This document shows, in pieces, positions 1 to 64,000 of a stretch of DNA of 64,000 bases; position 1 is the stretch's first letter; each line of letters begins with the position of its first letter. The position numbers and the translations under genes are program-made. The notes beneath the pieces were generated by a model. That model searched no databases. It was not told the DNA's origin and saw nothing but the letters and a program-made list of their open reading frames with translations. The DNA comes from Pseudoxanthomonas yeongjuensis (lineage in GTDB: Bacteria; Pseudomonadota; Gammaproteobacteria; Xanthomonadales; Xanthomonadaceae). The stretch is from contig NZ_PDWT01000002.1 of NCBI RefSeq assembly GCF_010093345.1, forward strand, positions 124,001 through 188,000, written 5' to 3'.

Positions 1-413
1 AAGTGTCGCGTACCGACTGGAGCTCGCTGAAGGAAATCCGCATCGAGTTCGACAACCCGCTGCAGGCCGATGCGGCCGAAGACTACAACTGGAAGGAAAG
101 CTGGTTCTACTCCCTGGGCGGCGAGTACGCGTTCAACGACAAGTTCACCTTCCGCGCCGGCGTGGCCCGCGACGACTCCCCGGTGAGCCGTCCGTACCGC
201 ACCCCGCGCATGCCCGACCAGGACCGCATGTGGTATTCGCTGGGCCTGACCTGGAAGGCGACGGACAACTTCGAACTGAGCGGCGTCTACACCAAGATCG
301 ACCTGGTCGATACGCCGGAAGTCGACATCCTGTCCTCGAGCGGCTCGCGCCTGGTGGGCGAATTCGACGGCGGCGCCGACCTGTACGGCATTTCGGCGCA
401 GTACCGCTTCTGA
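1..413 (+). CDS. FadL/OmpP1-family outer-membrane protein, C-terminal part
   Basis: This is the 3' part of a gene whose start lies before the window; the frame is open from the first bases. The roughly 136 visible residues alternate polar and hydrophobic positions like a beta-barrel. They contain a YSLGGEYAFNDKFTFRAG strand pair and a WYSLGLTWKATDNFELSG pair, and end in an aromatic residue (QYRF), the usual outer-membrane assembly signal. This pattern matches the end of FadL/OmpP1/TodX transporters, which bring long-chain fatty acids or other hydrophobic compounds across the outer membrane. The substrate cannot be read from the sequence. A strong hairpin terminator follows 22 bases after the stop. 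Confidence 0.8.
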   Translation, partial: VSRTDWSSLKEIRIEFDNPLQADAAEDYNWKESWFYSLGGEYAFNDKFTFRAGVARDDSPVSRPYRTPRMPDQDRMWYSLGLTWKATDNFELSGVYTKIDLVDTPEVDILSSSGSRLVGEFDGGADLYGISAQYRF

Positions 414-434
414 TCGCGGACACACGGAAAACGG

Positions 435-459
435 AAAACCCCGCTGCGGCGGGGTTTTT
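435..459. terminator. Bidirectional rho-independent terminator
   Basis: An 8-bp perfect stem (AACCCCGC / GCGGGGTT) around a TGCG loop is flanked by A-rich bases on the left and a T-run on the right. It can therefore end transcription from both the porin gene and the convergent diguanylate cyclase gene. Confidence 0.85.
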
Positions 460-478
460 CATGCCTGTGCTCCGCGCT

Positions 479-1636
479 TCAGGGCTGCAGCGCGCGCATC
501 TGCACCTGGTTGCGGCCCAGGTGCTTGGCCTCGTACAGGGCCTGGTCGGCGATGCGCATCAGCGCCGGGAAAGGTTGCGGTCCGGCCGAGGTACCCACGC
601 CCAGGCTGACCGTCACGCGCAAGGCAGGGCCGTGCGGCGCGAATTCGAGCGCCTCGACCTCCGCGCGGATGCGTTCGGCCATGCGCCTGGCGCTGTCGGC
701 GCTGCTGCCGGGCAGCACCACCACGAATTCCTCGCCACCGAGGCGTGCGAACAGGTCTTCGCCGCGGATGCAGCTGCGCACGGCTTCCGAGAACCGTTGC
801 AGCACCTGGTCGCCGGCCTCGTGCCCGTGCCGGTCGTTGATGGCCTTGAAATGATCCAGGTCCAGCGCGACCACCGCCAGTCCGTCGCCCGCCGGCATCG
901 ATCCGCCCCGCGCGCGCAGTTCGCTGTGCAGACCACGGCGGTTGAGGGCGCCGGTCAGCGGGTCGTACAGGGCGCTCAGGCGCAGGGATTCGCCGGCGCG
1001 GAAGCTGGTCAGCATCAGCATGCAGAAGTTGAGCAGGAACCAGATCGAGAGATCCAGGTTGACCCAGGCATCGTTGGGGCCGTATTCGCCGGTGAAGGCG
1101 TTGAGCAGGTCGCGCCCGTACAGCACCAGCAACACCGCGCAACCCAGCAGCATCAGCCGCGCGGGCAGATGGTCCGGCGCCGTGTTGAGTTTCAGCAGGT
1201 GGCTGATCACCACCACCAGCATCAGCACTTCGGCCGCGCTCATCGCCGCGCCCTGGGCGTCGACGGTTCCCCAGAAGATCCAGCCGACCAGCGAGAACCC
1301 GAGGCATAACGGCATCAACGCCCATTCCCAGCGGCTCAATGCCCGCTGGCGGACGAACTGCACGATCGACCATGCCAGTCCGGCCAGGCCGCCACAGGCG
1401 AGCAGGCCGCCGATGCCCGCGGTCCAGTAGGCCAAGTGCAGGTCGCCGGAACGGGTCAGTTCCTGGCTGGTGCCATCGAGCATGGCCGCGCCCAGCGAAT
1501 ACAGCAGGTGGGCCACCCCCCAGGTGGCGATTCCGCGCAGGCCACGCGAGTTGCGCTGCACATACCAGAACAGCACCAGCAACAGCACGGCCAGGGCGCA
1601 GTCGCTGAGCAGCAGGTTGTAGAAATCGGTGGTCAT
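479..1636 (-). CDS. Membrane-anchored GGDEF diguanylate cyclase
   Basis: This 385-residue protein should make the second messenger cyclic di-GMP from two GTP at the inner membrane. Residues 1-215 are mostly hydrophobic and form about six membrane segments without a recognisable ligand-binding domain. Residues about 222-380 are a GGDEF domain: DPLTGALNRRG at 225-235, DLDHFK near 259, and an intact GGEEF active-site loop at 300-304. An RxxD inhibitory site (R291-D294) sits exactly five residues before the loop, so product feedback inhibition is expected. The ATG start lies in a clear frame change from the upstream repeat region. No EAL or REC domain is present. The signal it senses is unknown. 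Confidence 0.92.
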   Translation of the reverse strand: MTTDFYNLLLSDCALAVLLLVLFWYVQRNSRGLRGIATWGVAHLLYSLGAAMLDGTSQELTRSGDLHLAYWTAGIGGLLACGGLAGLAWSIVQFVRQRALSRWEWALMPLCLGFSLVGWIFWGTVDAQGAAMSAAEVLMLVVVISHLLKLNTAPDHLPARLMLLGCAVLLVLYGRDLLNAFTGEYGPNDAWVNLDLSIWFLLNFCMLMLTSFRAGESLRLSALYDPLTGALNRRGLHSELRARGGSMPAGDGLAVVALDLDHFKAINDRHGHEAGDQVLQRFSEAVRSCIRGEDLFARLGGEEFVVVLPGSSADSARRMAERIRAEVEALEFAPHGPALRVTVSLGVGTSAGPQPFPALMRIADQALYEAKHLGRNQVQMRALQP

Positions 1637-1763
1637 CGCCGGATATTAACGGCCAACGCGCCCCGCCACCCCGGCCATTGGGCATGGCCGGCTTCCATCA
1701 GGCCATGCGGACAAATCTCGTACATATCGCGTCGGCCGCCATAGGCCATCGACGCTCAGGATC

Positions 1764-1905
1764 GTAGGGCGGGCCTTGGCCCGCCGCTCTTCCTTCCGGC
1801 GCCAGCACAACCTGGTTGTCTGACCGGTTCGACCGCAGGAGCGAAGTCTCCTTGGAGGATGTCGCGCCGCATAGATCGTGCCTTCGCGACTCACGTCGCT
1901 CCTAC
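1764..1905. repeat. REP-like palindromes (GTAGGGCGG hairpin and GTAGGAGCG-type element)
   Basis: The 300-base gap between the GGDEF gene and putA holds no gene that I can support. It contains a compact palindrome starting GTAG (1764-1786, GGCGGGCC-TT-GGCCCGCC). From 1834 to 1905 it contains a longer, degraded copy of the GTAGGAGCG...CGCTCCTAC element found elsewhere in this window, ending in CGTCGCTCCTAC. Because putA and the GGDEF gene are on the same strand, the pair lies downstream of putA and could act as a terminator or mRNA-stabilising structure. Confidence 0.7.
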
Positions 1906-1936
1906 GGCAGGACCCGTCCCGCAGGAAGGCGGCTTG

Positions 1937-4900
1937 CTAGTCGCCCAGGGTCAGCAACGAGGCGTTGCCGCCCGCGGCGGTGGTATTCACGGTCACCGTC
2001 TTCTCGGTTGCGAAGCGCGGCAGGTAGTGCGGGCCGCCGGCCTTGGGGCCGGTGCCGGACAGGCCCTGGCCGCCGAACGGCTGCACCCCGACCACCGCGC
2101 CGATCTGGTTGCGGTTGACGTAGACATTGCCGACCTTGACCCGCGCGGCGATGCGGTCGATGGTTTCGTCGATGCGCGAATGCACGCCCAGGGTCAGGCC
2201 GTAGCCGGTGGCGTTGATCGCGTCGATGACCTTGTCCAGGTCCTCGCCTTTCCAGCGCAGCACGTGCAGCGCGGGACCGAAGACTTCCTTCTGCAACTGG
2301 TCCAGCGAATGCAGTTCCCAGGCGCCGGGCGCGAAGTAGGTGCCGTGCGCCACCGACGCGTCGGCATGCGCGCGCTTGATCGGCTTGGCTTCCCGGTCCA
2401 TGCGCGCGGCATGGTCTTCGAGGATCTTCAGCGCATCGGCGTCGATCACCGGGCCGACATCGGTGGACAGCAGGCCGGGATCGCCGACCCTCAGTTCGTC
2501 CATCGCCCCGGCGAGCATGCCGATCACCTTGTCGGCGATGTCTTCCTGCACGAACAGCACGCGCGCGGCCGAGCAGCGCTGGCCGGCGGAAGTGAAGGCC
2601 GAGCCGATCGCGTCCTTGACCAGTTGTTCCGGCAGGGCGGAGGAATCGGCGATGAAGGCGTTCTGGCCGCCGGTCTCGGCGATCAGCACGCCAATGGCGG
2701 CGTCGCGCGCGGCCATGGCGCGGTTGATCGCGCGGGCGGTGTCGGTGGAACCGGTGAAGGCCACGCCGGCCACGCGCGGATCCCTGGTCAATGCAGCGCC
2801 GACCACGGCGCCGTCGCCGGGCAGGAACTGGACCACATTTTCCGGCACGCCGGCTTCATGCAGCAGCTTCACCGCGGCATGGCCGATCAGGTTGGTCTGT
2901 TCGGCCGGCTTGGCGATCACGCTGTTGCCTGCGGCCAGCGCCGCGGCGACCTGGCCGAGGAAAATGGCGAGCGGGAAATTCCATGGGCTGATGCACACGA
3001 ACACGCCGCGACCGTGCAGTTGCAGCTCGTTGGATTCGCCGGTCGGGCCGGGCAGGCGTTCCGGCGCGCCGAACTGGGCGCGCGCCTGCGCCGCGTAATA
3101 GCGCAGGAAATCGACCGCCTCGCGCACTTCGGCGACGCCATCGGGGATGGTCTTGCCGGCTTCCTTCACGCACAGGGCGATGAATTCGGGCATGCGCGCT
3201 TCCAGCAGGCCGGCGGCATGCTCGAGGATCGTGGCGCGGCCGGCGGCCGGGGTACGGTCCCAGCCCGGTTGCGCGGCGACCGCATTGTGCAGCGCCTTCT
3301 CGACGATGGCGCTGTCGGCGGCATGCCATTCGCCCACCACCTGGCGGCGGTCGGCCGGGTTGGTCACCGGCAGCGCGCGCGTGGACAGTACCGCGCCCGG
3401 CACCAGCGGCGCGGCGCGCCAGCCATGCGGGCCGGCTTGCGTGAAGGCGTCGTTGATCTGCTCGGCGAGTGCGCGCAGGTCCTGGTCGTTGGCGAGGTTG
3501 GCGCCCATGGAATTCTTCCTGTCGGTGCTCAGGCTCGGCGCCTGGTTCTGGAAAAGTTGCACCGGCAACGGGATGCGCGGGTGCGGAATGGAATCGAACC
3601 CGGACACGGTTTCGACCGGGTCGCGGATCAGATCGTCGATGGCCACGTTTTCGTCGGTGATGCGGTTGACGAAACTGGAGTTGGCGCCGTTCTCGAGCAG
3701 GCGCCGGACCAGGTAGGGCAGCAGGTCCTCGTGCGAGCCGACCGGCGCGTACACCCGGCAGGGAATGCCGAGGCGGTCGGCCGGGACCACTTCGGCATAC
3801 AGGTCGTCGCCCATGCCGTGCAGTTTCTGGAATTCGAAAGGCGAGGAACGAGTGGAGAGGAACGAGGAACGAGAGGTATCCACCGCCGCTCCCGCTTCTA
3901 CTCGCTCCTCGTTCCTCGTTTCTCGTTTCTCCAGCAATACCGAGGCCATCTGGCGAATCGCCGCGATCGTCTGTGCGTTATGCGTGGCGAACATCGGATA
4001 CAGCGCGTCGATATTGGCGAACATCCGTCGCGCGTTGGCCAGGTAGGACACGTCAGTGTTGGGCTTGCGCGTGAACACCGGATAGCCCGGGTGGCCTTCG
4101 ACCTGCGCGCGCTTCACTTCCGCGTCCCAGTACGCACCCTTGACCAGGCGCACCGGCATGCGCCGGCCGGCCCGGCGGGCCAGGTCGGCGAGGAAATCGA
4201 GCACCCAGGGCGTGCGCTTCTGGTAGGCCTGCACGGCCAGGCCGTAGCCTTCCCAGCCCTCCAGCGACTTGTCGGAGAAAGTGGCCTCGATCAGGTCCAG
4301 CGACAGCTCCAGGCGGTCGGCTTCCTCGGCGTCGATGGTGAAGCCGATGGCGTACGACCTGGCCAGTTGCGCCAGCTCGAGGATCCCGGGGGCGAGTTCG
4401 GCCATCACCCGTTCGCGCTTGGCGTGTTCGTAGCGCGGGTGCAGGGCGGAGAGCTTGATCGAGATGCTGGGGGCGGCGAATACGTCGGCGAACGGGCCGG
4501 TCTTGCCGATCGCGTGGATGGCCTTGCGGTAGGCCTCGAGGTAGCGCGCGGCATCCTTCGAAGTCAGCGCGCCTTCGCCGAGCATGTCGAAGGAATAACG
4601 GTAACTGGCGTTGTCGCCCTTGCGCGACCGGGCCAGCGCTTCGGCGATCGTCCGGCCCATCACGAACTGGTGGCCCATGATGCGCATGGCCTGACGCACG
4701 GCCAGGCGGATCACCGGCTCGCCCACGCGGCCGACCAGGCGCTTGAAAGCGCCGCGCACATCGTGGCGGGTCAGGTCGTTCAGGCTGACCAGCTTGCCGG
4801 TCAGCATCAGGCCCCAGGTCGAGGCGTTGACCAGCACCGAGTCGCTTTCGCCCATGTGCTTCTTCCAGTCCGCGTCGCCCAGCTTGTCGCGGATCAGCTT

Positions 4901-5245
4901 GTCGGCGGTGTCCTGGTCGGGGATGCGCAGCAGCGCCTCGGCCACGCACATCAGCAGCACGCCTTCCTCGCTGCCCAGGTCGTACTGGCGCATGAAGGCC
5001 TCGATCGCGCCCTGATCCTGGGCGCGGGCGCGGACCCGGGTCACCAGATCCGCGGCCAGTGCCTGGGCGGCGGCCTGGTCCGCGGCGGGCAGGCGCGCCT
5101 GCTCCAGCAGATCGCGCACGTGTTCGGTTTCGTCGCGCATCCAGGCCGCGGTGATGGCCTGGCGCAGGGGGGACGGTTCGCCCGGGAGCTCGGGGGCAAT
5201 GAGATCCGCAGGAGGGGTGACGGCGGCGGGCGAGGGAATCGACAT
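1937..5245 (-). CDS. putA: Bifunctional proline dehydrogenase / L-glutamate-5-semialdehyde dehydrogenase PutA
   Basis: PutA oxidises proline to glutamate in two steps: an FAD-dependent proline dehydrogenase passes electrons to quinone, then an NAD-dependent aldehyde dehydrogenase acts. The first half shows the PRODH barrel (FTIDAEEADRLELSLDL, RLVKGAYWDAEVKRAQ, FEFQKLHGMGDDLY). The second half is an ALDH domain with FTGSTDTARAIN, ETGGQNAFI and the catalytic cysteine in GQRCSAAR (about C890). There is no N-terminal ribbon-helix-helix domain, so this PutA should not repress its own gene as the E. coli protein does. It ends soon after GTGPKAGGPHYLPRF, like the shorter PutA types. At 1102 residues it is longer than most of that type, partly because about 30 residues (about 438-468) are encoded by an inserted palindrome inside the PRODH domain. 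Confidence 0.96.
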   Translation of the reverse strand: MSIPSPAAVTPPADLIAPELPGEPSPLRQAITAAWMRDETEHVRDLLEQARLPAADQAAAQALAADLVTRVRARAQDQGAIEAFMRQYDLGSEEGVLLMCVAEALLRIPDQDTADKLIRDKLGDADWKKHMGESDSVLVNASTWGLMLTGKLVSLNDLTRHDVRGAFKRLVGRVGEPVIRLAVRQAMRIMGHQFVMGRTIAEALARSRKGDNASYRYSFDMLGEGALTSKDAARYLEAYRKAIHAIGKTGPFADVFAAPSISIKLSALHPRYEHAKRERVMAELAPGILELAQLARSYAIGFTIDAEEADRLELSLDLIEATFSDKSLEGWEGYGLAVQAYQKRTPWVLDFLADLARRAGRRMPVRLVKGAYWDAEVKRAQVEGHPGYPVFTRKPNTDVSYLANARRMFANIDALYPMFATHNAQTIAAIRQMASVLLEKRETRNEERVEAGAAVDTSRSSFLSTRSSPFEFQKLHGMGDDLYAEVVPADRLGIPCRVYAPVGSHEDLLPYLVRRLLENGANSSFVNRITDENVAIDDLIRDPVETVSGFDSIPHPRIPLPVQLFQNQAPSLSTDRKNSMGANLANDQDLRALAEQINDAFTQAGPHGWRAAPLVPGAVLSTRALPVTNPADRRQVVGEWHAADSAIVEKALHNAVAAQPGWDRTPAAGRATILEHAAGLLEARMPEFIALCVKEAGKTIPDGVAEVREAVDFLRYYAAQARAQFGAPERLPGPTGESNELQLHGRGVFVCISPWNFPLAIFLGQVAAALAAGNSVIAKPAEQTNLIGHAAVKLLHEAGVPENVVQFLPGDGAVVGAALTRDPRVAGVAFTGSTDTARAINRAMAARDAAIGVLIAETGGQNAFIADSSALPEQLVKDAIGSAFTSAGQRCSAARVLFVQEDIADKVIGMLAGAMDELRVGDPGLLSTDVGPVIDADALKILEDHAARMDREAKPIKRAHADASVAHGTYFAPGAWELHSLDQLQKEVFGPALHVLRWKGEDLDKVIDAINATGYGLTLGVHSRIDETIDRIAARVKVGNVYVNRNQIGAVVGVQPFGGQGLSGTGPKAGGPHYLPRFATEKTVTVNTTAAGGNASLLTLGD
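3841..3932. repeat. In-frame palindromic repeat inserted in putA
   Basis: About 90 bases inside putA are built from GAGGAACGAG-like units on the left (3842-3874) and their complements CTCGTTCCTCGTTTCTCG on the right (3901-3932), with a spacer of about 27 bases. The encoded residues are low-complexity and charged (EKRETRNEERVEAG..., DTSRSSFLSTRSS). They fall between the normally adjacent PutA segments IAAIRQMAS and FEFQKLHGMG. The reading frame is kept. It looks like a mobile palindrome tolerated in a surface loop of the PRODH domain. Confidence 0.8.
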
Positions 5246-5361
5246 GCTGGTCGCGGGACTCGGAAGCGAAGCCCGATAGTTTAGGGCTACCGGGCTGGCC
5301 GGGATACTGTCGAATCTTGCGCTGATGCCCTCTGTTTCTGCAGATAATGCGGATCCCGTCG

Positions 5362-5379
5362 CGACCCTGGCCAGGGTCG
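5362..5379. promoter_or_regulatory. 18-bp perfect palindrome upstream of putA
   Basis: CGACCCTGGCCAGGGTCG is a perfect palindrome 117 bases upstream of the putA ATG, in the divergent putA / DUF2244 gap. It could be an operator for either gene or a hairpin. No regulator is encoded next to it, so its role is a guess. Confidence 0.35.
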
Positions 5380-5519
5380 GGATACAGACGCGAAAGCGCC
5401 TTGTGGCTTCGCTTGGCGAGGTGTTGGACGGTGTCGGCGGAATCGCCGAAGCTTGCCGCTAACTGTGGCGAGGGCTACCATTTAGCGGTTTTCCGCGGCC
5501 TCGCAGCGAGGTTGGCGAC

Positions 5520-6008
5520 GTGATCGAGGTGGTTCCGTCTTTCCCCGACGGGCGTAGCGCGCGGCTCCGGCTGCGACCGCCCCGGGCACTGACGGCCCGC
5601 CAGTTCGTGGCGCTGTTCGCCGTGCTGGCGGGGGCGATGTGGCTGGTGGCAAGCATGGGTTGGCTGGCCGGCAATGTCTTCGCGCCGGCCTTCGCCCTGC
5701 TGCACAGCGCGATCCTGGCGGCCGCGCTGCGCTGGTTGTGGCGCAGCGGCGATCGCGACGAGTGCATCACCATCGGTCCGGAGGTGGTGGAGGTCAGCCG
5801 CACCGCGCCGGCGGGAGTGCAGGCGCAAGCGGTATTCCGGGCGCATCCTTATTGGGTGCGATTGGGTATCGAAGAGGATGGCGAAAGGATTTCGCTGGCT
5901 TCCAGTGGCAGGCGGGTCGAGGTGGGCAACTTCCTCGGGCCGGCCGAACGCCGGGAGCTGGCAGGGCAGTTGCAGGTTCTACTGGCGGCCGCAAGCCGCT
6001 ACCGATGA
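5520..6008 (+). CDS. DUF2244 membrane protein at the head of the cox cluster
   Basis: This 162-residue protein starts with GTG. It has two adjacent membrane segments around residues 27-70 (FVALFAVLAGAMWLVASMG, FAPAFALLHSAILAAALRW), followed by a soluble C-terminal half with VEVSR and VEVGNFLGPAERREL. That layout is the DUF2244 family, often found beside cytochrome oxidase genes but without a proven function. The stop is 19 bases before ctaC, so the two are probably cotranscribed. A role in oxidase assembly or membrane integration is an inference from position only. Confidence 0.8.
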   Translation: MIEVVPSFPDGRSARLRLRPPRALTARQFVALFAVLAGAMWLVASMGWLAGNVFAPAFALLHSAILAAALRWLWRSGDRDECITIGPEVVEVSRTAPAGVQAQAVFRAHPYWVRLGIEEDGERISLASSGRRVEVGNFLGPAERRELAGQLQVLLAAASRYR

Positions 6009-6027
6009 CGCACATAGGGTCTAGGCA

Positions 6028-6960
6028 ATGACGCAAGCGAAAGGTTTCTTCAAGCGGGTCACGTGGTCGATGGGTGCGGCCTGCGCATCGATGTTGGCGC
6101 CGGCCCTGGCCTGGGCGCAATCCGCCGATCCCAAGCCCTGGCAGCTCAACATGGGCCGCGGCGTCACCTCGTCGGCCAACCACGCCTACGACGCGCACAT
6201 GTTCGCGCTGTGGGTCTGCGTGGTGATCGGCGTCATCGTGTTCGGCGCGATGGGCTACGCGATGTTCAAGTTCCGCAAGTCCAAGGGCGCGGTCGCGGCG
6301 AAGTTCACCCACAACACCACCGCCGAGGTCATCTGGACGGTGATCCCGATCATCATCCTGGTGGTGATGGCGTGGCCGGCCACGGCCAAGCTGATCGCCA
6401 TGTACGACACCCGCGATTCCGAGATGACGGTGAAGGTCACCGGCTACCAGTGGATGTGGAAGTACGAATACCTGGGCGAGGAGGTCGCGTTCACCAGCCG
6501 CCTGGACCGCGAATCCGATCGCGTCCGCCAGAGCGGCGTACAGCCGACGATCGCTGCCAACCCGCATTACCTGCTCGACGTCGACAATGAACTGGTGCTG
6601 CCGGTCAACACCAAGATCCGTTTCGTGATCACCGCCGACGACGTGATCCACGCCTGGTGGGTGCCGGCGCTGGGCTGGAAGCAGGATGCGATCCCCGGGA
6701 TCATCAACGAGGCCTGGACCGACATCCAGACCCCGGGCATCTACCGCGGCCAGTGCGCCGAACTATGCGGCAAGGACCACGGCTTCATGCCGATCGTGGT
6801 GCGCGCGGTGCCGAAGGAAGAATTCAGGCAGTGGCTGGCTTCGAAGAAGCCGGCCGCGGCGCCGGCGCCGCCAGTCGAAGCCGCGCCTGCCGCAAGCCCG
6901 GCTGAAGCCGCGCCGGTCGAGGCCGCCCCCGAACCCGCCCCCGAGCCGACCGAGGCCTGA
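6028..6960 (+). CDS. ctaC: Cytochrome c oxidase subunit II
   Basis: This subunit takes electrons from cytochrome c into the oxidase through the binuclear CuA centre on the periplasmic side. After a signal-like N-terminus (to about AWAQ, residue 31) come two membrane helices (about 58-80 and 100-120). The cupredoxin domain carries the complete CuA ligand set: H208, C243, E245, C247, H251 and M254, within CAELCGKDHGFMPI. The aromatic electron-entry stretch YQWMWKYEY is present. About 40 C-terminal residues form an Ala/Pro/Glu-rich tail (from about 270) beyond the usual end of the domain. No heme-binding CxxCH is fused to it. Confidence 0.97.
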   Translation: MTQAKGFFKRVTWSMGAACASMLAPALAWAQSADPKPWQLNMGRGVTSSANHAYDAHMFALWVCVVIGVIVFGAMGYAMFKFRKSKGAVAAKFTHNTTAEVIWTVIPIIILVVMAWPATAKLIAMYDTRDSEMTVKVTGYQWMWKYEYLGEEVAFTSRLDRESDRVRQSGVQPTIAANPHYLLDVDNELVLPVNTKIRFVITADDVIHAWWVPALGWKQDAIPGIINEAWTDIQTPGIYRGQCAELCGKDHGFMPIVVRAVPKEEFRQWLASKKPAAAPAPPVEAAPAASPAEAAPVEAAPEPAPEPTEA

Positions 6961-6990
6961 TCGTCGTCGAACCGACGCCGTTTCCGCCCA

Positions 6991-7018
6991 CGCCAGTCCG
7001 CATTCGCCAGTCCGCATC
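6991..7018 (+). repeat. Tandem 14-bp repeat before ctaD
   Basis: CGCCAGTCCGCATT is followed directly by CGCCAGTCCGCATC in the 80-base gap between ctaC and ctaD. The copies differ by one base. The ctaD ribosome-binding site (GAGGTAA) begins about 10 bases further on. This may be a simple duplication. Confidence 0.75.
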
Positions 7019-7040
7019 CGATATTCCGAGGTAACACCCC

Positions 7041-8651
7041 ATGGCCCATTCCGCAGTCGATCACCACGAAGATCACGGCCACAAGCAAGGCTTCGTCGAG
7101 CGTTGGTTCTTCTCCACCAACCACAAGGACATCGGCACGCTGTACCTGATCTTCAGCTTCATCATGTTCATCATCGGCGCGGGCATGTCGGTGGTGATCC
7201 GCGCCGAGCTGATGACCCCGGGCCTGCAGTACGTGAAGCCCGAGTTCTTCAACCAGATGACTTCGGTGCATGCGCTGGTGATGATCTTCGGCGGGATCAT
7301 GCCGGCCTTCGTCGGCCTGGCCAACTGGATGATCCCGCTGCAGGTCGGCGCGCCCGACATGGCCTTGCCGCGGATGAACAACTGGTCGTTCTGGATCCTG
7401 CCGTTCGCCTTCACCCTGTTGCTGCTGACCCTGTTCCTGCCGGGCGGCGCTCCGGCCGGCGGCTGGACCCTGTATCCGCCGCTGTCGCTGCAGGGCGGCT
7501 ACAACCTGGCCTTCACCATCTTCGCCATCCACATGATGGGCGTCAGCTCGATCATGGGCGCGATCAACATCATCGCCACGGTGCTGAACATGCGCGCGCC
7601 GGGCATGGACCTGTTGAAGATGCCGATCTTCAGCTGGACCTGGCTGATCACCGCGTTCCTGCTGATCGCGGTGATGCCGGTGCTGGCCGGCGCGGTGACC
7701 ATGCTGCTGACCGACAAGTTCTTCGGGACGAGCTTCTTCAATGCGGCCGGTGGCGGCGACCCGGTGATGTACCAGCACATCTTCTGGTTCTTCGGCCACC
7801 CGGAGGTCTACATCATGATCCTGCCGGCGTTCGGCATCGCCAGCGAGATCATCCCGACCTTCAGCCGCAAGCCGCTGTTCGGCTACCAGGCCATGGTCTA
7901 CGCCACCGCGTCGATCGCGTTCCTGTCGTTCATCGTCTGGGCCCACCACATGTTCACGGTGGGCATGCCGCTGGGCGGCGAGATCTACTTCATGTTCGCG
8001 ACCATGCTGATCGCGATCCCCACCGGGGTGAAGGTGTTCAACTGGGTCAGCACCATGTGGCGCGGCTCGCTGACCTTCGAGACGCCGATGCTGTGGGCGA
8101 TCGCCTTCGTGATCCTGTTCTCCATCGGCGGTTTCTCCGGATTGATGCTGGCCATCGTGCCGGCCGACTTCCAGTACCACGACACCTATTTCGTGGTCGC
8201 GCATTTCCACTACGTGCTGGTCACCGGCGCGCTGTTCGGCATCATCGCCGCGGTCTATTACTGGTGGCCGAAGTGGTCGGGCCGCATGTACAGCGAGTTC
8301 TGGGGCAAGTTCCACTTCTGGTGGACCATGGTCTTCGTCAACCTGCTGTTCTTCCCGCAGCACTTCCTGGGCCTGGCCGGCATGCCGCGCCGCATCCCCG
8401 ATTACAACCCGGTGTTCGCGGACTGGAACATGGTCAGCTCGATCGGCGCGTTCGGCATGTTCGTCACCCCGTTCCTGATGGCCGCGATCCTGTTGAGCTC
8501 GCTGCGCAGCGGGGCCAAGGCCGAAGCGCGCGCCTGGGAAGGCGCCAAGGGCCTGGAGTGGACCGTGCCGTCGCCGGCGCCGCACCACACCTTCACCACG
8601 CCGCCGGTGATCCGTCCGGGCGACCTGGCCCACGACGACGTGAGCCACTGA
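7041..8651 (+). CDS. ctaD: Cytochrome c oxidase subunit I
   Basis: This is the catalytic subunit of an aa3-type, proton-pumping heme-copper oxidase in the inner membrane. It has 536 residues and twelve expected helices. The metal ligands are visible: H253 with the cross-linked Y257 in GHPEVYI, the CuB histidine pair H302-H303 in WAHHMF, and the heme pair H388 and H390 in VAHFHYVL. The GHPEVY glutamate of the D-pathway and the MRAPGM loop are present, which points to a type A1 enzyme. An RBS (GAGGTAA) precedes the ATG. It is followed after 20 bases by a 44-codon gene and then ctaG. Confidence 0.98.
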   Translation: MAHSAVDHHEDHGHKQGFVERWFFSTNHKDIGTLYLIFSFIMFIIGAGMSVVIRAELMTPGLQYVKPEFFNQMTSVHALVMIFGGIMPAFVGLANWMIPLQVGAPDMALPRMNNWSFWILPFAFTLLLLTLFLPGGAPAGGWTLYPPLSLQGGYNLAFTIFAIHMMGVSSIMGAINIIATVLNMRAPGMDLLKMPIFSWTWLITAFLLIAVMPVLAGAVTMLLTDKFFGTSFFNAAGGGDPVMYQHIFWFFGHPEVYIMILPAFGIASEIIPTFSRKPLFGYQAMVYATASIAFLSFIVWAHHMFTVGMPLGGEIYFMFATMLIAIPTGVKVFNWVSTMWRGSLTFETPMLWAIAFVILFSIGGFSGLMLAIVPADFQYHDTYFVVAHFHYVLVTGALFGIIAAVYYWWPKWSGRMYSEFWGKFHFWWTMVFVNLLFFPQHFLGLAGMPRRIPDYNPVFADWNMVSSIGAFGMFVTPFLMAAILLSSLRSGAKAEARAWEGAKGLEWTVPSPAPHHTFTTPPVIRPGDLAHDDVSH

Positions 8652-8671
8652 TCCGGGAGGGATGATCCGAG

Positions 8672-8806
8672 ATGAGCGATCCGATCCGCCCCGTCGATGA
8701 TTCCGCCGTGCGCCGCAAGCGCGCGGCGCGTACCGCGCTGGTCGTGGGCGGCATCGCGCTGTTGATCTACATCGGCTTCATCCTGTCCGGCGTCGTCGCG
8801 ACATGA
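8672..8806 (+). CDS. 44-residue single-span membrane protein between ctaD and ctaG
   Basis: This is a short gene. The product begins MSDPIRPVDDSAVRRKRAAR, is basic before the membrane, and then has one hydrophobic helix (about residues 21-43) and almost nothing after it. It starts 20 bases after ctaD with GGGAGG upstream. Its stop overlaps the ctaG start (ATGA), a sign of translational coupling. Short membrane proteins of this form occur at this place in many proteobacterial cox operons and are thought to act in oxidase assembly, perhaps with CtaG. The assignment rests on position, topology and coupling. Confidence 0.8.
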   Translation: MSDPIRPVDDSAVRRKRAARTALVVGGIALLIYIGFILSGVVAT

Positions 8807-9381
8807 GCGCGGGCAAGTCCAACTCCGCGGGCATGCTGAAACTGATCGGCGTGTCGCTGGCCGCGTTCGCCTTCACCTTCTCGCTGGTGCCGCTGTACCG
8901 CATCGCCTGCGAGAAGGTCTTCGGCATCCGCCTGGAGCAGGGCCCCGGCGAAGCCAGGGCCGCGGCGCTGGCGCCGAAGGCGCGCACCGTCACCGTGCAG
9001 TTCGACGGCGGGGTGAACTCGAAGCTGCCGTGGGCGTTCCATCCGGAGCAGCTGACCATGCAGGTCGTTCCCGGTGAATTGAACGAGGCGAAGTATTTCG
9101 CCCGCAACGACAGCGCGCGCGCCATCGTCGGCAGCGCGGTGCCCTCGGTGGCGCCGTCGCGCGCTTCGGGCTACTTCACCAAGACCGAGTGCTTCTGCTT
9201 CACCGCCCAGACCCTGCAGGCCGGCGAAAGCCGCGACATGCCGGTGCGTTTCATCGTCGATCCGAATCTGCCCGCGGACATCGGCACCATCACCCTGTCC
9301 TACACCTTCTTCAAGAACGAGGCCCTGACCACTCAGCTGGGTGGGGCCAAGACCTCGTCCTCGCCGCTCGCGGCACCGTAA
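8803..9381 (+). CDS. ctaG: Cytochrome c oxidase assembly protein CtaG (Cox11)
   Basis: CtaG/Cox11 delivers copper to the CuB site of subunit I. The 192-residue product has one N-terminal membrane anchor (about 10-32, ending LVPLYRIACEKVFG) and an immunoglobulin-like periplasmic domain. The copper-binding CFCF motif is at C130/C132, followed by the family hallmarks DMPVRFIVDP and ITLSYTFF. The ATG overlaps the stop of the preceding small gene. The length is normal for the family and the order ctaD-small-ctaG-ctaE is standard. Confidence 0.96.
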   Translation: MSAGKSNSAGMLKLIGVSLAAFAFTFSLVPLYRIACEKVFGIRLEQGPGEARAAALAPKARTVTVQFDGGVNSKLPWAFHPEQLTMQVVPGELNEAKYFARNDSARAIVGSAVPSVAPSRASGYFTKTECFCFTAQTLQAGESRDMPVRFIVDPNLPADIGTITLSYTFFKNEALTTQLGGAKTSSSPLAAP

Positions 9382-9439
9382 CTCCAATCGAAGCAAATAT
9401 CGCACTCTCCACCGGATCAGCAACAGGAAAGATTCCGCC

Positions 9440-10318
9440 ATGGCCCAATCGCATTCGCCGGACGCCAACGTCTACTACGTACCGCACCACAGCAAGTGGC
9501 CGTTCGTGGGTTCCATCGCCATGTTCACCACCATGCTCGGCGTGGCCAGCTGGCTCAATGAAACGGCTTGGGGCAAGTGGACGTTCTTCGCCGGTCTCTT
9601 CATGTTGTGCGCCACGCTGTTCATGTGGTTCGGCGACGTGATCCGCGAATCGGTCACCGGCAACTACAACAAGCAGGTGGACGTGTCGTTCCGCATGGGC
9701 ATGGTCTGGTTCATCTTTTCCGAAGTCATGTTCTTCGGCGCGTTCTTCGGTGCGCTGTTCTATGCGCGCAACCTGGCGCTGCCGTGGCTGGGCGGTGCCG
9801 GCGATGGGGTGATGACCAATGCGCTGTTGTGGGAAGGCTTCAGCGCGGCCTGGCCGACCAGCGGCCCGGGCCAGGTCGGTGGCGCCTTCCAGACCATTCC
9901 GGCCTGGGGCCTGCCGCTGGTCAACACGCTGATCCTGTTGAGCTCCGGCGTGACCCTGACCATCGCCCACCACGCGCTGAAGGCCGCCAACCGCAAGCAG
10001 ATACTGATCTGGCTGGGCCTGACCGTGATCCTGGGCGGCCTGTTCCTGACCTTCCAGGCCGAGGAATACATCCATGCCTACAAGGAACTGAACCTCACGC
10101 TGGGTTCGGGCATCTACGGCTCCACCTTCTTCATGCTCACCGGCTTCCACGGCGCGCACGTGTTCCTGGGCACGCTGATGCTGGCGATCATGTGGCTGCG
10201 CGTGGCCAAGGGCCACTTCAGCAAGGACAACCATTTCGCCTTCGAGGCCGCCGCGTGGTACTGGCACTTCGTCGACGTGGTCTGGCTGGGCTTGTTCCTG
10301 TTCGTTTACGTGCTGTAA
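9440..10318 (+). CDS. ctaE: Cytochrome c oxidase subunit III
   Basis: This is a seven-helix inner-membrane subunit that stabilises the catalytic core. The start is placed at 9440, where MAQSHSPDANVYYVP matches typical bacterial subunit III starts; an open frame continues upstream but lacks family sequence. Motifs seen include SEVMFFGAFFGALFY, LLSSGVTLTIAHHAL, GFHGAHVFLGT and the terminal WHFVDVVWLGLF. The 292-residue length is normal. It ends the main plus-strand run ctaC-ctaD-small-ctaG-ctaE. The next gene, map, is not normally part of this cluster. Confidence 0.96.
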   Translation: MAQSHSPDANVYYVPHHSKWPFVGSIAMFTTMLGVASWLNETAWGKWTFFAGLFMLCATLFMWFGDVIRESVTGNYNKQVDVSFRMGMVWFIFSEVMFFGAFFGALFYARNLALPWLGGAGDGVMTNALLWEGFSAAWPTSGPGQVGGAFQTIPAWGLPLVNTLILLSSGVTLTIAHHALKAANRKQILIWLGLTVILGGLFLTFQAEEYIHAYKELNLTLGSGIYGSTFFMLTGFHGAHVFLGTLMLAIMWLRVAKGHFSKDNHFAFEAAAWYWHFVDVVWLGLFLFVYVL

Positions 10319-10419
10319 GCGCAACGGAAGAAAAGCGGAACGTCCGCCGCATCCGTGCAAGCGAGACCCCGCCGGTAACGGCGCCACCGGTTTTCTTGCT
10401 GGCTTACGGAGGAATCTAA

Positions 10420-11166
10420 ATGACGATCGAAACGGATGAGGACGTCGCAGGACTTCAGCGAATCGGCGGTATAGTCTCGTTGATACTCCAGCGAATGCTT
10501 GAATCAGCAGCCCCTGGAATGACGACCCGGGACCTCGACCGGATCGGCGAACGGCTCCTGGCAGAATACGGCGCACGATCCGCGCCGAAGCTGACATACG
10601 GCTTTCCTGGCGCGACCTGTATCAGCATCAACGAACAGGCAGCGCACGGCATTCCCGGAGACCGGATCATCCAGGCTGGAGATGTCCTCAACGTGGATGT
10701 GTCGGCGGAGCTGGGCGGATACTTCGCCGATACCGGCGGTACCACGGTAATACTGCCGACCACTCCGCTGAAGACCCGCCTGTGCCACGCCACCCGCATT
10801 GCGTTGACTGAAGCGATGAAGAACGCCAGGGCCGGGCTGCCCATCAACGGAATCGGTGCTGCCATCGAGCGTACCGCGAAGAAATACGGTTTCAGGGTTA
10901 TCGAGAATCTTGGCAGCCACGGCGTCGGCCGGGCGCTGCACGAGGAGCCGGAGCATATTCCCGGGTACTTCGATCCCTCTGATCAACGAATCCTGGAAGA
11001 AGGCATGGTCATCACCATAGAGCCATTTCTGTCCACGAAAAGCCGGGTCGTCGCGGAAGAAGCGGATGGTTGGACGCTTTCGGGTGCGAAAGGAAACCTG
11101 TCCGCGCAGTACGAGCACACCATGATCATCACGACGGGTGCGCCTTTGGTCGTCACGCGACACTGA
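10420..11166 (+). CDS. map: Type I methionine aminopeptidase, apparently inserted in the cox cluster
   Basis: It removes the initiator methionine from nascent proteins. The 248-residue product keeps all catalytic positions of E. coli MetAP: H76, D93, D104, H167, H174, E201 and E232 (motifs NVDVSAELGGYFADTGGT, SHGVGRALHEEPEHIPGY, TIEPF, QYEHTM). It should be active. Several things mark it as a newcomer. Codon use is less G+C-biased than the neighbours, including four ATA isoleucine codons. The ribosome-binding site is unusually strong (GGAGGAATCTAA before ATG). A similar-composition tail of about 190 bases follows it, with one short hairpin (11293-11307) and no gene. The housekeeping map gene usually sits near rpsB, so this is probably a second copy. 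Confidence 0.93.
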   Translation: MTIETDEDVAGLQRIGGIVSLILQRMLESAAPGMTTRDLDRIGERLLAEYGARSAPKLTYGFPGATCISINEQAAHGIPGDRIIQAGDVLNVDVSAELGGYFADTGGTTVILPTTPLKTRLCHATRIALTEAMKNARAGLPINGIGAAIERTAKKYGFRVIENLGSHGVGRALHEEPEHIPGYFDPSDQRILEEGMVITIEPFLSTKSRVVAEEADGWTLSGAKGNLSAQYEHTMIITTGAPLVVTRH

Positions 11167-11353
11167 TCGGGAACGAAAGCCGGTAATTCACTTGCTGGGC
11201 GCCTGTGCCCGGGGCGATTCGATCCACCCCAAGGGCATGTACGGGCTTTCTACCGATGGGTGTGTCGAGCATCGAAAGTCCATGTGTTCATCCGGCGCTT
11301 CGCGCCGCTTATCCAGTCTCGAGAATGCCCAGCTCCATATGGGATAATGAAGA

Positions 11354-11572
11354 TCAGCCGCCGATGCCGTGCGGCTTGATCACCCCGGTGTAGATGCCCA
11401 GCGCCACCAGCAGGATCAGCGCCACGGAAACGGCGATGCGCCGGGTCAGTGCGTTGACGGTACGCTTGCTCTGGCCCTTGTCGACCAGCAGGTAGTACAG
11501 GCCGGCGCCCAGGTTCCACAGGATCACGATCAGGAACGCGATGATCAGCAGTTTTTGCAGTGAAGGGCTCAT
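11354..11572 (-). CDS. DUF2909 twin-transmembrane protein
   Basis: This 72-residue product is made of two membrane helices (about 8-30 and 47-66) around a short basic loop (VDKGQSKRTVNALTRRI). It is the small twin-transmembrane protein regularly found on the opposite strand between ctaE and the SURF1 gene in Xanthomonadaceae and pseudomonads. Its function is not established; the position suggests oxidase biogenesis. The start follows the family (MSPSLQKLLIIAF) and is divergent from SURF1, with 54 bases between the two start codons. Confidence 0.85.
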   Translation of the reverse strand: MSPSLQKLLIIAFLIVILWNLGAGLYYLLVDKGQSKRTVNALTRRIAVSVALILLVALGIYTGVIKPHGIGG

Positions 11573-11626
11573 GAGGGATACGTCCAGCGATGTGTTTCCA
11601 TTATCGCAGCCACGGGTAAAGCGCGC

Positions 11627-12340
11627 ATGAGCCGGTCGGCCGGAAAGCTGTGGATACTCGCCGCGATCGTCATCGCCCTGTTCTGCCGGGCGGGGGTGTG
11701 GCAACTGGATCGCGCCGAGCAGAAACAGGCGATGCTGGCCGAATCGCAGAAAGCACTCGCGGAGCGCAAGCCGCTGCCGTTGTCCGCGGCCGGCGATCCG
11801 GCGCGCAAGACCGCCTACGACTGGGCGGCGGGCGAGGGCCGGTTCGCGCCGGCGCCGGCGGTGCTGCTGGACAACCAGAGTCACGGGGATCGCGCCGGCA
11901 TCCGTGTCTATCGGGTTTTCCTGTCCGCCGCCGCGCCGCCGTTGCTGGTCGAACTGGGCTGGCTGCCGTTGCCGGGCGACCGCAAGCTCCCCGTCATCGA
12001 AACTCCCCCGGGCCCGATCCGTGTAGCCGGCCTGCTGGCGCCGCCGCCTTCCCCGGGCATCGCCGGGTCGCAAGCCACGCCGCAGGCCGATGGCAACCTG
12101 CTGGCGATCGGGCTGGATCCCGCCGCGCTCGCGGATGCGCTGAAGGTGCCGACCCTGGCATCGCGCGTGCTCAAGCTGGATCCGGCATTGAAGCTCGGCT
12201 ACGCCCGCGACCTCGACATCCTGCCCAACACCCTGCCGCCGGAACGCCACCTCGGCTATGCGGTGCAATGGTTCGGCCTGGCGATTGCGGTGCTGGTCGT
12301 CGCGCTGGTGCTGACCTTGCGCAAACGACGCCCGCGCTGA
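11627..12340 (+). CDS. SURF1-family cytochrome oxidase assembly protein
   Basis: SURF1/Shy1 helps place heme a into subunit I. The 237-residue protein has the family plan: an N-terminal membrane helix followed by GVWQLDRAEQKQ, a periplasmic middle part with WLPLPGDRKLP, and a C-terminal helix preceded by RHLGYAVQWFG. Length and order are normal. It precedes the Sco-like gene and ctaA, both of which also serve heme and copper insertion, so the run to ctaB is likely one operon. Confidence 0.93.
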   Translation: MSRSAGKLWILAAIVIALFCRAGVWQLDRAEQKQAMLAESQKALAERKPLPLSAAGDPARKTAYDWAAGEGRFAPAPAVLLDNQSHGDRAGIRVYRVFLSAAAPPLLVELGWLPLPGDRKLPVIETPPGPIRVAGLLAPPPSPGIAGSQATPQADGNLLAIGLDPAALADALKVPTLASRVLKLDPALKLGYARDLDILPNTLPPERHLGYAVQWFGLAIAVLVVALVLTLRKRRPR

Positions 12341-12358
12341 GCGGCTGCGCATGAGAAA

Positions 12359-12970
12359 ATGCCGCACATGAATCCGAATTCCCCCGTTCCTGCACGACCC
12401 GATCCCATGCAACCCGATCCCGCCCAAGTCCGCCGCGGACGCTGGATACTGGTGCTGATCTTCCTGTTGTTCTTCGGTTCCATCTTCGGCGCCGGCGTGT
12501 TGCGCTTCAGCGGCTGGCAGCCAAAGGGCAGCAAGGTCCATGGGGAGATGCTGCGGCCCGCGATCGACGCGCGCGCCGTGGTGCCCAGGCTCGCCGATGG
12601 CAATAACTATGAGTGGCGGCCCACCGAGCGCCTGTGGCGGATCGTGGTCGCGCCTGCGGCCGACTGCACGACCGAATGCCAGAAGCTGGCGCGCGACCTC
12701 GACACGGTGTGGCAGTTGTTCGGCAACAACGCCGACCATGTCGAGATCCTCTGGGCCGGCGCGCTTCCCGCCGATGCGCCCGACACCCAATCCCGTCGCG
12801 TACTGCTGCCCACGCCGGAGTTGCTGGCCGCATTGCCGCGGGTGAAGGATCCGGCCGGCGTGCCTGTCTATGTGATCGATCCCAACGGTTTCGTGATCCT
12901 GCGTTATGCGCCGGGCACGGATCCGGGCTTCATCCGCGCCGACGTCTCCAAACTGCTGAAACTGATCTGA
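12359..12970 (+). CDS. Membrane-anchored Sco-like protein of the cox cluster
   Basis: The product has one membrane helix (about residues 29-48) and a periplasmic domain with a thioredoxin-like outline. RLWRIVVAPAADCTTECQKLARDL carries a CxxxC pair, the spacing of Sco1/SenC copper chaperones, and VYVIDPNGFVILRYAPG resembles the Sco C-terminal strand region. I do not see the Sco metal-binding histidine at its usual place, so copper binding by this protein is uncertain; a disulfide role is also possible. The ATG at 12368 (MNPNSP) is an alternative start. The stop overlaps the ctaA start, which ties it to heme a synthesis and oxidase assembly. Confidence 0.8.
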   Translation: MPHMNPNSPVPARPDPMQPDPAQVRRGRWILVLIFLLFFGSIFGAGVLRFSGWQPKGSKVHGEMLRPAIDARAVVPRLADGNNYEWRPTERLWRIVVAPAADCTTECQKLARDLDTVWQLFGNNADHVEILWAGALPADAPDTQSRRVLLPTPELLAALPRVKDPAGVPVYVIDPNGFVILRYAPGTDPGFIRADVSKLLKLI

Positions 12971-14133
12971 TGACCCTGGTCGCCCGTCCCGCTGTCTACC
13001 GACATTTCCATCGCTTCGCCTGGCTGGCCGTGGTGCTGACCTTGTGCGTGGTGGTGTTCGGCGCTTTCGTGCGCCTGTCCGATGCCGGCTTGAGTTGCCC
13101 GGACTGGCCGACCTGCTATGGACGCGCGGCCTGGCCGCAGGCCGCCAGCGAAGTCAGCGACCACGCGGCCAGCGCGATCCGTCCGTTCGAGACCCACAAG
13201 GCCTGGCGCGAACAGGTGCACAGGATGCTGGCCGGTTCGCTGGGCGTGCTGGTGCTGCTGCTGGCGGTGCTCGCGGCGCGCAAGCGGCGCCATGGCATCG
13301 CCCAGGTCGCGCTGGCATCGCTGCTGGTGGCGGCGGCGATTCCGCTGTACATGCGCGGGGAACATGCGGCTGCGTCGGCGCTGGCGATAGCCGGTGAGAT
13401 CATCCTGTTGTTCGCGGCCGTGCGCTGGTCGAACTCGGATCTGTCGCGGGTGGCCGTGCTCGCCCTCGCGGTGATCATCTTCCAGGCCCTGCTGGGCATG
13501 TGGACGGTGACCCTGCTGCTGAAGCCCATCGTGGTCATGGGCCACCTGCTGGGCGGACTGGCCACCTTCGCGCTGCTGGTGTGGATGGCCTGGCGGGCGA
13601 TCGATCGCCCGATCACCCTGGTCGAAGCCGGCGCATTGAAACGCTGGGTGATCGCCGGCCTGGTCCTGCTCGGATTGCAGATCGCGCTTGGCGGCTGGAC
13701 CAGCGCCAACTACGCGGCGCTGTCGTGCGGTGCGGGCAGCTGGTCCGCGGACAATTTCCCCAGGTGCGTGGGCCAATGGTGGCCGCCGCACGATTTCCGC
13801 GAAGGCTTCGTACTCTGGCGCGGGGTCGGCGTGGACTACGAAGGCGGCGTGCTGGATGGCGCGTCGCGTATCGCCATCCAGATGGCGCACCGCATCGTCG
13901 CCGTGCTGCTGGCGCTGTACCTGCTGGTGTTCGCAGTGCGCCTGCTGCGCACGCCGGGCATGCGCGGCTGGGCCACGGCGCTGATCGTGCTGGTGATCGG
14001 CCAGGTGTCGCTGGGCATCCTCAACGTCAAGCTGGCGCTGCCGCTGCACGTGGCCGTCGCCCACAACGCCGGTGCGGCGCTGTTGCTGTTCGTGCTGGTG
14101 TCGCTGCTGGCGCGCCTGCGCAGGCCGGAATGA
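12970..14133 (+). CDS. ctaA: Heme A synthase (COX15/CtaA)
   Basis: It converts heme O to heme A by oxidising the C8 methyl group. The product has 387 residues and eight expected helices. Conserved features are the cysteine pair in [12 protein letters not shown] (C43, C49), the histidines H76 and H84 in [16 protein letters not shown], and a second internal half with [14 protein letters not shown] and [10 protein letters not shown]. The long form without a C-terminal fusion is the type 2 enzyme of proteobacteria and mitochondria. The start overlaps the stop of the Sco-like gene, and its own stop overlaps the ctaB start, so translation of the three is likely coupled. Confidence 0.95.
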
Positions 14134-15050
14134 CGACGATGGCTACCGTCCGCCAGTACTGGAGCCTGACCAAGCCGCGCGTGGTCGCGCTGATCGTGTT
14201 CACCGCGCTGGTCGGCATGCTCCTGGCCATCGACGGCATGCCCGATGCGCAGCAGCTCAGGCATGGCGCGCTCGGTTTCCTCGGCATCTGGCTGGCGGCG
14301 TCCAGCGCGGCGGCGATCAACCAGATCCTGGACGCGCGCATCGACGCGAAGATGGCGCGGACCTCGTGGCGGCCGCTGGTGGTCGGCCAGCTGAAGCCGT
14401 GGCAGGCGCTGGTGTTCGCGCTGCTGCTGGCGGCCTTGTCGATGACGGTGCTGGTGCTGTGGGTCAACACCATCACCGCACTGCTGACCTTCGCTTCGCT
14501 GATCGGCTACGCGGTGGTCTACACGGTGTTCCTGAAGCGGGCCACGCCGCAGAACATCGTCATCGGCGGCGTCGCCGGCGCCGCGCCGCCGTTGCTGGGC
14601 TGGGCCGCGGTCACCGGCATGACCGGCGAGTGGGACTGGCCGTACGCGTTGTTGCTGGTGCTGATCATCTTCGTGTGGACGCCGCCGCATTTCTGGGCGC
14701 TGGCGATCTTCCGCCGCGACGATTACGCGCGGGCGCTGGTGCCGATGCTGCCGGTGACCCATGGCGTGACCTATACGCGCTGGCAGATCCTGTTCTACAC
14801 GGTGCTGCTGGTGGAAGTGACCGTGCTGCCGGTGATCTTCGGCATGAGCGGCCTGTTCTACCTGGGCGGCGCGCTGGTCCTGGGCGCGGTGTTCCTGTGG
14901 TACGCATGGCGCCTGCTGGATCCGCCCGACGAATTCTTCCCGATGCGCGTGTTCAACTATTCCATCGTCTACCTGATGGCGTTGTTCGTGTTCCTGCTGG
15001 CCGACCACTGGCTTATGCCGTTGCTGCAGCCGGCAGCGCTGGCCGGATGA
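14130..15050 (+). CDS. ctaB: Protoheme IX farnesyltransferase (heme O synthase)
   Basis: CtaB adds farnesyl to heme B, giving heme O for CtaA. The 306-residue membrane protein shows the UbiA-superfamily prenyl-diphosphate motif [20 protein letters not shown], the second motif [17 protein letters not shown] and the [11 protein letters not shown] signature of heme O synthases. Translation starts at ATGACG overlapping the ctaA stop. It closes the cox cluster; a GTAG-type repeat lies 13 bases after the stop and the next gene is convergent. Confidence 0.97.
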
Positions 15051-15063
15051 TTCCGCGAGAATC

Positions 15064-15144
15064 GTAGGAGCGCCCCTTGGGCGCGATGCTCTTGGGTTTT
15101 TCGCGATCGGATCGGAGGGCATCGCGCCCAAGGGGCGCTCCTAC
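15064..15144. repeat. REP-like element, GTAGGAGCG subfamily
   Basis: Its ends are GTAGGAGCGCCCCTTGGGCG and the complement CGCCCAAGGGGCGCTCCTAC, giving an outer stem of about 20 bp; the middle of about 40 bases contains GATGCTCTTG. It lies between the convergent ctaB and S9 peptidase genes, where it can form a terminator-like hairpin for both. Confidence 0.85.
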
Positions 15145-15153
15145 GGTCCGCGG

Positions 15154-17163
15154 TTATTCGGGCAACAGGTACTCCTGCCAGAAGCGCATCGTCGCTGCGC
15201 CGAAGTAATCGCTGTTGGTCTTCTTCTTGAAGCCGTGCCCTTCGTCGGCGTACATCAGGAACCACACCGGCCGGCCATTGCCGCGCACCGCTTTCACGAT
15301 CTGCTCGGCTTCGGTGTAGGGCACGCGCGGGTCGTTGCGGCCCTGGGCGACGAACAGCGGCGAGGTGATCCTGCCGGCGTTGTTCAGCGGCGAGATGCGC
15401 TCGAACACGACCTTCATTTCCGGATCGCGTTCGTCGCCGTACTCGGCGCGGCGCAGGTCGCGACGGTAGCTCTCGGTGTTGTTGAGGAAGGTGCCGAAGT
15501 GCGAGATGCCGACTGTTTCGACGCCAGCACGGATGCGCTCGCTGTAATGCATCAGCGAGGCCAGCACCATGTAGCCGCCATAGCTGCCGCCGGTCACGCC
15601 GACCCGGTCCGCGTCCAGTTCCGGTTGTTGCGCGATCCAGTCCAGCAACGCGCCGATGTCCTTGACCGAATCCTCGCGCTTTTCCGCATTGTCCAGGGTC
15701 AGGTAGGTCTTGCCATAGCCCGATGAGCCGCGCACATTGGGCACCAGCACCGCAATGCCGAGTTCGTTGGCCATGAACTGGATGCCGGGGTTGAAGGCCG
15801 GCAGCGCCTGGCCTTCGGGTCCGCCATGGATGCTGATCACCACCGGCAGCTTGTGGCCTGCCGTCGCGTTCGCGGGCCGGTAGTAGAACGCGGGAATGGT
15901 ACGCGGGCTCTTGCCCGGTGCGCCGCCATCCACCTGGTCGAAAGTGGGGAAGCGGACCAGCGTCGGCGCGACGAATTTCGAGGCATCGAGTCCGCCGACT
16001 TCGCTTTTGGTCCACTGCGTGCGTTCGCCGCCGGCCAGGTCGATGACATGCACATCGCTCGGCGAAGTCGCGGTGTTGAGGCTCAGGGCCAGGCGCTTGC
16101 CATCGGGCGAGAAACCGAAGCCGCCGATCACGCCCACGGGCAGGGCAGGCAGTTGCAACGGCCGGTGGTCCGGAAGCGAAAGCACATGCAGCTTGCCGAT
16201 CCCGTCCTCATTGCTGACGAAGGCCAGGTGCCTGCCGTCGTCTGCGATCTCCAGTCCTTCCACGTCCCATGGGATGCCGCCGCTCAACTGCAGGAGCTTG
16301 CCGCTGGCGGGGTCATGGAAACGCAGGGACTGGAACTCGCTGGCCTTGCCTTCGAACGGCTCGTCGGAAATGAAGTACGCCGCCTTGCCGCCGGGCGCGT
16401 ACCTGAATCCACCGAACGCCGCCTTGCCGCCATCGACCGGGAACAGTTCCAGCTTGCCGCTGGCGATATCGACTTCGCCGGGTTGCGATTCGCTCGCCGA
16501 AACGTACTTCATCACCAGCAGGCGCTTGCCATCCGGCGAGAAGTCCATCGCGCTCCAGCTGCCGCCGGCCGTCACCAGCGTGCGTGTCGTGCCCGCGCGG
16601 GTGTCGCGCAGCCAGATATCGCGATCCGTGCCGTTGCGCGCGGTACTCGTATAGGCCATCAGTCCGCCGTCATGGCTCAGCACCACGCCACCGTTCTGGG
16701 TGCGCTTGCCATCGGTCAGCAGGGCGATGGAACGGGTCTGCGCATCGAACCAGTACAACTGCGAGAACTCGTCTCCGCCCTTGTCCTTGGCGAAGACGAA
16801 GCCTTCGCGCCATGCCTTGGCCGGTGAAGGCGCGATGCCGGCCACGGGCTCCGGATAGAACGTCAACTGCTCGCGCGCGCCCATCGGCTGGCACACGCGA
16901 TGCGCCTGTGCGGTCTCGGCGAAGCGGGTGCTGATGAGCAGGCATCCGTCCCCGGTCCAGCCGGCGAAGGACGCACCGCGCGTGTTCTGGTAACGGTTGA
17001 GCCTGTCGATCAGTTCAGCCGGAATTTCCGGCACGTTCTCGGTGATGCGGTTGCCCTGTTCCTTGCGCACCACTTCCTGCGGCTTCATCGCCGCCTGCGC
17101 CGCGACGGGCAATGCGGCGAGCGCGAACAGGCTGGCGAACAGGGCATGATCCATGCGGCGCAT
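15154..17163 (-). CDS. S9-family (prolyl oligopeptidase type) exported peptidase
   Basis: This is a serine peptidase or acyl-peptide hydrolase-like enzyme of 669 residues. A Sec signal peptide (about 1-25, ending AAQA) predicts a periplasmic or secreted protein. Residues about 60-400 form a beta-propeller with repeated DGK/GGK blades. The C-terminal alpha/beta-hydrolase domain carries the nucleophile S527 in GGSYGGYM, the acid in QGRNDPRVPY and the histidine in DEGHGFKKK. IHGGPEGQA is the oxyanion-side strand. Members of this group clear short peptides during growth on protein; the exact specificity is not readable. Confidence 0.9.
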   Translation of the reverse strand: MRRMDHALFASLFALAALPVAAQAAMKPQEVVRKEQGNRITENVPEIPAELIDRLNRYQNTRGASFAGWTGDGCLLISTRFAETAQAHRVCQPMGAREQLTFYPEPVAGIAPSPAKAWREGFVFAKDKGGDEFSQLYWFDAQTRSIALLTDGKRTQNGGVVLSHDGGLMAYTSTARNGTDRDIWLRDTRAGTTRTLVTAGGSWSAMDFSPDGKRLLVMKYVSASESQPGEVDIASGKLELFPVDGGKAAFGGFRYAPGGKAAYFISDEPFEGKASEFQSLRFHDPASGKLLQLSGGIPWDVEGLEIADDGRHLAFVSNEDGIGKLHVLSLPDHRPLQLPALPVGVIGGFGFSPDGKRLALSLNTATSPSDVHVIDLAGGERTQWTKSEVGGLDASKFVAPTLVRFPTFDQVDGGAPGKSPRTIPAFYYRPANATAGHKLPVVISIHGGPEGQALPAFNPGIQFMANELGIAVLVPNVRGSSGYGKTYLTLDNAEKREDSVKDIGALLDWIAQQPELDADRVGVTGGSYGGYMVLASLMHYSERIRAGVETVGISHFGTFLNNTESYRRDLRRAEYGDERDPEMKVVFERISPLNNAGRITSPLFVAQGRNDPRVPYTEAEQIVKAVRGNGRPVWFLMYADEGHGFKKKTNSDYFGAATMRFWQEYLLPE

Positions 17164-17239
17164 CAGGATTCTCCTGGAGAGGGTCGCGACACTTTATCGC
17201 GGCGGGCGCGGGCCTGTGCATGACCAAGGTCATGCCTTG

Positions 17240-17306
17240 GTAGAGCCGAGCTTGCTCGGCCGCTCTTCGCGAAAAATCAAGAGCAGCCGAGCAAGCTCGG
17301 CTCTAC
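17240..17306. repeat. REP-like element, GTAGAGCCGAGC subfamily
   Basis: The left arm GTAGAGCCGAGCTTGCTCGG is mirrored by CCGAGCAAGCTCGGCTCTAC on the right, and each arm holds a smaller internal hairpin (CCGAGCTTGCTCGG). It lies in the 189-base gap between dnaG and the S9 peptidase gene, both on the minus strand, just after dnaG. It closely matches the elements at 21180 and 41666. Confidence 0.88.
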
Positions 17307-17352
17307 GCCCCGAAGCAAGTCCCCTTGGGGGACAAGGTGTCGGGATCCGTGT

Positions 17353-19080
17353 TCAGCCGCGGCCGATGCGCGCCTGCAGCAGGGCGCGCAGTTCGTACTT
17401 GTCGGCTTCGTCCAGCCCGCCGTCGCGGTTCTTGGCCTGCAGTTCCTCGATGCGCTGTTCGACCGTCTGCCGTTCCAGCTGGGCCACGGCGTCGTGCAGC
17501 TCCATGCGCCAGGTGGTTTCGTTGCCGGGCAGCGCATGCGACGCCAGCTTCTGCAGCGCGGCCAGTTCGTCGCGTCCGGAGAAATGCTGCAGCAAGGCGC
17601 CGGTGCTGATTTCGGGGCGTGCATGGACCAGCGACAGCAACTCCACCAGCAATTCGACGCCGGGTTGCTTCAGGTCGCGGAAGCCATAAGGCGGCATCAG
17701 CGAAAGTCCCAGCGACGGCTGCTGCAGCAATACCGAGATCGCGCCGCGCACCAGGCTGCGCTTCTGCGTGGCCACCGGCGCGCGCGAAACGGGTTTCGGC
17801 TTTTCCGGCAGGGCCTGCGCTTGCCGCACGCCGACGCCGGTGATCTCGCCCAGGCGTTGCCGCATCAGGTCGCCGAACGCGCCATCGGGGATCTGCGCGA
17901 GCAGCGGCCTGGCGCGCTCGGCCAGGCGCGCCTTGCCATCCAGCGTGGAAAGATTCACGTCCTTGCCTAGTTCGTCGTAGAAGAACTGCGACAGCGGCGT
18001 CGCCTGTTGCAGGCGCCTGTCGAAACCGGCGGCGCCTTCGCTGCGCACGATGCTGTCCGGATCCTCGCCATCGGGCAGGAACAGGAAGAACGCCTGGCGC
18101 CCGTCCTTCATCCGCGGCAACACCGATTCCAGCGCCTTCCACGCCGCGCGTTGTCCGGCGGCATCGCCATCGAAGCAGAAATACACGTCCGGCGAGTTGC
18201 GGAACAACAGCTCGGCGTGGTCCGGCGTGGTCGCCGTGCCCAGCGTCGCCACGGCTTGGGTCACTCCATACTGGAACAGCGAGACCACGTCCATGTAGCC
18301 CTCGACCACGACCAGTCGTTCGATCTTCTGGTTGGCCTGGCGCACCTGCCACAGGCCGTAGAGTTCGCGGCCCTTGTGGAACAGCGGCGTCTCCGGCGAG
18401 TTGAGGTACTTCGGCCCATCGTCCTTGGCCAGCACGCGGCCGCCGAAGGCGATCACCCGGCCGCGGCGATCGTGGATCGGGAACATCACCCGGTCGCGGA
18501 ACTTGTCGTACACGCGACCGTTGTCGCTGCGCGACAACATGCCGGTCTTGTCGAGCAGCTTGATCCGGCGTTCGTCGGTGCCCAGCGCGTCTTTCAACGC
18601 GGAAAATCCATCGGGCGCGTAGCCGATCGAGAACTGCGCGCGGATGCTGTCATCGACGCCGCGCTGGTCGAGATAGGTTTTTGCCTTGTCGCTTTCCTGC
18701 AGCTGGCGCTGGAAGAACTTCGCCGCCGCGTCCAGCGCCGCGTACATGTCGCGGCCGTCGTCGGTTTCGTTGCGCTTCTGCGTTTCCTTGGGCACTTCCA
18801 TGCCCACGCGCTTGGCCAGCTCGTCGACCGCGTCGAGGAACTCCAGGCGGTCGTAGTTCATCAGGAACGAGATCGCGGTGCCGTGCGCGCCGCAACCGAA
18901 GCAGTGGTAGAACTGCTTGGTCTGCGACACCGTGAACGACGGCGAGCGCTCGTCGTGGAACGGACAGCGCGCCGAGTACTCCTTGCCCTGGCGTTTCAAC
19001 GGCACGCGCGTGCCGATCACCTCGACGATGTCGGTGCGGGCGAGGAGATCGTCGATGAAGGCGTCGGGGATGCGTGCCAT
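17353..19080 (-). CDS. dnaG: DNA primase DnaG
   Basis: It makes the RNA primers for replication. The N-terminal CHC2 zinc finger is complete (C39, H42, C60, C63 in ARCPFHDER...YHCFGCGAHG). It is followed by the catalytic core with KYLNSPETPLFHKGRELYG and the TOPRIM motifs VVVEGYMDVVSL and YFCFDGDAAGQRAAWKAL. The C-terminal part (from about 430) is the variable DnaB-helicase-binding region. At 575 residues the length is normal. In most gammaproteobacteria dnaG directly follows rpsU; here four genes plus yqeY lie between them. rpoD is not visible in the window. Confidence 0.97.
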   Translation of the reverse strand: MARIPDAFIDDLLARTDIVEVIGTRVPLKRQGKEYSARCPFHDERSPSFTVSQTKQFYHCFGCGAHGTAISFLMNYDRLEFLDAVDELAKRVGMEVPKETQKRNETDDGRDMYAALDAAAKFFQRQLQESDKAKTYLDQRGVDDSIRAQFSIGYAPDGFSALKDALGTDERRIKLLDKTGMLSRSDNGRVYDKFRDRVMFPIHDRRGRVIAFGGRVLAKDDGPKYLNSPETPLFHKGRELYGLWQVRQANQKIERLVVVEGYMDVVSLFQYGVTQAVATLGTATTPDHAELLFRNSPDVYFCFDGDAAGQRAAWKALESVLPRMKDGRQAFFLFLPDGEDPDSIVRSEGAAGFDRRLQQATPLSQFFYDELGKDVNLSTLDGKARLAERARPLLAQIPDGAFGDLMRQRLGEITGVGVRQAQALPEKPKPVSRAPVATQKRSLVRGAISVLLQQPSLGLSLMPPYGFRDLKQPGVELLVELLSLVHARPEISTGALLQHFSGRDELAALQKLASHALPGNETTWRMELHDAVAQLERQTVEQRIEELQAKNRDGGLDEADKYELRALLQARIGRG

Positions 19081-19085
19081 CTTGT

Positions 19086-19412
19086 CTAGGAGCGGATCAG
19101 GCGTTCAAGAAGCAGTGATTGCAGATCGCGTCGGGTGTCCAGCACAGCCAGCACCAACACCCGGCCGGCCTCGATGCGATAGACGATACGCCACGGGCGT
19201 TCCAGCAGTTCGCGGTAGTGCAATACGCCGACGGCGCGCAATTCGGGGACGATCCTGCCGCGTCGCGCTTGCGACTCCAGGGCCCGTGCCCGCCGCTCGA
19301 GCGTGTCGAGAACCTGCATTGCAGCCGCGGGGTCGTCCGCGGCGATGTAATCGACCAGGCTTTCGAGATCATTGCGTGCGGTGTCGGTCCATAACACCAC
19401 GCTCCTAGTCAC
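19086..19412 (-). CDS. RelE/ParE-superfamily toxin
   Basis: This is a 108-residue ParE-like toxin. The fold signature is an N-terminal two-helix hairpin (TARNDLESLVDYIAADDPAAAMQVLDTLERRARALE) followed by a strand block with GRIVPELRAVGVLHYRELLERPWRIVYRIEAGRVLVLAVLDTRR. This matches ParE-type members, which act on DNA gyrase, better than the RelE mRNA nucleases, but the target cannot be settled by reading. Its start overlaps the antitoxin stop by 8 bases, the usual coupling. Only 5 bases separate its stop from the dnaG start, so dnaG may be read through from the toxin-antitoxin promoter. Confidence 0.85.
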   Translation of the reverse strand: MTRSVVLWTDTARNDLESLVDYIAADDPAAAMQVLDTLERRARALESQARRGRIVPELRAVGVLHYRELLERPWRIVYRIEAGRVLVLAVLDTRRDLQSLLLERLIRS

Positions 19413-19680
19413 GTCGCTTTTCCAGCTTGCGCCGCAGGGCCGTGAATGTCTGCGCCTGCGTACTGGTGCGTCCTGTCTGGATATCGGCCTCGCCCTGGGT
19501 CATCAGCTTCAACATGGCCAGGCTCTGCTGCTGGCGCTGGAAGCTCTCGAAACTTTGCACGACGGCGCTGCCACGACCGTTCTGGGTCAGCACGACCGCC
19601 TGGTTGTCTTCCTGCAGGTGCTTCAGCCATTGACTGGCGCCGGCCTTGAAATCGCTCAGGCTGATGACAGGATCGCTCAT
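19405..19680 (-). CDS. Phd/YefM-family antitoxin
   Basis: This 91-residue protein is the partner of the adjacent ParE-like toxin. Its N-terminus (VISLSDFKAGASQWLKHLQEDNQAVVLTQNGRGSAVVQSFESFQ) is the classic Phd/YefM DNA-binding and dimer fold. The charged C-terminal tail (RRKLEKRRD) is the expected toxin-binding part. Antitoxins of this family repress their own promoter, and a palindrome lies at the expected place just upstream. Confidence 0.88.
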   Translation of the reverse strand: MSDPVISLSDFKAGASQWLKHLQEDNQAVVLTQNGRGSAVVQSFESFQRQQQSLAMLKLMTQGEADIQTGRTSTQAQTFTALRRKLEKRRD

Positions 19681-19690
19681 CTTCGCATCT

Positions 19691-19720
19691 CCAATTCGGT
19701 CCGAATTCGGTTGGAGTATA
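19691..19720 (-). promoter_or_regulatory. Toxin-antitoxin promoter and operator
   Basis: On the minus strand a TATACT -10 box (19715-19720) is followed by a perfect 10-bp palindrome CCGAATTCGG (19701-19710) and a second half-copy (19691-19699), ending 10 bases before the antitoxin ATG. An operator between the -10 and the gene is what Phd/YefM autoregulation needs. I see no good -35 box. Confidence 0.6.
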
Positions 19721-19755
19721 GCCGACCCGAAGACTGTGCCCTCGGAGGAAGGTGG

Positions 19756-20274
19756 TTATTCCTCCCGGTTCGCAGCCAATGCCCGCAGTGCGGCGCCGGT
19801 GACGCGTTGCACCGTCCATTCCTCCAGGCCGAGCGCGCCCAGGCTGCGGTAGAAGCGGATCGCCGGCTCGTTCCAGTCCAGCACCGACCATTCGAAGCGG
19901 CCGCAATCGCGTTCGACCGCCAGCCTGGCCAGGTGGACCATCAGGCGCTTGCCCAGGCCCAGGCCACGGAATGGCGGGCGCACGAACAGGTCTTCCAGGT
20001 ACAGGCCGCGCTGGCCGAGGAAGGTGGAGAAGTTGTGGAAGAACAGGGCGAAGCCGGCGGGTTGCCCATCGACTTCGGCGATGAGGACTTCGGCGGCGGG
20101 TCGTTCGCCGAACAACTGTGCCGCCAGCGTGGCTTCGTCGGCCACGGCTTCGTGTGCGAGCTTTTCGTATTCGGCGAGTTCGCGAATGAAGCACAGGATT
20201 TGTCCGACGTCATCGCGCGCTGCAGGGCGTAGTCGCACGTCTGGCGGGATCGGAAGGGATGTCGTTATGGGCAT
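19756..20274 (-). CDS. GNAT-family N-acetyltransferase
   Basis: A 172-residue single-domain acetyltransferase. Visible are VRLRPAARDDVGQILCFIRELAEYEKL at the start, LEDLFVRPPFRGLGLGKRLM (the acetyl-CoA-binding R/Q-x-x-G-x-G/A loop), and FEWSVLDWNEPAIRFYRSLGA. The combination of AEYE, FATFLG-like and LEDLFV sequences places it near the spermidine/thialysine acetyltransferase group, but its substrate is unknown. The start MPITTSLPIP is chosen because it lies 4 bases after the stop of the preceding gene; an upstream in-frame ATG would overlap that gene by about 60 bases. Confidence 0.88.
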   Translation of the reverse strand: MPITTSLPIPPDVRLRPAARDDVGQILCFIRELAEYEKLAHEAVADEATLAAQLFGERPAAEVLIAEVDGQPAGFALFFHNFSTFLGQRGLYLEDLFVRPPFRGLGLGKRLMVHLARLAVERDCGRFEWSVLDWNEPAIRFYRSLGALGLEEWTVQRVTGAALRALAANREE

Positions 20275-20278
20275 TTTC

Positions 20279-20668
20279 TCAACGTTCCTCGCCGTGGAAG
20301 GGTTCAGCGACGACCTGCCACTGGTCTTCATGAACAATGTAGCCGGGCCGCTCCGTCTGCACGATCTCTATCAGGTGGTCATGCTGCCGCGCGATATCCG
20401 CAATGGCGTGCAGGTAACGGACGGCATCGGTGGCGCTGGATCTCAGCCATGAGATTCCGTGCGTCTGCTTGTGCGAAACATTGCGCTTGCGGGCGAACCT
20501 GGCGGGAACCGGCAGATTGGTTTCGAGCCATTGCGTGTGGCTGCGCAATCTTTCTTCTTCCGCATGAGGCAGATTGCCCGAGCGAAGCAAGCGATACGCC
20601 ACAGTCATCAAACCGGTCCGTTGACCGGTCCGTTCATCGCGATCCGGGGTGACGAATCGCAGCAGCAT
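20279..20668 (-). CDS. Conserved hypothetical protein (129 residues)
   Basis: I do not recognise a named domain. The product starts MLLRFVTPDRDERTG and is rich in Arg and His. It contains LETNLPVPARFARKRN, SWLRSSATDAVRYLHAIADIARQHDHLIEIVQTERPGYIVHEDQWQVVAEPF. The aromatic GYIVHEDQWQVVAEPF end resembles that of a short uncharacterised family I recall from pseudomonads and relatives. It sits 6 bases after yqeY and 4 bases before the GNAT gene in a tight minus-strand run, so it is very likely translated. Confidence 0.7.
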   Translation of the reverse strand: MLLRFVTPDRDERTGQRTGLMTVAYRLLRSGNLPHAEEERLRSHTQWLETNLPVPARFARKRNVSHKQTHGISWLRSSATDAVRYLHAIADIARQHDHLIEIVQTERPGYIVHEDQWQVVAEPFHGEER

Positions 20669-20674
20669 CCGGAC

Positions 20675-21121
20675 TCAACCCGCGAACTTCTTCTTCACCA
20701 ATGCCGACACCAGGCCCATGTCGGCCTGTCCGGCCAGCTTCGGCTTCAGCACGCCCATCAGCTTGCCCATGTCGGCCGGGCCGGTGGCGCCGGTCTCGGC
20801 AATGGCGGCGTCGATGGCCGCAAGGATCTCGGTCTCGCCGAGCTTGGCAGGCAGATACTTCTCGATCACCACGATCTCGGCGCGCTCGATGGCGGCCAGG
20901 TCTTCGCGGCCTGCGGCCTCGAACTGGCTGACCGAATCCTTGCGCTGCTTGACCATTTTTTCCATGACGGCGAGCACGGCGGCGTCATCCAGCTCGATGC
21001 GCTCGTCCACCTCACGCTGCTTGATCCCGGCGTTGATCAGGCGCACCACGCCCAGCGTGTGCTTGTCGCCGCCCTTCATCGCGGCTTTCATGTCTTCGAC
21101 GAGCTGCTGTTTCAGGGACAT
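20675..21121 (-). CDS. yqeY: GatB/YqeY-domain protein
   Basis: A 148-residue YqeY-family protein, related to the tail domain of the GatB amidotransferase subunit. The family start MSLKQQLVEDMKAAMKGGDKHTLGVVRLI is clear, as are the middle VVIEKYLPAKLGETEI and the end GPADMGKLMGVLKPKLAGQADMGLV. It commonly follows rpsU and precedes dnaG in proteobacteria. A role in tRNA-dependent amidation has been proposed but not firmly shown. The frame stays open upstream through the repeat at 21180, but family sequence begins at this ATG. Confidence 0.92.
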   Translation of the reverse strand: MSLKQQLVEDMKAAMKGGDKHTLGVVRLINAGIKQREVDERIELDDAAVLAVMEKMVKQRKDSVSQFEAAGREDLAAIERAEIVVIEKYLPAKLGETEILAAIDAAIAETGATGPADMGKLMGVLKPKLAGQADMGLVSALVKKKFAG

Positions 21122-21179
21122 GTGGATCTCCAGGTTGTTGATTAAAACCGTATGCCAAGGCGTGCCGTCCTCTCGCCTC

Positions 21180-21246
21180 GTAGATCCGAGCTTGCTCGGA
21201 TGCATTTCGCATTGAGGCAAGAGCATCCGAGCAAGCTCGGACCTAC
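21180..21246. repeat. REP-like element, GTAGATCCGAGC subfamily
   Basis: GTAGATCCGAGCTTGCTCGG on the left pairs with CCGAGCAAGCTCGGACCTAC on the right, with GATGCATTTCGCATTGAGGCAAGAGCATC between. It sits between rpsU and yqeY on the minus strand, after the rpsU terminator, and so separates the two transcripts. It is nearly the same as the element at 41666. Confidence 0.88.
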
Positions 21247-21273
21247 AAGACCGGGGCGATGCTCGCCACGGCC

Positions 21274-21313
21274 AAAAACACAAAAAGCCGGCTACGCTCG
21301 CGCGTGCCGGCTT
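21274..21313 (-). terminator. Rho-independent terminator after rpsU
   Basis: Read on the minus strand, AAGCCGGC and GCCGGCTT form an 8-bp stem around a 13-base loop, followed by TTTTTGTGTTTTT. It starts 18 bases after the rpsU stop and should strongly reduce read-through into yqeY and dnaG. Confidence 0.85.
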
Positions 21314-21331
21314 CTGGCGAAGCGACGCGGC

Positions 21332-21547
21332 TCAGTACAGGCGCTGCTTCTTGGTGACGTCGCGCGAGCTGCGGCGCAGCTGGCGCTTCACCGCGGCGGC
21401 GGCCTTGCGCTTGCGTTCCTGGGTCGGCTTCTCGTAGAACTCGCGCTTGCGGGTTTCGGCCAGAACACCGGCTTTTTCGCAGGTACGCTTGAAGCGACGC
21501 AGAGCAAACTCAAAAGGCTCGTTTTCGCGGACTTTGACGCTGGGCAT
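21332..21547 (-). CDS. rpsU: Small ribosomal subunit protein bS21
   Basis: This 71-residue ribosomal protein helps mRNA binding at initiation. The sequence [21 protein letters not shown] and the basic tail [24 protein letters not shown] are diagnostic, and the length is exact for the family. It is divergent from tsaD, as in E. coli, where rpsU-dnaG-rpoD form the macromolecular-synthesis operon. Here a terminator and a repeat follow rpsU at once. Confidence 0.97.
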
Positions 21548-21671
21548 GGAATCTCCGGGACACAAACAACCGGGTCAGTCCCGGCGAGCCGCGTATGATA
21601 ACGGCTCCCCGGGGCTGCCTGCAACCCGCCCGGGCGCTGGAATCCTGCCCTCAAGCCCACATTTCGAGCCC

Positions 21672-22724
21672 ATGCGCGTCCTCGGCATTGAAACCTCCTG
21701 CGATGAAACCGGCGTGGCCGTCTTCGACACGGCCTTGCCGGGCAGCGCCGGACTGCGGGCCCACGCGGTCTACAGCCAGATCGCCCTGCATGCCGAATAC
21801 GGCGGCGTGGTGCCCGAACTGGCCAGCCGCGACCACGTGCGCAAGCTGCTGCCGCTGGTCAGACAGACCCTGGCCGAGGCCGACCTGAAGCTCGGAGACC
21901 TCGACGGGGTGGCCTATACCGCCGGCCCCGGGCTGGTCGGGGCGCTGCTGGTCGGGGCCGGGGTGGCCCGTTCCCTGGCCTGGGCGCTGGAAGTCCCGGC
22001 GCTGGGCGTGCACCACATGGAAGGCCACCTGCTGGCGCCGCTGATGGAAGACGACCCACCCGAACCTCCCTTCGTGGCCCTGCTGGTCTCCGGGGGACAT
22101 ACCCAGCTGGTTGCGGTGGACGCCATCGGCCGCTACCGGTTGCTGGGCGAAACCCTGGACGACGCCGCTGGCGAGGCCTTCGACAAGACCGCCAAGGTCA
22201 TGGGCCTGCCATATCCGGGCGGCCCACAGCTGGCGGCGCTGGCGGAAGGCGGGAAGCCAGGCGCCTACAAGTTCTCCCGGCCGATGACCGACCGGCCCGG
22301 GCTGGATTTCAGCTTCAGCGGCCTGAAGACCCAGGTCATGCTGGCCTGGCGCGACAGCGACCAGAGCGATACGACCCGGGCCGACATCGCCCGCGGATTC
22401 GAGGACGCGGTGGTCGATACCCTGGCGATCAAGTGCCAGCGCGCGCTCGACGAAGCCGGCAGCGACACCCTGGTGATCGCTGGCGGCGTCGGCGCCAACA
22501 AGCGCCTGCGGGCCAAACTGCACGACATCGCCGGCAAGCGCGGCGGACGGGCCTGCTTCCCGCGCCCAGAGCTGTGCACCGACAACGGCGCGATGATCGC
22601 CTTCGCTGGCGCGTTGCGGTTGCAGGCCGGGCAGTTCGAGGATGCGGCGGTGAGGGTGACGCCACGCTGGGATATGGCGACGTTGCCGGAAGTGGCTAGC
22701 GAAAAGCCGGAACTTCAGCAATAG
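21672..22724 (+). CDS. tsaD: tRNA N6-threonylcarbamoyladenosine transferase TsaD
   Basis: TsaD transfers the threonylcarbamoyl group to A37 of ANN-decoding tRNAs, working with TsaB, TsaC and TsaE. The 350-residue product opens with [19 protein letters not shown]. It has the metal-binding [33 protein letters not shown] and the C-terminal [12 protein letters not shown] and CTDNGAMIA motifs of the ASKHA fold. The start is the first ATG that matches the family. It is divergent from rpsU across 124 bases. Confidence 0.97.
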
Positions 22725-22743
22725 CGGGCGGGAAATTCCTGCC

Positions 22744-22840
22744 GTCATTCCAGCGAATGCCGGGATCGACTTTGCTTCAGCCTTCGAACGAACAGGTGTT
22801 CAACAAGATCAAGATGGATCCCAGCGTTCGCTGGGATGAC
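22744..22840. repeat. Imperfect palindromic repeat (GTCATTCCAGCG...CGCTGGGATGAC)
   Basis: The left arm GTCATTCCAGCGAATGCCGG and the right arm CCCAGCGTTCGCTGGGATGAC-type sequence are complementary at their ends, around a spacer of about 50 bases. Repeats of this GTCATTCC...GGGATGAC form are widespread between genes of proteobacteria. It lies between tsaD and folB. Confidence 0.75.
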
Positions 22841-22864
22841 GAACAAAAGCGGCTACGCTTCCCT

Positions 22865-22892
22865 CACTCCTCACTCCTCACTCCTCACTCCG
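22865..22892 (+). repeat. Four tandem CACTCCT heptamers before folB
   Basis: CACTCCT is repeated three times exactly and a fourth time as CACTCCG, ending 3 bases before the folB ATG. The run takes the place where a ribosome-binding site should be and is close to an anti-Shine-Dalgarno sequence instead. Copy number could vary by slippage. Confidence 0.85.
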
Positions 22893-22895
22893 CTC

Positions 22896-23249
22896 ATGGA
22901 CAAAGTCTTCATAGAAGGTCTCGAGATCGACGCCCTGATCGGCATCTACGACTGGGAGCGGCGCATCCGCCAGACCCTGCGTTTCGACCTGGAAATGGGT
23001 TTCGACAACCGCAAGCCCGCGGCCAGCGACGACATCGCCGACACGCTCAACTACAAGGCGGTGAGCAAGCGCCTGATCGAGTTCGTCGGCCAGTCGGACT
23101 ACGGTCTGGTGGAAACCCTGGCCGAACGCTGCGCGGAAATCGTGCTGGCCGAATTCGGCGTGTCCTGGCTGCGGCTGAAACTCAGCAAGCCCGGCGCGGT
23201 GCGCGGCGCGGTGGCGGTGGGCGTGATCATCGAGCGCAACCGCGGCTGA
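22896..23249 (+). CDS. folB: Dihydroneopterin aldolase FolB
   Basis: FolB cleaves 7,8-dihydroneopterin to 6-hydroxymethyl-dihydropterin in folate synthesis. The 117-residue protein starts MDKVFIEGLEIDALIGIYDWERRIRQ, with the conserved GIYDWER, DTLNYKAVSK and SDYGLVETLAERCAE (active-site glutamate and lysine region). The start at 22896 is chosen because upstream residues come from the tandem heptamer repeat. No usual ribosome-binding site precedes it. The stop overlaps the folK start. Confidence 0.93.
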   Translation: MDKVFIEGLEIDALIGIYDWERRIRQTLRFDLEMGFDNRKPAASDDIADTLNYKAVSKRLIEFVGQSDYGLVETLAERCAEIVLAEFGVSWLRLKLSKPGAVRGAVAVGVIIERNRG

Positions 23250-23731
23250 TGGGCAAGGCCTATCTGAGTCTGGGCAGCAATGTGTTGCCGGAACGAAACC
23301 TGGCTTCGGCCCTGCGCGCGTTGCGGGAAAGGTTCGGTGCGTTGCTGGTTTCTCCGGTCTATCGGACCAAGGCGATCGGATTCGACGGCCCTGATTTCCT
23401 CAATGCCGCCGCCGTGCTCGATTCCGACCTCGGCGTGCGCGAACTCAACGACTGGCTGCATGCGCTGGAAGACGCGCATGGCCGCGATCGTAGCGGGCCG
23501 CGTTTTGGCGATCGGCCGCTGGATATCGACATCGTGTTCTATGACGATCTGGTCATGCAGGGGCCCGGCAGCTTGCGCCTGCCGCGTCCGGAACTGCAGC
23601 ATGCGTTCGTGCTCAGGCCATTGGCGGATATCGCTCCGGACTTCGTGGATCCGGTGTCGGGTCGGACTCTGGCCGATCTGTGGGCGCAGTCGCCAGAGAG
23701 CGGTGTCCCGATGCAACTAGTGGAAGGCTGA
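23249..23731 (+). CDS. folK: 2-amino-4-hydroxy-6-hydroxymethyldihydropteridine pyrophosphokinase FolK
   Basis: FolK attaches pyrophosphate to the FolB product, the next folate step. The 160-residue HPPK shows SLGSNVLPERNL, SPVYRTKAIGFDGPDFLNAAAVL, the catalytic block DRSGPRFGDRPLDIDIVFYDD, and PRPELQHAFVLRPLADIAP. Its ATG overlaps the folB stop (TGATG), so the two are translationally coupled. A palindromic repeat begins 2 bases after the stop. Confidence 0.95.
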   Translation: MGKAYLSLGSNVLPERNLASALRALRERFGALLVSPVYRTKAIGFDGPDFLNAAAVLDSDLGVRELNDWLHALEDAHGRDRSGPRFGDRPLDIDIVFYDDLVMQGPGSLRLPRPELQHAFVLRPLADIAPDFVDPVSGRTLADLWAQSPESGVPMQLVEG

Positions 23732-23732
23732 C

Positions 23733-23827
23733 GTGGGAGCGGCGTCCCGCCGCGAGCCCTCCCCCCAAGCGCACGCATTGCTTGCTCGGCGACTCATGCA
23801 AGAGCTCGCGGCGGGACGCCGCTCCTA
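23733..23827. repeat. REP-like element, GTGGGAGCG variant
   Basis: The left arm GTGGGAGCGGCGTCCCGCCG and the right arm GCGGCGGGACGCCGCTCCTAC pair over about 20 bp; the middle of about 50 bases is not conserved with the other copies. The left end has GTGG in place of GTAG. It directly follows folK. Confidence 0.82.
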
Positions 23828-23915
23828 CGTCATGCCGCCCCCACAATGACTTCCGGCAGCTTGCGGCGCCCGTCCGCAGGCGGCACGCTATCCGCATCGT
23901 CACTGGGGAAGGGTC

Positions 23916-24743
23916 ATGTTCGAGAAATTTTCGCGTAGCTGGGAACTGGTCAAGGCCAGCGCCGGGGTCCTGCGCTCCGACAAGGAGCTGATGCTGTTCC
24001 CGCTGATTTCCGGTGCCGCCACCCTGGTGGTGATGGCGACGTTCCTGATCCCGGTATTCGCGCTGCGCATCTTCGAGAACGGCATCGGCATAGGCGGCGC
24101 GGTACTCGGCTTCCTGTTCTACTTCTGCCAGTACAGCGTGATCATCTTCTTCAACTGCGCGCTGGTCGGCGCGGCGATGATCCGCCTCGACGGGGGCGAT
24201 CCGACCCTGCGCGACGGTTTCGATGCGGCGAAATCGCGCCTGCCTTCGATCCTCGGCTATGCGGCCATCGCCGCAACCGTTGGCGTATTTCTGCAGGCGC
24301 TCAAGAACAAGGACAACAATTTCATCGTGCGCCTGGTCGGCAGCGGCCTCGGCGCCGCCTGGACCCTGGCCACCTTCCTGGTGGTGCCGGTGCTGGTCAG
24401 CCGCGACATCGGTCCGATCGACGCGTTGAAGGAAAGCGTAACCCTGCTCAGGCGCACCTGGGGCGAGAACGCGATCGGCAACGTCGGCATCGGCGCCGCG
24501 TTTGGACTCATCACTTTCCTGTCCCTGCTGGTCGGCGCCGGACTGGTGTTCGCCGCGTACCAGGTGTCGCTGCCGCTGGCGATCGGGATCGGCGCGATTT
24601 TCCTGCTCGGCGTGCTGTTGCTCGGCATCTACCAGGCCGCGCTGAGCGGAGTGTATTCGGCGGCGCTGTACCGCTACGCGGTATCGCACGAAGCGCCGGC
24701 GGCGTTCCGCGGCGCGATGCTGGAAGACGCGTTCCGCGCGTAG
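23916..24743 (+). CDS. DUF6159-like polytopic membrane protein
   Basis: A 275-residue inner-membrane protein with about six hydrophobic segments and no catalytic motif I can identify. It begins MFEKFSRSWELVKASAGVLRSDKELMLFPLIS, typical of an uncharacterised membrane family annotated DUF6159, and has DAKxRLPSILGYA-like and VPVLVSRDIGPIDALKESVTLLRRTWGEN segments. The last codon runs into a palindromic repeat: its stop codon TAG is part of the GTAGGAGCG head at 24740. The neighbours are folate genes, but no link to folate is apparent. Confidence 0.8.
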   Translation: MFEKFSRSWELVKASAGVLRSDKELMLFPLISGAATLVVMATFLIPVFALRIFENGIGIGGAVLGFLFYFCQYSVIIFFNCALVGAAMIRLDGGDPTLRDGFDAAKSRLPSILGYAAIAATVGVFLQALKNKDNNFIVRLVGSGLGAAWTLATFLVVPVLVSRDIGPIDALKESVTLLRRTWGENAIGNVGIGAAFGLITFLSLLVGAGLVFAAYQVSLPLAIGIGAIFLLGVLLLGIYQAALSGVYSAALYRYAVSHEAPAAFRGAMLEDAFRA

Positions 24744-24819
24744 GAGCGACGTAAGTCGCGAAGGACATGCATGTAATCCGGGTATGCCGCACGCCCATCG
24801 CGACTAACGTCGCTCCTAC
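24740..24819. repeat. REP-like element, GTAGGAGCG subfamily, overlapping a stop codon
   Basis: The arms GTAGGAGCGACGTAAGTCGCG and CGCGACTAACGTCGCTCCTAC are complementary over about 20 bases with one shift. The TAG of the left GTAG (24741-24743) is the stop codon of the preceding membrane-protein gene. The element separates two convergent genes. Confidence 0.87.
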
Positions 24820-24835
24820 GCCATTTCTACGCCGA

Positions 24836-25576
24836 TCAACCGGCGAGGGTGCGTCCGCCGTCCAGGTGGATGACCTGACCGGTGGTGTAGGTCGCGTCGC
24901 GCAACAGCCAGCGCACGGCTTCGGCGATCTCGGCGGGGGCGCCGGTCCGGGCCAGCGGCGTGCGCGCCAGCATCGCCTGCTGCCTGGTGTCGCTGGTTTC
25001 GTTCTCGGCCCAGAGAATCGCGCCGGGGGCGATCGCATTCACGCGCACGTCGGGCGCCAATTCCAGCGCCAGCGACCGGGTCGCCATCACCAGCGCGGCC
25101 TTGGCCATGCAATAGACCGAGTGGTCGCGCAGCGGGCGCTCGGCGTAGATATCGACCAGGTTGACGATCGCGCCTTGCGATGCCTTCAGGTGCGGCGCCG
25201 CGGCCTGGGCCAGGAAGAACGGCGCGCGCGCGTTGGAAGCGAATAGCGCGTCCCATTGCGCGGGAGTCGCCGTGCCCAGCGGCGTCGGCTGGAAGGTGGA
25301 GGCGTTGTTGACCAGCGCATCCAGTCGGCCGAAGCGGCCGACCGCCTTGGCCACCAGCTCCGGCAGGCGGTCGAATTCGGACAGGTCGGCCCGCAAGGTC
25401 AGCACGCTGTCGGCGCGGGTCGCTTCCAACTCGGCCGCAAGCGCCTGCATTTCCGTGGCCGAGCCACGATAGTGCAGGACCAGGTCGTAGCCTTCGGCAT
25501 GCAGTCGCCGTGCGATCGCGGCGCCGATGCGGCGGGCGCTACCGGTGATCAGGGCAACGGGGGCCGGTGCGGGCAT
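24836..25576 (-). CDS. Pteridine reductase (short-chain dehydrogenase)
   Basis: A 246-residue SDR enzyme that should reduce dihydrobiopterin or dihydrofolate-type pterins with NADPH. The cofactor motif is TGSARRIG, where the arginine instead of a glycine (TGxxxRxG) marks the PTR1/FolM group. Other motifs are LVNNAST, YCMAK (catalytic Tyr and Lys) and PGAILWAENE. Its position next to folB-folK on the opposite strand supports a pterin substrate. The start MPAPAPVALITG is the first in-frame ATG before the nucleotide fold; the longer open frame upstream runs into the divergent methyltransferase gene. Confidence 0.88.
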   Translation of the reverse strand: MPAPAPVALITGSARRIGAAIARRLHAEGYDLVLHYRGSATEMQALAAELEATRADSVLTLRADLSEFDRLPELVAKAVGRFGRLDALVNNASTFQPTPLGTATPAQWDALFASNARAPFFLAQAAAPHLKASQGAIVNLVDIYAERPLRDHSVYCMAKAALVMATRSLALELAPDVRVNAIAPGAILWAENETSDTRQQAMLARTPLARTGAPAEIAEAVRWLLRDATYTTGQVIHLDGGRTLAG

Positions 25577-25743
25577 GGAATACCTTGGATTCTGGAGTCG
25601 GCGCATTGTGTCCCCAATCCGGCGCCCAGCGCGAATGCGCGATCGCTCCCGCAGCCGCACAACTGGCCGTGGCCACTCGCGATGCGCCAAGCCATGCGCT
25701 GCCGTCGCGTAAGATGACGGCCTGTTTCCCGTGTTCTTCAACG

Positions 25744-26925
25744 ATGTCCGAGCTGCCCGCGCCCGATCCCGATGCACGACGCCACAGCGAGGCACTCGCT
25801 GCGTTGATCCGCGCCGAAATCTCCGCTTCCGGCGGCAACCTCCCGTTCTCGCGCTTCATGGAGCGCTGCCTGTACGCGCCCGGCCTGGGTTATTACAGCG
25901 CCGGCAGCACCAAGTTCGGCGCTGCCGGGGATTTCGTCACTGCGCCGGAACTGGGCCCGTTGTTCGCAAGCTGCGTGGCCGAAGCGGTGGCGCCGGTGTT
26001 GCGGCAACTGGGGCCGGAAGCGGAGTTCGTCGAGATCGGCGGCGGCAGCGGCGCCTTCGCCGAGACCGTGCTCAAACGCCTGCTCGCGCTGGATGCGATG
26101 CCGGCGCGCTACGCGATCCTGGAACCCAGCGCGGATCTGCGCGAACGCCAGCGCGAGCGCCTCGGCCGCAGCCTGATTCCACCGGTCTTCGATCGCATCG
26201 AATGGCTCGATGGTCCGCCCGAGGCCCGATGGAACGGCGTGCTGTTCGCCAACGAGGTGATCGATGCCCTGCCTACGCCGCGCTTCACCTTGCGCGAGGG
26301 CGAAGTGTTCGAGGAAAACGTGGCGCTGGATGGCGACGGGCGTTTCGTGCGCAGCGACCGGCCCGCCGATGCCTTGCTCGCGGCCGCGGTGCGCCATGTC
26401 GAACGTTACCTGGGCGCGTCCTTCGCCGATGGCTATCGCTCCGAGTTGCTGCCGCAACTGCCGTACTGGCTGCAGGCGGTGATGGGCGGGTTGCAGGCCG
26501 GAGCGATGCTGTTCGTCGACTACGGTTATCCACGGCGCGAGTTCTACCTGCCGCAGCGCGACCAGGGCACGCTGCGCGCGTTCTATCGCCACCACATCCA
26601 TAACGATGCGTTCCTGTGGCCCGGCCTGCAGGATCTCACTGCCTCCGTGGATTTCACCGCGCTGGCCGAAGCCGGCACGCATGCGGGCTTCGAGCTGGAG
26701 GGCTACTGCACCCAGGCCAGTTTCCTGCTCGGCAACGGCCTGCCGGAATTGCTGGAAGAAGCGGAAACTCGCGCCGATGAAGCCCGCATGCAGCGCTTGC
26801 GCAACCAAGCAAAGCAGCTGACGTTGCCCAGCGAGATGGGCGAACGCTTCCAGGTGATGGGCTTCTCGCGCCAAGTGGAATTCGGCACCGCATTCCTGTC
26901 TGGCGATCTGATGTGGCGACTGTAG
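25744..26925 (+). CDS. MidA/NDUFAF7-like SAM-dependent methyltransferase
   Basis: A 393-residue class I methyltransferase of the DUF185 family. Motif I is FVEIGGGSGAFAETVLKRL. The family markers FSRFMERCLYAPGLGYYSAG, GDFVTAPELGPLFA, LFANEVIDALPTPRF and FVDYGYPRREFYLPQRDQGTLRAFYRHH are all present. The mitochondrial member NDUFAF7 methylates an arginine of complex I; the bacterial role is less clear. The start MSELPAPDPDAR is at 25744. Its end overlaps the VanZ-like gene by 13 bases. Confidence 0.92.
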   Translation: MSELPAPDPDARRHSEALAALIRAEISASGGNLPFSRFMERCLYAPGLGYYSAGSTKFGAAGDFVTAPELGPLFASCVAEAVAPVLRQLGPEAEFVEIGGGSGAFAETVLKRLLALDAMPARYAILEPSADLRERQRERLGRSLIPPVFDRIEWLDGPPEARWNGVLFANEVIDALPTPRFTLREGEVFEENVALDGDGRFVRSDRPADALLAAAVRHVERYLGASFADGYRSELLPQLPYWLQAVMGGLQAGAMLFVDYGYPRREFYLPQRDQGTLRAFYRHHIHNDAFLWPGLQDLTASVDFTALAEAGTHAGFELEGYCTQASFLLGNGLPELLEEAETRADEARMQRLRNQAKQLTLPSEMGERFQVMGFSRQVEFGTAFLSGDLMWRL

Positions 26926-27326
26926 TGCTGAAGCCGTTGCGACGTCCGTGGATATGGCTTGGCCTGTGGTTGCTGGCCATTGCCGTGGTGATCGGCACGT
27001 GCCTGATGCCGGGTGCGGATCTGCCGCCGATGCCGCGCAACATCGACAAGATCGAGCATGCGCTCGCGTTCTTCGTACTGGCCGCCAGCGCAGTGCAGTT
27101 GTTCAGCCCGGGCCGGGCGCTGCTGGGCGCGGCCGCGGGACTGGTGCTGCTGGGCGTGGGCATCGAGTTCGCGCAGGCCGCATTCACCGCAGACCGCAGC
27201 GGCGATCCGATGGATGCGCTGGCCGATACGATCGGCGTGCTGCTCGGCCTTGCGACCCTGGCGACCCCATGGTGTGATGCGCTGCTGCGGATGCAGAGCC
27301 GCTCGGCCGTTAATTCCCGTACCTGA
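26913..27326 (+). CDS. VanZ-like membrane protein
   Basis: A 137-residue protein with four membrane segments. It has the VanZ-family signature: VIGTCLMPGADLPPMPRNIDKIEHALAFFVLA, then GVGIEFAQAAFTADRSGDPMDALADTIGVLLG. VanZ itself gives low teicoplanin resistance in enterococci, but short stand-alone homologues like this have no settled function. The ATG overlaps the end of the MidA gene; a GTG a few codons downstream is an alternative that would avoid most of the overlap. Confidence 0.85.
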   Translation: MATVVLKPLRRPWIWLGLWLLAIAVVIGTCLMPGADLPPMPRNIDKIEHALAFFVLAASAVQLFSPGRALLGAAAGLVLLGVGIEFAQAAFTADRSGDPMDALADTIGVLLGLATLATPWCDALLRMQSRSAVNSRT

Positions 27327-27378
27327 TGCGCACATCGCATCCGGGCACATCCTTCGACTCCGTCTGACAGGTATCAAC

Positions 27379-29208
27379 ATGCAAGGCGACACTCCGGCCG
27401 CGAGCTATACGCAGGCTTTCGATGCTTACCGGCAACACGACCTGCATGGCGCGCTGCTGCTGCTGGGCCCGCTGCTCAAAGCCGATCCAGGGCATGCCGA
27501 TGGCTGGAACCTGTGCGGTGTGATCTACACCATCGAGCGCGATTTCAATTCGGCCATCGCCTGCTTCGGGCGCGCGGTCGCCGCGGGCGCAGGTGCGGGA
27601 ACGCTGGTGAATCTCGGCTTCGCGCACCAGAAGCTGGAGCAATACGACCTGGCCGGGCGAGCCTATAAACAGGCCTTGCGGCAGGAGCCTTCGCTCGCCA
27701 TCGCCTGGCAGAAGCTGGGCGGCCTGGAGGAAATCGAAGACCGGCCCGAACGCGCGCTGGATTGCTATCGTAGGGCGGCGCAGCTCGATCCCGCGGACTT
27801 GAAGAGCCTCGGCGATGGGCTGTTTCTGCGCCGGCACCTGGCCGACTGGTCGGGCGATGGCGGGCCGACGCCGGACGCGCTGCTGGCGGCATACGCCAGC
27901 GCTTCGCGCAGCGATTTTCCGCCGCTGTTGCTGCTGGCGCTGCCCGAGGCGGGTGCGGACGCGCAGAAGGACGCAGCCAGGAAATTCGCCCAATCGCAGT
28001 GGGCCGCCGCGCTTGCGTCGCCGCCGCTGGCACCGGCGGCCGCCGCGCTGGAAGGGCGCAGGTTGCGCATCGGCTATCTTTCGTCGGACTTCCGTGATCA
28101 TGCGGTGTCCTACCTGGCGTTGGAGGCCATCGCAGCGCACGATCGCGATTCGGTCGAAGTCTTCCTGTATGCGCATGGACAGGTCGCAGCCCTGGACGAA
28201 TGGCGGCAATCGGCCATCGCCGTGGCCGGGCATTTCGTGGATCTTGACGCGCTGGGCGATCGCGCCGCCGCCGAAAGGATAGCGGCCGACGGCATCGATG
28301 TGCTGGTCGACCTCAATGGTTACACCGGCAACGGGCGGCTGGGCATCGTCGCCCTGCGCCCTGCGCCGGTGGTCGCTTCGTGGCTTGGCTATATAGGCAC
28401 GCTCGGCGAGCCGCGACTGGCCGATTACGTGATCGGCGATGCAGTCGCCACGCCGGCGGAAATCGCCGGACAGTTCAGCGAGTCGATCGCCTCGATGCCG
28501 CGTTGTTTCCAGCCTGGCGGCAAGCTCGAGTCGTTGCCGCCGCCGCCCTCGCGAACCAGCCAGGGCCTGCCGGAACACGGACTGGTGTTCTGCAGCTTCA
28601 ACCAGACCTTCAAGCTGCATCCCGCGCTCTGGGACGACTGGTGCGAGATCCTGCGCCAGGTGCCCGACAGCGTCCTGTGGCTGGCGCCGCCGCGCAACGA
28701 GGCCGGCCAGCGCAACCTGCGTGCGGAAAGCGAACGCCGCGGGGTGGACCCCGCGCGACTGATCTTCGCCACGCAGCAACCACGCGCAGCGCACCTGGCC
28801 AGGCTGGCTCTCGCCGACGTGGCGCTGGATACCTACCCCTACAATTCCGGGGCCACGGCGAGCGATGCATTGCGCGCAGGCGTGCCGTTGCTGGCTTTCC
28901 CTGGCGATACGTTCGTCGGCCGGATGGCGGCGAGCCTGCTGTCCGTCGCCGGACTGCCCGAATGCATCGCCCGCGACCGCCACGATTACGTGGCGCTTGC
29001 CATCCGCATGGGAACCGAAGCATCGCTGCGCGAACGCACGCGCCAACGGCTGCGGGAGAACCTGCCCCACTCCGCGCTGTTCAAGCCGCAGGTTTTCGCC
29101 CATGACCTGGAGCGCTTATACCGGGCCATGCATGCGCAGAAACTCGCGGGCGCGCGCGGACCGGTACAGCTCCCGACGAGCGGCGCGTCCGCAAGGCCGG
29201 GCGCCTGA
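27379..29208 (+). CDS. TPR / O-GlcNAc-transferase-like glycosyltransferase (GT41 type)
   Basis: A 609-residue protein in two parts. Residues about 1-145 hold roughly four TPR repeats, for example GWNLCGVIYTIERDFNSAIACFGRAVA and AWQKLGGLEEIEDRPERALDCYRRAAQ. From about 225 on lies an OGT-like catalytic region: RIGYLSSDFRDHAV, LVDLNGYTGNGRLGI, VASWLGYIGTLG, then the donor-binding lobe with K412 (FNQTFKLHPALWDDWCEIL, matching the catalytic lysine region of eukaryotic OGT) and ALDTYPYNSGATASDALRAGVPLLAFPG. Xanthomonas campestris has a structurally known OGT homologue of similar size. The acceptor and the sugar are unknown. It is convergent with the hexosaminidase at the edge of the GlcNAc cluster. 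Confidence 0.88.
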   Translation: MQGDTPAASYTQAFDAYRQHDLHGALLLLGPLLKADPGHADGWNLCGVIYTIERDFNSAIACFGRAVAAGAGAGTLVNLGFAHQKLEQYDLAGRAYKQALRQEPSLAIAWQKLGGLEEIEDRPERALDCYRRAAQLDPADLKSLGDGLFLRRHLADWSGDGGPTPDALLAAYASASRSDFPPLLLLALPEAGADAQKDAARKFAQSQWAAALASPPLAPAAAALEGRRLRIGYLSSDFRDHAVSYLALEAIAAHDRDSVEVFLYAHGQVAALDEWRQSAIAVAGHFVDLDALGDRAAAERIAADGIDVLVDLNGYTGNGRLGIVALRPAPVVASWLGYIGTLGEPRLADYVIGDAVATPAEIAGQFSESIASMPRCFQPGGKLESLPPPPSRTSQGLPEHGLVFCSFNQTFKLHPALWDDWCEILRQVPDSVLWLAPPRNEAGQRNLRAESERRGVDPARLIFATQQPRAAHLARLALADVALDTYPYNSGATASDALRAGVPLLAFPGDTFVGRMAASLLSVAGLPECIARDRHDYVALAIRMGTEASLRERTRQRLRENLPHSALFKPQVFAHDLERLYRAMHAQKLAGARGPVQLPTSGASARPGA

Positions 29209-29226
29209 CAGGACGCCATCCTCGGC

Positions 29227-31536
29227 TTACCGGCCCAGGGTCGCCCGGTCCAGCACCCACATCGCCGGGCGGGTGTCGCCGGTGAAGTAGATGCACAGAT
29301 CCTGCGGACCGCTGGTGGGCTTCAGTTCCGTTCTGAGATCGACGAAACCGTCCGCAGCGGTTGCCGCGGGCATCGGAACCGTCGCCAGGACCGGGCCCTC
29401 GCAACCGGCCCGGATTTCAAGTTCGCCATGCACCGACTTCGCGGGCTTGAACTTGCGATGCGATTCGTCGTGCGCCAGCTGGAAGTAGTACGGCATGCGT
29501 CCGGCGCGGACCGTGATCGAGGCGATGCCGTCCAGGTCCGCGGCCTTCCATTCCCAGCACGGGTTGAAGATGTCGGCATTGAAGATCGCGCGTTCGCCCT
29601 CGGCCGGGCCGTCGTCTTCGAGGCGCAGCATCAGCGCGCCGGTGCACATCGCCAGTTCCTCGTCGCTGCGGGTCAGCAGCGATGCGGCATCGATCGTGCG
29701 CAGCGTCGGCGTCGCCAATGCCTGACCGTCGACGAATACCGTTGCGCGCAATTCCGCCGGCAGCTTCAGCTCGAAGGGCGCCGAGTATTGCTTCGATGCC
29801 GCGGTCGGATCGCTGCCATCGGTGGTATAGCGCATGTCCGCATAGCCAAGCTGGTTGGACAGGCTGACCTGGACCGTGCCCTGCTTGCGGTCCTCGATCA
29901 ACGCGCTGCGCACCTCGAACGGCGTCTGCGCGTAGGCGATGTCCATTGCCCGATAGCGCTGCAGTTGCGCGGGTAGCCGTGCGACGAACCCTTCCCAGTC
30001 CTTCTTGTCCTGTGGCGACCAGGCGGTCTCCGCCAGTGCGGCGATGCGCGGGAAGATCGCGTGCTCGACCCGGGCGAAGCTGCGCATGTGTTCGGTCCAC
30101 ACGTTGGCCTGCAGGCCGAGGATATGCGCGCGCTTGTCCGCGGCCAGCGCCGCGGGTACCGGTTCGAACGCATAGACCTGCTCGAGGGTGATGGTGGCCG
30201 GACGCCCGGGTGGCTCGTTGGGCGAATCGGTCTGCAGGTAGTCCAGGTACAGCTTGTCGGAGGGCGACATCACCACGTCGTGGCCCTGGTTGGCCGCGAC
30301 GATGCCGCCTTCGATGCCGCGCCACGACATTACCGTGGCTTCCTCCGGCAGACCGCCTTCCAGAATCTCGTCCCAGCCGATCAGGCGCTTGTGATGGGCG
30401 ACCAGGAATTTCTCCAGGCGCTTGACTAGGTAGCTCTGCATTCCGGCTTCGTCCTTCACGCCGAGTTCCTTGATGCGCTCCTGCACCCGCGCCGAAGCCT
30501 TCCACTGGTCCTTGACCGCTTCGTCGCCGCCGACATGCACGTAGGTGCCGGGGAACAGTTCGACCACTTCCGCCAGCACGTTTTCCAGGAACTGGAAGGT
30601 GCTCTCCTCGACGTTGAACAGGGTGGTATTGACGCCCCATTCGTTGAGTACATGGACTTGCTTGCCGGTCACGCCGAGTTCCGGATACGCGGCCACCGCG
30701 GCCTGCGCGTGTCCGGGGGCATTGATCTCCGGAACGATGGTGATGTGGCGCTGCGCCGCATAGCGGACCACGTCGCGGATCTGGTCCTGGGTGTAGTAAC
30801 CGCAATACGGACGCGGCTTCCCGTCGTTGCCCACGCCGCCGTCGCCGGCGGGGATGCGGCAACCGCCGACCGCGGCCAGCTTCGGGTAGCGCTTGATCTC
30901 GATGCGCCAGCCCTGGTCGTCGGTCAGGTGCCAGTGGAAGGTGTTGAGCTTGTGCAGCGCCATGGCATCGAGCAGTTGCTTGATTTCATCCACGGTCTGG
31001 AAATGGCGCGCGGAATCCAGCATCAATCCGCGCCAGGCGAAACGCGGGGTGTCGTCGATATGCACGGCGGCAATGCTCAGGTCATTTTTCGCGTCCGTTG
31101 TCAGCAGCTGCCACAGCGTCACCGCGCCATAGAACAGGCCGCGAGGATCGCGTGCGGACACCACGATGCGCTGCGGATCGGCATCCAGCGTGTAACTTTC
31201 GGGATTCGCGCCTGCTGCCTCCGGATCGATGCGGAAGTCGATCGCGCCCTTGTGGTCGCCCCCTGCTTCCTGGACCTTCAATTGCAGTGCATGGGTCCGG
31301 GCGACGAGGCTCGCGAACTGATCCGCGGCGGCGCGCGCCTGGGGATCCAGCGCCCGGACCGGCGTGGTCGGGCCCACGAGGAAGTTGCCCGCATGCCGTT
31401 GCATCGAGGCAGGCGCGGGGATCAACGCAGGTTCCGCCAATGCCGTGTTGTTCGCTGCCATCGCACCGAGTGGAATCGCGGCCAGCGCTGCCAGCGCCAT
31501 CAATGCGGCACATCGCAAGCTATTGGAAACCGTCAT
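29227..31536 (-). CDS. Exported beta-N-acetylhexosaminidase (GH20)
   Basis: It releases terminal GlcNAc from chitooligosaccharides or glycans. The product has 769 residues with a Sec signal peptide (about 1-28, ending GAMA). Residues about 40-165 form the GH20 N-terminal domain, and the TIM barrel contains WRGLMLDSARHF, KLNTFHWHLTDDQGWRIEIKRYP, IVPEINAPGHAQA and the catalytic D338-E339 in HVGGDEAVKDQW. After the barrel comes a beta-rich tail with YTTDGSDPTAASKQY, like a chitobiase/Fn3-type domain. The start follows the signal peptide; upstream codons cross a terminator. It is the last gene of the minus-strand arm of the GlcNAc cluster. Confidence 0.94.
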   Translation of the reverse strand: MTVSNSLRCAALMALAALAAIPLGAMAANNTALAEPALIPAPASMQRHAGNFLVGPTTPVRALDPQARAAADQFASLVARTHALQLKVQEAGGDHKGAIDFRIDPEAAGANPESYTLDADPQRIVVSARDPRGLFYGAVTLWQLLTTDAKNDLSIAAVHIDDTPRFAWRGLMLDSARHFQTVDEIKQLLDAMALHKLNTFHWHLTDDQGWRIEIKRYPKLAAVGGCRIPAGDGGVGNDGKPRPYCGYYTQDQIRDVVRYAAQRHITIVPEINAPGHAQAAVAAYPELGVTGKQVHVLNEWGVNTTLFNVEESTFQFLENVLAEVVELFPGTYVHVGGDEAVKDQWKASARVQERIKELGVKDEAGMQSYLVKRLEKFLVAHHKRLIGWDEILEGGLPEEATVMSWRGIEGGIVAANQGHDVVMSPSDKLYLDYLQTDSPNEPPGRPATITLEQVYAFEPVPAALAADKRAHILGLQANVWTEHMRSFARVEHAIFPRIAALAETAWSPQDKKDWEGFVARLPAQLQRYRAMDIAYAQTPFEVRSALIEDRKQGTVQVSLSNQLGYADMRYTTDGSDPTAASKQYSAPFELKLPAELRATVFVDGQALATPTLRTIDAASLLTRSDEELAMCTGALMLRLEDDGPAEGERAIFNADIFNPCWEWKAADLDGIASITVRAGRMPYYFQLAHDESHRKFKPAKSVHGELEIRAGCEGPVLATVPMPAATAADGFVDLRTELKPTSGPQDLCIYFTGDTRPAMWVLDRATLGR

Positions 31537-31624
31537 CAGATCATCCTCGCAATATTGTCGATCCGGCCCGAGAGTAGTAGTGCCGCTCGGCATCTGGATC
31601 AAGCATTGGCAATCATCATCCCGC

Positions 31625-31656
31625 AAAAAAATCGGGCCCGGACAAGTCCAGGCCCG
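31625..31656 (-). terminator. Rho-independent terminator after the TonB-dependent receptor gene
   Basis: On the minus strand a stem of about 10 bp with one mismatch (CGGGCCTGGAC / GTCCGGGCCCG) is followed by a run of seven T. It lies between the receptor gene and the hexosaminidase gene, so the hexosaminidase either has its own promoter or depends on read-through. Confidence 0.8.
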
Positions 31657-31692
31657 TGAGGGAAAGCACATCAAGCGATAGTACGTTGCCGC

Positions 31693-34395
31693 TTAGAACT
31701 TGAAGCGGAAGTTCAGGTAGTACTGGCGGCCGTTGCTGTAGAACGAGGTCGGAATGGCCGCGCTCTGGTAGTACTTGATGGTCGGGTTGTTGAGGTTGAG
31801 ACCATCGAGGCTGATGCTCAGCCAGTCGGTGGCCTTGTAGTTCAACGAGGCCGACAGCGTGCCGAAGTCATCCTGGTAGTACGGGTTGGCGCCGGACAGG
31901 GCGATCAGGAACGACGAGCGACGGGTGTAGCTGACCCGCGCGCCGAAGGTGTCGTTCTCGAAGTAGGCGCCCACGTTGTAGGTGTCCTGCGAGTTGCCCT
32001 GCAGGTTGTTGCTGCCATCGGCCCAGGTATGCGAGCTGCTGCCATCGGAATAGGTGTAGTTGGCGTTGACCCCGAAGTGCTCGCCGATCGGCTGTTCGTA
32101 CGCCACCTCCAGGCCATGGACCTTGCCGTCGGCGTTGATCGGCACGGAGACCTGGTAGGCCTCCAGCTGGTGGGTCAGCTCGCTGAACAGCATCTGCGTT
32201 TCCACGCCGAAAGCGACGTAGTCCTTCAAGTCCATCGAGAAGGCGCCGAGCGACAACAGGCCGCGCGGCATGAAGTACCACTCCAGGTTGGCGTCGAAGT
32301 TGGTGGACAGCACCGGCTTCAGGTTCGGGTTGCCGCCGCCACCGGTACGGTTCAGGTCCGAACCCCAGCTCGAGGCGCCCAGTGCGGAGTAGTCCGGCAG
32401 GGTCTGGGTCTGCGAGGCGGCGAAGCGGAACAACAAATCGTCGGCCAGTTCGAACTTGAGGTTGGCGCTGGGCAGCACGCGGCTGTACTTGTTGTTGTAG
32501 TGACGGCGATCCCAGGCGCCGAACAGGCTGCTCACGTCGGGGCTGACGGTATCGGCGAAGTAGGTGTCGATGTCCTGGTCGACGTTGACGTAGCGTAGGC
32601 CGAAATTACCGCTCCAGCGATCGCCGACGAAGTTGGCCTGGACGTAGGCGGCGAAGTTCTTCTCGGCCACCTTCCATTCGCCGCCATAGTTGTGGCGGCC
32701 GGTCGGGCCGTCGTTGTCGGACAGCCAGGTCGAGTTGGCGAGGATCGCCTCCTGCAGCGCGCCCGGGGTGAAGTACCACAGGTTGCGCGGGAAATCGCCA
32801 CCGATGTCGCCGGCGAACCCGCTCGGGTACATGCCCGTGGCGCCATTCTGCAGCGCAGGCCAGATATCGCCCGGGCTGGCGCCTTCCGGCGAAAGGGCTT
32901 CACGGGTGTGGTCGGCATAGCGGGCGCCGAAGTCGATCGACGACAGGGTTCCACTGTTGAAGTACTGGCTGAAGTCGGCGGTGAACCAGTCCTCGTCGTC
33001 CTTGGCCGTCACTTCCTGGTTGCCCCAGGTACCGAAGCCGGTCACGCCAGCGGGAGAAATATCGCCGCCGACGGTCCAGTCCACCGGCGAGCCGGCGCCA
33101 TGGGTGTTCCAGCTGGCGCCGCCGCCCCTGGCCAGGGTCACTTCAGCGATGAACTGGCGCGGGGTCGAGCCTTCGCCGCTGGTGGTGCCGGCCTGGAACC
33201 TGGAGCTCAGGTTGTCGGTGATCTGCCAGTCCGCGTCGAGGGTGGTGTAGCTGCTCTTGGCCGAGGCTTCGCGGTAGATCATGTCGTACACCGCGTAGTC
33301 CGTACCGGCCACGCCGGCATACGTGGCATTCGTCAGCACGCCGTTCTCGACCACATAACCGGGGTCGGGCGCCTGGGACCGGGCGAAGTTGCCGCCCCAC
33401 AGCATGAAGTTGCGGTTGTAGTTGTTGGCCTTCATGTCCGAAGTGAAGTGGCTCAGGCCCAGGGTCAGGTCGTCGTTGGGCTTGAACTGGATGTCGACTA
33501 GGCCGCCCTTGCGGTCGCGGGTCTGTTCGAACAGGGTCGAACCCAGCAGGCCCGGGGCGTAGACGCCGACCAGGTCCGGGTTGCTGATGCCGGCCGCATC
33601 GGTGGCCCCGATCTGGAAGAACCCGCCCGGGACTTCCTGGGCCTCGCGGCGCAATTCGCGCTTCTGCTTGAACGCCTGGACCATCACGCCGAAGGTGCCG
33701 GCGTCGTTCTTGTAGTTGAACAGGCCCGACAACTGCGGGTCGGTGCTCTCGGCCTGGTCGGAACGGACCGCGCCGATCGAGGCTTCGGCGGTGATCTGGT
33801 CGGCGAACTGCAGTGGCCTGCGGGTGATGATGTTGACGGTACCGGTGGTGCCGCCATCCTGCAGCTTGGCCTGCGAGGACTTGTTCACTTCCACCGAGCT
33901 GACCAGCTCGGACGGCAGCAGGGTGTAGCTGACGCTGCGGCCGACGTTGCTGCCCTGGCTGAGCACGAACCAGTCGGCCGAGCCGACGCTGTGGCCGTTG
34001 ATCAGGGTCTGGGTCAGGCTGGGACTGGTGCCGCGCAGGCTGACGCGGTCGGCTTCGTCGAAGCCGCCTTCGTCGGCGCTGGAGGAGCTGATGTTCACGC
34101 CCGGCAGGCGCTGCAGGGTGTCGGCCACATTGTGGGCCGGCAGCTTGCCGACATCTTCGGCGGTGACCACTTCCACGCGGGCATCGGCGTTGCGCTTGGT
34201 GTCGAGCGACTTCTCCATGCTGCCGCGGATGCCGATCACGGTGACCGTGTCCAGGTCGGTGGCGTCCTGTTCCGCATTGCTGGCGGCTTGCGGTGCCGGT
34301 GCCGGTGCTGTTGCCGTTTCCTGCGCATGCAGTTGCGCAGCGAAGCTGAGGCTCGCCACGATCGCAGCCGAGAGGATTGATTGCTTGTAATTCAT
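31693..34395 (-). CDS. TonB-dependent receptor, probably for chitooligosaccharides/GlcNAc
   Basis: A 900-residue outer-membrane active transporter. A signal peptide (about 1-26, ending QLHA) is followed by a plug domain with the TonB-box-like DTVTVIGIRGSMEKS, EVVTAEDVGKLPAHNVADTLQRLPGVNI and VSLRGTSPSLTQTLINGHSVG. A long barrel then ends YYLNFRFKF with a C-terminal phenylalanine. The N-terminal style is that of the Caulobacter-type receptors used for sugar oligomers. Its place between a GH20 enzyme and a hexokinase-type gene suggests GlcNAc-containing ligands. The start MNYKQSILS is preceded by GGGGAAGAG at a good distance; two earlier ATGs overlap that site. Confidence 0.92.
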   Translation of the reverse strand: MNYKQSILSAAIVASLSFAAQLHAQETATAPAPAPQAASNAEQDATDLDTVTVIGIRGSMEKSLDTKRNADARVEVVTAEDVGKLPAHNVADTLQRLPGVNISSSSADEGGFDEADRVSLRGTSPSLTQTLINGHSVGSADWFVLSQGSNVGRSVSYTLLPSELVSSVEVNKSSQAKLQDGGTTGTVNIITRRPLQFADQITAEASIGAVRSDQAESTDPQLSGLFNYKNDAGTFGVMVQAFKQKRELRREAQEVPGGFFQIGATDAAGISNPDLVGVYAPGLLGSTLFEQTRDRKGGLVDIQFKPNDDLTLGLSHFTSDMKANNYNRNFMLWGGNFARSQAPDPGYVVENGVLTNATYAGVAGTDYAVYDMIYREASAKSSYTTLDADWQITDNLSSRFQAGTTSGEGSTPRQFIAEVTLARGGGASWNTHGAGSPVDWTVGGDISPAGVTGFGTWGNQEVTAKDDEDWFTADFSQYFNSGTLSSIDFGARYADHTREALSPEGASPGDIWPALQNGATGMYPSGFAGDIGGDFPRNLWYFTPGALQEAILANSTWLSDNDGPTGRHNYGGEWKVAEKNFAAYVQANFVGDRWSGNFGLRYVNVDQDIDTYFADTVSPDVSSLFGAWDRRHYNNKYSRVLPSANLKFELADDLLFRFAASQTQTLPDYSALGASSWGSDLNRTGGGGNPNLKPVLSTNFDANLEWYFMPRGLLSLGAFSMDLKDYVAFGVETQMLFSELTHQLEAYQVSVPINADGKVHGLEVAYEQPIGEHFGVNANYTYSDGSSSHTWADGSNNLQGNSQDTYNVGAYFENDTFGARVSYTRRSSFLIALSGANPYYQDDFGTLSASLNYKATDWLSISLDGLNLNNPTIKYYQSAAIPTSFYSNGRQYYLNFRFKF

Positions 34396-34532
34396 GATGC
34401 TCTTCCCCATCACTGGTTGAATTGAGGCAACGAAGACCGCTGCCGTGCCTGTAGCTTCTTGTTGCTGGATCGCGCCTGCCCTGGCGGTGTAAAGCCAGCA
34501 GGTGATCCGTGGTCGCTCCGACGACTTTTCTC

Positions 34533-35576
34533 CTACCCACCCTCACATTGGCCGAGGTACCAGTTCGCGGCGCCGATGACGCCGAGTTGACCGTGCTCGA
34601 CCAATCGCACGGGTATGCGTTCCAGCGCCGCACGCATCGGTCCCTTGTTGAGGAACCGTTCGACGAAGCTGCTGTTCAAGAGGAATTCGCGGATCTGCGG
34701 CAGGATCCCGCCTGCCAGATAGATGCCGCCCTGCACGCCGTAGAGCAGGGCCATGTCGCCGACCGCGCTGCCGAGCAGGCCGCAGAAGATCTCCAGGCTT
34801 TCGCGCGCCAGCGGGTCGCTGCCCGACGCGGCGGCGGCGGTGATCTCGCCCGGTGTCCTGTAAGTGTTCCGGGCGCCGCGCAATGCGCACAGCGCGTTAT
34901 GCAGGTTCATCAGGCCGGGGCCGGAGAGCGCGTATTCGACCGGCACATGAGTGCGGTCCTTCAGCATCTCGGACAGCAGCGCCATCTCGATGGTGTTGCC
35001 TGCGGTCAGTGCCGCCTGGCCGGCTTCGGTGGCCAGGACCACGGCACGCTTGCCGGTGGGAATCCACACCGCCGCACCCAGGCCGGTACCGGGACCCAGG
35101 ACCAGGGTAGGGCCGGCGACCGGGGCGATTTCCGGGCCGGTCAGGCGCAGCACTTCGCTGGCATCCACGTAGGCCGCCGCGTGGGCGACGGCCTCGAAAT
35201 CGTTGACCAGGCGGAGCTCGCGGAAACCCAGGCGTTCGCCGATCGCGCGCGGCGACAGGCGCCACGGCAGATTGGCGGTGATGACGGTGCCGTCCTCCAG
35301 CGGGTAACCGGCGCTGGCGATCACGCCACGGCTGACGGTTTCCCCATCCAGGGCGCCGATGAAGTCCTCGATGATCTCGGCCAGGCCGGGGTACTGCGCG
35401 CAGACGTACTTGCGGTACTGCAGCACGCTGACCGGGTGGGCCGGGTCGCCGCTTTCCTGGACCAGGCCGATGCGCACATGGGTGCCGCCCACGTCCGCGG
35501 CGATGAACCGCTCGTGCAGCGTGTCCTGGGGAACGACCGGCGTTGGATTGGCGTTTGCGACCACACATCTCCCCAT
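34533..35576 (-). CDS. Glucokinase-family (Glk) sugar kinase
   Basis: A 347-residue kinase of the Glk family (not ROK). It has the phosphate-binding ERFIAADVGGTHVRIGLV, RGVIASAGYP, LRLVNDFEAVAHAAAYV, LGPGTGLGAAVW and GGIYLAGGILPQI. In this cluster it is the only sugar kinase, and no phosphotransferase system is visible, so it probably phosphorylates GlcNAc after transport, as the NagK-II kinases of Xanthomonas do; ordinary glucokinase activity remains possible. The start MGRCVVANA avoids extending into the control region. It is divergent from the transporter gene, with a regulatory region of about 400 bases between them. Confidence 0.85.
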   Translation of the reverse strand: MGRCVVANANPTPVVPQDTLHERFIAADVGGTHVRIGLVQESGDPAHPVSVLQYRKYVCAQYPGLAEIIEDFIGALDGETVSRGVIASAGYPLEDGTVITANLPWRLSPRAIGERLGFRELRLVNDFEAVAHAAAYVDASEVLRLTGPEIAPVAGPTLVLGPGTGLGAAVWIPTGKRAVVLATEAGQAALTAGNTIEMALLSEMLKDRTHVPVEYALSGPGLMNLHNALCALRGARNTYRTPGEITAAAASGSDPLARESLEIFCGLLGSAVGDMALLYGVQGGIYLAGGILPQIREFLLNSSFVERFLNKGPMRAALERIPVRLVEHGQLGVIGAANWYLGQCEGG

Positions 35577-35625
35577 GTCTTTCGCGGCTGCTTGCAGGAA
35601 TCCGCAGTGCCATGACGCCGGAGTG

Positions 35626-35641
35626 TGTGAGCGGTCTGACA
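35626..35641 (-). promoter_or_regulatory. Near-consensus CRP/Clp site
   Basis: TGTGAGCGGTCTGACA matches TGTGA-N6-TCACA with one difference. It overlaps the first operator candidate by five bases, so activator and repressor could compete. It lies about 50 bases upstream of the kinase gene start. Confidence 0.4.
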
Positions 35642-35650
35642 ACGTTGTCA
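35637..35650. promoter_or_regulatory. LacI-family operator candidate 1
   Basis: TGACAACGTTGTCA is a perfect 14-bp palindrome with the central CG typical of LacI-family operators. It lies 61 bases upstream of the kinase start. The LacI-type regulator encoded at 37312 is the obvious candidate to bind it. Confidence 0.72.
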
Positions 35651-35881
35651 ACAGTCGGTCACGAAAAACCGCTAAGACCCTCCCTCTTCACGACAACAAG
35701 GGAACTGAATAGGGGAATCAGTATGCATTCGATCCGGAAATGATTATTAATGTTCATATTCAGGCATATAGCCCTGCTGCCAGTGCGGACATCTTGCTGC
35801 AGTGCAGGATAGTGTCAGGGCGTTGGATTGACTTCCGGATGCGATCCCGAGGGGCGCGAAGTGGCTCCAAACGAAAAAGTA

Positions 35882-35895
35882 TGACAACGTTATTC
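35882..35895. promoter_or_regulatory. LacI-family operator candidate 2 (one good half)
   Basis: TGACAACGTTATTC repeats the first ten bases of operator 1 exactly and diverges in the right half. It lies 81 bases upstream of the nagP ATG. Two copies 245 bases apart, one near each divergent gene, would allow repression of both arms and possibly looping. Confidence 0.6.
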
Positions 35896-35975
35896 CCAGT
35901 TCGATCCGCGCACCCGACCCGGGCATGGCCCCCAAGGCGCCATCGCGGCCACCGTCAGCAGGGGAGTCCATCGCC

Positions 35976-37259
35976 ATGACCGCAGTACCCGCCACTGCCG
36001 CCGCCGCGGCCAACCGGCACATCGGTTCCATCGCCATCATCGGCGCGCTGTTCTTCATCATCGGCTTCTTCACCTGGATCAACGGACCGCTGATCACCTT
36101 CGTCAAGCTCGCCTTCGACCTGGATGATGTGAATGCGTTCCTGGTGTTGATGGTGTTCTACCTGTCCTACTTCTTCCTCGCGCTTCCGGCGGCCTCGCTG
36201 CTCAAGCTCACCGGCATGAAGAAAGGCCTCGCCCTGAGTCTGCTGGTGATGGCGGTGGGCGCGGCGATGTTCGGCCAGCTCGCCACGCAGCGCTGGTATC
36301 CGGGGGCGCTGGCCGGCCTGTTCGTGATCGGCGGCGGGCTTGCGTTGTTGCAGACCGCGGTCAATCCGTACATCAGCATCCTCGGCCCGATCGAAAGCGC
36401 GGCCCAGCGCATCGCCCTGATGGGCATCTGCAACAAGGTGGCCGGGATCCTGGCGCCGTTGCTGATCGGTACCGTGGTCCTGCACGGCATCGGCGATCTT
36501 TCCGAGCAGGTCGCGGCAGCGGACGCGGCGGCGAAGACGCAACTGTTGAACGATTTCGCGGCCAAGATCCACACGCCTTATCTGGCGATGGCGGGCGTGC
36601 TGGTGTTGCTGGCCGGCGCGATCCTGTTTTCCTCGCTGCCCGAACTCAAGACTTCCGAGGCCAATGCCGAACGCGGCGGCATGGGTGCGGTCGGCAAGCG
36701 CAGCATCTTCCAGTTCCCGCACCTGTGGCTTGGCGTGCTGTGCCTGTTCGTGTACGTGGGCGTGGAAGTGCTGGCGGGCGATGCGATCGGCACCTATGGC
36801 AATGGCTTCGGCCTGCCGCTGGACCGGACCAAGATGTTCACCTCGTTCACCCTTGGCGCGATGCTGATCGGCTATCTGGTGGGGCTGGTGGCGATCCCGC
36901 GCTTCATCTCGCAGGAGCGCTACCTCAGCGTGTCCGCGGTGCTGGGCGTGCTGTTCGCCATCGGCGCGTTCCTGACCCATGGCTACGTCTCGGTGGGTTT
37001 CGTCGCGGCACTGGGCTTCGCCAACGCGATGATGTGGCCTGCGATCTTCCCGCTGGCGATCAAGAGTCTGGGCCGCTTCACCGAGACCGGCTCGGCGTTG
37101 CTGATCATGGGCATCGCCGGTGGCGCGATCATTCCGCGCTTGTTCGTGGTGCTGAAACAGCATTACGACTTCCAGCTGGTGTTCGCCGCGGTGGCGATCC
37201 CCTGCTACCTGTACATCCTGTACTACGCATTGCGCGGCCACCGCGCCGGCATGAAGTGA
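35976..37259 (+). CDS. nagP: FucP/GluP-type MFS sugar permease (NagP)
   Basis: An inner-membrane proton-sugar symporter of 427 residues with twelve expected helices. Family motifs are FFIIGFFTWINGPLITFVKLAFDLDDVNAFLV at the first helices, LLQTAVNPYISILGP, and RIALMGICNKVAGILAPLLIG. It belongs to the FucP/GluP group used for GlcNAc uptake in Shewanella and Xanthomonas. Gene order (operator, nagP, lacI, nagB-II, nagA, nagX) supports GlcNAc as substrate. The start is ATG 35976 with GGGGAG nine bases upstream; an upstream ATG adds a poorly hydrophobic lead with no family match. Confidence 0.92.
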   Translation: MTAVPATAAAAANRHIGSIAIIGALFFIIGFFTWINGPLITFVKLAFDLDDVNAFLVLMVFYLSYFFLALPAASLLKLTGMKKGLALSLLVMAVGAAMFGQLATQRWYPGALAGLFVIGGGLALLQTAVNPYISILGPIESAAQRIALMGICNKVAGILAPLLIGTVVLHGIGDLSEQVAAADAAAKTQLLNDFAAKIHTPYLAMAGVLVLLAGAILFSSLPELKTSEANAERGGMGAVGKRSIFQFPHLWLGVLCLFVYVGVEVLAGDAIGTYGNGFGLPLDRTKMFTSFTLGAMLIGYLVGLVAIPRFISQERYLSVSAVLGVLFAIGAFLTHGYVSVGFVAALGFANAMMWPAIFPLAIKSLGRFTETGSALLIMGIAGGAIIPRLFVVLKQHYDFQLVFAAVAIPCYLYILYYALRGHRAGMK

Positions 37260-37311
37260 TGCGGCTGCGTATCCTTGCCGATCCGATGCAGTCCTGAAGC
37301 GAGCCACGACC

Positions 37312-38373
37312 ATGACCGAACCGTCCCTGCGCAGGCCGACCATCAAGGATGTCGCCGAGCGCGCGAAGGTCTCGCTGAAGACCGTCTCCCGGGTGATCAA
37401 CAACGAGCCCTCGGTGATGCAGGGCACGCGCGCGCGGGTGCTGCATGCCATCGCCGAACTCGATTACGAGCCCGATCAGTCCGCGCGCAACCTGCGCAGC
37501 GGCACCCCGTTCGTGATCGGCCTGACCTACGACAACCCCAATCCGTACCACATCATCGGCGTGCAGAACGGCGTGCTGGCGGCGTGCCGCGAGACCGGTT
37601 TCGGCCTGCAGATCCATCCCTGCGATTCCACCTCGCCGTTGCTGGCCGAGGAGTTGTCCGAACTCGTGCAGCGTTCGCGCCTGGCCGGCCTGGTGCTGAC
37701 CGCACCGATGTCGGAAAGCATGGAGCTGGTCAACGCGCTGGCCGCGCGCGGGGTCAAGCTGGTGCGGATCATCGCCGCCACCGAGGATCCTCGCGATGGA
37801 CATGCCTGCGTGTACGTGGACGACAACGATGCCGCCTACGAAATCACCGAGCACCTGATCCAGCTCGGCCACCAGCGCATCGGTTTCCTCTGGGGCGGGC
37901 TGGCCCATCGTTCCAGCACCGAGCGCTACAGCGGTTACGAGCGCGCGCTGAAGGACTACGGCATCACCCTGGACAAGCACCTGGTGGTGCCGGGCGATTA
38001 CACCTTCGATGACGGCTTCCGTGGCGCGCGTCGCCTGCTCGCCTTGCGCGAACCGCCGACAGCGATCTTCGGATCCAACGACGAAATCGCCGCCGGCGTG
38101 CTCGCCGCCGCCAAGTCGGCGGGCATGAACGTGCCCTACGACCTGTCCATCGCCGGCTTCGAGGACAGCCCGTTCTCCAGGCAGTCCTGGCCCGCGCTGA
38201 CCACCGCCAAACAGGCCACCGAAGACATCGCCCGGCAGGCCGCGCGGCTGCTGATCGCCGGTTTGCGCCACGACGCCTACGACGAGAATCCCACCCCGCT
38301 GCACAACCAGGGCTTCGTGCCGCAACTGGTGGTGCGCGGCTCCACCGCGCCGGTACGTCCGCGCAACGATTGA
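37312..38373 (+). CDS. LacI-family transcriptional regulator of the GlcNAc cluster
   Basis: A 353-residue repressor. The LacI helix-turn-helix is at residues 10-32 (TIKDVAERAKVSLKTVSRVINNE), followed by the hinge region YEPDQSARNLRSGTP and a periplasmic-binding-protein-like sensor domain (VIGLTYDNPNPYHIIGVQNGVL, FGSNDEIAAGVLAA, IAGFEDSPFSRQSWPALTT). It sits inside the nag operon, 52 bases after nagP and 15 before nagB-II. The probable targets are the TGACAACG sites in the divergent control region. The effector is likely a GlcNAc-derived sugar phosphate, an inference from NagR-type LacI regulators. Confidence 0.88.
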   Translation: MTEPSLRRPTIKDVAERAKVSLKTVSRVINNEPSVMQGTRARVLHAIAELDYEPDQSARNLRSGTPFVIGLTYDNPNPYHIIGVQNGVLAACRETGFGLQIHPCDSTSPLLAEELSELVQRSRLAGLVLTAPMSESMELVNALAARGVKLVRIIAATEDPRDGHACVYVDDNDAAYEITEHLIQLGHQRIGFLWGGLAHRSSTERYSGYERALKDYGITLDKHLVVPGDYTFDDGFRGARRLLALREPPTAIFGSNDEIAAGVLAAAKSAGMNVPYDLSIAGFEDSPFSRQSWPALTTAKQATEDIARQAARLLIAGLRHDAYDENPTPLHNQGFVPQLVVRGSTAPVRPRND

Positions 38374-38388
38374 AATGAACCCGAGCCG

Positions 38389-39426
38389 ATGAACAAACCC
38401 CGCTTGCCCGATCCCGACCAGACCCTGATGCATGCGGAGGCCGCGCAGACCGCCGACGTGGTCGCCGCGCAGTTCGCGCGCAACGAAGCGGTGATCGCCA
38501 CTTTGGCCGAAGACCTGCGCCGCAACCCGCCCCCGTTCGTGGCGACCTGCGCGCGCGGCAGTTCCGACCATGCCGCGACCTACGCCAAGTACCTGTTCGA
38601 GACCCAGTTGGGCATCGTCACCGCTTCGGCCTCGCCGTCGGTCGGTTCGGTGTACGAAGCGAAGCAGAAACTGCAAGGCGCGCTGTACCTCGTCATCTCG
38701 CAATCGGGGAAGAGTCCGGATCTGCTGCGCAACGCCGAGGCAGCGCGTGAGGCGGGCGCGCGCGTGGTCGCGCTGGTCAACGTGGAGGATTCGCCGCTGG
38801 CGCAACTGGCGCATACCGTGATCCCGCTGCATGCCGGACCGGAGCGCAGCGTGGCGGCGACCAAGAGTTATCTCTCGTCGCTGTCGGCGATCCTGCAGCT
38901 GGCCGCGCACTGGAAGAACCAAGCGCCGCTGCTGGATGCATTGGTGAAGCTGCCCGACGAATTGCGTGCCGCTTGGCAGGCCGACTGGTCGCCGCTGACC
39001 GAAGGCCTGGTCGATGCGCACAACCTGTTCGTGCTCGGTCGCGGACTGGGCCTGGCCGCGGCGCAGGAAGCCGCGCTCAAGTTCAAGGAAACCTGCGGCC
39101 TGCATGCCGAGGCCTACAGTTCGGCGGAAGTGAAGCACGGGCCGATGGCGCTGGTGGGGCCGGGCTTCCCGGTGCTGTGCTTCGCCCAGCCCGACGAAAC
39201 CGAGGCGGGCACGCTGGCACTGGCCAAGGAATTCCGTGCGCGCGGCGCGGAAGTATGGGTGTCGTCGGCGCATGGCGATCTGCCGCTGGTGCAAGCTTCG
39301 CATCCGGCCTGCGCGCCGCTGCTGACCATCCAGAGTTTCTATCGCGCGATCAATGCGCTGGCGCTGCTTCGCGGGCACAATCCCGACGTGCCGCCGCATC
39401 TGAACAAGGTCACCGAAACCGTATGA
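38389..39426 (+). CDS. nagB-II: SIS-domain glucosamine-6-phosphate deaminase (NagB-II type)
   Basis: It should convert GlcN6P to fructose-6-phosphate and ammonia. The 345-residue protein has two SIS domains resembling the isomerase half of GlmS: TCARGSSDHAATYAKYLFE, LVISQSGKSPDLLRNAEAA, ERSVAATKSYLSSL, then FVLGRGLGLAAAQEAALKFKETCGLHAEAYSSAEVKHGPMALV. No glutaminase domain is present, which separates it from GlmS; it is unrelated to classic NagB. Its stop overlaps the nagA start (ATGA). Confidence 0.9.
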   Translation: MNKPRLPDPDQTLMHAEAAQTADVVAAQFARNEAVIATLAEDLRRNPPPFVATCARGSSDHAATYAKYLFETQLGIVTASASPSVGSVYEAKQKLQGALYLVISQSGKSPDLLRNAEAAREAGARVVALVNVEDSPLAQLAHTVIPLHAGPERSVAATKSYLSSLSAILQLAAHWKNQAPLLDALVKLPDELRAAWQADWSPLTEGLVDAHNLFVLGRGLGLAAAQEAALKFKETCGLHAEAYSSAEVKHGPMALVGPGFPVLCFAQPDETEAGTLALAKEFRARGAEVWVSSAHGDLPLVQASHPACAPLLTIQSFYRAINALALLRGHNPDVPPHLNKVTETV

Positions 39427-40562
39427 GCAGTCTCGCCCTGATCAATGGCCGCGTGCTGACCGATCGCGGGATCGAGGACGGCCTGGCGGTGGTGATCGAA
39501 AACGGGCGGATCGCTGCGGTGATTACGCCCCAACAGGCTTTGCAACGCGCGACTGAAGTACACGACTTGCAGGGCGCCACCTTGTTGCCGGGATTCATCG
39601 ATTGCCAGGTCAACGGCGGTGGCGGCGTGCTGTTCAACAACTCCACGGATGTCGCCGCGTTGCGGCGCATCGGATCGGCGCATCGCAAGTTCGGCACCAC
39701 CGGCTTCCTGCCGACGCTGATCAGCGACGATGTCGGTCGGATGGGCGAAGCGATCGCCGCCGCCCGCGACGCCATCGTCCAGGGCGTGCCCGGCGTGCTC
39801 GGCATCCACCTGGAAGGCCCGTACATCGCCCCGGCGCGCAAGGGCACCCACGACGCCAGCAAGTTCCGCGTGCCCGATGCGCAGGAAATCGCGCTGGCCA
39901 CCGGCCTGGACAACGGCATCACCCTTGTCACCCTGGCGCCGGAGCGTGTTGGCGCAGAGACGATCCGCGCGTTCGTGCAACGTGGTGCGATTGTCTGCGC
40001 CGGCCATACCGCAGCCAGCTACGAAGAAGCGCGCGCCGGCATCGAGGCGGGCATCAGCGGCTTCACCCATCTGTACAACGCGATGTCGCCGCTGACCGGG
40101 CGCGAACCCGGCGCGGTCGGCGCGGCGCTGGAGGATGCGCAGGCCTGGTGCGGGGTCATCGTCGATGGCCATCACGTGCATCCGGCCAGCCTGCGCGTGG
40201 CGCTGGCGGCCAAGCCGCGCGGCAAGGTCTTCCTGGTCACCGATGCGATGCCGCCGGTCGGTGCGGATGATCCCAGCTACGAGCTGTACGGCGAGACCAT
40301 CACCGCACGCGATGGCGTGGTGCGCAATGCCGCCGGCTCGCTCGCCGGCTCCGCGCTGGACATGGCCACCGCGGTGCGCAACAGCGTGGCGATGCTCGGC
40401 GTGCCGCTGGAGGAAGCCGCGCGCATGGCTTCGGCGTATCCGGCGGCATTCCTCGGCATCGGCGATCGTTACGGACGCATCGCGCCGGACTACCACGCCG
40501 ACCTGGTGGCGCTGGATGGCGACCTGCAAGTCGTCGCCACCTGGATAAACGGAAAGCAATGA
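39423..40562 (+). CDS. nagA: N-acetylglucosamine-6-phosphate deacetylase NagA
   Basis: NagA removes acetate from GlcNAc6P. The 379-residue amidohydrolase has LLPGFIDCQVNGGGGVLFN, the metal-ligand glutamate in GIHLEGPYIAPARKGTH, histidines in CAGHTAASYEEA and GFTHLYNAMSPLTGREPG, and the catalytic aspartate in LVTDAMPPVG. The end SAYPAAFLGIGDRYGRIAPDYHADLVALD is typical. The start overlaps the nagB-II stop and the stop overlaps the nagX start, so three genes are coupled. Confidence 0.96.
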   Translation: MSSLALINGRVLTDRGIEDGLAVVIENGRIAAVITPQQALQRATEVHDLQGATLLPGFIDCQVNGGGGVLFNNSTDVAALRRIGSAHRKFGTTGFLPTLISDDVGRMGEAIAAARDAIVQGVPGVLGIHLEGPYIAPARKGTHDASKFRVPDAQEIALATGLDNGITLVTLAPERVGAETIRAFVQRGAIVCAGHTAASYEEARAGIEAGISGFTHLYNAMSPLTGREPGAVGAALEDAQAWCGVIVDGHHVHPASLRVALAAKPRGKVFLVTDAMPPVGADDPSYELYGETITARDGVVRNAAGSLAGSALDMATAVRNSVAMLGVPLEEAARMASAYPAAFLGIGDRYGRIAPDYHADLVALDGDLQVVATWINGKQ

Positions 40563-41629
40563 ACTCCACGCAGCGCTTCGCTTCGGTCGACGCGCTGCGC
40601 GGCCTCACCGTCGCAGCGATGCTGCTGGTCAACGATCCGGGCGACTGGGGCCATGTGTACTGGCCATTGCTGCATTCGGAATGGAATGGCTGCACGCCGA
40701 CCGACCTGGTGTTCCCGTTCTTCCTGTTCATCGTCGGCGTATCGATCGCGCTGGGCATCGTGCCACGCGTCGAAGCGGGCTCGGATGTTGCCGTGCTGCG
40801 ACGCGCAGTGTTGCTTCGCGCGGCGAAGATCGTCGGTCTCGGACTGATCCTGCATGCGCTGGCGTTCTGGTTGCTGGACAAGCCCTGGTTCCGGCCCTGG
40901 GGTGTGCTGCAGCGGATAGGCCTGTGTTTCGCGGTGGTCGGCCTGCTCGCGCTGGCGACGCGTGCGCGTGCGCAGTGGCTGCTGATCGCGGCCTTGCTTC
41001 TGGGTTATTGGGCGTTGCTCGCCGCAGGCGGTTCGTATGCGCCGTGGGACAACCTGGCCAGTCGCCTCGATACCGCGATGCTGGGACCCATGGCCTACCA
41101 GTTCGACCCGACGACCGGCCGCGGCCACGATCCGGAAGGCCTGTTGAGCACGCTGCCCTCGATCGCAACCACCTTGCTGGGCTTGCGTGCGGGCGACTGG
41201 CTGCGTCGGGGGCAAACCCGACGCCTGTTGTTGGCGGCGGTGATCGCGCTGGCGCTGGGATTGGCCTGGTCGCAGGTATTCCCGTTCAACAAGAACCTGT
41301 GGACTTCTTCGTACGCGCTATGGACCGCGGGCTGGGCGATGCTGGCGCTGGCGCTCGGTCATGTGCTGGTCGATGGAAGGAGGTGGCCGGCCGTGGGCCG
41401 CAGCTTCGGGGTCAATGCGATCGCCGCTTACGCAGGTTCGGCGATCATGGTTTACGTGTTCGCAGCGCTGGGTTGGTGGGAGCCGATCTATAGCGTCGGC
41501 TTCAGCGATTGGATGACGCCGCGTTTCGGACCATACCTGCCTTCACTGACATTTGCCCTGGCCTTCGTGGCGTTCTGGTGGGTGGTGGTGCGTTGGATGG
41601 ACAAACGCGGCTGGCATGTGAAGGTCTGA
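40559..41629 (+). CDS. nagX: NagX-type DUF5009 membrane protein
   Basis: A 356-residue polytopic membrane protein with the heparan-alpha-glucosaminide acetyltransferase-like signature RFASVDALRGLTVAAMLLVNDPGDWGHVYWPLLHSEWNG, CTPTDLVFPFFLFIVGVSIAL and ILHALAFWLL. Proteins of this type (NagX) are fixed members of Shewanella and Xanthomonas nag clusters. They may acetylate or modify amino sugars at the membrane, though the reaction is not proven. The ATG overlaps the nagA stop. A GTAG-type repeat closes the operon. Confidence 0.9.
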   Translation: MNSTQRFASVDALRGLTVAAMLLVNDPGDWGHVYWPLLHSEWNGCTPTDLVFPFFLFIVGVSIALGIVPRVEAGSDVAVLRRAVLLRAAKIVGLGLILHALAFWLLDKPWFRPWGVLQRIGLCFAVVGLLALATRARAQWLLIAALLLGYWALLAAGGSYAPWDNLASRLDTAMLGPMAYQFDPTTGRGHDPEGLLSTLPSIATTLLGLRAGDWLRRGQTRRLLLAAVIALALGLAWSQVFPFNKNLWTSSYALWTAGWAMLALALGHVLVDGRRWPAVGRSFGVNAIAAYAGSAIMVYVFAALGWWEPIYSVGFSDWMTPRFGPYLPSLTFALAFVAFWWVVVRWMDKRGWHVKV

Positions 41630-41665
41630 GCCCAGGAATCGCCGATCGGGCCACTCTCCGACCTT

Positions 41666-41731
41666 GTAGATACGAGCTTGCTCGGATGCTCTTGGCGGGA
41701 ATCAAAAGCATCCGAGCAAGCTCGGATCTAC
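41666..41731. repeat. REP-like element, GTAGATACGAGC subfamily
   Basis: GTAGATACGAGCTTGCTCGG and CCGAGCAAGCTCGGATCTAC form the outer stem, with GATGCTCTTGGCGGGAATCAAAAGCATC between. It is very close to the element at 21180, which is 20 kb away. It lies 36 bases after nagX. Confidence 0.88.
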
Positions 41732-41851
41732 AAGGCAACAGCAAGTGCTTTTGGGTCCGTGCCAAGCTCGCCGCGCCGCAGCCCGCTTCGGACCGGCAGT
41801 CCAATCACGTTTTCCTTCCGCGGATTGCGGTAGAAACCGTCAGGCATCCCG

Positions 41852-43132
41852 ATGCGAACTCGCGCCATGAAGCCCTTCCTCTGCCTGGTCGCCTGCACCG
41901 CCCTGCTGTCGGGCGCCTGCCAGCGTCCCACGACCAACGAAACCGGGAAAAGCGCAGCCGAAGAATCCCGCAACCGTCCCATCGCGGGAATCCTCGGCGC
42001 AAAGCCTTCGCAGGCCGTTTCCGCACCGCAGGCCGCTGCGGGACCGCGGGTGACGGGTGGCAACGCACCAGTGCGTCGCGTTCTCGATCCGCCGTTCAAG
42101 AGCACCGAGGTCGCGCGTTTCAACCAGCCCTGGGCGATGGTCTTCCTGCCCGATGGCCGCCTGCTGGTCACCGAGAAGCAGGGCCGCCTGCGCCTGATCG
42201 ATGTCGCCTCCGGCGCGATCGGCGAAATAAGCGGCGTCCCGGCCGTGGCGTATGGGGGGCAGGGCGGTTTCGGCGACGTGGTCCTGCATCCGCAGTTCGC
42301 CAGTAACAGACTGGTCTACCTCAGTTACGCGGAACAGGGATCTGGCGGCATGCGCGGCGCGGCCGTTGCCCGTGCGGCCTTGAACCTGGAACCGGGCAGC
42401 AACAATGGCAGCCTGTCCGGCCTGCAGGTGATCTGGCGGCAAGTGCCGAAGGTGGGCGGAGAGAACCATTACAGCCATCGCATCGCCTTCGACCGCAACG
42501 GCAAACTGTTCATCAGTTCCGGCGAACGCCAGCAGTTCGCCCCGGCGCAGGACATGCAGAGCAACCTGGGCAAGATCGTGCGCCTGAATGCCGATGGTTC
42601 CATTCCCACCGACAATCCTTTCCACAGCCAGGGCGGCGTCGCGGCACAAGTGTGGACGCTGGGCCATCGCAACGTGCTGGGCCTGGCCTTCGATGCGCAG
42701 GGCCGGCTCTGGGAACATGAAATGGGCCCGATGGGTGGCGACGAACTCAACCTGATCGAACGCGGTTCCAACTATGGCTGGCCGATCGTCTCCAACGGCG
42801 ACAACTACGATGGCAGCGTGATTCCCGACCATCCGACCCGCCCGGAATTCAATGCGCCCGAAGCCTGGTGGACGCCGGTGATCGCGCCGGCCGGCTTCAT
42901 CATCTACAGCGGCGACCTGTTTCCGTTTTTTCGCGGCAATGGCTTTATCGGCGGCTTGGCTTCGCAGGCCTTGATCCGGATCGAATTCAACGGCGTGCAG
43001 GGCCACGAGGCCAGGCGCTATCCGATGGGCCAGCGCATTCGCGAAGTGGAACAGGGGCCGGATGGCGCGATCTGGTTGCTGGAAGACGGCAGCAGCGCGC
43101 GGTTGCTGAAACTGACGCCGAACTACGGGTAA
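41852..43132 (+). CDS. PQQ-type soluble aldose/glucose dehydrogenase-like lipoprotein
   Basis: A 426-residue protein with a lipoprotein signal (LLSGAC, cysteine about 23), a low-complexity linker to about residue 80, then a six-bladed propeller of the YliI/sGDH family: FNQPWAMVFLPDGRLLVTEKQGRL, GGQGGFGDVVLHPQFA, ENHYSHRIAFDRNGKLFISSGERQ, QVWTLGHRNVLGLAFDAQGRLWEHEMGPMGGDELNLIERGSNYGWP, and WWTPVIAPAGFIIYSGDLFP. Such enzymes oxidise aldoses with PQQ. Whether PQQ is made by this organism is not visible. ATG 41867 (MKPFLCLV) is an equally good start. Confidence 0.87.
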   Translation: MRTRAMKPFLCLVACTALLSGACQRPTTNETGKSAAEESRNRPIAGILGAKPSQAVSAPQAAAGPRVTGGNAPVRRVLDPPFKSTEVARFNQPWAMVFLPDGRLLVTEKQGRLRLIDVASGAIGEISGVPAVAYGGQGGFGDVVLHPQFASNRLVYLSYAEQGSGGMRGAAVARAALNLEPGSNNGSLSGLQVIWRQVPKVGGENHYSHRIAFDRNGKLFISSGERQQFAPAQDMQSNLGKIVRLNADGSIPTDNPFHSQGGVAAQVWTLGHRNVLGLAFDAQGRLWEHEMGPMGGDELNLIERGSNYGWPIVSNGDNYDGSVIPDHPTRPEFNAPEAWWTPVIAPAGFIIYSGDLFPFFRGNGFIGGLASQALIRIEFNGVQGHEARRYPMGQRIREVEQGPDGAIWLLEDGSSARLLKLTPNYG

Positions 43133-43208
43133 GCCTTGGAATCCCGAAGGCGTTTCTGCAAGGGGGCAAGGCCATCCTTCAGACGACCTTGCCGATCGAC
43201 AGCAACGT

Positions 43209-44126
43209 TCAAAACCCGATGACGGCTTCCAGGCTCAAGTAGCGGTAGGCATAGCTGCCGGCGCCAGTGTCGTTGAGTACCGGCGTGTCCTTGTAACCGG
43301 CGTTGGCGCGCAGCCAGGCCTGCTTCCAGTGCGGCGTGTCCACGCCGATCTCGAACATGCGCGCGCGCTTCCAGCCCTCGCTGTCGCTGCGCTGGCGGCC
43401 CCAGCCGGCGACCGCGCGCCACTGGTAGCCCGCATGGTTGCGACGCAAGGCCACCACGCCCAGCGCTTCGCCATACCATGCCGGCGAGTAGTAGTCGCCC
43501 TCTGCCGGATCGCTGTTGCGGAAGTAGCGGCTGCGCAACTGCACGCTGATGCCCTGTTCGGGGAATGCGGCGAAGACGAGGTTGCCGCGCAGATGCGTGC
43601 GCAGGTTGTCGCCCGCGCCGAAATCCTGCACGCCCACCAATCCGGTGGCGGTCCAGCGCTCGTCGAGCGGCAGGTCCAGCGCGGCGCCGGCGAAGGTCTG
43701 CACCAGGCCGCGCTCGGCGCCGTCGCGGGTCTCCAGGATTTCCCGCTCCAGGAAGAATTCCTTGCGTCGTGCGTCTTCGCTATGCAGGGAAGCGCTGCCC
43801 AACAGCGCATCGCCATTGGTGCCCGCATCCACCTTCCAGCGCCAAAGGTCTCCGCCGCCCGCGGCGCGCACGTACAGGCGCTGTTCGGTCTGCGACCAGT
43901 CGTCGCCGGCGAAACGCGCGCGCTCCACCTTCGCCCCCAGCCAGCGGTCGTCGCTGTAGCGGCGCAGGTCCCAGCCCAGTCCGTATTTCTGGGTTTCGTT
44001 GCCGTCGGCGTCGGAAGAAAGCCACAGCTCCGGCCGCAGCGCCTGCTCCGGCTGCGTTTTTTCGGCCGCGGCCGCGGCCATCGGCAGCGCCATCAATAGC
44101 GCGATGACCAGTGCGTTGCGCATCAT
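43209..44126 (-). CDS. Outer-membrane beta-barrel protein coupled to a GT2 gene
   Basis: A 305-residue protein without a named domain that I can assign. It has a signal peptide (about 1-21, AAAAA-type end). The rest consists of alternating strands rich in W, R and G (KYGLGWDLRRYSDDRWLG, WTATGLVGVQDFGAGDN, GISVQLRSRYFRNSD, YQWRAVAGWGRQRSDSEGW), and it ends in LSLEAVIGF with a final phenylalanine. This is the form of a 12- to 16-strand outer-membrane barrel. Its start overlaps the stop of the glycosyltransferase gene (ATGA), so it is translated with it. A role in export of the polysaccharide is plausible but unproven. Confidence 0.75.
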   Translation of the reverse strand: MMRNALVIALLMALPMAAAAAEKTQPEQALRPELWLSSDADGNETQKYGLGWDLRRYSDDRWLGAKVERARFAGDDWSQTEQRLYVRAAGGGDLWRWKVDAGTNGDALLGSASLHSEDARRKEFFLEREILETRDGAERGLVQTFAGAALDLPLDERWTATGLVGVQDFGAGDNLRTHLRGNLVFAAFPEQGISVQLRSRYFRNSDPAEGDYYSPAWYGEALGVVALRRNHAGYQWRAVAGWGRQRSDSEGWKRARMFEIGVDTPHWKQAWLRANAGYKDTPVLNDTGAGSYAYRYLSLEAVIGF

Positions 44127-45538
44127 TTCGTGCCCCAGGTCTTGCGCAGGCGCAGGAGTTCGGCGGTATAGCCCAGCACGCATACCGGCTGCAGCAGCAT
44201 CGTGTAGCCAAGGGTGTAGAACAGGAAGCCGCCGATGTTGCGCCGCACGTGCAGGTCCTGCTTCTTGAACATGCGGGTCTGCACGCCGAAGATCACGGCG
44301 TTCCACAGCATCGCCAGTGGCAGCACCAGCAGGGTCATCAGGCCCGCGATCCAGTAGTAGCCGAACAGCGCCAGCACCAGGCCGGGCAGGAAAGCCAGGG
44401 TGTAGGCCAGATCCAGGGGCAGGAACAGCAGGTTCCACCAGATGAACAGCGTGCTCATGCGCGCCTTGAACAGCAGGCGGCCGTGGCGCGCGAAGGCCTC
44501 CATCAAGCCACGCGACCAGCGCTGGCGCTGGCGTGCGAACTGTCCGACCGTAGCCGGCACGTTGGTGAACAGGCAGGCGTCTTCGCAATAGCCGACGCGC
44601 GCGCCGGTCGCCAGCAGCGCCCACGACACCACGATGTCCTCGCCCACGCATTCCGGCCAGCCGCCGACCTGTTCCAGCGCTTCGCGGGTATACAGCGAGA
44701 AAGCGCCCTGGGCGACCAGGGTGCCGTGGTACATGCTCTGCATGCGCTTGACCGCGGCGATGCCGTGGAAGTAATCCCACTCCTGCGCGCGGGTCAGCCA
44801 GTTTTCGCGCGAGTTGCGCACCAGCACGGCGCCGGCGACGGCCACCGTGCCACTCGGGTCGGAGAGGAAGCGCTGGGTGATCTTGCGCAACGCATCGGAG
44901 CGCAGGTAGGAGTCGCCATCCACGGTGATCACCAGGCGCTGGCCGGTTTCGGCCAGGCCCCGGTTCAGCGCGGCCGATTTGCCGCGGTTGCGCGGCTGCG
45001 CCAGCACCCGGATGCGCAGCCCGTCGCGCGACAGGGCCACGGCGCTCGCCCGGGCCCGGGCCAGGGTGTCGTCGGTGGAGCCATCGTCGATCACCACCAC
45101 CTCGACGTTGCCCGTGTAGTCCTGGCGGGCCAGGCTGAGCAGGGTGTCGTCGATGTTGCCGCTTTCGTTGTAGCAGGCGACCAGCACGCACAGGTCCGGG
45201 TAACGTGCGAATTCGCGTCGCTGCGGGCGCCGGTCGCTGAGGATGGAGCCGATCAGGAACGCATTCATGAAGCCGGGCACGTAGGCGATGAACACGATCA
45301 CCGTCAAGGCCAGGCCGAAGCCGATCACGTGCGACAGCTCGCCCAGCCAGGTTTGCGAAAGCCATACGCTGAGCGCCATCCAGGCGGAAGCGAAAAGCAG
45401 CACCAGCATGAATTTCAGGCGCAGCGGAACGTACAGGCGACCGGTCTTGGAGGCGGGCGCGTGTTCGATAGCCGGCGCAGGCAGTTGAGCAGCGTCGTAT
45501 TCGGGAGTCGAAGGGGGAGCTAAGGCAGGTTCGTACAT
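44123..45538 (-). CDS. Processive family 2 glycosyltransferase (PgaC/IcaA-like polysaccharide synthase)
   Basis: A 471-residue membrane glycosyltransferase. Two helices (about 42-62 and 70-95) precede the GT-A domain: VACYNESGNIDDTL, the UDP-binding D151-D152 (VIDDGSTDDT), the DxD at D207/D209 (TVDGDSYL), the general base in GED 299-301 and the product-channel Q337-W341 (QRQRWSRGL). Further helices lie at about 365-420 and 438-460. The complete D, DxD, ED, QxxRW set marks a processive beta-glycan synthase such as the poly-GlcNAc synthase PgaC; the sugar is not certain. No pgaA, pgaB or pgaD is adjacent. The start MYEPALAP is chosen over an upstream ATG that extends through the probable promoter. 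Confidence 0.9.
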   Translation of the reverse strand: MYEPALAPPSTPEYDAAQLPAPAIEHAPASKTGRLYVPLRLKFMLVLLFASAWMALSVWLSQTWLGELSHVIGFGLALTVIVFIAYVPGFMNAFLIGSILSDRRPQRREFARYPDLCVLVACYNESGNIDDTLLSLARQDYTGNVEVVVIDDGSTDDTLARARASAVALSRDGLRIRVLAQPRNRGKSAALNRGLAETGQRLVITVDGDSYLRSDALRKITQRFLSDPSGTVAVAGAVLVRNSRENWLTRAQEWDYFHGIAAVKRMQSMYHGTLVAQGAFSLYTREALEQVGGWPECVGEDIVVSWALLATGARVGYCEDACLFTNVPATVGQFARQRQRWSRGLMEAFARHGRLLFKARMSTLFIWWNLLFLPLDLAYTLAFLPGLVLALFGYYWIAGLMTLLVLPLAMLWNAVIFGVQTRMFKKQDLHVRRNIGGFLFYTLGYTMLLQPVCVLGYTAELLRLRKTWGTK

Positions 45539-45580
45539 GGCGGTCTTGATCGCATATCGCGGATGGGGACCGTTCAAGCA

Positions 45581-45672
45581 ATTATCGTGCCATCTATCGA
45601 AGGGCCTGTAAGAGGTGCGTTTCCACAAGGATTTGTGGGAGCAGTTCGCAAATTGATGTGATGTTTGTCACA
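45581..45672 (-). promoter_or_regulatory. Promoter region of the GT2 operon with a consensus CRP/Clp site
   Basis: TGTGATGTTTGTCACA (45657-45672) is an exact match to the CRP/Clp consensus TGTGA-N6-TCACA. On the minus strand a GATAAT -10 candidate lies at 45581-45586, 42 bases upstream of the GT2 ATG, and the site centre is about 90 bases before the expected start of transcription. In Xanthomonas, Clp binds this consensus and is released by cyclic di-GMP. The activating or repressing effect here is an inference. Confidence 0.7.
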
Positions 45673-45781
45673 TTTGTGCCCGATTGCGTCGGTAATCGCC
45701 CATGCAGCCGACCTGGGGGGAGTGAATAAAGGCCGCTGATACCCGCGAACGTCACGGCATCCCGCCGGAATCAAGGAATCG

Positions 45782-47014
45782 TCAGCGCGTTTCCCGGTTT
45801 CTCGCCTTCCCGATCGCAGTGACCCGTGCCTTTTTGAGCGCTTCGCCGACGGCTGGGCCGCTGTGGGTTTCATTATCGATGTCGCGGGCGTTGACCGCGA
45901 GCGCGGCCGCGTGCAACCGCAGCAGGTCGCGAGCCTGCGGGTACTCGGCTTCCGCGCTGCCCAGCCGCCCGCGTTTATCCGCTTCGCAGACCAGTGCCAG
46001 CTGGGCGATGCGTTCGGGTTTGCGGAAGGCGTCGCAACGCGCCAGCAGTTCGAATACGGTCGCATCGCGCAACTCGTCCAGGCGGTGCACATTGAGGTGC
46101 TCGCGGCAGGCCACGATCGCCAGTTCGCGATGCGCCGCCGGGACTTTGAATCGCCCGCATAGCGCTCTCAGCGGCGCGAGGCCGGCCTGCTCGTGGCCGA
46201 TGTGCTTCGGCAGCACGTCCGCAGGCGTGAGCGCCTTGCCCAGGTCGTGGGTCAAGGCGGCGAAACCGATCAGGTCATCGCCGGGCGCCAGCCGCGCGGC
46301 CATGTCGCTGACCATTTCCTGATGCAGGCCCGTATCGATCTCGGGATGGTATTCGGCGCGTTGCGGCACCCCGTACAGGGCATCGATTTCCGGCAGCACC
46401 TGGGCCAGCGCGCCGCAGTCACGCAGGGTGCGGAGGAAGGCGGAGGGCGTGGGAGAACGCAGGGCGCGCGACAGTTCCTGCCAGACGCGCTCGGGCACCA
46501 GTTCGGCCAGTTCGCCGCCGTTGGCCATGTCCTGCATCAGGGCCATCGTTTCCGGCGCGACATGGAAGTCGAGTGCGGCGAAACGCGCCATGAAGCGCGC
46601 GGCGCGCAACACCCGCAGCGGATCCTCGGCGAACGCGGTTCCGGCATGCCGCAGCACGCGTTGTTCGATATCGCGCGCGCCGCCCAGCGGATCCACCAGC
46701 TTGCCGTCCTCGTCCTGGGCGATCGCGTTGATGGTGAAATCGCGGCGCCGGAGGTCTTCCTCGAGCGTCACCGACGGATCGGCATCGACGACGAAACCGC
46801 GATAGCCGCGCCCGCTCTTGCGCTCGGTGCGGGCCAGTGCGTACTCCTCGCCGGTCTGCGGATGCAGGAACACGGGGAAGTCGCGGCCTACCGGCTTGAA
46901 GCCGAGCGCGAGCATTTCCTCCGGGGTGCTGCCGACCACGACATGGTCGTTGTCGCCGGGTTTCAGGCCCAGCAAACGGTCACGGACTGCGCCGCCGACG
47001 AGGTAGGTTTTCAT
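45782..47014 (-). CDS. cca: CCA-adding enzyme with HD domain (multifunctional Cca)
   Basis: It builds and repairs the 3' CCA end of tRNAs. The 410-residue protein has the class II nucleotidyltransferase head [17 protein letters not shown], the catalytic GDNDHVVVG (DxD), [29 protein letters not shown], and [12 protein letters not shown]. The C-terminal HD phosphohydrolase domain has [15 protein letters not shown] and [14 protein letters not shown], which gives phosphatase and cyclic phosphodiesterase activity in E. coli. GDNDH in place of the common DxDW-type motif still keeps both aspartates. A palindromic repeat lies upstream. Confidence 0.96.
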
Positions 47015-47035
47015 GTTCGGATGATGCCTGATTTT

Positions 47036-47170
47036 CCTTCTCCCTCCGGGAGAAGGTGCCCGCAGGGCGGATGAGGGAATGGATTATCAGATCGTAGAAG
47101 ACTCCACTACGCGCAGAATTCTCCTTCCCCCATCCGTCGCTTCGCGCCACCTTCTCCCGGTGGGAGAAGG
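47036..47170. repeat. Long palindromic repeat of CCTTCTCCC...GGGAGAAGG type
   Basis: Each end is itself a hairpin: CCTTCTCCCTCCGGGAGAAGG at 47036-47056 and CCTTCTCCCGGTGGGAGAAGG at 47150-47170. Next to these are GGCGGATGAGGG and its partner CCCCCATCCGTC. The two halves are inverted around a spacer of about 50 bases. It fills most of the gap between slt and cca. Elements of this kind are common between genes in Xanthomonas-like genomes. Confidence 0.85.
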
Positions 47171-47181
47171 AAAGCTGGAGA

Positions 47182-49173
47182 TCAGCTCTTCGGCACCAGC
47201 GCCGTAGGGCAGGTAAACGATTTGCGCTTGCCGCCGCTGCGTCCGAGCATGCGGTCGGTGACCGGCAGCGCGTTGCCGGTCAAGCGCCAGTCGTAGATCA
47301 CGCTGAAGGCGAGGATCCGCGCCACGTATTCGCGGGTTTCCTTGTAGCTGATCGTCTCGATCCAGAAATCGGCGTCGAAGCCGGGGCGTTGCGATTGCCA
47401 GCGCGCGGTCGGGGTCGGGCCGGCGTTGTAGGCGGCGATGGCCACGTAGGGCGTGCCGTACTTGTTCAACATCTGCCGCAGGTAAGCGGTGCCCAGCATG
47501 ATGTTGGTGTCGGAATCGTACAGGCTGGCCGCGCCGCCCCACGGCAGGCCCTGGCTCCTGGCCACGGTGGCGCCGGTGCCCGGCAGCACCTGCATCAGGC
47601 CCATCGCATTGGCGCCGGAGCGCGCCTTGGGATTGAAGAGGCTTTCGGCGCGGATCTCGGCCGCGACCCAGGCCGGGTCGATGGCCTGTTTCGCCGCTTC
47701 GCGGCGGATGGTCGCATCGTGGTGCAGCGGGAAGCGCAATTCGTACAGGCGCAGTTCTTCCGGGCGGCTCTGGCCGCCGGCCTTGCCCAGCGAAAACACC
47801 GCGCGGTCGAACCAGCCGTTGTCGCGCGCCACTTCCACCGCGATCCGGCGCTGGGTGTCGTCGAATCGCGTCAGCGCGCTGTTCCATTCGCTGGTCGCCC
47901 AGCCCACGCGTTCCAGTTTCCACAATTCCATCGCCCGGACGATGGCCGGGTCGCGCGCGATCGCCGCCTGGGCCTGCGCGCTGTCGTTGGGAATCCAGGC
48001 GCACAGCGCGTACGGCTGGTCGAGGCGGTCGGCGGCGAGGAAACCGTGGAAAGTGGCCGACTTCGCTGCTTCCTGGAACAGGCGCTGGGCCCCGGCCTTG
48101 TTGCCGGTTTCCTCTTCCAGGCGTCCTTCGAAATACAGCCAGCGCGAATCCCCGCGCTGGGTCTTGGGCATCTTGCGGATAGCGGCCAGCGCCGCGCGCC
48201 AGTCGCCACGTGCCATGGCTTCGCGCACCCGCCATTCGTGCAGTCTTTCGTCGTAGACCGATTCGGGCACCGCATTGAGGCGCCGCGCCGAATCGGGATC
48301 GTACGAGGCCACCGTCCACAACGCCGCTTCATACAGCACCTTGCCGCGCTCGGTTTCGTCCATGCCCAGCGCGGTCGCGTATTGCGGCAACTGCAGCTCG
48401 GCCGCGGCCGGGGCCGACTTGGCCAGGCGCATCAGGCCGTACATGGCGACCTTGCGGCTGCGTTCGGTCCGCGGCCAGTTGAGCGCGCGCGGAGTCACCG
48501 TTTCCAGGAACGAGGCGTACTCGTTGGCCTGCGCGGCTTCGGACGCCGGCAGGCCGCGCGCGGCGCTGCGCATGACTGCGGGCTGCTGTTCGGCCGCGGC
48601 TTTCTCGATCCGTTCCCAGCGCAGTGCCGGCGGCAGGCCGCCCTGCGCGCCGAGGATTGCGAACACCGGATCGCAGCTGTCCGGCAACGGCTTGCCGCTG
48701 CCGGTCCAGAGTTTCTGCGCGTCGGCGGTCCATTGCGCATCGGCCTTGCCCATGGCCTGGCGCGCGTTGAGTTCGGCGCATTGCAGGCCGACATTGGAGG
48801 TCGGTGTCCAGGACGCGAGCAGGGTCGGCCAGTCCTGGCGCCGCGACAGCGCCGGCAACCATGCGACGCGGAACGCATCGGCTACCGCCTGGCCTTGGTA
48901 ACGCTTGAGGAAGGACTGCGCCCGCGCGGTCGGCAAGGTGTCGATATCGCGCTTGAGCGCGGCGAATTCCACCCAGCCATACAACGGATGCGTGGCGAGT
49001 CCCGGATATCGCGCGGCATCGAACTGTCCGCTCTCCGCCGCCTGCAATGCCGCCTGGATCTGCGGGCGCTGCGCGTCGAGGTTCTGCGCGTGGGCGACGC
49101 CCGAAAGGAACATGCTGGAAAGGAGCATGCCGCAAGCGGCGGCGAGTACGATGGCGTGGCGGGATCTGATCAT
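47182..49173 (-). CDS. slt: Soluble lytic murein transglycosylase (Slt70 type)
   Basis: It cleaves peptidoglycan glycan strands to anhydromuropeptides in the periplasm. The 663-residue protein has a signal peptide (about 1-29, ending AHAQ), a long alpha-helical U-domain to about 480, and a C-terminal SLT domain. The catalytic glutamate is E510 in EIRAESLFNPKARSGANAMGLMQVLPGTG, followed by NIMLGTAYLRQML and YVAIAAYNAGPTPTARW. The length matches E. coli Slt70. The start MIRSRHAIVLAAACG gives the signal peptide; the long open frame upstream is antisense to the permease gene. Confidence 0.95.
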   Translation of the reverse strand: MIRSRHAIVLAAACGMLLSSMFLSGVAHAQNLDAQRPQIQAALQAAESGQFDAARYPGLATHPLYGWVEFAALKRDIDTLPTARAQSFLKRYQGQAVADAFRVAWLPALSRRQDWPTLLASWTPTSNVGLQCAELNARQAMGKADAQWTADAQKLWTGSGKPLPDSCDPVFAILGAQGGLPPALRWERIEKAAAEQQPAVMRSAARGLPASEAAQANEYASFLETVTPRALNWPRTERSRKVAMYGLMRLAKSAPAAAELQLPQYATALGMDETERGKVLYEAALWTVASYDPDSARRLNAVPESVYDERLHEWRVREAMARGDWRAALAAIRKMPKTQRGDSRWLYFEGRLEEETGNKAGAQRLFQEAAKSATFHGFLAADRLDQPYALCAWIPNDSAQAQAAIARDPAIVRAMELWKLERVGWATSEWNSALTRFDDTQRRIAVEVARDNGWFDRAVFSLGKAGGQSRPEELRLYELRFPLHHDATIRREAAKQAIDPAWVAAEIRAESLFNPKARSGANAMGLMQVLPGTGATVARSQGLPWGGAASLYDSDTNIMLGTAYLRQMLNKYGTPYVAIAAYNAGPTPTARWQSQRPGFDADFWIETISYKETREYVARILAFSVIYDWRLTGNALPVTDRMLGRSGGKRKSFTCPTALVPKS

Positions 49174-49260
49174 GATCGAATGGTAAGGGAGGGCGGATGA
49201 ATCGCGCTTTCTCGTGGCTGACCACGTTCCGCTTTCCATGCAGTACCCACAGGAGCGAAC

Positions 49261-50058
49261 GTGTTCGAAGGAATCTGGATCTTCCCCTTGCTCGGCGTGG
49301 TTGCCGGGATCCTTGCCGGCCTGCTCGGCGTCGGCGGTGGCCTGGTGCTGGTCGGCGCGCTGGCGTGGTTGTTGCCCTTGTATGGCGTGCCGAAGGAAGC
49401 GGCGATGCATGCGGCCCTGGCCAGTTCCTTGGCCAGCATCGTGATGACCGCGGCCTCGTCCGCATATGCGCACCATCGACGTGGCGGTGTGCTGTGGCCG
49501 ACAGTGGCGTGGATGGTGCCGGGGTTGCTGCTCGGGGGATGGCTGGGCAGCGGTATCGCGGTCAAGCTCGATGACCAGGTGTTGCGCTGGTTCGTCGCCC
49601 TTTACTGCCTGCTGGCTGCGGCGCAGCTGTTGTCCAGTAAAGCCCATCGAGCGCAAGCCGGGGTCGCCGCGACGGCGCCTTCGGGGTTGCCGATGACCGC
49701 GGCGGGTGTCGGTATCGGTGCCATGTCGGCGGTGGTCGGCATCGGCGGCGGCAGCATGACCGTGCCGCTGCTGGTCTGGCGCGGCATCGCTCCGGTGCGC
49801 GCGGTGGGCACTTCCAGCGCCTGCGGGGTGGCCATCGGCCTGGCCAGTGCGTTCGGCTATGCGCTGCACGCGCCTGCAGGCGCGTTGCCGCAGTACTCGA
49901 TCGGCTACGTCTATCTGCCCGCCGCGATCGGCGTGGCTGCGGCCTCGATCCTGGCGGCCCCATACGGAACCCGCCTGGCGCACAGGTTGAGCGGCCAGGT
50001 ATTGAAGCGGGTCTTCGCGATATTCCTGATCACGGTGGGAGTGACGTTGCTGCTGTAG
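49261..50058 (+). CDS. TauE/SafE-family (TSUP) membrane permease
   Basis: A 265-residue transporter of the sulfite/sulfonate exporter family with about eight helices. The two family repeats are visible: GVVAGILAGLLGVGGGLVLVGAL at the start and GAMSAVVGIGGGSMTVPLLVWRG in the second half. It starts with GTG, preceded by CAGGAGCG. It is followed by a strong terminator shared with the convergent endonuclease-family gene. The substrate cannot be told from sequence. Confidence 0.9.
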   Translation: MFEGIWIFPLLGVVAGILAGLLGVGGGLVLVGALAWLLPLYGVPKEAAMHAALASSLASIVMTAASSAYAHHRRGGVLWPTVAWMVPGLLLGGWLGSGIAVKLDDQVLRWFVALYCLLAAAQLLSSKAHRAQAGVAATAPSGLPMTAAGVGIGAMSAVVGIGGGSMTVPLLVWRGIAPVRAVGTSSACGVAIGLASAFGYALHAPAGALPQYSIGYVYLPAAIGVAAASILAAPYGTRLAHRLSGQVLKRVFAIFLITVGVTLLL

Positions 50059-50090
50059 GCGCGGAATACCGGGTATCCGGAGATCCAACA

Positions 50091-50125
50091 AGCGAAAAGG
50101 CCGGCATGGAGCCGGCCTTTTCGCT
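50091..50125. terminator. Bidirectional rho-independent terminator
   Basis: A 15-bp perfect stem (AGCGAAAAGGCCGGC / GCCGGCCTTTTCGCT) with the loop ATGGA, carrying A-runs and T-runs inside its arms. It lies between the convergent permease and endonuclease-family genes and can serve both. Confidence 0.9.
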
Positions 50126-50140
50126 GGAACGCGCGCCTGT

Positions 50141-50908
50141 TTACTTCAACGCCGCCAGCGGCACGTCGATGCTCATCGCCAACGCCAGGTGATCGGAGAA
50201 CGCCGCCGGGATCGCACGCGCATCGGCGAATGCGAGCTTCTCGCTGACCAGGATGTGGTCGATGGCGCGCTGCGGACGCCAGCTGGGGAAGGTCGGCACG
50301 CAGAACGCGGGTGGACGCAGGTAGGTGCGGTCGTACAGCAGCTCCATTTCCGGCCGATCGGGGACGCAGTTGAAATCGCCCATCAGCACCGCATGCGGAT
50401 GCTCGGCCAGCAACTCGGCGATGAAGGCCAGTTGCGCGCGCCGCGAGGTCGAGCCCAGCGACAGGTGCGCCACCGCCACCACCAGGCCTTGGTCGCCGTC
50501 GCCGAACCTGGCCAGCAACACGCCGCGTCCGCCGATCCGGCCCGGCAGCGCGTGGTCGCTGACCTCCACCGGTTCCAGCCGGCTGAGCAGGCCGTTGGCG
50601 CTGGAAGCCACGCGTCCGACATTGCGGTTGGGCTGGTGGCTCCAGTAGTCGAAGCGTCCCTGTTCGGCCAGGTAATGGGTCTGGTTGGTGAAGCCGGAGC
50701 GCAAACTGCCCGGATCCGCTTCCTGCAGGCCGACGATGTCGTGCTCGCCGGCCATCTTCGCGATCGAGTCCAGGCTGCCGCGCTTGTTGCCGGTAGGCAA
50801 CGCATGCGACCAGCTGCGGGTCACGTAGTCGCTGTAGCGACGCGTGCTGGAGCCGGCCTGGATGTTGGCGCTGAGCAGCTTGAGCCGGCGTGTATCCGAG
50901 GGAATCAC
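50141..50908 (-). CDS. Endonuclease/exonuclease/phosphatase-family protein
   Basis: A 255-residue metal-dependent hydrolase of the DNase I-like EEP fold. Motifs are KLLSANIQAG (first strand with the metal-binding Asn), HDIVGLQEADPGS (catalytic Glu), VAVAHLSLGSTSRRAQLAFI, HAVLMGDFNCVPDRPEM (Asp-Asn pair) and FSDHLALAMSID (final His). It has no signal peptide. Members hydrolyse nucleic acids, phospholipids or phosphoinositides, so the substrate is open. This gene beside dsbA and cytochrome c4 is a conserved arrangement in pseudomonads and xanthomonads. Confidence 0.9.
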   Translation of the reverse strand: MIPSDTRRLKLLSANIQAGSSTRRYSDYVTRSWSHALPTGNKRGSLDSIAKMAGEHDIVGLQEADPGSLRSGFTNQTHYLAEQGRFDYWSHQPNRNVGRVASSANGLLSRLEPVEVSDHALPGRIGGRGVLLARFGDGDQGLVVAVAHLSLGSTSRRAQLAFIAELLAEHPHAVLMGDFNCVPDRPEMELLYDRTYLRPPAFCVPTFPSWRPQRAIDHILVSEKLAFADARAIPAAFSDHLALAMSIDVPLAALK

Positions 50909-50925
50909 GTGGGGATGCGCCCGGC

Positions 50926-51705
50926 TTACTTCGCCGCGCGCTCCTGGGCGATCAGCTGGTCGGCGATGCGCAGCATGTCGTCCCAGTTCCTGCCCTTGAC
51001 CAGGTATTTGCCGTTCACGATCAGCGACGGCGTGCCGCTGATCTGGCTGCGGACCGCGAACTGCCTGGCCTTGTTGAGCTTGCCGTTGATCGCGAAGCTG
51101 TTCATGGCGTTGGTGAACTGTTCGGCGCTGACCCCGTACTGGGAATAGAAAGCGGCGATCGGTGCCGCGGTCGGCTTTTCGCCCTCGCCCGGCAGGGTGT
51201 TCTTGGCGTGGATCGCGTCATAAACGGCGTCGTGGGTCTTGTCCACCAGGCCCAGCGATTCGGCCGCGTAGAACGCATGCGCATACGGGATCCAGTCCGG
51301 GCCGAACTGCGCCGGCACGTAGGTCACGCGTACGTCCGCGGGCAGCTTGGCCTTCCAGGCGCGCACCGAGGACTGGAACGCGTTGCAGGCCGGGCAGACA
51401 TAGCCGAACACCTCGACCACTTCGATCTTGCCGTCGAGCGGATCGAACGGCTGCCCGCCCTGGATCTCGACATAGTCCGTGCCGGGGACCAGCGCCGGGC
51501 CGGTGGGGGCGACAACCGGGTTGTTGTTGGCCGCAGCGGGCTCGGCGGCTGCTTCTTCGGCGGGCGTGGCCGCCGGTGCTTCCGCCACGACCGGTGCTTC
51601 GGCCGCGGGCGCGGTATCGGCGACCGGTGCGGCCGCTTCCTGCTTGCTGCAGGCGGCGAGGATCGGCAACAAGGCCATCAGCGTCAGCGCATAACGGGAT
51701 TTCAT
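50926..51705 (-). CDS. DsbA-family thiol:disulfide oxidoreductase, predicted lipoprotein
   Basis: A 259-residue periplasmic disulfide-forming enzyme. The N-terminus ends in a lipobox (LPILAACSK, Cys about 19). An Ala/Pro/Glu-rich linker of about 45 residues then leads to the thioredoxin fold: YVEIQGGQPFDPLDGKIEVVEVFGYVCPACNAFQ carries the CPAC active site, and ISGTPSLIVNGKYLV has the cis-proline loop. Compared with the next dsbA gene it is longer only by the lipid anchor and linker. It is 17 bases after the endonuclease-family gene start region and reads the same way. Confidence 0.92.
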   Translation of the reverse strand: MKSRYALTLMALLPILAACSKQEAAAPVADTAPAAEAPVVAEAPAATPAEEAAAEPAAANNNPVVAPTGPALVPGTDYVEIQGGQPFDPLDGKIEVVEVFGYVCPACNAFQSSVRAWKAKLPADVRVTYVPAQFGPDWIPYAHAFYAAESLGLVDKTHDAVYDAIHAKNTLPGEGEKPTAAPIAAFYSQYGVSAEQFTNAMNSFAINGKLNKARQFAVRSQISGTPSLIVNGKYLVKGRNWDDMLRIADQLIAQERAAK

Positions 51706-51800
51706 GGTTCGGGCTCCAGGCATGGACATGGAAAGGGGAAGGCTGGCCGCACTATGCCGCCAGCGGGAAAGGATTCAAACCGACGCGATCACGAAGCGGG

Positions 51801-52427
51801 TCATTTGCGCGCGGCGCGCTCCCTGGCGACAAGGTAATCGGTGACGCGAAGGGTGTCGTCGAAGCTCCGCGCGGTCACCCGGTACTTGCCGTTGACCACG
51901 ATCGTGGGGGTGCCTTCGATGCCGGCGGCCACGGCGAAATCCCTGGAGCGGTCCAGCAGCAACGCCGTGGCCGGGCTCTGCATGGCGGCGACGAAGGCCT
52001 TGGGATCGGCGCCGTAGTTCGCATAGAAGGCGGCGATTTCCTCGTCCGAGGCGTTCTGGATCGGCAGGCTGCCGGTTTCGTGCAGCGCCTTGAACATCGC
52101 CTCGTGGGTCTTGCCCAGCAGGCGCAGCCTGGCCGCGGCGTAATAGGCCCGCGCATACGGCATCCAGTAGCCGCCGAACGCCGCCGGCAGCGGGGTGAAG
52201 CGCACCGAGGACGGCTGTTTCTTCAGCCAGGCGCCGAGCACCGGCTGGAAATGCGCGCAATGGATGCAGGTGTAGCCGAACACCTCCACCACTTCGACCT
52301 TGCCATCGAGCGGCGCATACGGCTTGCCGCCGGGGATCTCCACGTAGTCGGTGCCGGCGACCGGTTCGGCGGCGTGGACGAACAGCGGCAACAACGTCAG
52401 CAGCAACAGGATGAAACGCGATTTCAT
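51801..52427 (-). CDS. dsbA: DsbA-family thiol:disulfide oxidoreductase, soluble
   Basis: A 208-residue periplasmic protein with a cleavable signal (about 1-19, FVHA). The active site is CIHC in VEVFGYTCIHCAHF, close to the CPHC of E. coli DsbA. The cis-proline loop is IEGTPTIVVNGKYRV. It is a clear paralogue of the neighbouring lipoprotein (shared YVEI-GG-P--PLDGK-EVVEVFGY), so the two arose by tandem duplication. It is separated from cytochrome c4 by a terminator and therefore likely has its own promoter. Confidence 0.94.
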   Translation of the reverse strand: MKSRFILLLLTLLPLFVHAAEPVAGTDYVEIPGGKPYAPLDGKVEVVEVFGYTCIHCAHFQPVLGAWLKKQPSSVRFTPLPAAFGGYWMPYARAYYAAARLRLLGKTHEAMFKALHETGSLPIQNASDEEIAAFYANYGADPKAFVAAMQSPATALLLDRSRDFAVAAGIEGTPTIVVNGKYRVTARSFDDTLRVTDYLVARERAARK

Positions 52428-52453
52428 CGGACTACTCCGGAAGGCGGAAGCGC

Positions 52454-52485
52454 AAAAAGAAACGCCGGCCATGATCGGGCCGGCG
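52454..52485 (-). terminator. Rho-independent terminator after the cytochrome c4 gene
   Basis: On the minus strand an 8-bp stem (CGCCGGCC / GGCCGGCG) with a 7-base loop is followed by TTTCTTTTT. It starts 47 bases after the cytochrome stop codon. Confidence 0.85.
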
Positions 52486-52532
52486 CAATGAACGAGAGCT
52501 GCGGAGTTCTGACCGCGCCGGGCCGATCAAGT

Positions 52533-53381
52533 TCACGACTGCTGGGGAGCGGGCTCGGCAGCAGGAGCGGGCGGTGCCGCCGGTGTCGTGGCCGGCGCAG
52601 CATGGGCTGCCGGAGCCGTGGCCGACGCGGCATCGTCGGCGCGGTCGTGCAGGCCCTGCAGGTAGGTCCCCAGGGCCTGGATTTCCTGGTCGGTCAGCGC
52701 GTGGGTCACCTGGGCCATGATGTTGAACAGGGCCGGATCCTTCTCGGTGCTGGTGCCGGTCCGGTATTCCTGCAGGCGGCGGGCCACGTAATCCTGGTGC
52801 TGGCCGCCGACATGCGGATAGGCCGGACCCGGGTTGCCGGCGCCGCTGGGGCCGTGGCAAGCCATGCAGGCCGGGATGCCGCGGGCGGCATCGCCGTTGC
52901 GGTACAGCTGCTGGCCCACTTCGTAGAACTTCATGCCCTTGTAGGCGCCGTCGGCGATCAGGCCGTCGTCGGCGAGGCCGGCGCCGGCCTTCTGGGTGGC
53001 GTAGTAGGCGCCGATGTCGCGCATGTCCTGCGGGGTCAGGCCCTGCACGAACGGGACCATGGCCACGGCCATGCCGCCGCGCTGGCCGCTGGCGATCAGG
53101 GCCATCTGGTGGGCGACGTAGCGCTCGCTCTGGCCGGCGATGCGCGGATATTGCGGATCGCTGGGATTGCCGTCGGCGCCATGGCAGGCGGCGCAGGCCG
53201 AGGCCTTGGCCTGGCCGGCGGTGGCATCGCCCCAGCTGGTCTTGGTCAGGTCGATCTCCAGCGGCGCGACCTGCACCGGCGCATTGTCCGGCAGCGGCGC
53301 GACCGTGGTCTGGGCGAAAGCAACCGCACCCACGACCGCGGTGGCCAGTCCGGCAAGTACCAAAACACGAGCGTGGCGCAT
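52533..53381 (-). CDS. Di-heme cytochrome c4
   Basis: A 282-residue periplasmic electron carrier with a signal peptide (about 1-23, ending AFAQ). It has two heme c domains with CAACHGADG and CMACHGPSG binding motifs, each followed by a YPRIAGQ/YPHVGGQ segment and a methionine-ligand region (PFVQGLT, FNIMAQVTHALTDQEIQALGTYLQGL). This is the cytochrome c4 plan, which feeds electrons to terminal oxidases such as the aa3 enzyme encoded earlier in the window. A tail of about 35 Ala/Pro residues extends beyond the usual end. It is divergent from engB, the conserved place for this gene. Confidence 0.95.
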   Translation of the reverse strand: MRHARVLVLAGLATAVVGAVAFAQTTVAPLPDNAPVQVAPLEIDLTKTSWGDATAGQAKASACAACHGADGNPSDPQYPRIAGQSERYVAHQMALIASGQRGGMAVAMVPFVQGLTPQDMRDIGAYYATQKAGAGLADDGLIADGAYKGMKFYEVGQQLYRNGDAARGIPACMACHGPSGAGNPGPAYPHVGGQHQDYVARRLQEYRTGTSTEKDPALFNIMAQVTHALTDQEIQALGTYLQGLHDRADDAASATAPAAHAAPATTPAAPPAPAAEPAPQQS

Positions 53382-53557
53382 GCTAAAGCTCCGTAAAACC
53401 TGAGAAATGCGGTGCCGTGTGGCGACCGCGAAACAGAGGAATTATCGTCGCGGCAGGCCTTGCCGGTCAATGAAAGCGGACATCCACCGCGTTTCCCGGT
53501 CCCCGGCGAGTCCCGGCCGGTCACGATTCCAGCCCCCCGGCATGCGATCCTAGTGCC

Positions 53558-54169
53558 ATGTTCAATCCCCTAGAAAGAGCCAAATACGTGCTGGCGGCGC
53601 ACCTTCCCGGCCAGCTTCCCGCGGACGTGGGCCACGAGGTCGCCTTCGCCGGGCGCTCCAACGCCGGCAAGTCCACCGCGCTGAACGCGCTGACCCGGCA
53701 GAACTCGCTGGCGCGCGTTTCCAAGACCCCCGGCCGCACCCAGCAGCTGGTGTTCTTCGAAGTGGAACAGGACAAATACCTGGTCGACCTGCCCGGTTAC
53801 GGCTATGCCAAGGTCCCGCACGAACTGAAGGATCACTGGCAGGCCTTCCTGGACCGCTACTTCCGTACCCGCAATGCGCTCAAGGGGCTGGTCGTGGTCA
53901 TGGACATCCGCCACCCGCTCAAGGAATACGACCGGCACATGCTGACCTATGCGGTCGAGCGCGGCATCCCGGCCCATGCGTTGCTGACCAAGGCCGACAA
54001 GCTCGGTCGCGGCCAGCAGGCCAACGCATTGCAGGCGGTGAAGAAGGAGTTGTTCAGCGCCTTCGGCGACACGGTCAGCGTGCAGGCCTTCTCCGGCGAG
54101 TCCAAGCAGGGCGTGGACGAGGCGCGCGCGGTGGTGAACGGGTGGCTGGGGTTCGGGCCGGCCGGATAA
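53558..54169 (+). CDS. engB: Ribosome biogenesis GTPase EngB (YsxC/YihA)
   Basis: A 203-residue GTPase needed for large-subunit assembly. G1 is FAGRSNAGKSTALNAL, the G2 region is SKTPGRTQQLVFF, G3 is LVDLPGYGYAKVP, G4 is LLTKADKL and G5 lies near VSVQAFSGES. The RTQ and PGYG features are typical of the family. It is divergent from the cytochrome c4 gene across about 176 bases. Confidence 0.96.
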   Translation: MFNPLERAKYVLAAHLPGQLPADVGHEVAFAGRSNAGKSTALNALTRQNSLARVSKTPGRTQQLVFFEVEQDKYLVDLPGYGYAKVPHELKDHWQAFLDRYFRTRNALKGLVVVMDIRHPLKEYDRHMLTYAVERGIPAHALLTKADKLGRGQQANALQAVKKELFSAFGDTVSVQAFSGESKQGVDEARAVVNGWLGFGPAG

Positions 54170-54215
54170 TTCGATCCGCGGCTATTCCTTTGCCGTTTCC
54201 GGAGGGAGATCGCAC

Positions 54216-55190
54216 ATGCGGTTGCTCGCCTTGTTGTTCCCGCTCTGCCTGTGCCTGGCCGCACTCCCGGTACGGGCACTGGAGGCGCCCGACCGCCGCA
54301 TTGCCGTCACCATCGACGATCTGCCGTGGGCGCGACTGGATGAAACAATGCCGACCGATCTGCAGGCGCGGCACGAGCGCCTGATCGCGGCGTTGAGGCG
54401 GGCCAACGTGCCCATCGTCGGCTTCGTCAACGAGAGCAAGCTGGAGATCGACGGCAAGGTGGACCCGACGCGCCTGGCGATGCTGGAAGACTGGCTCGAC
54501 GCCGGCTATGAGCTGGGCAACCACACGTATTCGCATGCGGACATCAACATAGTGGGAGTACCCGCCTTCGAGCAGGAGATTGTCGACGGCGAGCGCCAAC
54601 TGCGACCGTTGCTGGCCGAACGCGGGCAGGCGCCGCGCTGGTTCCGCCATCCTTACCTGCGCGCCGGCCGCACTGCCGGACAGAAGGCGGCCGTGGCCGC
54701 CTTTCTCGATACCCACGGCTATCGCATCGCGCCGGTGACCGTGGACAACGGCGAATGGGTGTGGGCGTTCGCTTACGCCAACGTGCTGGACTCGCAAGCC
54801 GCTTCGTCCGCGCGCGAAGCGCAGCTCGAGCGCCTGCGCTCGGGCTATGTGCCGTACATGCTCAACAAGCTGGATTACTACGAAGCGCAATCCATCCGGT
54901 TGCTGGGCTACGCGCTGCCGCAGGTCTGGCTGATGCATGCCAACGAACTCAATGCCGATTGCTTCGCGACGCTGGTGCGGGCCACGCATCGCCGCGGCTA
55001 TCGCTTCGTCAGCCTGGAAGAAGCGCTGCGCGATCCTGCGTACGCGCATGCCGATGGCTACGAAGGTCGCTATGGCCCCAGTTGGCTGCACCGCTGGGCG
55101 ATGGCGGAGAAGAAACCGAAGGCGTTCTATGCGGGCGAACCGGAAGTGCCCGGGTGGGTGCTGCGGTTGGCCAGGGTCGATTCCGAATAG
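54216..55190 (+). CDS. Exported polysaccharide deacetylase-family protein
   Basis: A 324-residue NodB-fold (CE4) protein with a signal peptide (about 1-21, VRA). The first motif is AVTIDDLPWA, with the two metal/base aspartates. The second is ELGNHTYSHADIN (HxxxH-type metal ligands). The third is RWFRHPYLRAGRT, and a WLMHANELNAD segment supplies a late histidine. The metal triad D, H, H appears complete, so deacetylase activity on an amino-sugar glycan or peptidoglycan is likely. It is 46 bases after engB. The substrate is unknown; the distance to the GT2 operon (9 kb) gives no firm link. Confidence 0.88.
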   Translation: MRLLALLFPLCLCLAALPVRALEAPDRRIAVTIDDLPWARLDETMPTDLQARHERLIAALRRANVPIVGFVNESKLEIDGKVDPTRLAMLEDWLDAGYELGNHTYSHADINIVGVPAFEQEIVDGERQLRPLLAERGQAPRWFRHPYLRAGRTAGQKAAVAAFLDTHGYRIAPVTVDNGEWVWAFAYANVLDSQAASSAREAQLERLRSGYVPYMLNKLDYYEAQSIRLLGYALPQVWLMHANELNADCFATLVRATHRRGYRFVSLEEALRDPAYAHADGYEGRYGPSWLHRWAMAEKKPKAFYAGEPEVPGWVLRLARVDSE

Positions 55191-55214
55191 GTTCCAGTGC
55201 CGCGTCGCTGCGCA

Positions 55215-55910
55215 TCACACGCGCACGTCGAACAAGTTGCCGATCAGGTAGGCGGCCGCCATCGCCATTGCGCCCCAGAAGCCCACGCGCAAAGCGCCGC
55301 GCAGCAGCGGCGCCCCCCCGGCGTAGGCGGCCAGGGCACCGGACACGCACAGGCTGGCAAGGGTGACGCCGACGGTGATTGCAGTAACGTTTTCGATCGG
55401 CGCAAGCAGTACGGCGACGATCGGCACCGCGGCGCCCAGGGTGAAGGCCAGCGCGGAAGCGGCCGCCGCCTGCATGGGGCGTGCGCGCAGGGCGTCGGTG
55501 ATGCCGAGCTCATCGCGCGCATGCGCCCCGAGCGCATCATGGGCCATCAATTGCTCGGCCACCTGCCGCGCCAGCGGCGGCGTCAGTCCACGGCGCACGT
55601 AGATGTGCGCGAGTTCGGCCAGCTCGGTATGCGGATCCTCGGCCAGCTCGCGCGTTTCCCGCTTAAGATCCGCTTTCTCCGCGTCGGCCTGCGACTGCAC
55701 GGAAACGTATTCGCCCGCGGCCATCGACATGGCGCCCGCGACCAGCCCGGCCAGTCCGGTGGCGAGGAGAACGGCATGGCTGGCGCCGCTCGCCGCCACG
55801 CCCACCAGCAGGCCGGCGATCGAAACGATGCCGTCATTGGCGCCCAGCACCGAGGCGCGCAGCCAGCCGGCGCGGTTGGAACGATGGATTTCCTGGTGTC
55901 TGGCGCGCAT
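55215..55910 (-). CDS. VIT1/CCC1-family membrane transporter
   Basis: A 231-residue protein of the vacuolar iron/manganese transporter family. It shows RASVLGANDGIVSIAGLLVGVAASG, MSMAAGEYVSVQSQADAEKADL, then a cytoplasmic metal-binding stretch with acidic helices (ELAEDPHTELAELAHIYVRRGL) and three C-terminal helices. Family members move Fe2+ or Mn2+ out of the cytoplasm. The start MRARHQEIHRSNRAGWLRA is the family start; the longer open frame adds unrelated basic residues. It is convergent with the deacetylase gene. Confidence 0.92.
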   Translation of the reverse strand: MRARHQEIHRSNRAGWLRASVLGANDGIVSIAGLLVGVAASGASHAVLLATGLAGLVAGAMSMAAGEYVSVQSQADAEKADLKRETRELAEDPHTELAELAHIYVRRGLTPPLARQVAEQLMAHDALGAHARDELGITDALRARPMQAAAASALAFTLGAAVPIVAVLLAPIENVTAITVGVTLASLCVSGALAAYAGGAPLLRGALRVGFWGAMAMAAAYLIGNLFDVRV

Positions 55911-56101
55911 GGGGATTCGCTCGAGACTCAATCGCCGCGTTCCAGCCGCACCCGCAAAGCGGGCTGCGCTACGGCATCGGCAGAACACAGAAGCGGCAGG
56001 ACGGCAACGATCGGGCGCATCGGCTCAGGATATAGTGCTGGCCTTGCGATGTCAGGGCAGCGGCCCAACATTCCCCAGTCTCCGACGCAGAGCATCCGCC
56101 C

Positions 56102-57466
56102 TTGTCCAGTCCCAGCCATGTTGCGGGTACGCCGATCACCGACCGCAGCCAACTGGTCGACTACATCGCCTCGGGCGAGAAGCCGAAGTCCGAGTGGCGC
56201 ATCGGCACCGAGCACGAGAAGTTCGGCTTCCGCCTCGACGATTTGCGTCCGCCCACCTTCGAAGGCGAGCGCGGCATCGAAGCGCTGCTGAAAGGACTGA
56301 CCCGCTTCGGTTGGGAGCCGGTCGAAGAGCACGGCAAGGTCATCGCGCTGCTGCGCGACGGCGCCTCGGTCACCCTGGAGCCGGCCGGGCAGCTGGAACT
56401 TTCCGGCGGCATGCTGGAGAACATCCACCAGACCTGCAGTGAAGTCGGCACCCATCTGAAGGAAGTAAAGACCGTCGCCGACGAATTGCGGCTCGGCTTC
56501 CTCGGCATGGGTTTCCAGCCCAAGTGGACCCGCGACGAGATGCCGTGGATGCCCAAGGGCCGCTACCAGATCATGCGCAACTACATGCCCAAGGTCGGCA
56601 AGCTGGGCCTGGACATGATGAAACGCACCTGCACCGTGCAGGTCAACCTGGATTTCTCCAGCGAAGCGGACATGGTCAGGAAATTCCGCGTGTCGCTGGC
56701 ATTGCAGCCGATCGCCACCGCGCTGTTCGCCGATTCGCCGTTCACCGAAGGCAAGCCCAACGGCTACCTCAGCTACCGCTCGCATATCTGGACCGATACC
56801 GATCCGGACCGTACCGGCATGCTCGACTTCGTGTTCGAGGAGGGTTTCGGTTACGAGCGCTACGTCGATTACCTGCTCGACGTGCCCATGTACTTCAGTT
56901 ACCGCAATGGCGAGTACATCGATTGTTCGGGGCAGAGCTTCCGCGATTTCCTTGCCGGAAAACTGCCCGCGCTGCCCGGCGTATTGCCGACGATGACCGA
57001 CTGGTCCGACCACATGACCACCGCGTTCCCGGAAGTGCGGATGAAGAAATTCCTGGAGATGCGCGGCGCCGATGGCGGCCCGTGGGGGCGGTTGTGCGCG
57101 CTGCCTGCGTTCTGGGTCGGCCTGCTCTACGACCAGGCTTCGCTGGATGCCGCATGGGACCTGGTCAAGGATTTCAGTCTGGAAGAACGCAACGCCTTGC
57201 GCGATGGCGTGCCGAAGCAGGCGTTGAAACTGCCGTTCCGCGGCGGCACCGCGCGCGACCTGGCCATGGCCGCGCTGAAGATTTCCGCGCAGGGGCTGCA
57301 GCGCCGCGCCGTGCTCAACAGCAAGGGCGCCGACGAATCCGGCTTCCTCGATCCGCTGATCGAATTTGCCGAAGCCAACGAAACCCCGGCCGAACGCAAG
57401 CTGGCGTTGTTCCATGGCGAATGGAAGGGCGACATCGACCGCGTGTTCCGCGAGTTCGCCTACTGA
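56102..57466 (+). CDS. gshA: Glutamate-cysteine ligase, plant/proteobacterial type
   Basis: It makes gamma-glutamylcysteine, the first step of glutathione synthesis. The 454-residue protein has [15 protein letters not shown] (ATP/Glu site), [43 protein letters not shown] and [20 protein letters not shown], all typical of the plant-like GCS2 type and not of E. coli GshA. It starts with TTG; the next in-frame ATG would remove the active-site N-terminus. It stands next to the glutathione-dependent formaldehyde operon, so both make and use glutathione. Confidence 0.95.
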
Positions 57467-57561
57467 GGCGGCAACGGCGGGGCACTCCCTGCCATCGCGG
57501 CATTGCATCATTACCGGCACTGGTCGCCGCCTCGCGGCGACATCGCATTGGCTTTTGGCAT

Positions 57562-57578
57562 ATACTGCCCCCCAGTAT
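57562..57578. promoter_or_regulatory. FrmR operator/promoter candidate
   Basis: ATACTG-CCCCC-CAGTAT is a perfect 6-bp inverted repeat around a C-run, 20 bases upstream of the frmR ATG. CsoR/FrmR-family repressors bind such A/T-flanked G/C-tract palindromes. It overlaps a TATACT that could be the -10 box, so binding would block transcription. Confidence 0.75.
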
Positions 57579-57597
57579 CAAGCCGGGCCATCCGCCG

Positions 57598-57873
57598 ATG
57601 CCGCATTCCCCCGCCGAAAAGAAGAAAGCCCTGTCCCGGGTGCGCCGCATCCAGGGCCAGATGCAGGCGCTGGAGCGGAAGCTCGAGGCCGGCGCGGACT
57701 GCGCGCCGGTGCTGCAGCAGCTCGCCGCGATCCGCGGCGCGGTCAACGGATTGATGTCGGAAGTGCTTGAAAGCCATTTGCGCGAGGAGTTCGAACACAT
57801 CGACGCCGCGCCGAAGCAACGCCGGGCCAGCATCGACCATGCGGTCGCGCTGGTTCGTTCCTATCTCAAGTGA
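57598..57873 (+). CDS. frmR: Formaldehyde-responsive repressor FrmR
   Basis: A 91-residue all-helical repressor of the CsoR/RcnR family. MPHSPAEKKKALSRVRRIQGQMQALERKLE has the N-terminal proline and the DNA-binding basic helix. The formaldehyde-reactive cysteine is in AGADCAPVLQQLAAIRGAVN, and ESHLREEF completes the core. The second-site residues are typical of FrmR and not of copper-sensing CsoR. It precedes frmA by 15 bases and should repress its own operon until formaldehyde cross-links it. Confidence 0.92.
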   Translation: MPHSPAEKKKALSRVRRIQGQMQALERKLEAGADCAPVLQQLAAIRGAVNGLMSEVLESHLREEFEHIDAAPKQRRASIDHAVALVRSYLK

Positions 57874-58998
<1,125 letters not shown>

Positions 58999-59066
58999 GG
59001 ATCGCCGCGCGCAGTGGGCAGCGCGGCCATTCCGCGTCGAACCGATCGTAGAACGGGAGCAAGCAG

Positions 59067-59642
59067 ATGAGCACCATGTCGATACATCCGAGCGTGGACA
59101 ATGGAGTGAAGAAGGGCATTCCCGGCTTCGCTGGCGGTACCCTGCAGTGCCGGTGCAGCAGCGACAAGATCGAGGTGAAGGTCAATAGTGACGTGGCGCA
59201 CAACCATGTCTGCGGCTGCACCAAATGCTGGAAGCCGGAAGGCGCGGCGTTCTCGGTCGTCGGCGTGGTGCCGCGCGACAAACTCGGCGTGACCGCGCAT
59301 GCGGAGAAGCTGTCGGTCGTCGACGAGAAGGCGGCGATCCAGCGCCACGCCTGCACTGCCTGCGGCACGCACATGTATGGCCGCATCGAGAATCGGGATC
59401 ACCCCTTCCATGGCCTGGATTTCATCCACGTCGAGCTCTCGCCGCAGCAAGGCTGGGAAGAACCGCGGTTCGCTGCGTTCGTGTCCTCGATCATCGAGGG
59501 CGGCGGCGCGCGTCCGGAGCAGATGGACGGCGTGCGCGCGCGGCTGGCCGAACTGGGCCTGCCGCCCCACGACTGCCTGAACCCGACGCTGATGGATGCC
59601 ATTGCCACCCATGTGGCGAAACGCAATGGCGTATTGGAATAA
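59067..59642 (+). CDS. gfa: S-(hydroxymethyl)glutathione synthase (Gfa)
   Basis: A 191-residue zinc enzyme of the Gfa family that may speed the joining of formaldehyde to glutathione. Cysteines in [25 protein letters not shown] and [11 protein letters not shown] are the two zinc sites. Lengths and motifs match Paracoccus Gfa. Some authors see Gfa as a glutathione carrier rather than a catalyst. It lies between frmA and the hydrolase gene. Confidence 0.93.
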
Positions 59643-59700
59643 TCCGACCGACGCGGCGACGTGCCGACCGGCACACCGCCGCAATCCTTGAAGGAACTCC

Positions 59701-60531
59701 ATGGAACGCATCGAACACCGCGCCTGCTTCGGCGGTTGGCAGGACGTTTACCGGCACGACTCCCCCGTGCTCGGCTGTGCGATGAATTTCGCCATCTACC
59801 TGCCGCCGCAGGCCGAAACGCAGAAGCTGCCGGTGCTGTACTGGCTTTCCGGCCTGACCTGCACCGAACAGAACTTCATCACCAAGGCCGGCGCGCAGCG
59901 CTACGCCGTCGAACATGGCGTGATCCTGGTCGCGCCGGACACCAGTCCGCGCGGCGACGAGGTCGCCGATGCGGATGGCTATGACCTGGGCAAGGGGGCG
60001 GGTTTCTACGTCAATGCGACGCAGGCGCCGTGGTCGAAGCACTACCACATGTACGACTACGTGGCGTCGGAACTGCCCGCGCTGATCGAAGCGAATTTCC
60101 CGGCGTCCGATGCGCGCGCCATAAGCGGCCATTCGATGGGCGGGCACGGCGCATTGATCCTGGCCCTGAAGAATCCGGGACGCTACCGCAGCGTGTCGGC
60201 GTTCTCGCCCATCGTCGCGCCGTCGCAGGCGCCGTGGGGCCAGAAAGCATTCGCGGCGTACCTGGGCGGTGACCGGGAAGCCTGGAAGGCATGGGATGCG
60301 GCGGCGCTGGTCGCCGATGCGCAGGAGCGCCTGCCGCTGCTGATCGACCAGGGCGATGGCGATGAATTCCTGGCCGGGCAGTTGAAGCCAGAGCTGCTGC
60401 AGGCTGCGTGCGAGGCCGCCGGGCATCCGCTGCAGTTGCGCATGCAGCCCGGCTACGACCACAGCTACTACTTCATCGAAAGCTTCATCGGCGAGCATAT
60501 CGCGCACCATGCGAATGCATTGAAAGCCTGA
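59701..60531 (+). CDS. fghA: S-formylglutathione hydrolase
   Basis: A 276-residue esterase that completes the pathway, releasing formate and glutathione. It has the alpha/beta-hydrolase fold with [28 protein letters not shown], the nucleophile S145 in [11 protein letters not shown], and a C-terminal aspartate-histidine pair ([18 protein letters not shown]). The sequence and length are those of FrmB/FghA and not of general carboxylesterases. It ends the frm operon; a GTAG-type repeat begins 8 bases after its stop. Confidence 0.96.
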
Positions 60532-60538
60532 CATGCCT

Positions 60539-60612
60539 GTAGGAGCGGGCCTTGCCCGCGATGCTCTTGCGTTGGTTACGGGAAAAGCATCGCGCCCTAG
60601 GGGCGCTCCTAC
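60539..60612. repeat. REP-like element, GTAGGAGCG subfamily, overlapping a stop codon
   Basis: The left arm is GTAGGAGCGGGCCTTGCCCGC and the right arm ends GCGCCCTAGGGGCGCTCCTAC, around GATGCTCTTGCG...AAAAGCATC. The final CTA (60609-60611) read on the minus strand is the TAG stop of the next gene. It lies between convergent genes. Confidence 0.87.
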
Positions 60613-61286
60613 AGGAGCTGGAAATCGGTGTAGGCGAAGCGCCCGTCGCGCAGCACGGTCTCGCCACGTTCGACCCTGATCGGGCGATCGAACATCGGCC
60701 CGGCGTGGACGCAGGTATGGAACTCGCCGTTTTCGCCGCAGGGATCGATGCCGACCGGCAAGGCGTCGAGCAGCGTGGTGTCGAAGTCGCGGCCGGCGAA
60801 GCCGGCGTCGAGTTGTTGCGTGTCCACGCAGCACAGCGCCGCGTGCAGGCCGCCGTCGATCATCTCGCGCGCGAGTCGCGCGGTGTCGCTGCCGAACAGG
60901 GGGAACAGCGGCTGCCAGCCGGCGCTCGCACATTTGCTTTCGCGATAGGCGCGGATGTCTTCCAGGAACAGGTCGCCGAAGGCGACGCTGCGCAGACCGG
61001 GCCAGCGCGCTCCGGCCTCGGCCAACGCCCGCGCCATCGCCGCTTCGTAGGCGACGTTGTCGCATTGCGCGGGGATCTCGGCCGCAAGCAGCGGCAGGCC
61101 CGCGGCGGCGGCCTGCGCGTCCAGCACCTCGCGGCGTATGCCCTGCATCGATGCGCGCTGGTATTCCGCGGTGATCGTGGTCAACAGCGCGACCACCTCG
61201 ACTTCGCCGCGCTGCCGCAGCGCATGCAACGCCCAGGCCGCATCCTTGCCGCCGCTCCACGACAGCAGCGCCGGCGTGCGCATCAT
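60609..61286 (-). CDS. Dph6-like ATP-pyrophosphatase (diphthine-ammonia ligase family)
   Basis: A 225-residue PP-loop ATPase. The loop is SWSGGKDAAWAL near the N-terminus. Other family features are AFGDLFLEDIRAYRESKCA, FPLFGSDTARLAREMIDGG and the C-terminal PCGENGEFHTCVHAGPMF, which is the Dph6/MJ0570 signature. Bacteria lack diphthamide, so the bacterial substrate must differ and is unknown. The stop codon lies in the palindromic repeat, and the last residues (DFQLL) directly precede it. Two adjacent ATGs are possible starts. Confidence 0.88.
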   Translation of the reverse strand: MMRTPALLSWSGGKDAAWALHALRQRGEVEVVALLTTITAEYQRASMQGIRREVLDAQAAAAGLPLLAAEIPAQCDNVAYEAAMARALAEAGARWPGLRSVAFGDLFLEDIRAYRESKCASAGWQPLFPLFGSDTARLAREMIDGGLHAALCCVDTQQLDAGFAGRDFDTTLLDALPVGIDPCGENGEFHTCVHAGPMFDRPIRVERGETVLRDGRFAYTDFQLL

Positions 61287-61313
61287 CGTAATGCCGTCAT
61301 CCGCAGGACCGGG

Positions 61314-61658
61314 TCACGCCGTCGAGACATCGCGCAATTCCCAGGCATTGCCGGCGAGCAGGCGCAGGCGATGCTTGAGCACGCTGCCGGGAATCGTGGT
61401 CACGGCGATCAGGTCGATCTGCAGATTGTGCTGTTCGCCAGTCACCGTGGCGCCGGGATCGCATGCGCCCAGGCCGGGATCGACCGCGTCCGGATCGGAC
61501 TGCGCCTGTTTCCAGCGCTGGAAGAAGCCGTCGTTGCGCAGTGCGTCCTGCAGTTGCGCGGCGAATTCCGCCGCGCCGTGAGCGCTGAAACTGAAAGCGG
61601 CGTCGCTGCCGCGCGCTTTCTCGGGATGCTTGAGGCTGATGTAGTAGCGGATCGGCAT
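61314..61658 (-). CDS. Conserved hypothetical protein (114 residues)
   Basis: I do not recognise a domain. The product starts MPIRYYISLKHPEKARGSDAAFSFSAHGAAEFAAQLQDALR and ends in strand-rich IDLIAVTTIPGSVLKHRLRLLAGNAWELRDV. There is no signal peptide, membrane segment or metal motif. Codon bias is like the neighbours and it lies 27 bases before the Dph6-like gene on the same strand, so it may be cotranscribed with it. Confidence 0.65.
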   Translation of the reverse strand: MPIRYYISLKHPEKARGSDAAFSFSAHGAAEFAAQLQDALRNDGFFQRWKQAQSDPDAVDPGLGACDPGATVTGEQHNLQIDLIAVTTIPGSVLKHRLRLLAGNAWELRDVSTA

Positions 61659-61723
61659 ACGGTGGCTATCTTCGTTGGAGTCGCTGCCAGCCTAGCCGTC
61701 AGGCGTTAGCGATGCGTTAGGGG

Positions 61724-61904
61724 GCCTCTGAATAACCGGCTCTTTTGCGCCCATTGCACAAAGCAGGAAAGGCAGGGGCTTATGGACACGGATCAGAGCG
61801 GAAACCGCGGATAAAGCAACAGCTGTATCTGTCTTCTGCTGTATCTGCCTTTTCCGCTCTGATCCGTGTCCAAGAAAAGCTCTGGATAATCCGTTCTTTC
61901 GCGC
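61724..61904. repeat. MITE-like element with 21-bp inverted repeat and flanking direct repeats
   Basis: A perfect 21-bp inverted repeat (61784-61804 and 61851-61871, starting GGACACGGATC) encloses 46 bases that contain GCTGTATCTG twice, 16 bases apart. Outside it, two imperfect direct copies of about 26 bases (61724 GCCTCTGAATAACCGG, 61879 GCTCTGGATAATCCG) flank the hairpin. CTCTGAATAA-type ends resemble those of some insertion sequences, so this may be a remnant or a non-autonomous element. No coding potential is seen. Confidence 0.65.
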
Positions 61905-61928
61905 TTCCGTGAGCCGTTCGAAAATTCC

Positions 61929-62876
61929 CTAGGAAACGCTGAAAGTGTGCGGCTCGGCGGCGAAGCCGACCACCACCGCGCCCTTGCCGACATTGACCAT
62001 GCCGGTCAGGCTCATCACGCTCTCGAATACTTCCACGTTGTTGTTGGCGCAGATCTCGCGCAGGCGGTTGTAGCCGGGCAGAGCGCGCAGCTCGCCTAGT
62101 TCGCCGCCGTAGCTCAGGCATACGGTCGGCGTGAGCAGGCCGGCGATGACCCGGTTGCCGGCGAACTTGAACATCTGTTCCACCGCATTGTCGAAGCCCT
62201 TCAGCTTGGCTACCGGCTCGGTCTTGCCGGCATGACCGTGCAGCACCGGCTTGATGTCCAGCGCGCTGCCCAGCGCGGCGCTGAGCAGGCCGACGCTGCG
62301 GTCGCCCTTGGTCCGCGCCCGCGCGCGCAGGTAGTAGAGGTCGCGCGGGATCATGTAGCCGTGGGTGTTGGAGGCCAGGAATTCCAGCTTGGTGCGCATG
62401 TGCTGCACGTTGGCGCCGGCCGCGCGCATGCGCACCGCTTCCACCGCGGTGATGCCCTGCGCGGCGAACAGGGTCTGGGTGTCGATCACCCGCAGGGCGA
62501 ACGGCGAGTTGTGGCCCGCGGCCTGGCGCACCGGCTTGTAGTCGTTGAGGATGGCGAAACTGGCCTGCATCGCGTTCTCGTGGATCGGGCTGCGGGTCTT
62601 GGTGATGGTCATGCAGTAGACGTGGTCGTAGTCGATGACCAGCTTGCTCAGGAACAGGTCGCGGATCTGGGCGACCGAGAACGGAATGGTCTCGGCTTCA
62701 TGACCGCGCGCGGCCACGTGCGCGTGCAGGAAGCTCAGGGTGGCTTCCTCGTCCCGATGGTCGGCCAGGACGGCGTCGCCGATGCGCACGGTGATGGGCA
62801 GGACCACGATGTCGTTCTTCTGGATGAAGTCCTGCGGCAGGTCGCAGGCAGAATCCACCACTATTCCTATGCGCAT
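61929..62876 (-). CDS. DegV-family fatty-acid-binding protein
   Basis: A 315-residue DegV-fold protein. It opens MRIGIVVDSACDLPQDF (DxxxDLP motif) with VVLPITVRIGDAVLADHR. The middle has VYCMTITKTRSPIHENAMQAS and RVIDTQTLFAAQGI, and the end FESVMSLTGMVNVGKGAVVVGF. DegV proteins bind a fatty acid; in Firmicutes (FakB) they present it to a kinase, but no fakA-like gene is adjacent here. The start is the family ATG; the longer open frame adds thirteen residues without family match. Confidence 0.88.
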   Translation of the reverse strand: MRIGIVVDSACDLPQDFIQKNDIVVLPITVRIGDAVLADHRDEEATLSFLHAHVAARGHEAETIPFSVAQIRDLFLSKLVIDYDHVYCMTITKTRSPIHENAMQASFAILNDYKPVRQAAGHNSPFALRVIDTQTLFAAQGITAVEAVRMRAAGANVQHMRTKLEFLASNTHGYMIPRDLYYLRARARTKGDRSVGLLSAALGSALDIKPVLHGHAGKTEPVAKLKGFDNAVEQMFKFAGNRVIAGLLTPTVCLSYGGELGELRALPGYNRLREICANNNVEVFESVMSLTGMVNVGKGAVVVGFAAEPHTFSVS

Positions 62877-63184
62877 GAAGCCCCTCCCGGCATGCATCGC
62901 AATCGAGCCCGGCAACGTAGCGCAAATCTGTTACCGGGTACGTTATAAATACGTGATACATAGCACACTATTGAATTCTGGCCGATTGTGATGGAACCGG
63001 AGAATCGCCTTGTGTCGTGGCAACCATTGAAGCCCATTCGGATCGCGCGGAATCCGAATGGAGCCGGCTTGCTGCAAGCGGGCTCTCAAAAAAGGTGCGA
63101 TAAAAACTACATTACTGCAGGGATGGAGGCTTGTCATGAGCCCTCATCCACGCCGACACTGCAGTGGCGCAAGCAAGGGGCGAA
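62877..63184. other. 308-base intergenic region with stacked hairpins
   Basis: No gene is supported here. On the degV side a TATAAC -10 candidate lies at 62942-62947 (minus strand). On the plus strand three potential stems lie in series before the sensor gene: CATTCGGAT / ATCCGAATG (63035-63060, 9 bp, perfect), GAGCCGGCTTG / CAAGCGGGCTC (63061-63085, one mismatch), and a longer imperfect one around GGATGGAGGCT / AGCCCTCATCC (about 63119-63148). None has a terminator T-run on the plus strand. I do not match them to a known riboswitch. Confidence 0.5.
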
Positions 63185-64000
63185 ATGATCAAGCGGTGGC
63201 TGCTGCTGGCAATGGTCGGATGCGCGCTGGCGCTATCGGCGGCCCATGCACAGCAAGGCGGCATCGTCCGCATCGATCCCCTGTCCGTCGCCGGCCAGAC
63301 GGCTACCCAGACCGCCGGGATCTTCCACGAACGCGATTTCAAGGCCGACCCCACGGTCCCCACGGTGATCGGCAACGGCGCCTGGCGGCTGCAGCCGGCC
63401 GGTGGCCTGGAGCAGCCGCTGCTGCTGGTCTACCACCCTTACAGCGCCCGCGTCAGCGTGCGGCTCGCGCCCGATGCGATGCCGATCGTCCAAACCCTGT
63501 TCGATCGGGATCTGGATCCGCAGTATTCACGGCACGCGCTGGTGTTCCCGCTGTCCGGCGAGGGTCCGGTCGAGATCCGGGTGGAAGGCGCGCGTTATCC
63601 GCTGCAGGTCGCCGTGGTTCCGCGCGGCCGGCATATCGCCAACGACCTGGTCCAGGTGCGCATCCTGCAACTGGCGGTCGGGGTGCTGGTGGGGGTGTCG
63701 CTGACCGTGCTGCTGTTCTGGGCGATGCTGCGCGAACGCGTGTACCTGCTTTACTCCACGAGCATGGCCCTGCAGATGCTGTTCCTGCTGTGCTCCTATG
63801 GCGAGGCCTACGCGATACCGGGGTTGCGCTCGCTGGCGACCTTCGGCGCGCCCGGGATCTGGTTCCTGGCCACGGTTTCGACCATGGTCTCGGTGCTTTT
63901 GCTGCTCGACTACGCCGACCTGCGCACGCGCGTTCCGCGCCTGGGCCGGCTGATGCGCTGGCTCGGCATCTATCTGCCGGCGGTGCTCCTGCTGCTGCTG
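63185..64000 (+). CDS. 7TMR-DISM-type membrane sensor, N-terminal part
   Basis: The first 272 codons of a gene that continues beyond the window. A signal peptide (about 1-23, ending AHAQ) is followed by an exported domain (about 24-155: IVRIDPLSVAGQTATQTAGIF, WRLQPAGGLEQPLLLVYHPYSARV, LVFPLSGEGPVEIRV) of the 7TMR-DISM extracellular type. From about residue 160 come the first of several membrane helices (LQLAVGVLVGVSLTVLLFWAMLRERVYLLYS). Such proteins usually end in a GGDEF domain, histidine kinase or phosphatase; which one cannot be seen. The frame is open to the last base. Confidence 0.8.
   Translation, partial: MIKRWLLLAMVGCALALSAAHAQQGGIVRIDPLSVAGQTATQTAGIFHERDFKADPTVPTVIGNGAWRLQPAGGLEQPLLLVYHPYSARVSVRLAPDAMPIVQTLFDRDLDPQYSRHALVFPLSGEGPVEIRVEGARYPLQVAVVPRGRHIANDLVQVRILQLAVGVLVGVSLTVLLFWAMLRERVYLLYSTSMALQMLFLLCSYGEAYAIPGLRSLATFGAPGIWFLATVSTMVSVLLLLDYADLRTRVPRLGRLMRWLGIYLPAVLLLLL

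Follow-up and report, generated by a model that had tools for sequence, protein, structure and literature searches.

In Pseudoxanthomonas yeongjuensis, the proline dehydrogenase domain of PutA carries an in-frame insert. This insert probably belongs, as a MITE-like copy that is not autonomous, to a hairpin family dispersed in the genome; the likely full-length form of the family carries a gene for a 23S rRNA intervening-sequence protein (IVP or S23p, a four-helix-bundle protein). A copy of this family has, on either side of a short spacer, an array of about four 7-bp units, the two arrays being inverted relative to each other; in the likely full-length form the same arms would flank the IVP gene, and the likely master copy is the PF05635 gene found between nrdA and nrdB. 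Insertion into putA most likely preceded the split of this species from P. wuyuanensis. The PutA copy probably survived because its arrays are stop-free, because its length leaves the frame unshifted, and because it landed in a helix-to-strand loop of the PRODH barrel that varies in length. Beyond the insertion itself, the more important result is the link between this heptamer hairpin family and the IVP, through which the family may be mobile.

The window, the whole stretch of 64,000 nucleotides that was analyzed, holds putA on its minus strand (1937..5245), an ATG-started frame of 1102 codons with zero internal stops, identified as a bifunctional proline dehydrogenase/aldehyde dehydrogenase by its open frame, its PDB relatives (5kf6 and others), and a profile search returning PF18327, PF14850, PF01619, and PF00171. 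The initial annotation had described a palindromic repeat lying in frame in the PRODH domain and adding about 30 residues without a frame break, and both statements hold: the element, recognized by its inverted repeat, its fold, and its dispersed copies, spans 3843..3931, corresponds to about residues 439-468, and leaves the frame intact. Arm 1 (3843..3873, plus strand) reads GAGGAAC GAGTGGA GAGGAAC GAGGAAC GAG, and the inverted arm 2 (3901..3931, minus strand) reads, on that strand, GAGAAAC GAGAAAC GAGGAAC GAGGAGC GAG. The arms thus comprise four 7-base units each (GAGGAAC and variants), are 81% complementary, and stand 27 nt apart; each is a direct tandem array, and the palindrome arises only between them. 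The intervening spacer (3874..3900), compared with those of other copies in its minus-strand reading, contains TAGAAGCGGGAGCGG, similar to the spacer starts found elsewhere. The predicted RNA fold of the minus strand at 3838-3936 reaches -46.2 kcal/mol (z -3.46), with 0/200 shuffles equally good, and a search of the window at the Rfam gathering score returned no match. Arrays of GAGGAAC and GAGAAAC are stop-free in all six frames; this does not extend to every unit of the family, as GAGGAGT, GTGATTC, and others contain stops, and half of all heptamers are stop-free.

When the insert was mapped on a solved PutA structure, as had been suggested, the flanking matches stopped at residue 438 of 5kf6 and restarted at residue 445, so that about 33 residues stand here where 5kf6 has six. 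In the PDB alignment the insert falls between the helix next to THNAQT, on its C-terminal side, and the strand FEFQKLHGMG. An AlphaFold model built with 38 sequences was poor overall (mean pLDDT 61.8), with a helix at 424-451 extending into the insert and residues 452-466 below 50, and the position of the loop was therefore taken solely from the PDB alignment. PutA probably remains active.

The two PutA segments on either side had been called normally adjacent, and for most relatives this is correct, the stretch from THN to LHGMG measuring 28 aa in 55 of the 80 named loci, 32 aa in 10, and 37-41 aa in 12, with outliers of 55, 61, and 79 aa in one locus each (L053 was not matched by the loop script); this genome is, however, not alone, since P. 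wuyuanensis, G019, P. japonensis, and the metagenome-assembled genome (MAG) locus L090 depart from the common length as well. In agreement with the majority pattern, tblastn with PutA showed an alignment gap between residue 434 and residues 466-467 in 13 genomes of the same genus, 9 further ones being matched only distantly. PutA of P. wuyuanensis (L061, the 55-aa segment) retains an alignable, degenerate heptamer remnant from which part of one arm is gone. The PutA alignment A1 covers 38 of the collected PutA sequences. A different palindrome occupies the site in G019 (68 aa), in G021 and P. japonensis (61 aa), and in L090 (79 aa). G019 is the nearest relative searched, with PutA 92% identical, or 96% over the tree columns; the PutA core of P. 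japonensis (L064) is identical to that of G021, and repeats of the second type occur also in the MAG RBC082 (L090). In the PutA tree, in which 1/110 loci was left unmatched by the script, this genome and G019 are sisters (support 100, starred), P. wuyuanensis comes next (99, starred), and P. japonensis is placed among insert-free rows. From these positions of the palindrome carriers it follows that the loop acquired palindromes more than once; it is a recurrent acceptor, in which a second, unrelated palindrome type is found in other lineages. The alignment favors a single origin of the heptamer insert in this genome and P. wuyuanensis, which would entail its loss in G019, over separate gains here and in P. 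wuyuanensis.

The second palindromic repeat, of the type CCTTCTCCC..GGGAGAAGG, was seen in the PutA loop of L032, L033, L064, and L090, and an inverted repeat similar to it lies at 47033-47173 of the window; the exact CCCTTCTCCC is absent from the window, and no named family was traced for it. The suggestion that the loop tolerates insertions is supported by the data. The suggestion of a mobile insertion is likewise supported: most PutA relatives lack the insert rather than carrying an alignable, non-repetitive segment in its place, and the repeat recurs throughout the genome, with 209 10-mers and at least 41 two-armed copies.

Within the window alone, the 10-mer GAGGAACGAG was found 9 times at up to one mismatch, 7 of them inside the putA element, against 4.3 expected; with 3/100 shuffles reaching 9 matches, this excess is modest. 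Genome-wide, the same 10-mer has 102 + 107 exact matches vs 1 + 4 for a reversed control, and the 17-mer GAGGAACGAGGAACGAG (hereafter the GAG 17-mer) has 33 + 36 vs 0. We fetched the stretches around the listed places of both words, so that degenerate copies on the last contigs were possibly missed. Among the matches listed there are at least 53 clusters with two or more units (by a loose motif, some perhaps by chance) and at least 41 two-armed copies of median length 94 bp, whose spacers range from 6 to 153 nt (median 35) and in which the variants of the two arms showed no correlation. Across the family, the GAG 17-mer was detected in 15/297 genomes and 7/54 genera, its count being highest in this genome (69) and zero in G019. 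A second heptamer array in the window, detected with Tandem Repeats Finder, is the one-armed CCTCACT x 4.3 at 22862..22891; it is a rotated GAGGAGT on the opposite strand and lies directly before an ATG at about 22896, which opens a frame resembling dihydroneopterin aldolase. As GAGGAGT units are mixed into arms elsewhere, this array may belong to the GAGGAAC family. The window further contains inverted repeats at 15056-15152, 17240-17306, 21154-21272, 23729-23832, 24738-24821, 41662-41735, and 60536-60615 that resemble pairs of GTAG- or GTGG-tagged REPs.

Two of the at least 53 clusters lie mid-gene, in long frames whose third positions look coding both before and after the cluster, namely those in putA and hrpA; the remaining frames that span clusters are shorter or lack the coding-like third-position signature on one side. 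The search for the palindrome inside other genes, proposed in the initial annotation, was productive: the HrpA peptide (..TRSSFLSTRS..) is near-identical to that of PutA (..SRSSFLSTRS..), which places both copies in the same orientation and frame. The HrpA linker varies from 35 to 97 aa among relatives (18 of 20 loci matched by script), and in G243 and G019 (L295, L296) it holds another palindrome-derived stretch (CCCCCTTTGAAAAAGGGGG in L295). Copies also reach into the nrd region, where a heptamer hairpin of about 90 nt lies inside the aptamer region of the cobalamin riboswitch that precedes nrdA (RF00174, 98 bits; L172:1470-1762). The C-terminus of the IVP frame, RGTRNE, is encoded by one arm, and the arm on the other side of the gene forms the N-terminus of NrdB, MPTSENSILVPRSSPLAPRLLDPG. 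Assuming the first ATG throughout, the NrdB start is longer in P. wuyuanensis (G176) and G014, both with an IVP at nrdA-nrdB, and shorter (MSAQPKQMLLDPG and alike) in seven members of the genus without an IVP there. In several IVP-free relatives (L309, L314, L316, L317) the nrdA-nrdB gap contains other C-rich/G-rich palindromic repeats.

The genome has a single PF05635 match (C24:207236-207547), which has nrdA and nrdB as its neighbors and a heptamer copy to either side; a motif search placed an IVP gene between nrdA and nrdB at L172:4340-5183, which is the locus of this genome, and at 13 further loci. Its relatives among solved structures are 2gsc (X. campestris XCC0516; E 9e-23) and, with a weak match, 2rld. 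PF05635 is present in 126/297 genomes of the family. We examined 90 IVP loci, comprising that of this genome, the 30 best less L206 (a short contig), and 60 chosen with heptamer-positive genomes first, and scored self-matches at periods 4-13 over 400 bp on each side. Period 7 was best or tied-best in 156/180 flanks and sole best in 145, vs 8/178 (alone in 6) in control windows 500 bp further out and 7/178 in those 600 bp further out; L254, which touches a contig end, had its match trimmed by hand and does not figure in the controls. The arrays enclose the gene as inverted repeats, with the G-rich strand pointing inward in 75 upstream and 74 downstream flanks of the 90 loci and outward in 0 and 4. 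The flanking unit varies among genomes (GGGACTC, GGGACCG, GGGATTC, GTGATTC, GGGAATC, GAGGAAC, and others), and when units were sorted into five classes, those on the two sides agreed in 66 of 69 loci vs 15 in shuffles; 16/90 loci had no clear heptamer class and 21/90 were not classed on both sides. These observations support an amendment to the initial annotation: the element is a hairpin built of tandem heptamers, and its family is linked to genes for IVP/S23 proteins.

The same organization is found on plasmids. Of 30 plasmid records that contained a relative of the IVP, 12 were examined; period 7 came out best on both sides in 9 (Nostoc four times, Calothrix, Anabaena, Geminocystis, Azospirillum, and Riemerella) and on one side in 1 (Stanieria), and the flanks in Gemmatirosa and Picosynechococcus (L278, L284) had period 8, not period 7. 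According to its annotation, a Nostoc edaphicum plasmid has its IVP between ribonucleotide reductase genes, an arrangement missed by the nrdA-nrdB motif search. On the cyanobacterial plasmids L280 and L284, IVP genes lie between cas genes; in the available part of PMC10910872, the 23S rRNA IVP is named among associations with CRISPR adaptation modules.

The type of the dispersed unit is associated with the type of the IVP locus. PF05635 was detected in 14/15 genomes with the GAG 17-mer (in one of these 14, G258, below the cut-off) vs 112/282 without it (p 3.7e-5). Among the 78 genomes with examined IVPs, to whose counts the IVP flanks themselves contribute a few copies, a GGGACTC 17-mer was present in at least 8 copies in 9/9 genomes with GGGACTC-flanked IVPs vs 12/69 others, and the GAG 17-mer was present in 8/10 genomes with GAG-flanked IVPs vs 5/68 others. 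In nine genomes of the genus searched with the nrdA-IVP-nrdB stretch, the two that carry an IVP there gave 74 and 44 matches, and the seven that do not gave 2-4. On the IVP tree, six unit labels require 12 changes vs 57 in shuffles (0/200 as low), an agreement partly expected because arms and IVP are physically linked and near-copies are included. All 14 of 103 IVP loci located at nrdA-nrdB fall in one 17-row IVP clade with GAG units (SH-aLRT 93, not starred). There are exceptions: G315 has 313 GGGACTC 17-mers and an examined IVP of the GGGACC type, G165 and G288 have GAG copies and examined IVPs of other types, G044 and G298 carry 86 and 40 GGGACTC 17-mers with no PF05635 match, and in G061 and G066 the IVP is of the GAG type and the GAG 17-mer is absent.

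This association bears on how the hairpins spread. We infer that the IVP may recognize the arms, as DNA or as an RNA hairpin, and promote their spread. A wider proposal, which we regard as tentative and put at somewhat less than even, is that IVP/S23 is a dedicated helper of widespread mobile heptamer hairpins, recognizing the 7-bp-periodic stem and promoting its copying to new sites with no known transposase or reverse transcriptase, such that 23S rRNA intervening sequences, the heptamers of Xanthomonas and Nostoc, and the in-frame hairpins of host proteins such as PutA would belong to a single system with a co-evolving IVP and unit. A serious rival, unlikely in our estimate, is that the IVP is a passenger: the spread of the hairpins would be the work of the host (through template switching, slippage, recombination, or a transposase supplied in trans), and one of the hairpins would happen to contain the IVP gene, or the IVP would shield the cell from hairpin RNA. 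It would accommodate the copies in G044 and G298, where no IVP was detected, and the GAG-type IVPs of G061 and G066 without 17-mer copies, and physical linkage accounts for part of the tree result; moreover, since the 14 loci of one clade share their place at nrdA-nrdB, that IVP lineage looks resident rather than mobile. Against a passenger stand two observations: over 78 genomes, the dispersed unit is associated with the one that flanks the IVP, and among the tested members of the genus, high copy numbers are restricted to those with an IVP at nrdA-nrdB. No known transposase was tied to the element, its copies yielded neither a defined insertion boundary nor a target duplication, and no movement was observed. 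S23 proteins are akin to the Avd protein of retroelements; a reverse-transcriptase partner was rejected, a profile search having returned 0 RVT_1 matches in this genome.

The inverted pairs with variable spacers resemble REPINs, and the genome has 11 Y1_Tnp matches, so movement as REP/REPIN elements by a RAYT (Y1_Tnp) transposase was considered; we find it very improbable, given that none of the 8 Y1_Tnp loci examined of these 11 has a heptamer array (one has a single 10-mer), that the arms are not palindromes in themselves, and that the GTAG-tagged REP-like repeats of the window are separate from the heptamers. Tandem 7-bp units that vary in number might also recall expansion by slippage inside putA. 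Slippage, however, yields direct arrays only, and the inverted arms here, a spacer like those of other copies, and at least 41 two-armed copies elsewhere render it scarcely credible. An assembly error is extremely unlikely too: short-read assemblies fail at repeats, but the 1102-codon frame is intact and an alignable remnant stands at the same place in a second assembly.

If the IVP is indeed the helper of these hairpins, a protein family without known function would gain a testable role, and dispersed heptamer repeats so far described separately would gain a common source. Hairpin repeats are read here into central proteins (PutA, HrpA, and NrdB), and lie also inside a riboswitch, outside Rickettsia, to which the Rickettsia palindromic elements are, to our knowledge, restricted. 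They hint at a little-known kind of bacterial mobile DNA. We found no report linking S23/IVP to dispersed heptamers in the portion of the open-access literature covered, and a literature search with GAGGAACGAG gave no paper on a GAGGAAC repeat among the matches listed.

The closest parallel is with intervening sequences of 23S rRNA. The Coxiella element has, in the available sections of PMC4990558, a 28-bp stem and, ahead of S23p, a tandem array of two or three GACAGAT heptamers; older proposals that intervening sequences are mobile are cited there. An inverted-repeat stem around an S23p/IVP gene is thus common to both and is present in the likely full-length copy, the PutA copy being a stem without the gene, and the GACAGAT heptamers agree with the view that IVP elements in general have heptamer arms. 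Unlike intervening sequences, which lie in 23S rRNA and are excised by RNase III, the IVP described here lies between protein genes, and the PutA copy lies within one; small IVP-free copies are also dispersed, some in coding sequence, and none are mentioned for Coxiella in those sections (PMC4990558).

Tandem heptamers have been described in other settings. Rehm et al. (PMC4692102, as available) reported GGGAATC-type tandem heptamers in Xanthomonas and Nostoc, mostly intergenic and with four units preferred, with 70-75 inverted pairs per Xanthomonas genome and with 7-11% of the repeats at least partly in ORFs; they are treated there as G-quadruplex repeats, generally without a link to mobile elements, and the text contains no mention of four helix, S23, intervening, transposase, or XCC0516. 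Our repeats share with them the tandem 7-bp unit, here GAGGAAC, yet GAGGAAC and GAGAAAC, unlike GGGAATC, lack a G-triplet, which many units at other IVP genes possess. TAACTGA heptamers are, in the available part of PMC4679880, intergenic and patchy over distant phyla (Beggiatoaceae, cyanobacteria, Bacteroidetes); unlike the hairpins studied here they are direct repeats, with one indirect repeat noted, and that text does not mention S23, four helix, or intervening sequence.

Among mobile palindromes, the Rickettsia elements are, as far as PMC10969869 was available, about 150 bp long; R. conorii has 44 of them, almost half located in ORFs, and each contains an ORF for a conserved peptide. Compared by description, they resemble our repeats in being palindromic and in frame in unrelated genes (here PutA and HrpA), and differ in that ours are about 90 bp, built of heptamers, linked to an IVP, and mid-gene in 2 of at least 53 clusters. 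The REPIN/RAYT system (PMC3116915, PMC2817692) likewise pairs numerous short inverted-repeat copies with a single candidate helper gene in each genome; the candidate helper here is a four-helix-bundle protein, not a tyrosine transposase, and the arms are tandem heptamers, unlike REP repeats, each of which is itself a GTAG- or CGTC-tagged palindrome (tags as given in PMC3733652). Finally, the family is like MITEs in comprising many small, non-coding copies with terminal inverted repeats (at least 41 two-armed, median 94 bp); its candidate autonomous copy carries the IVP and not a transposase.
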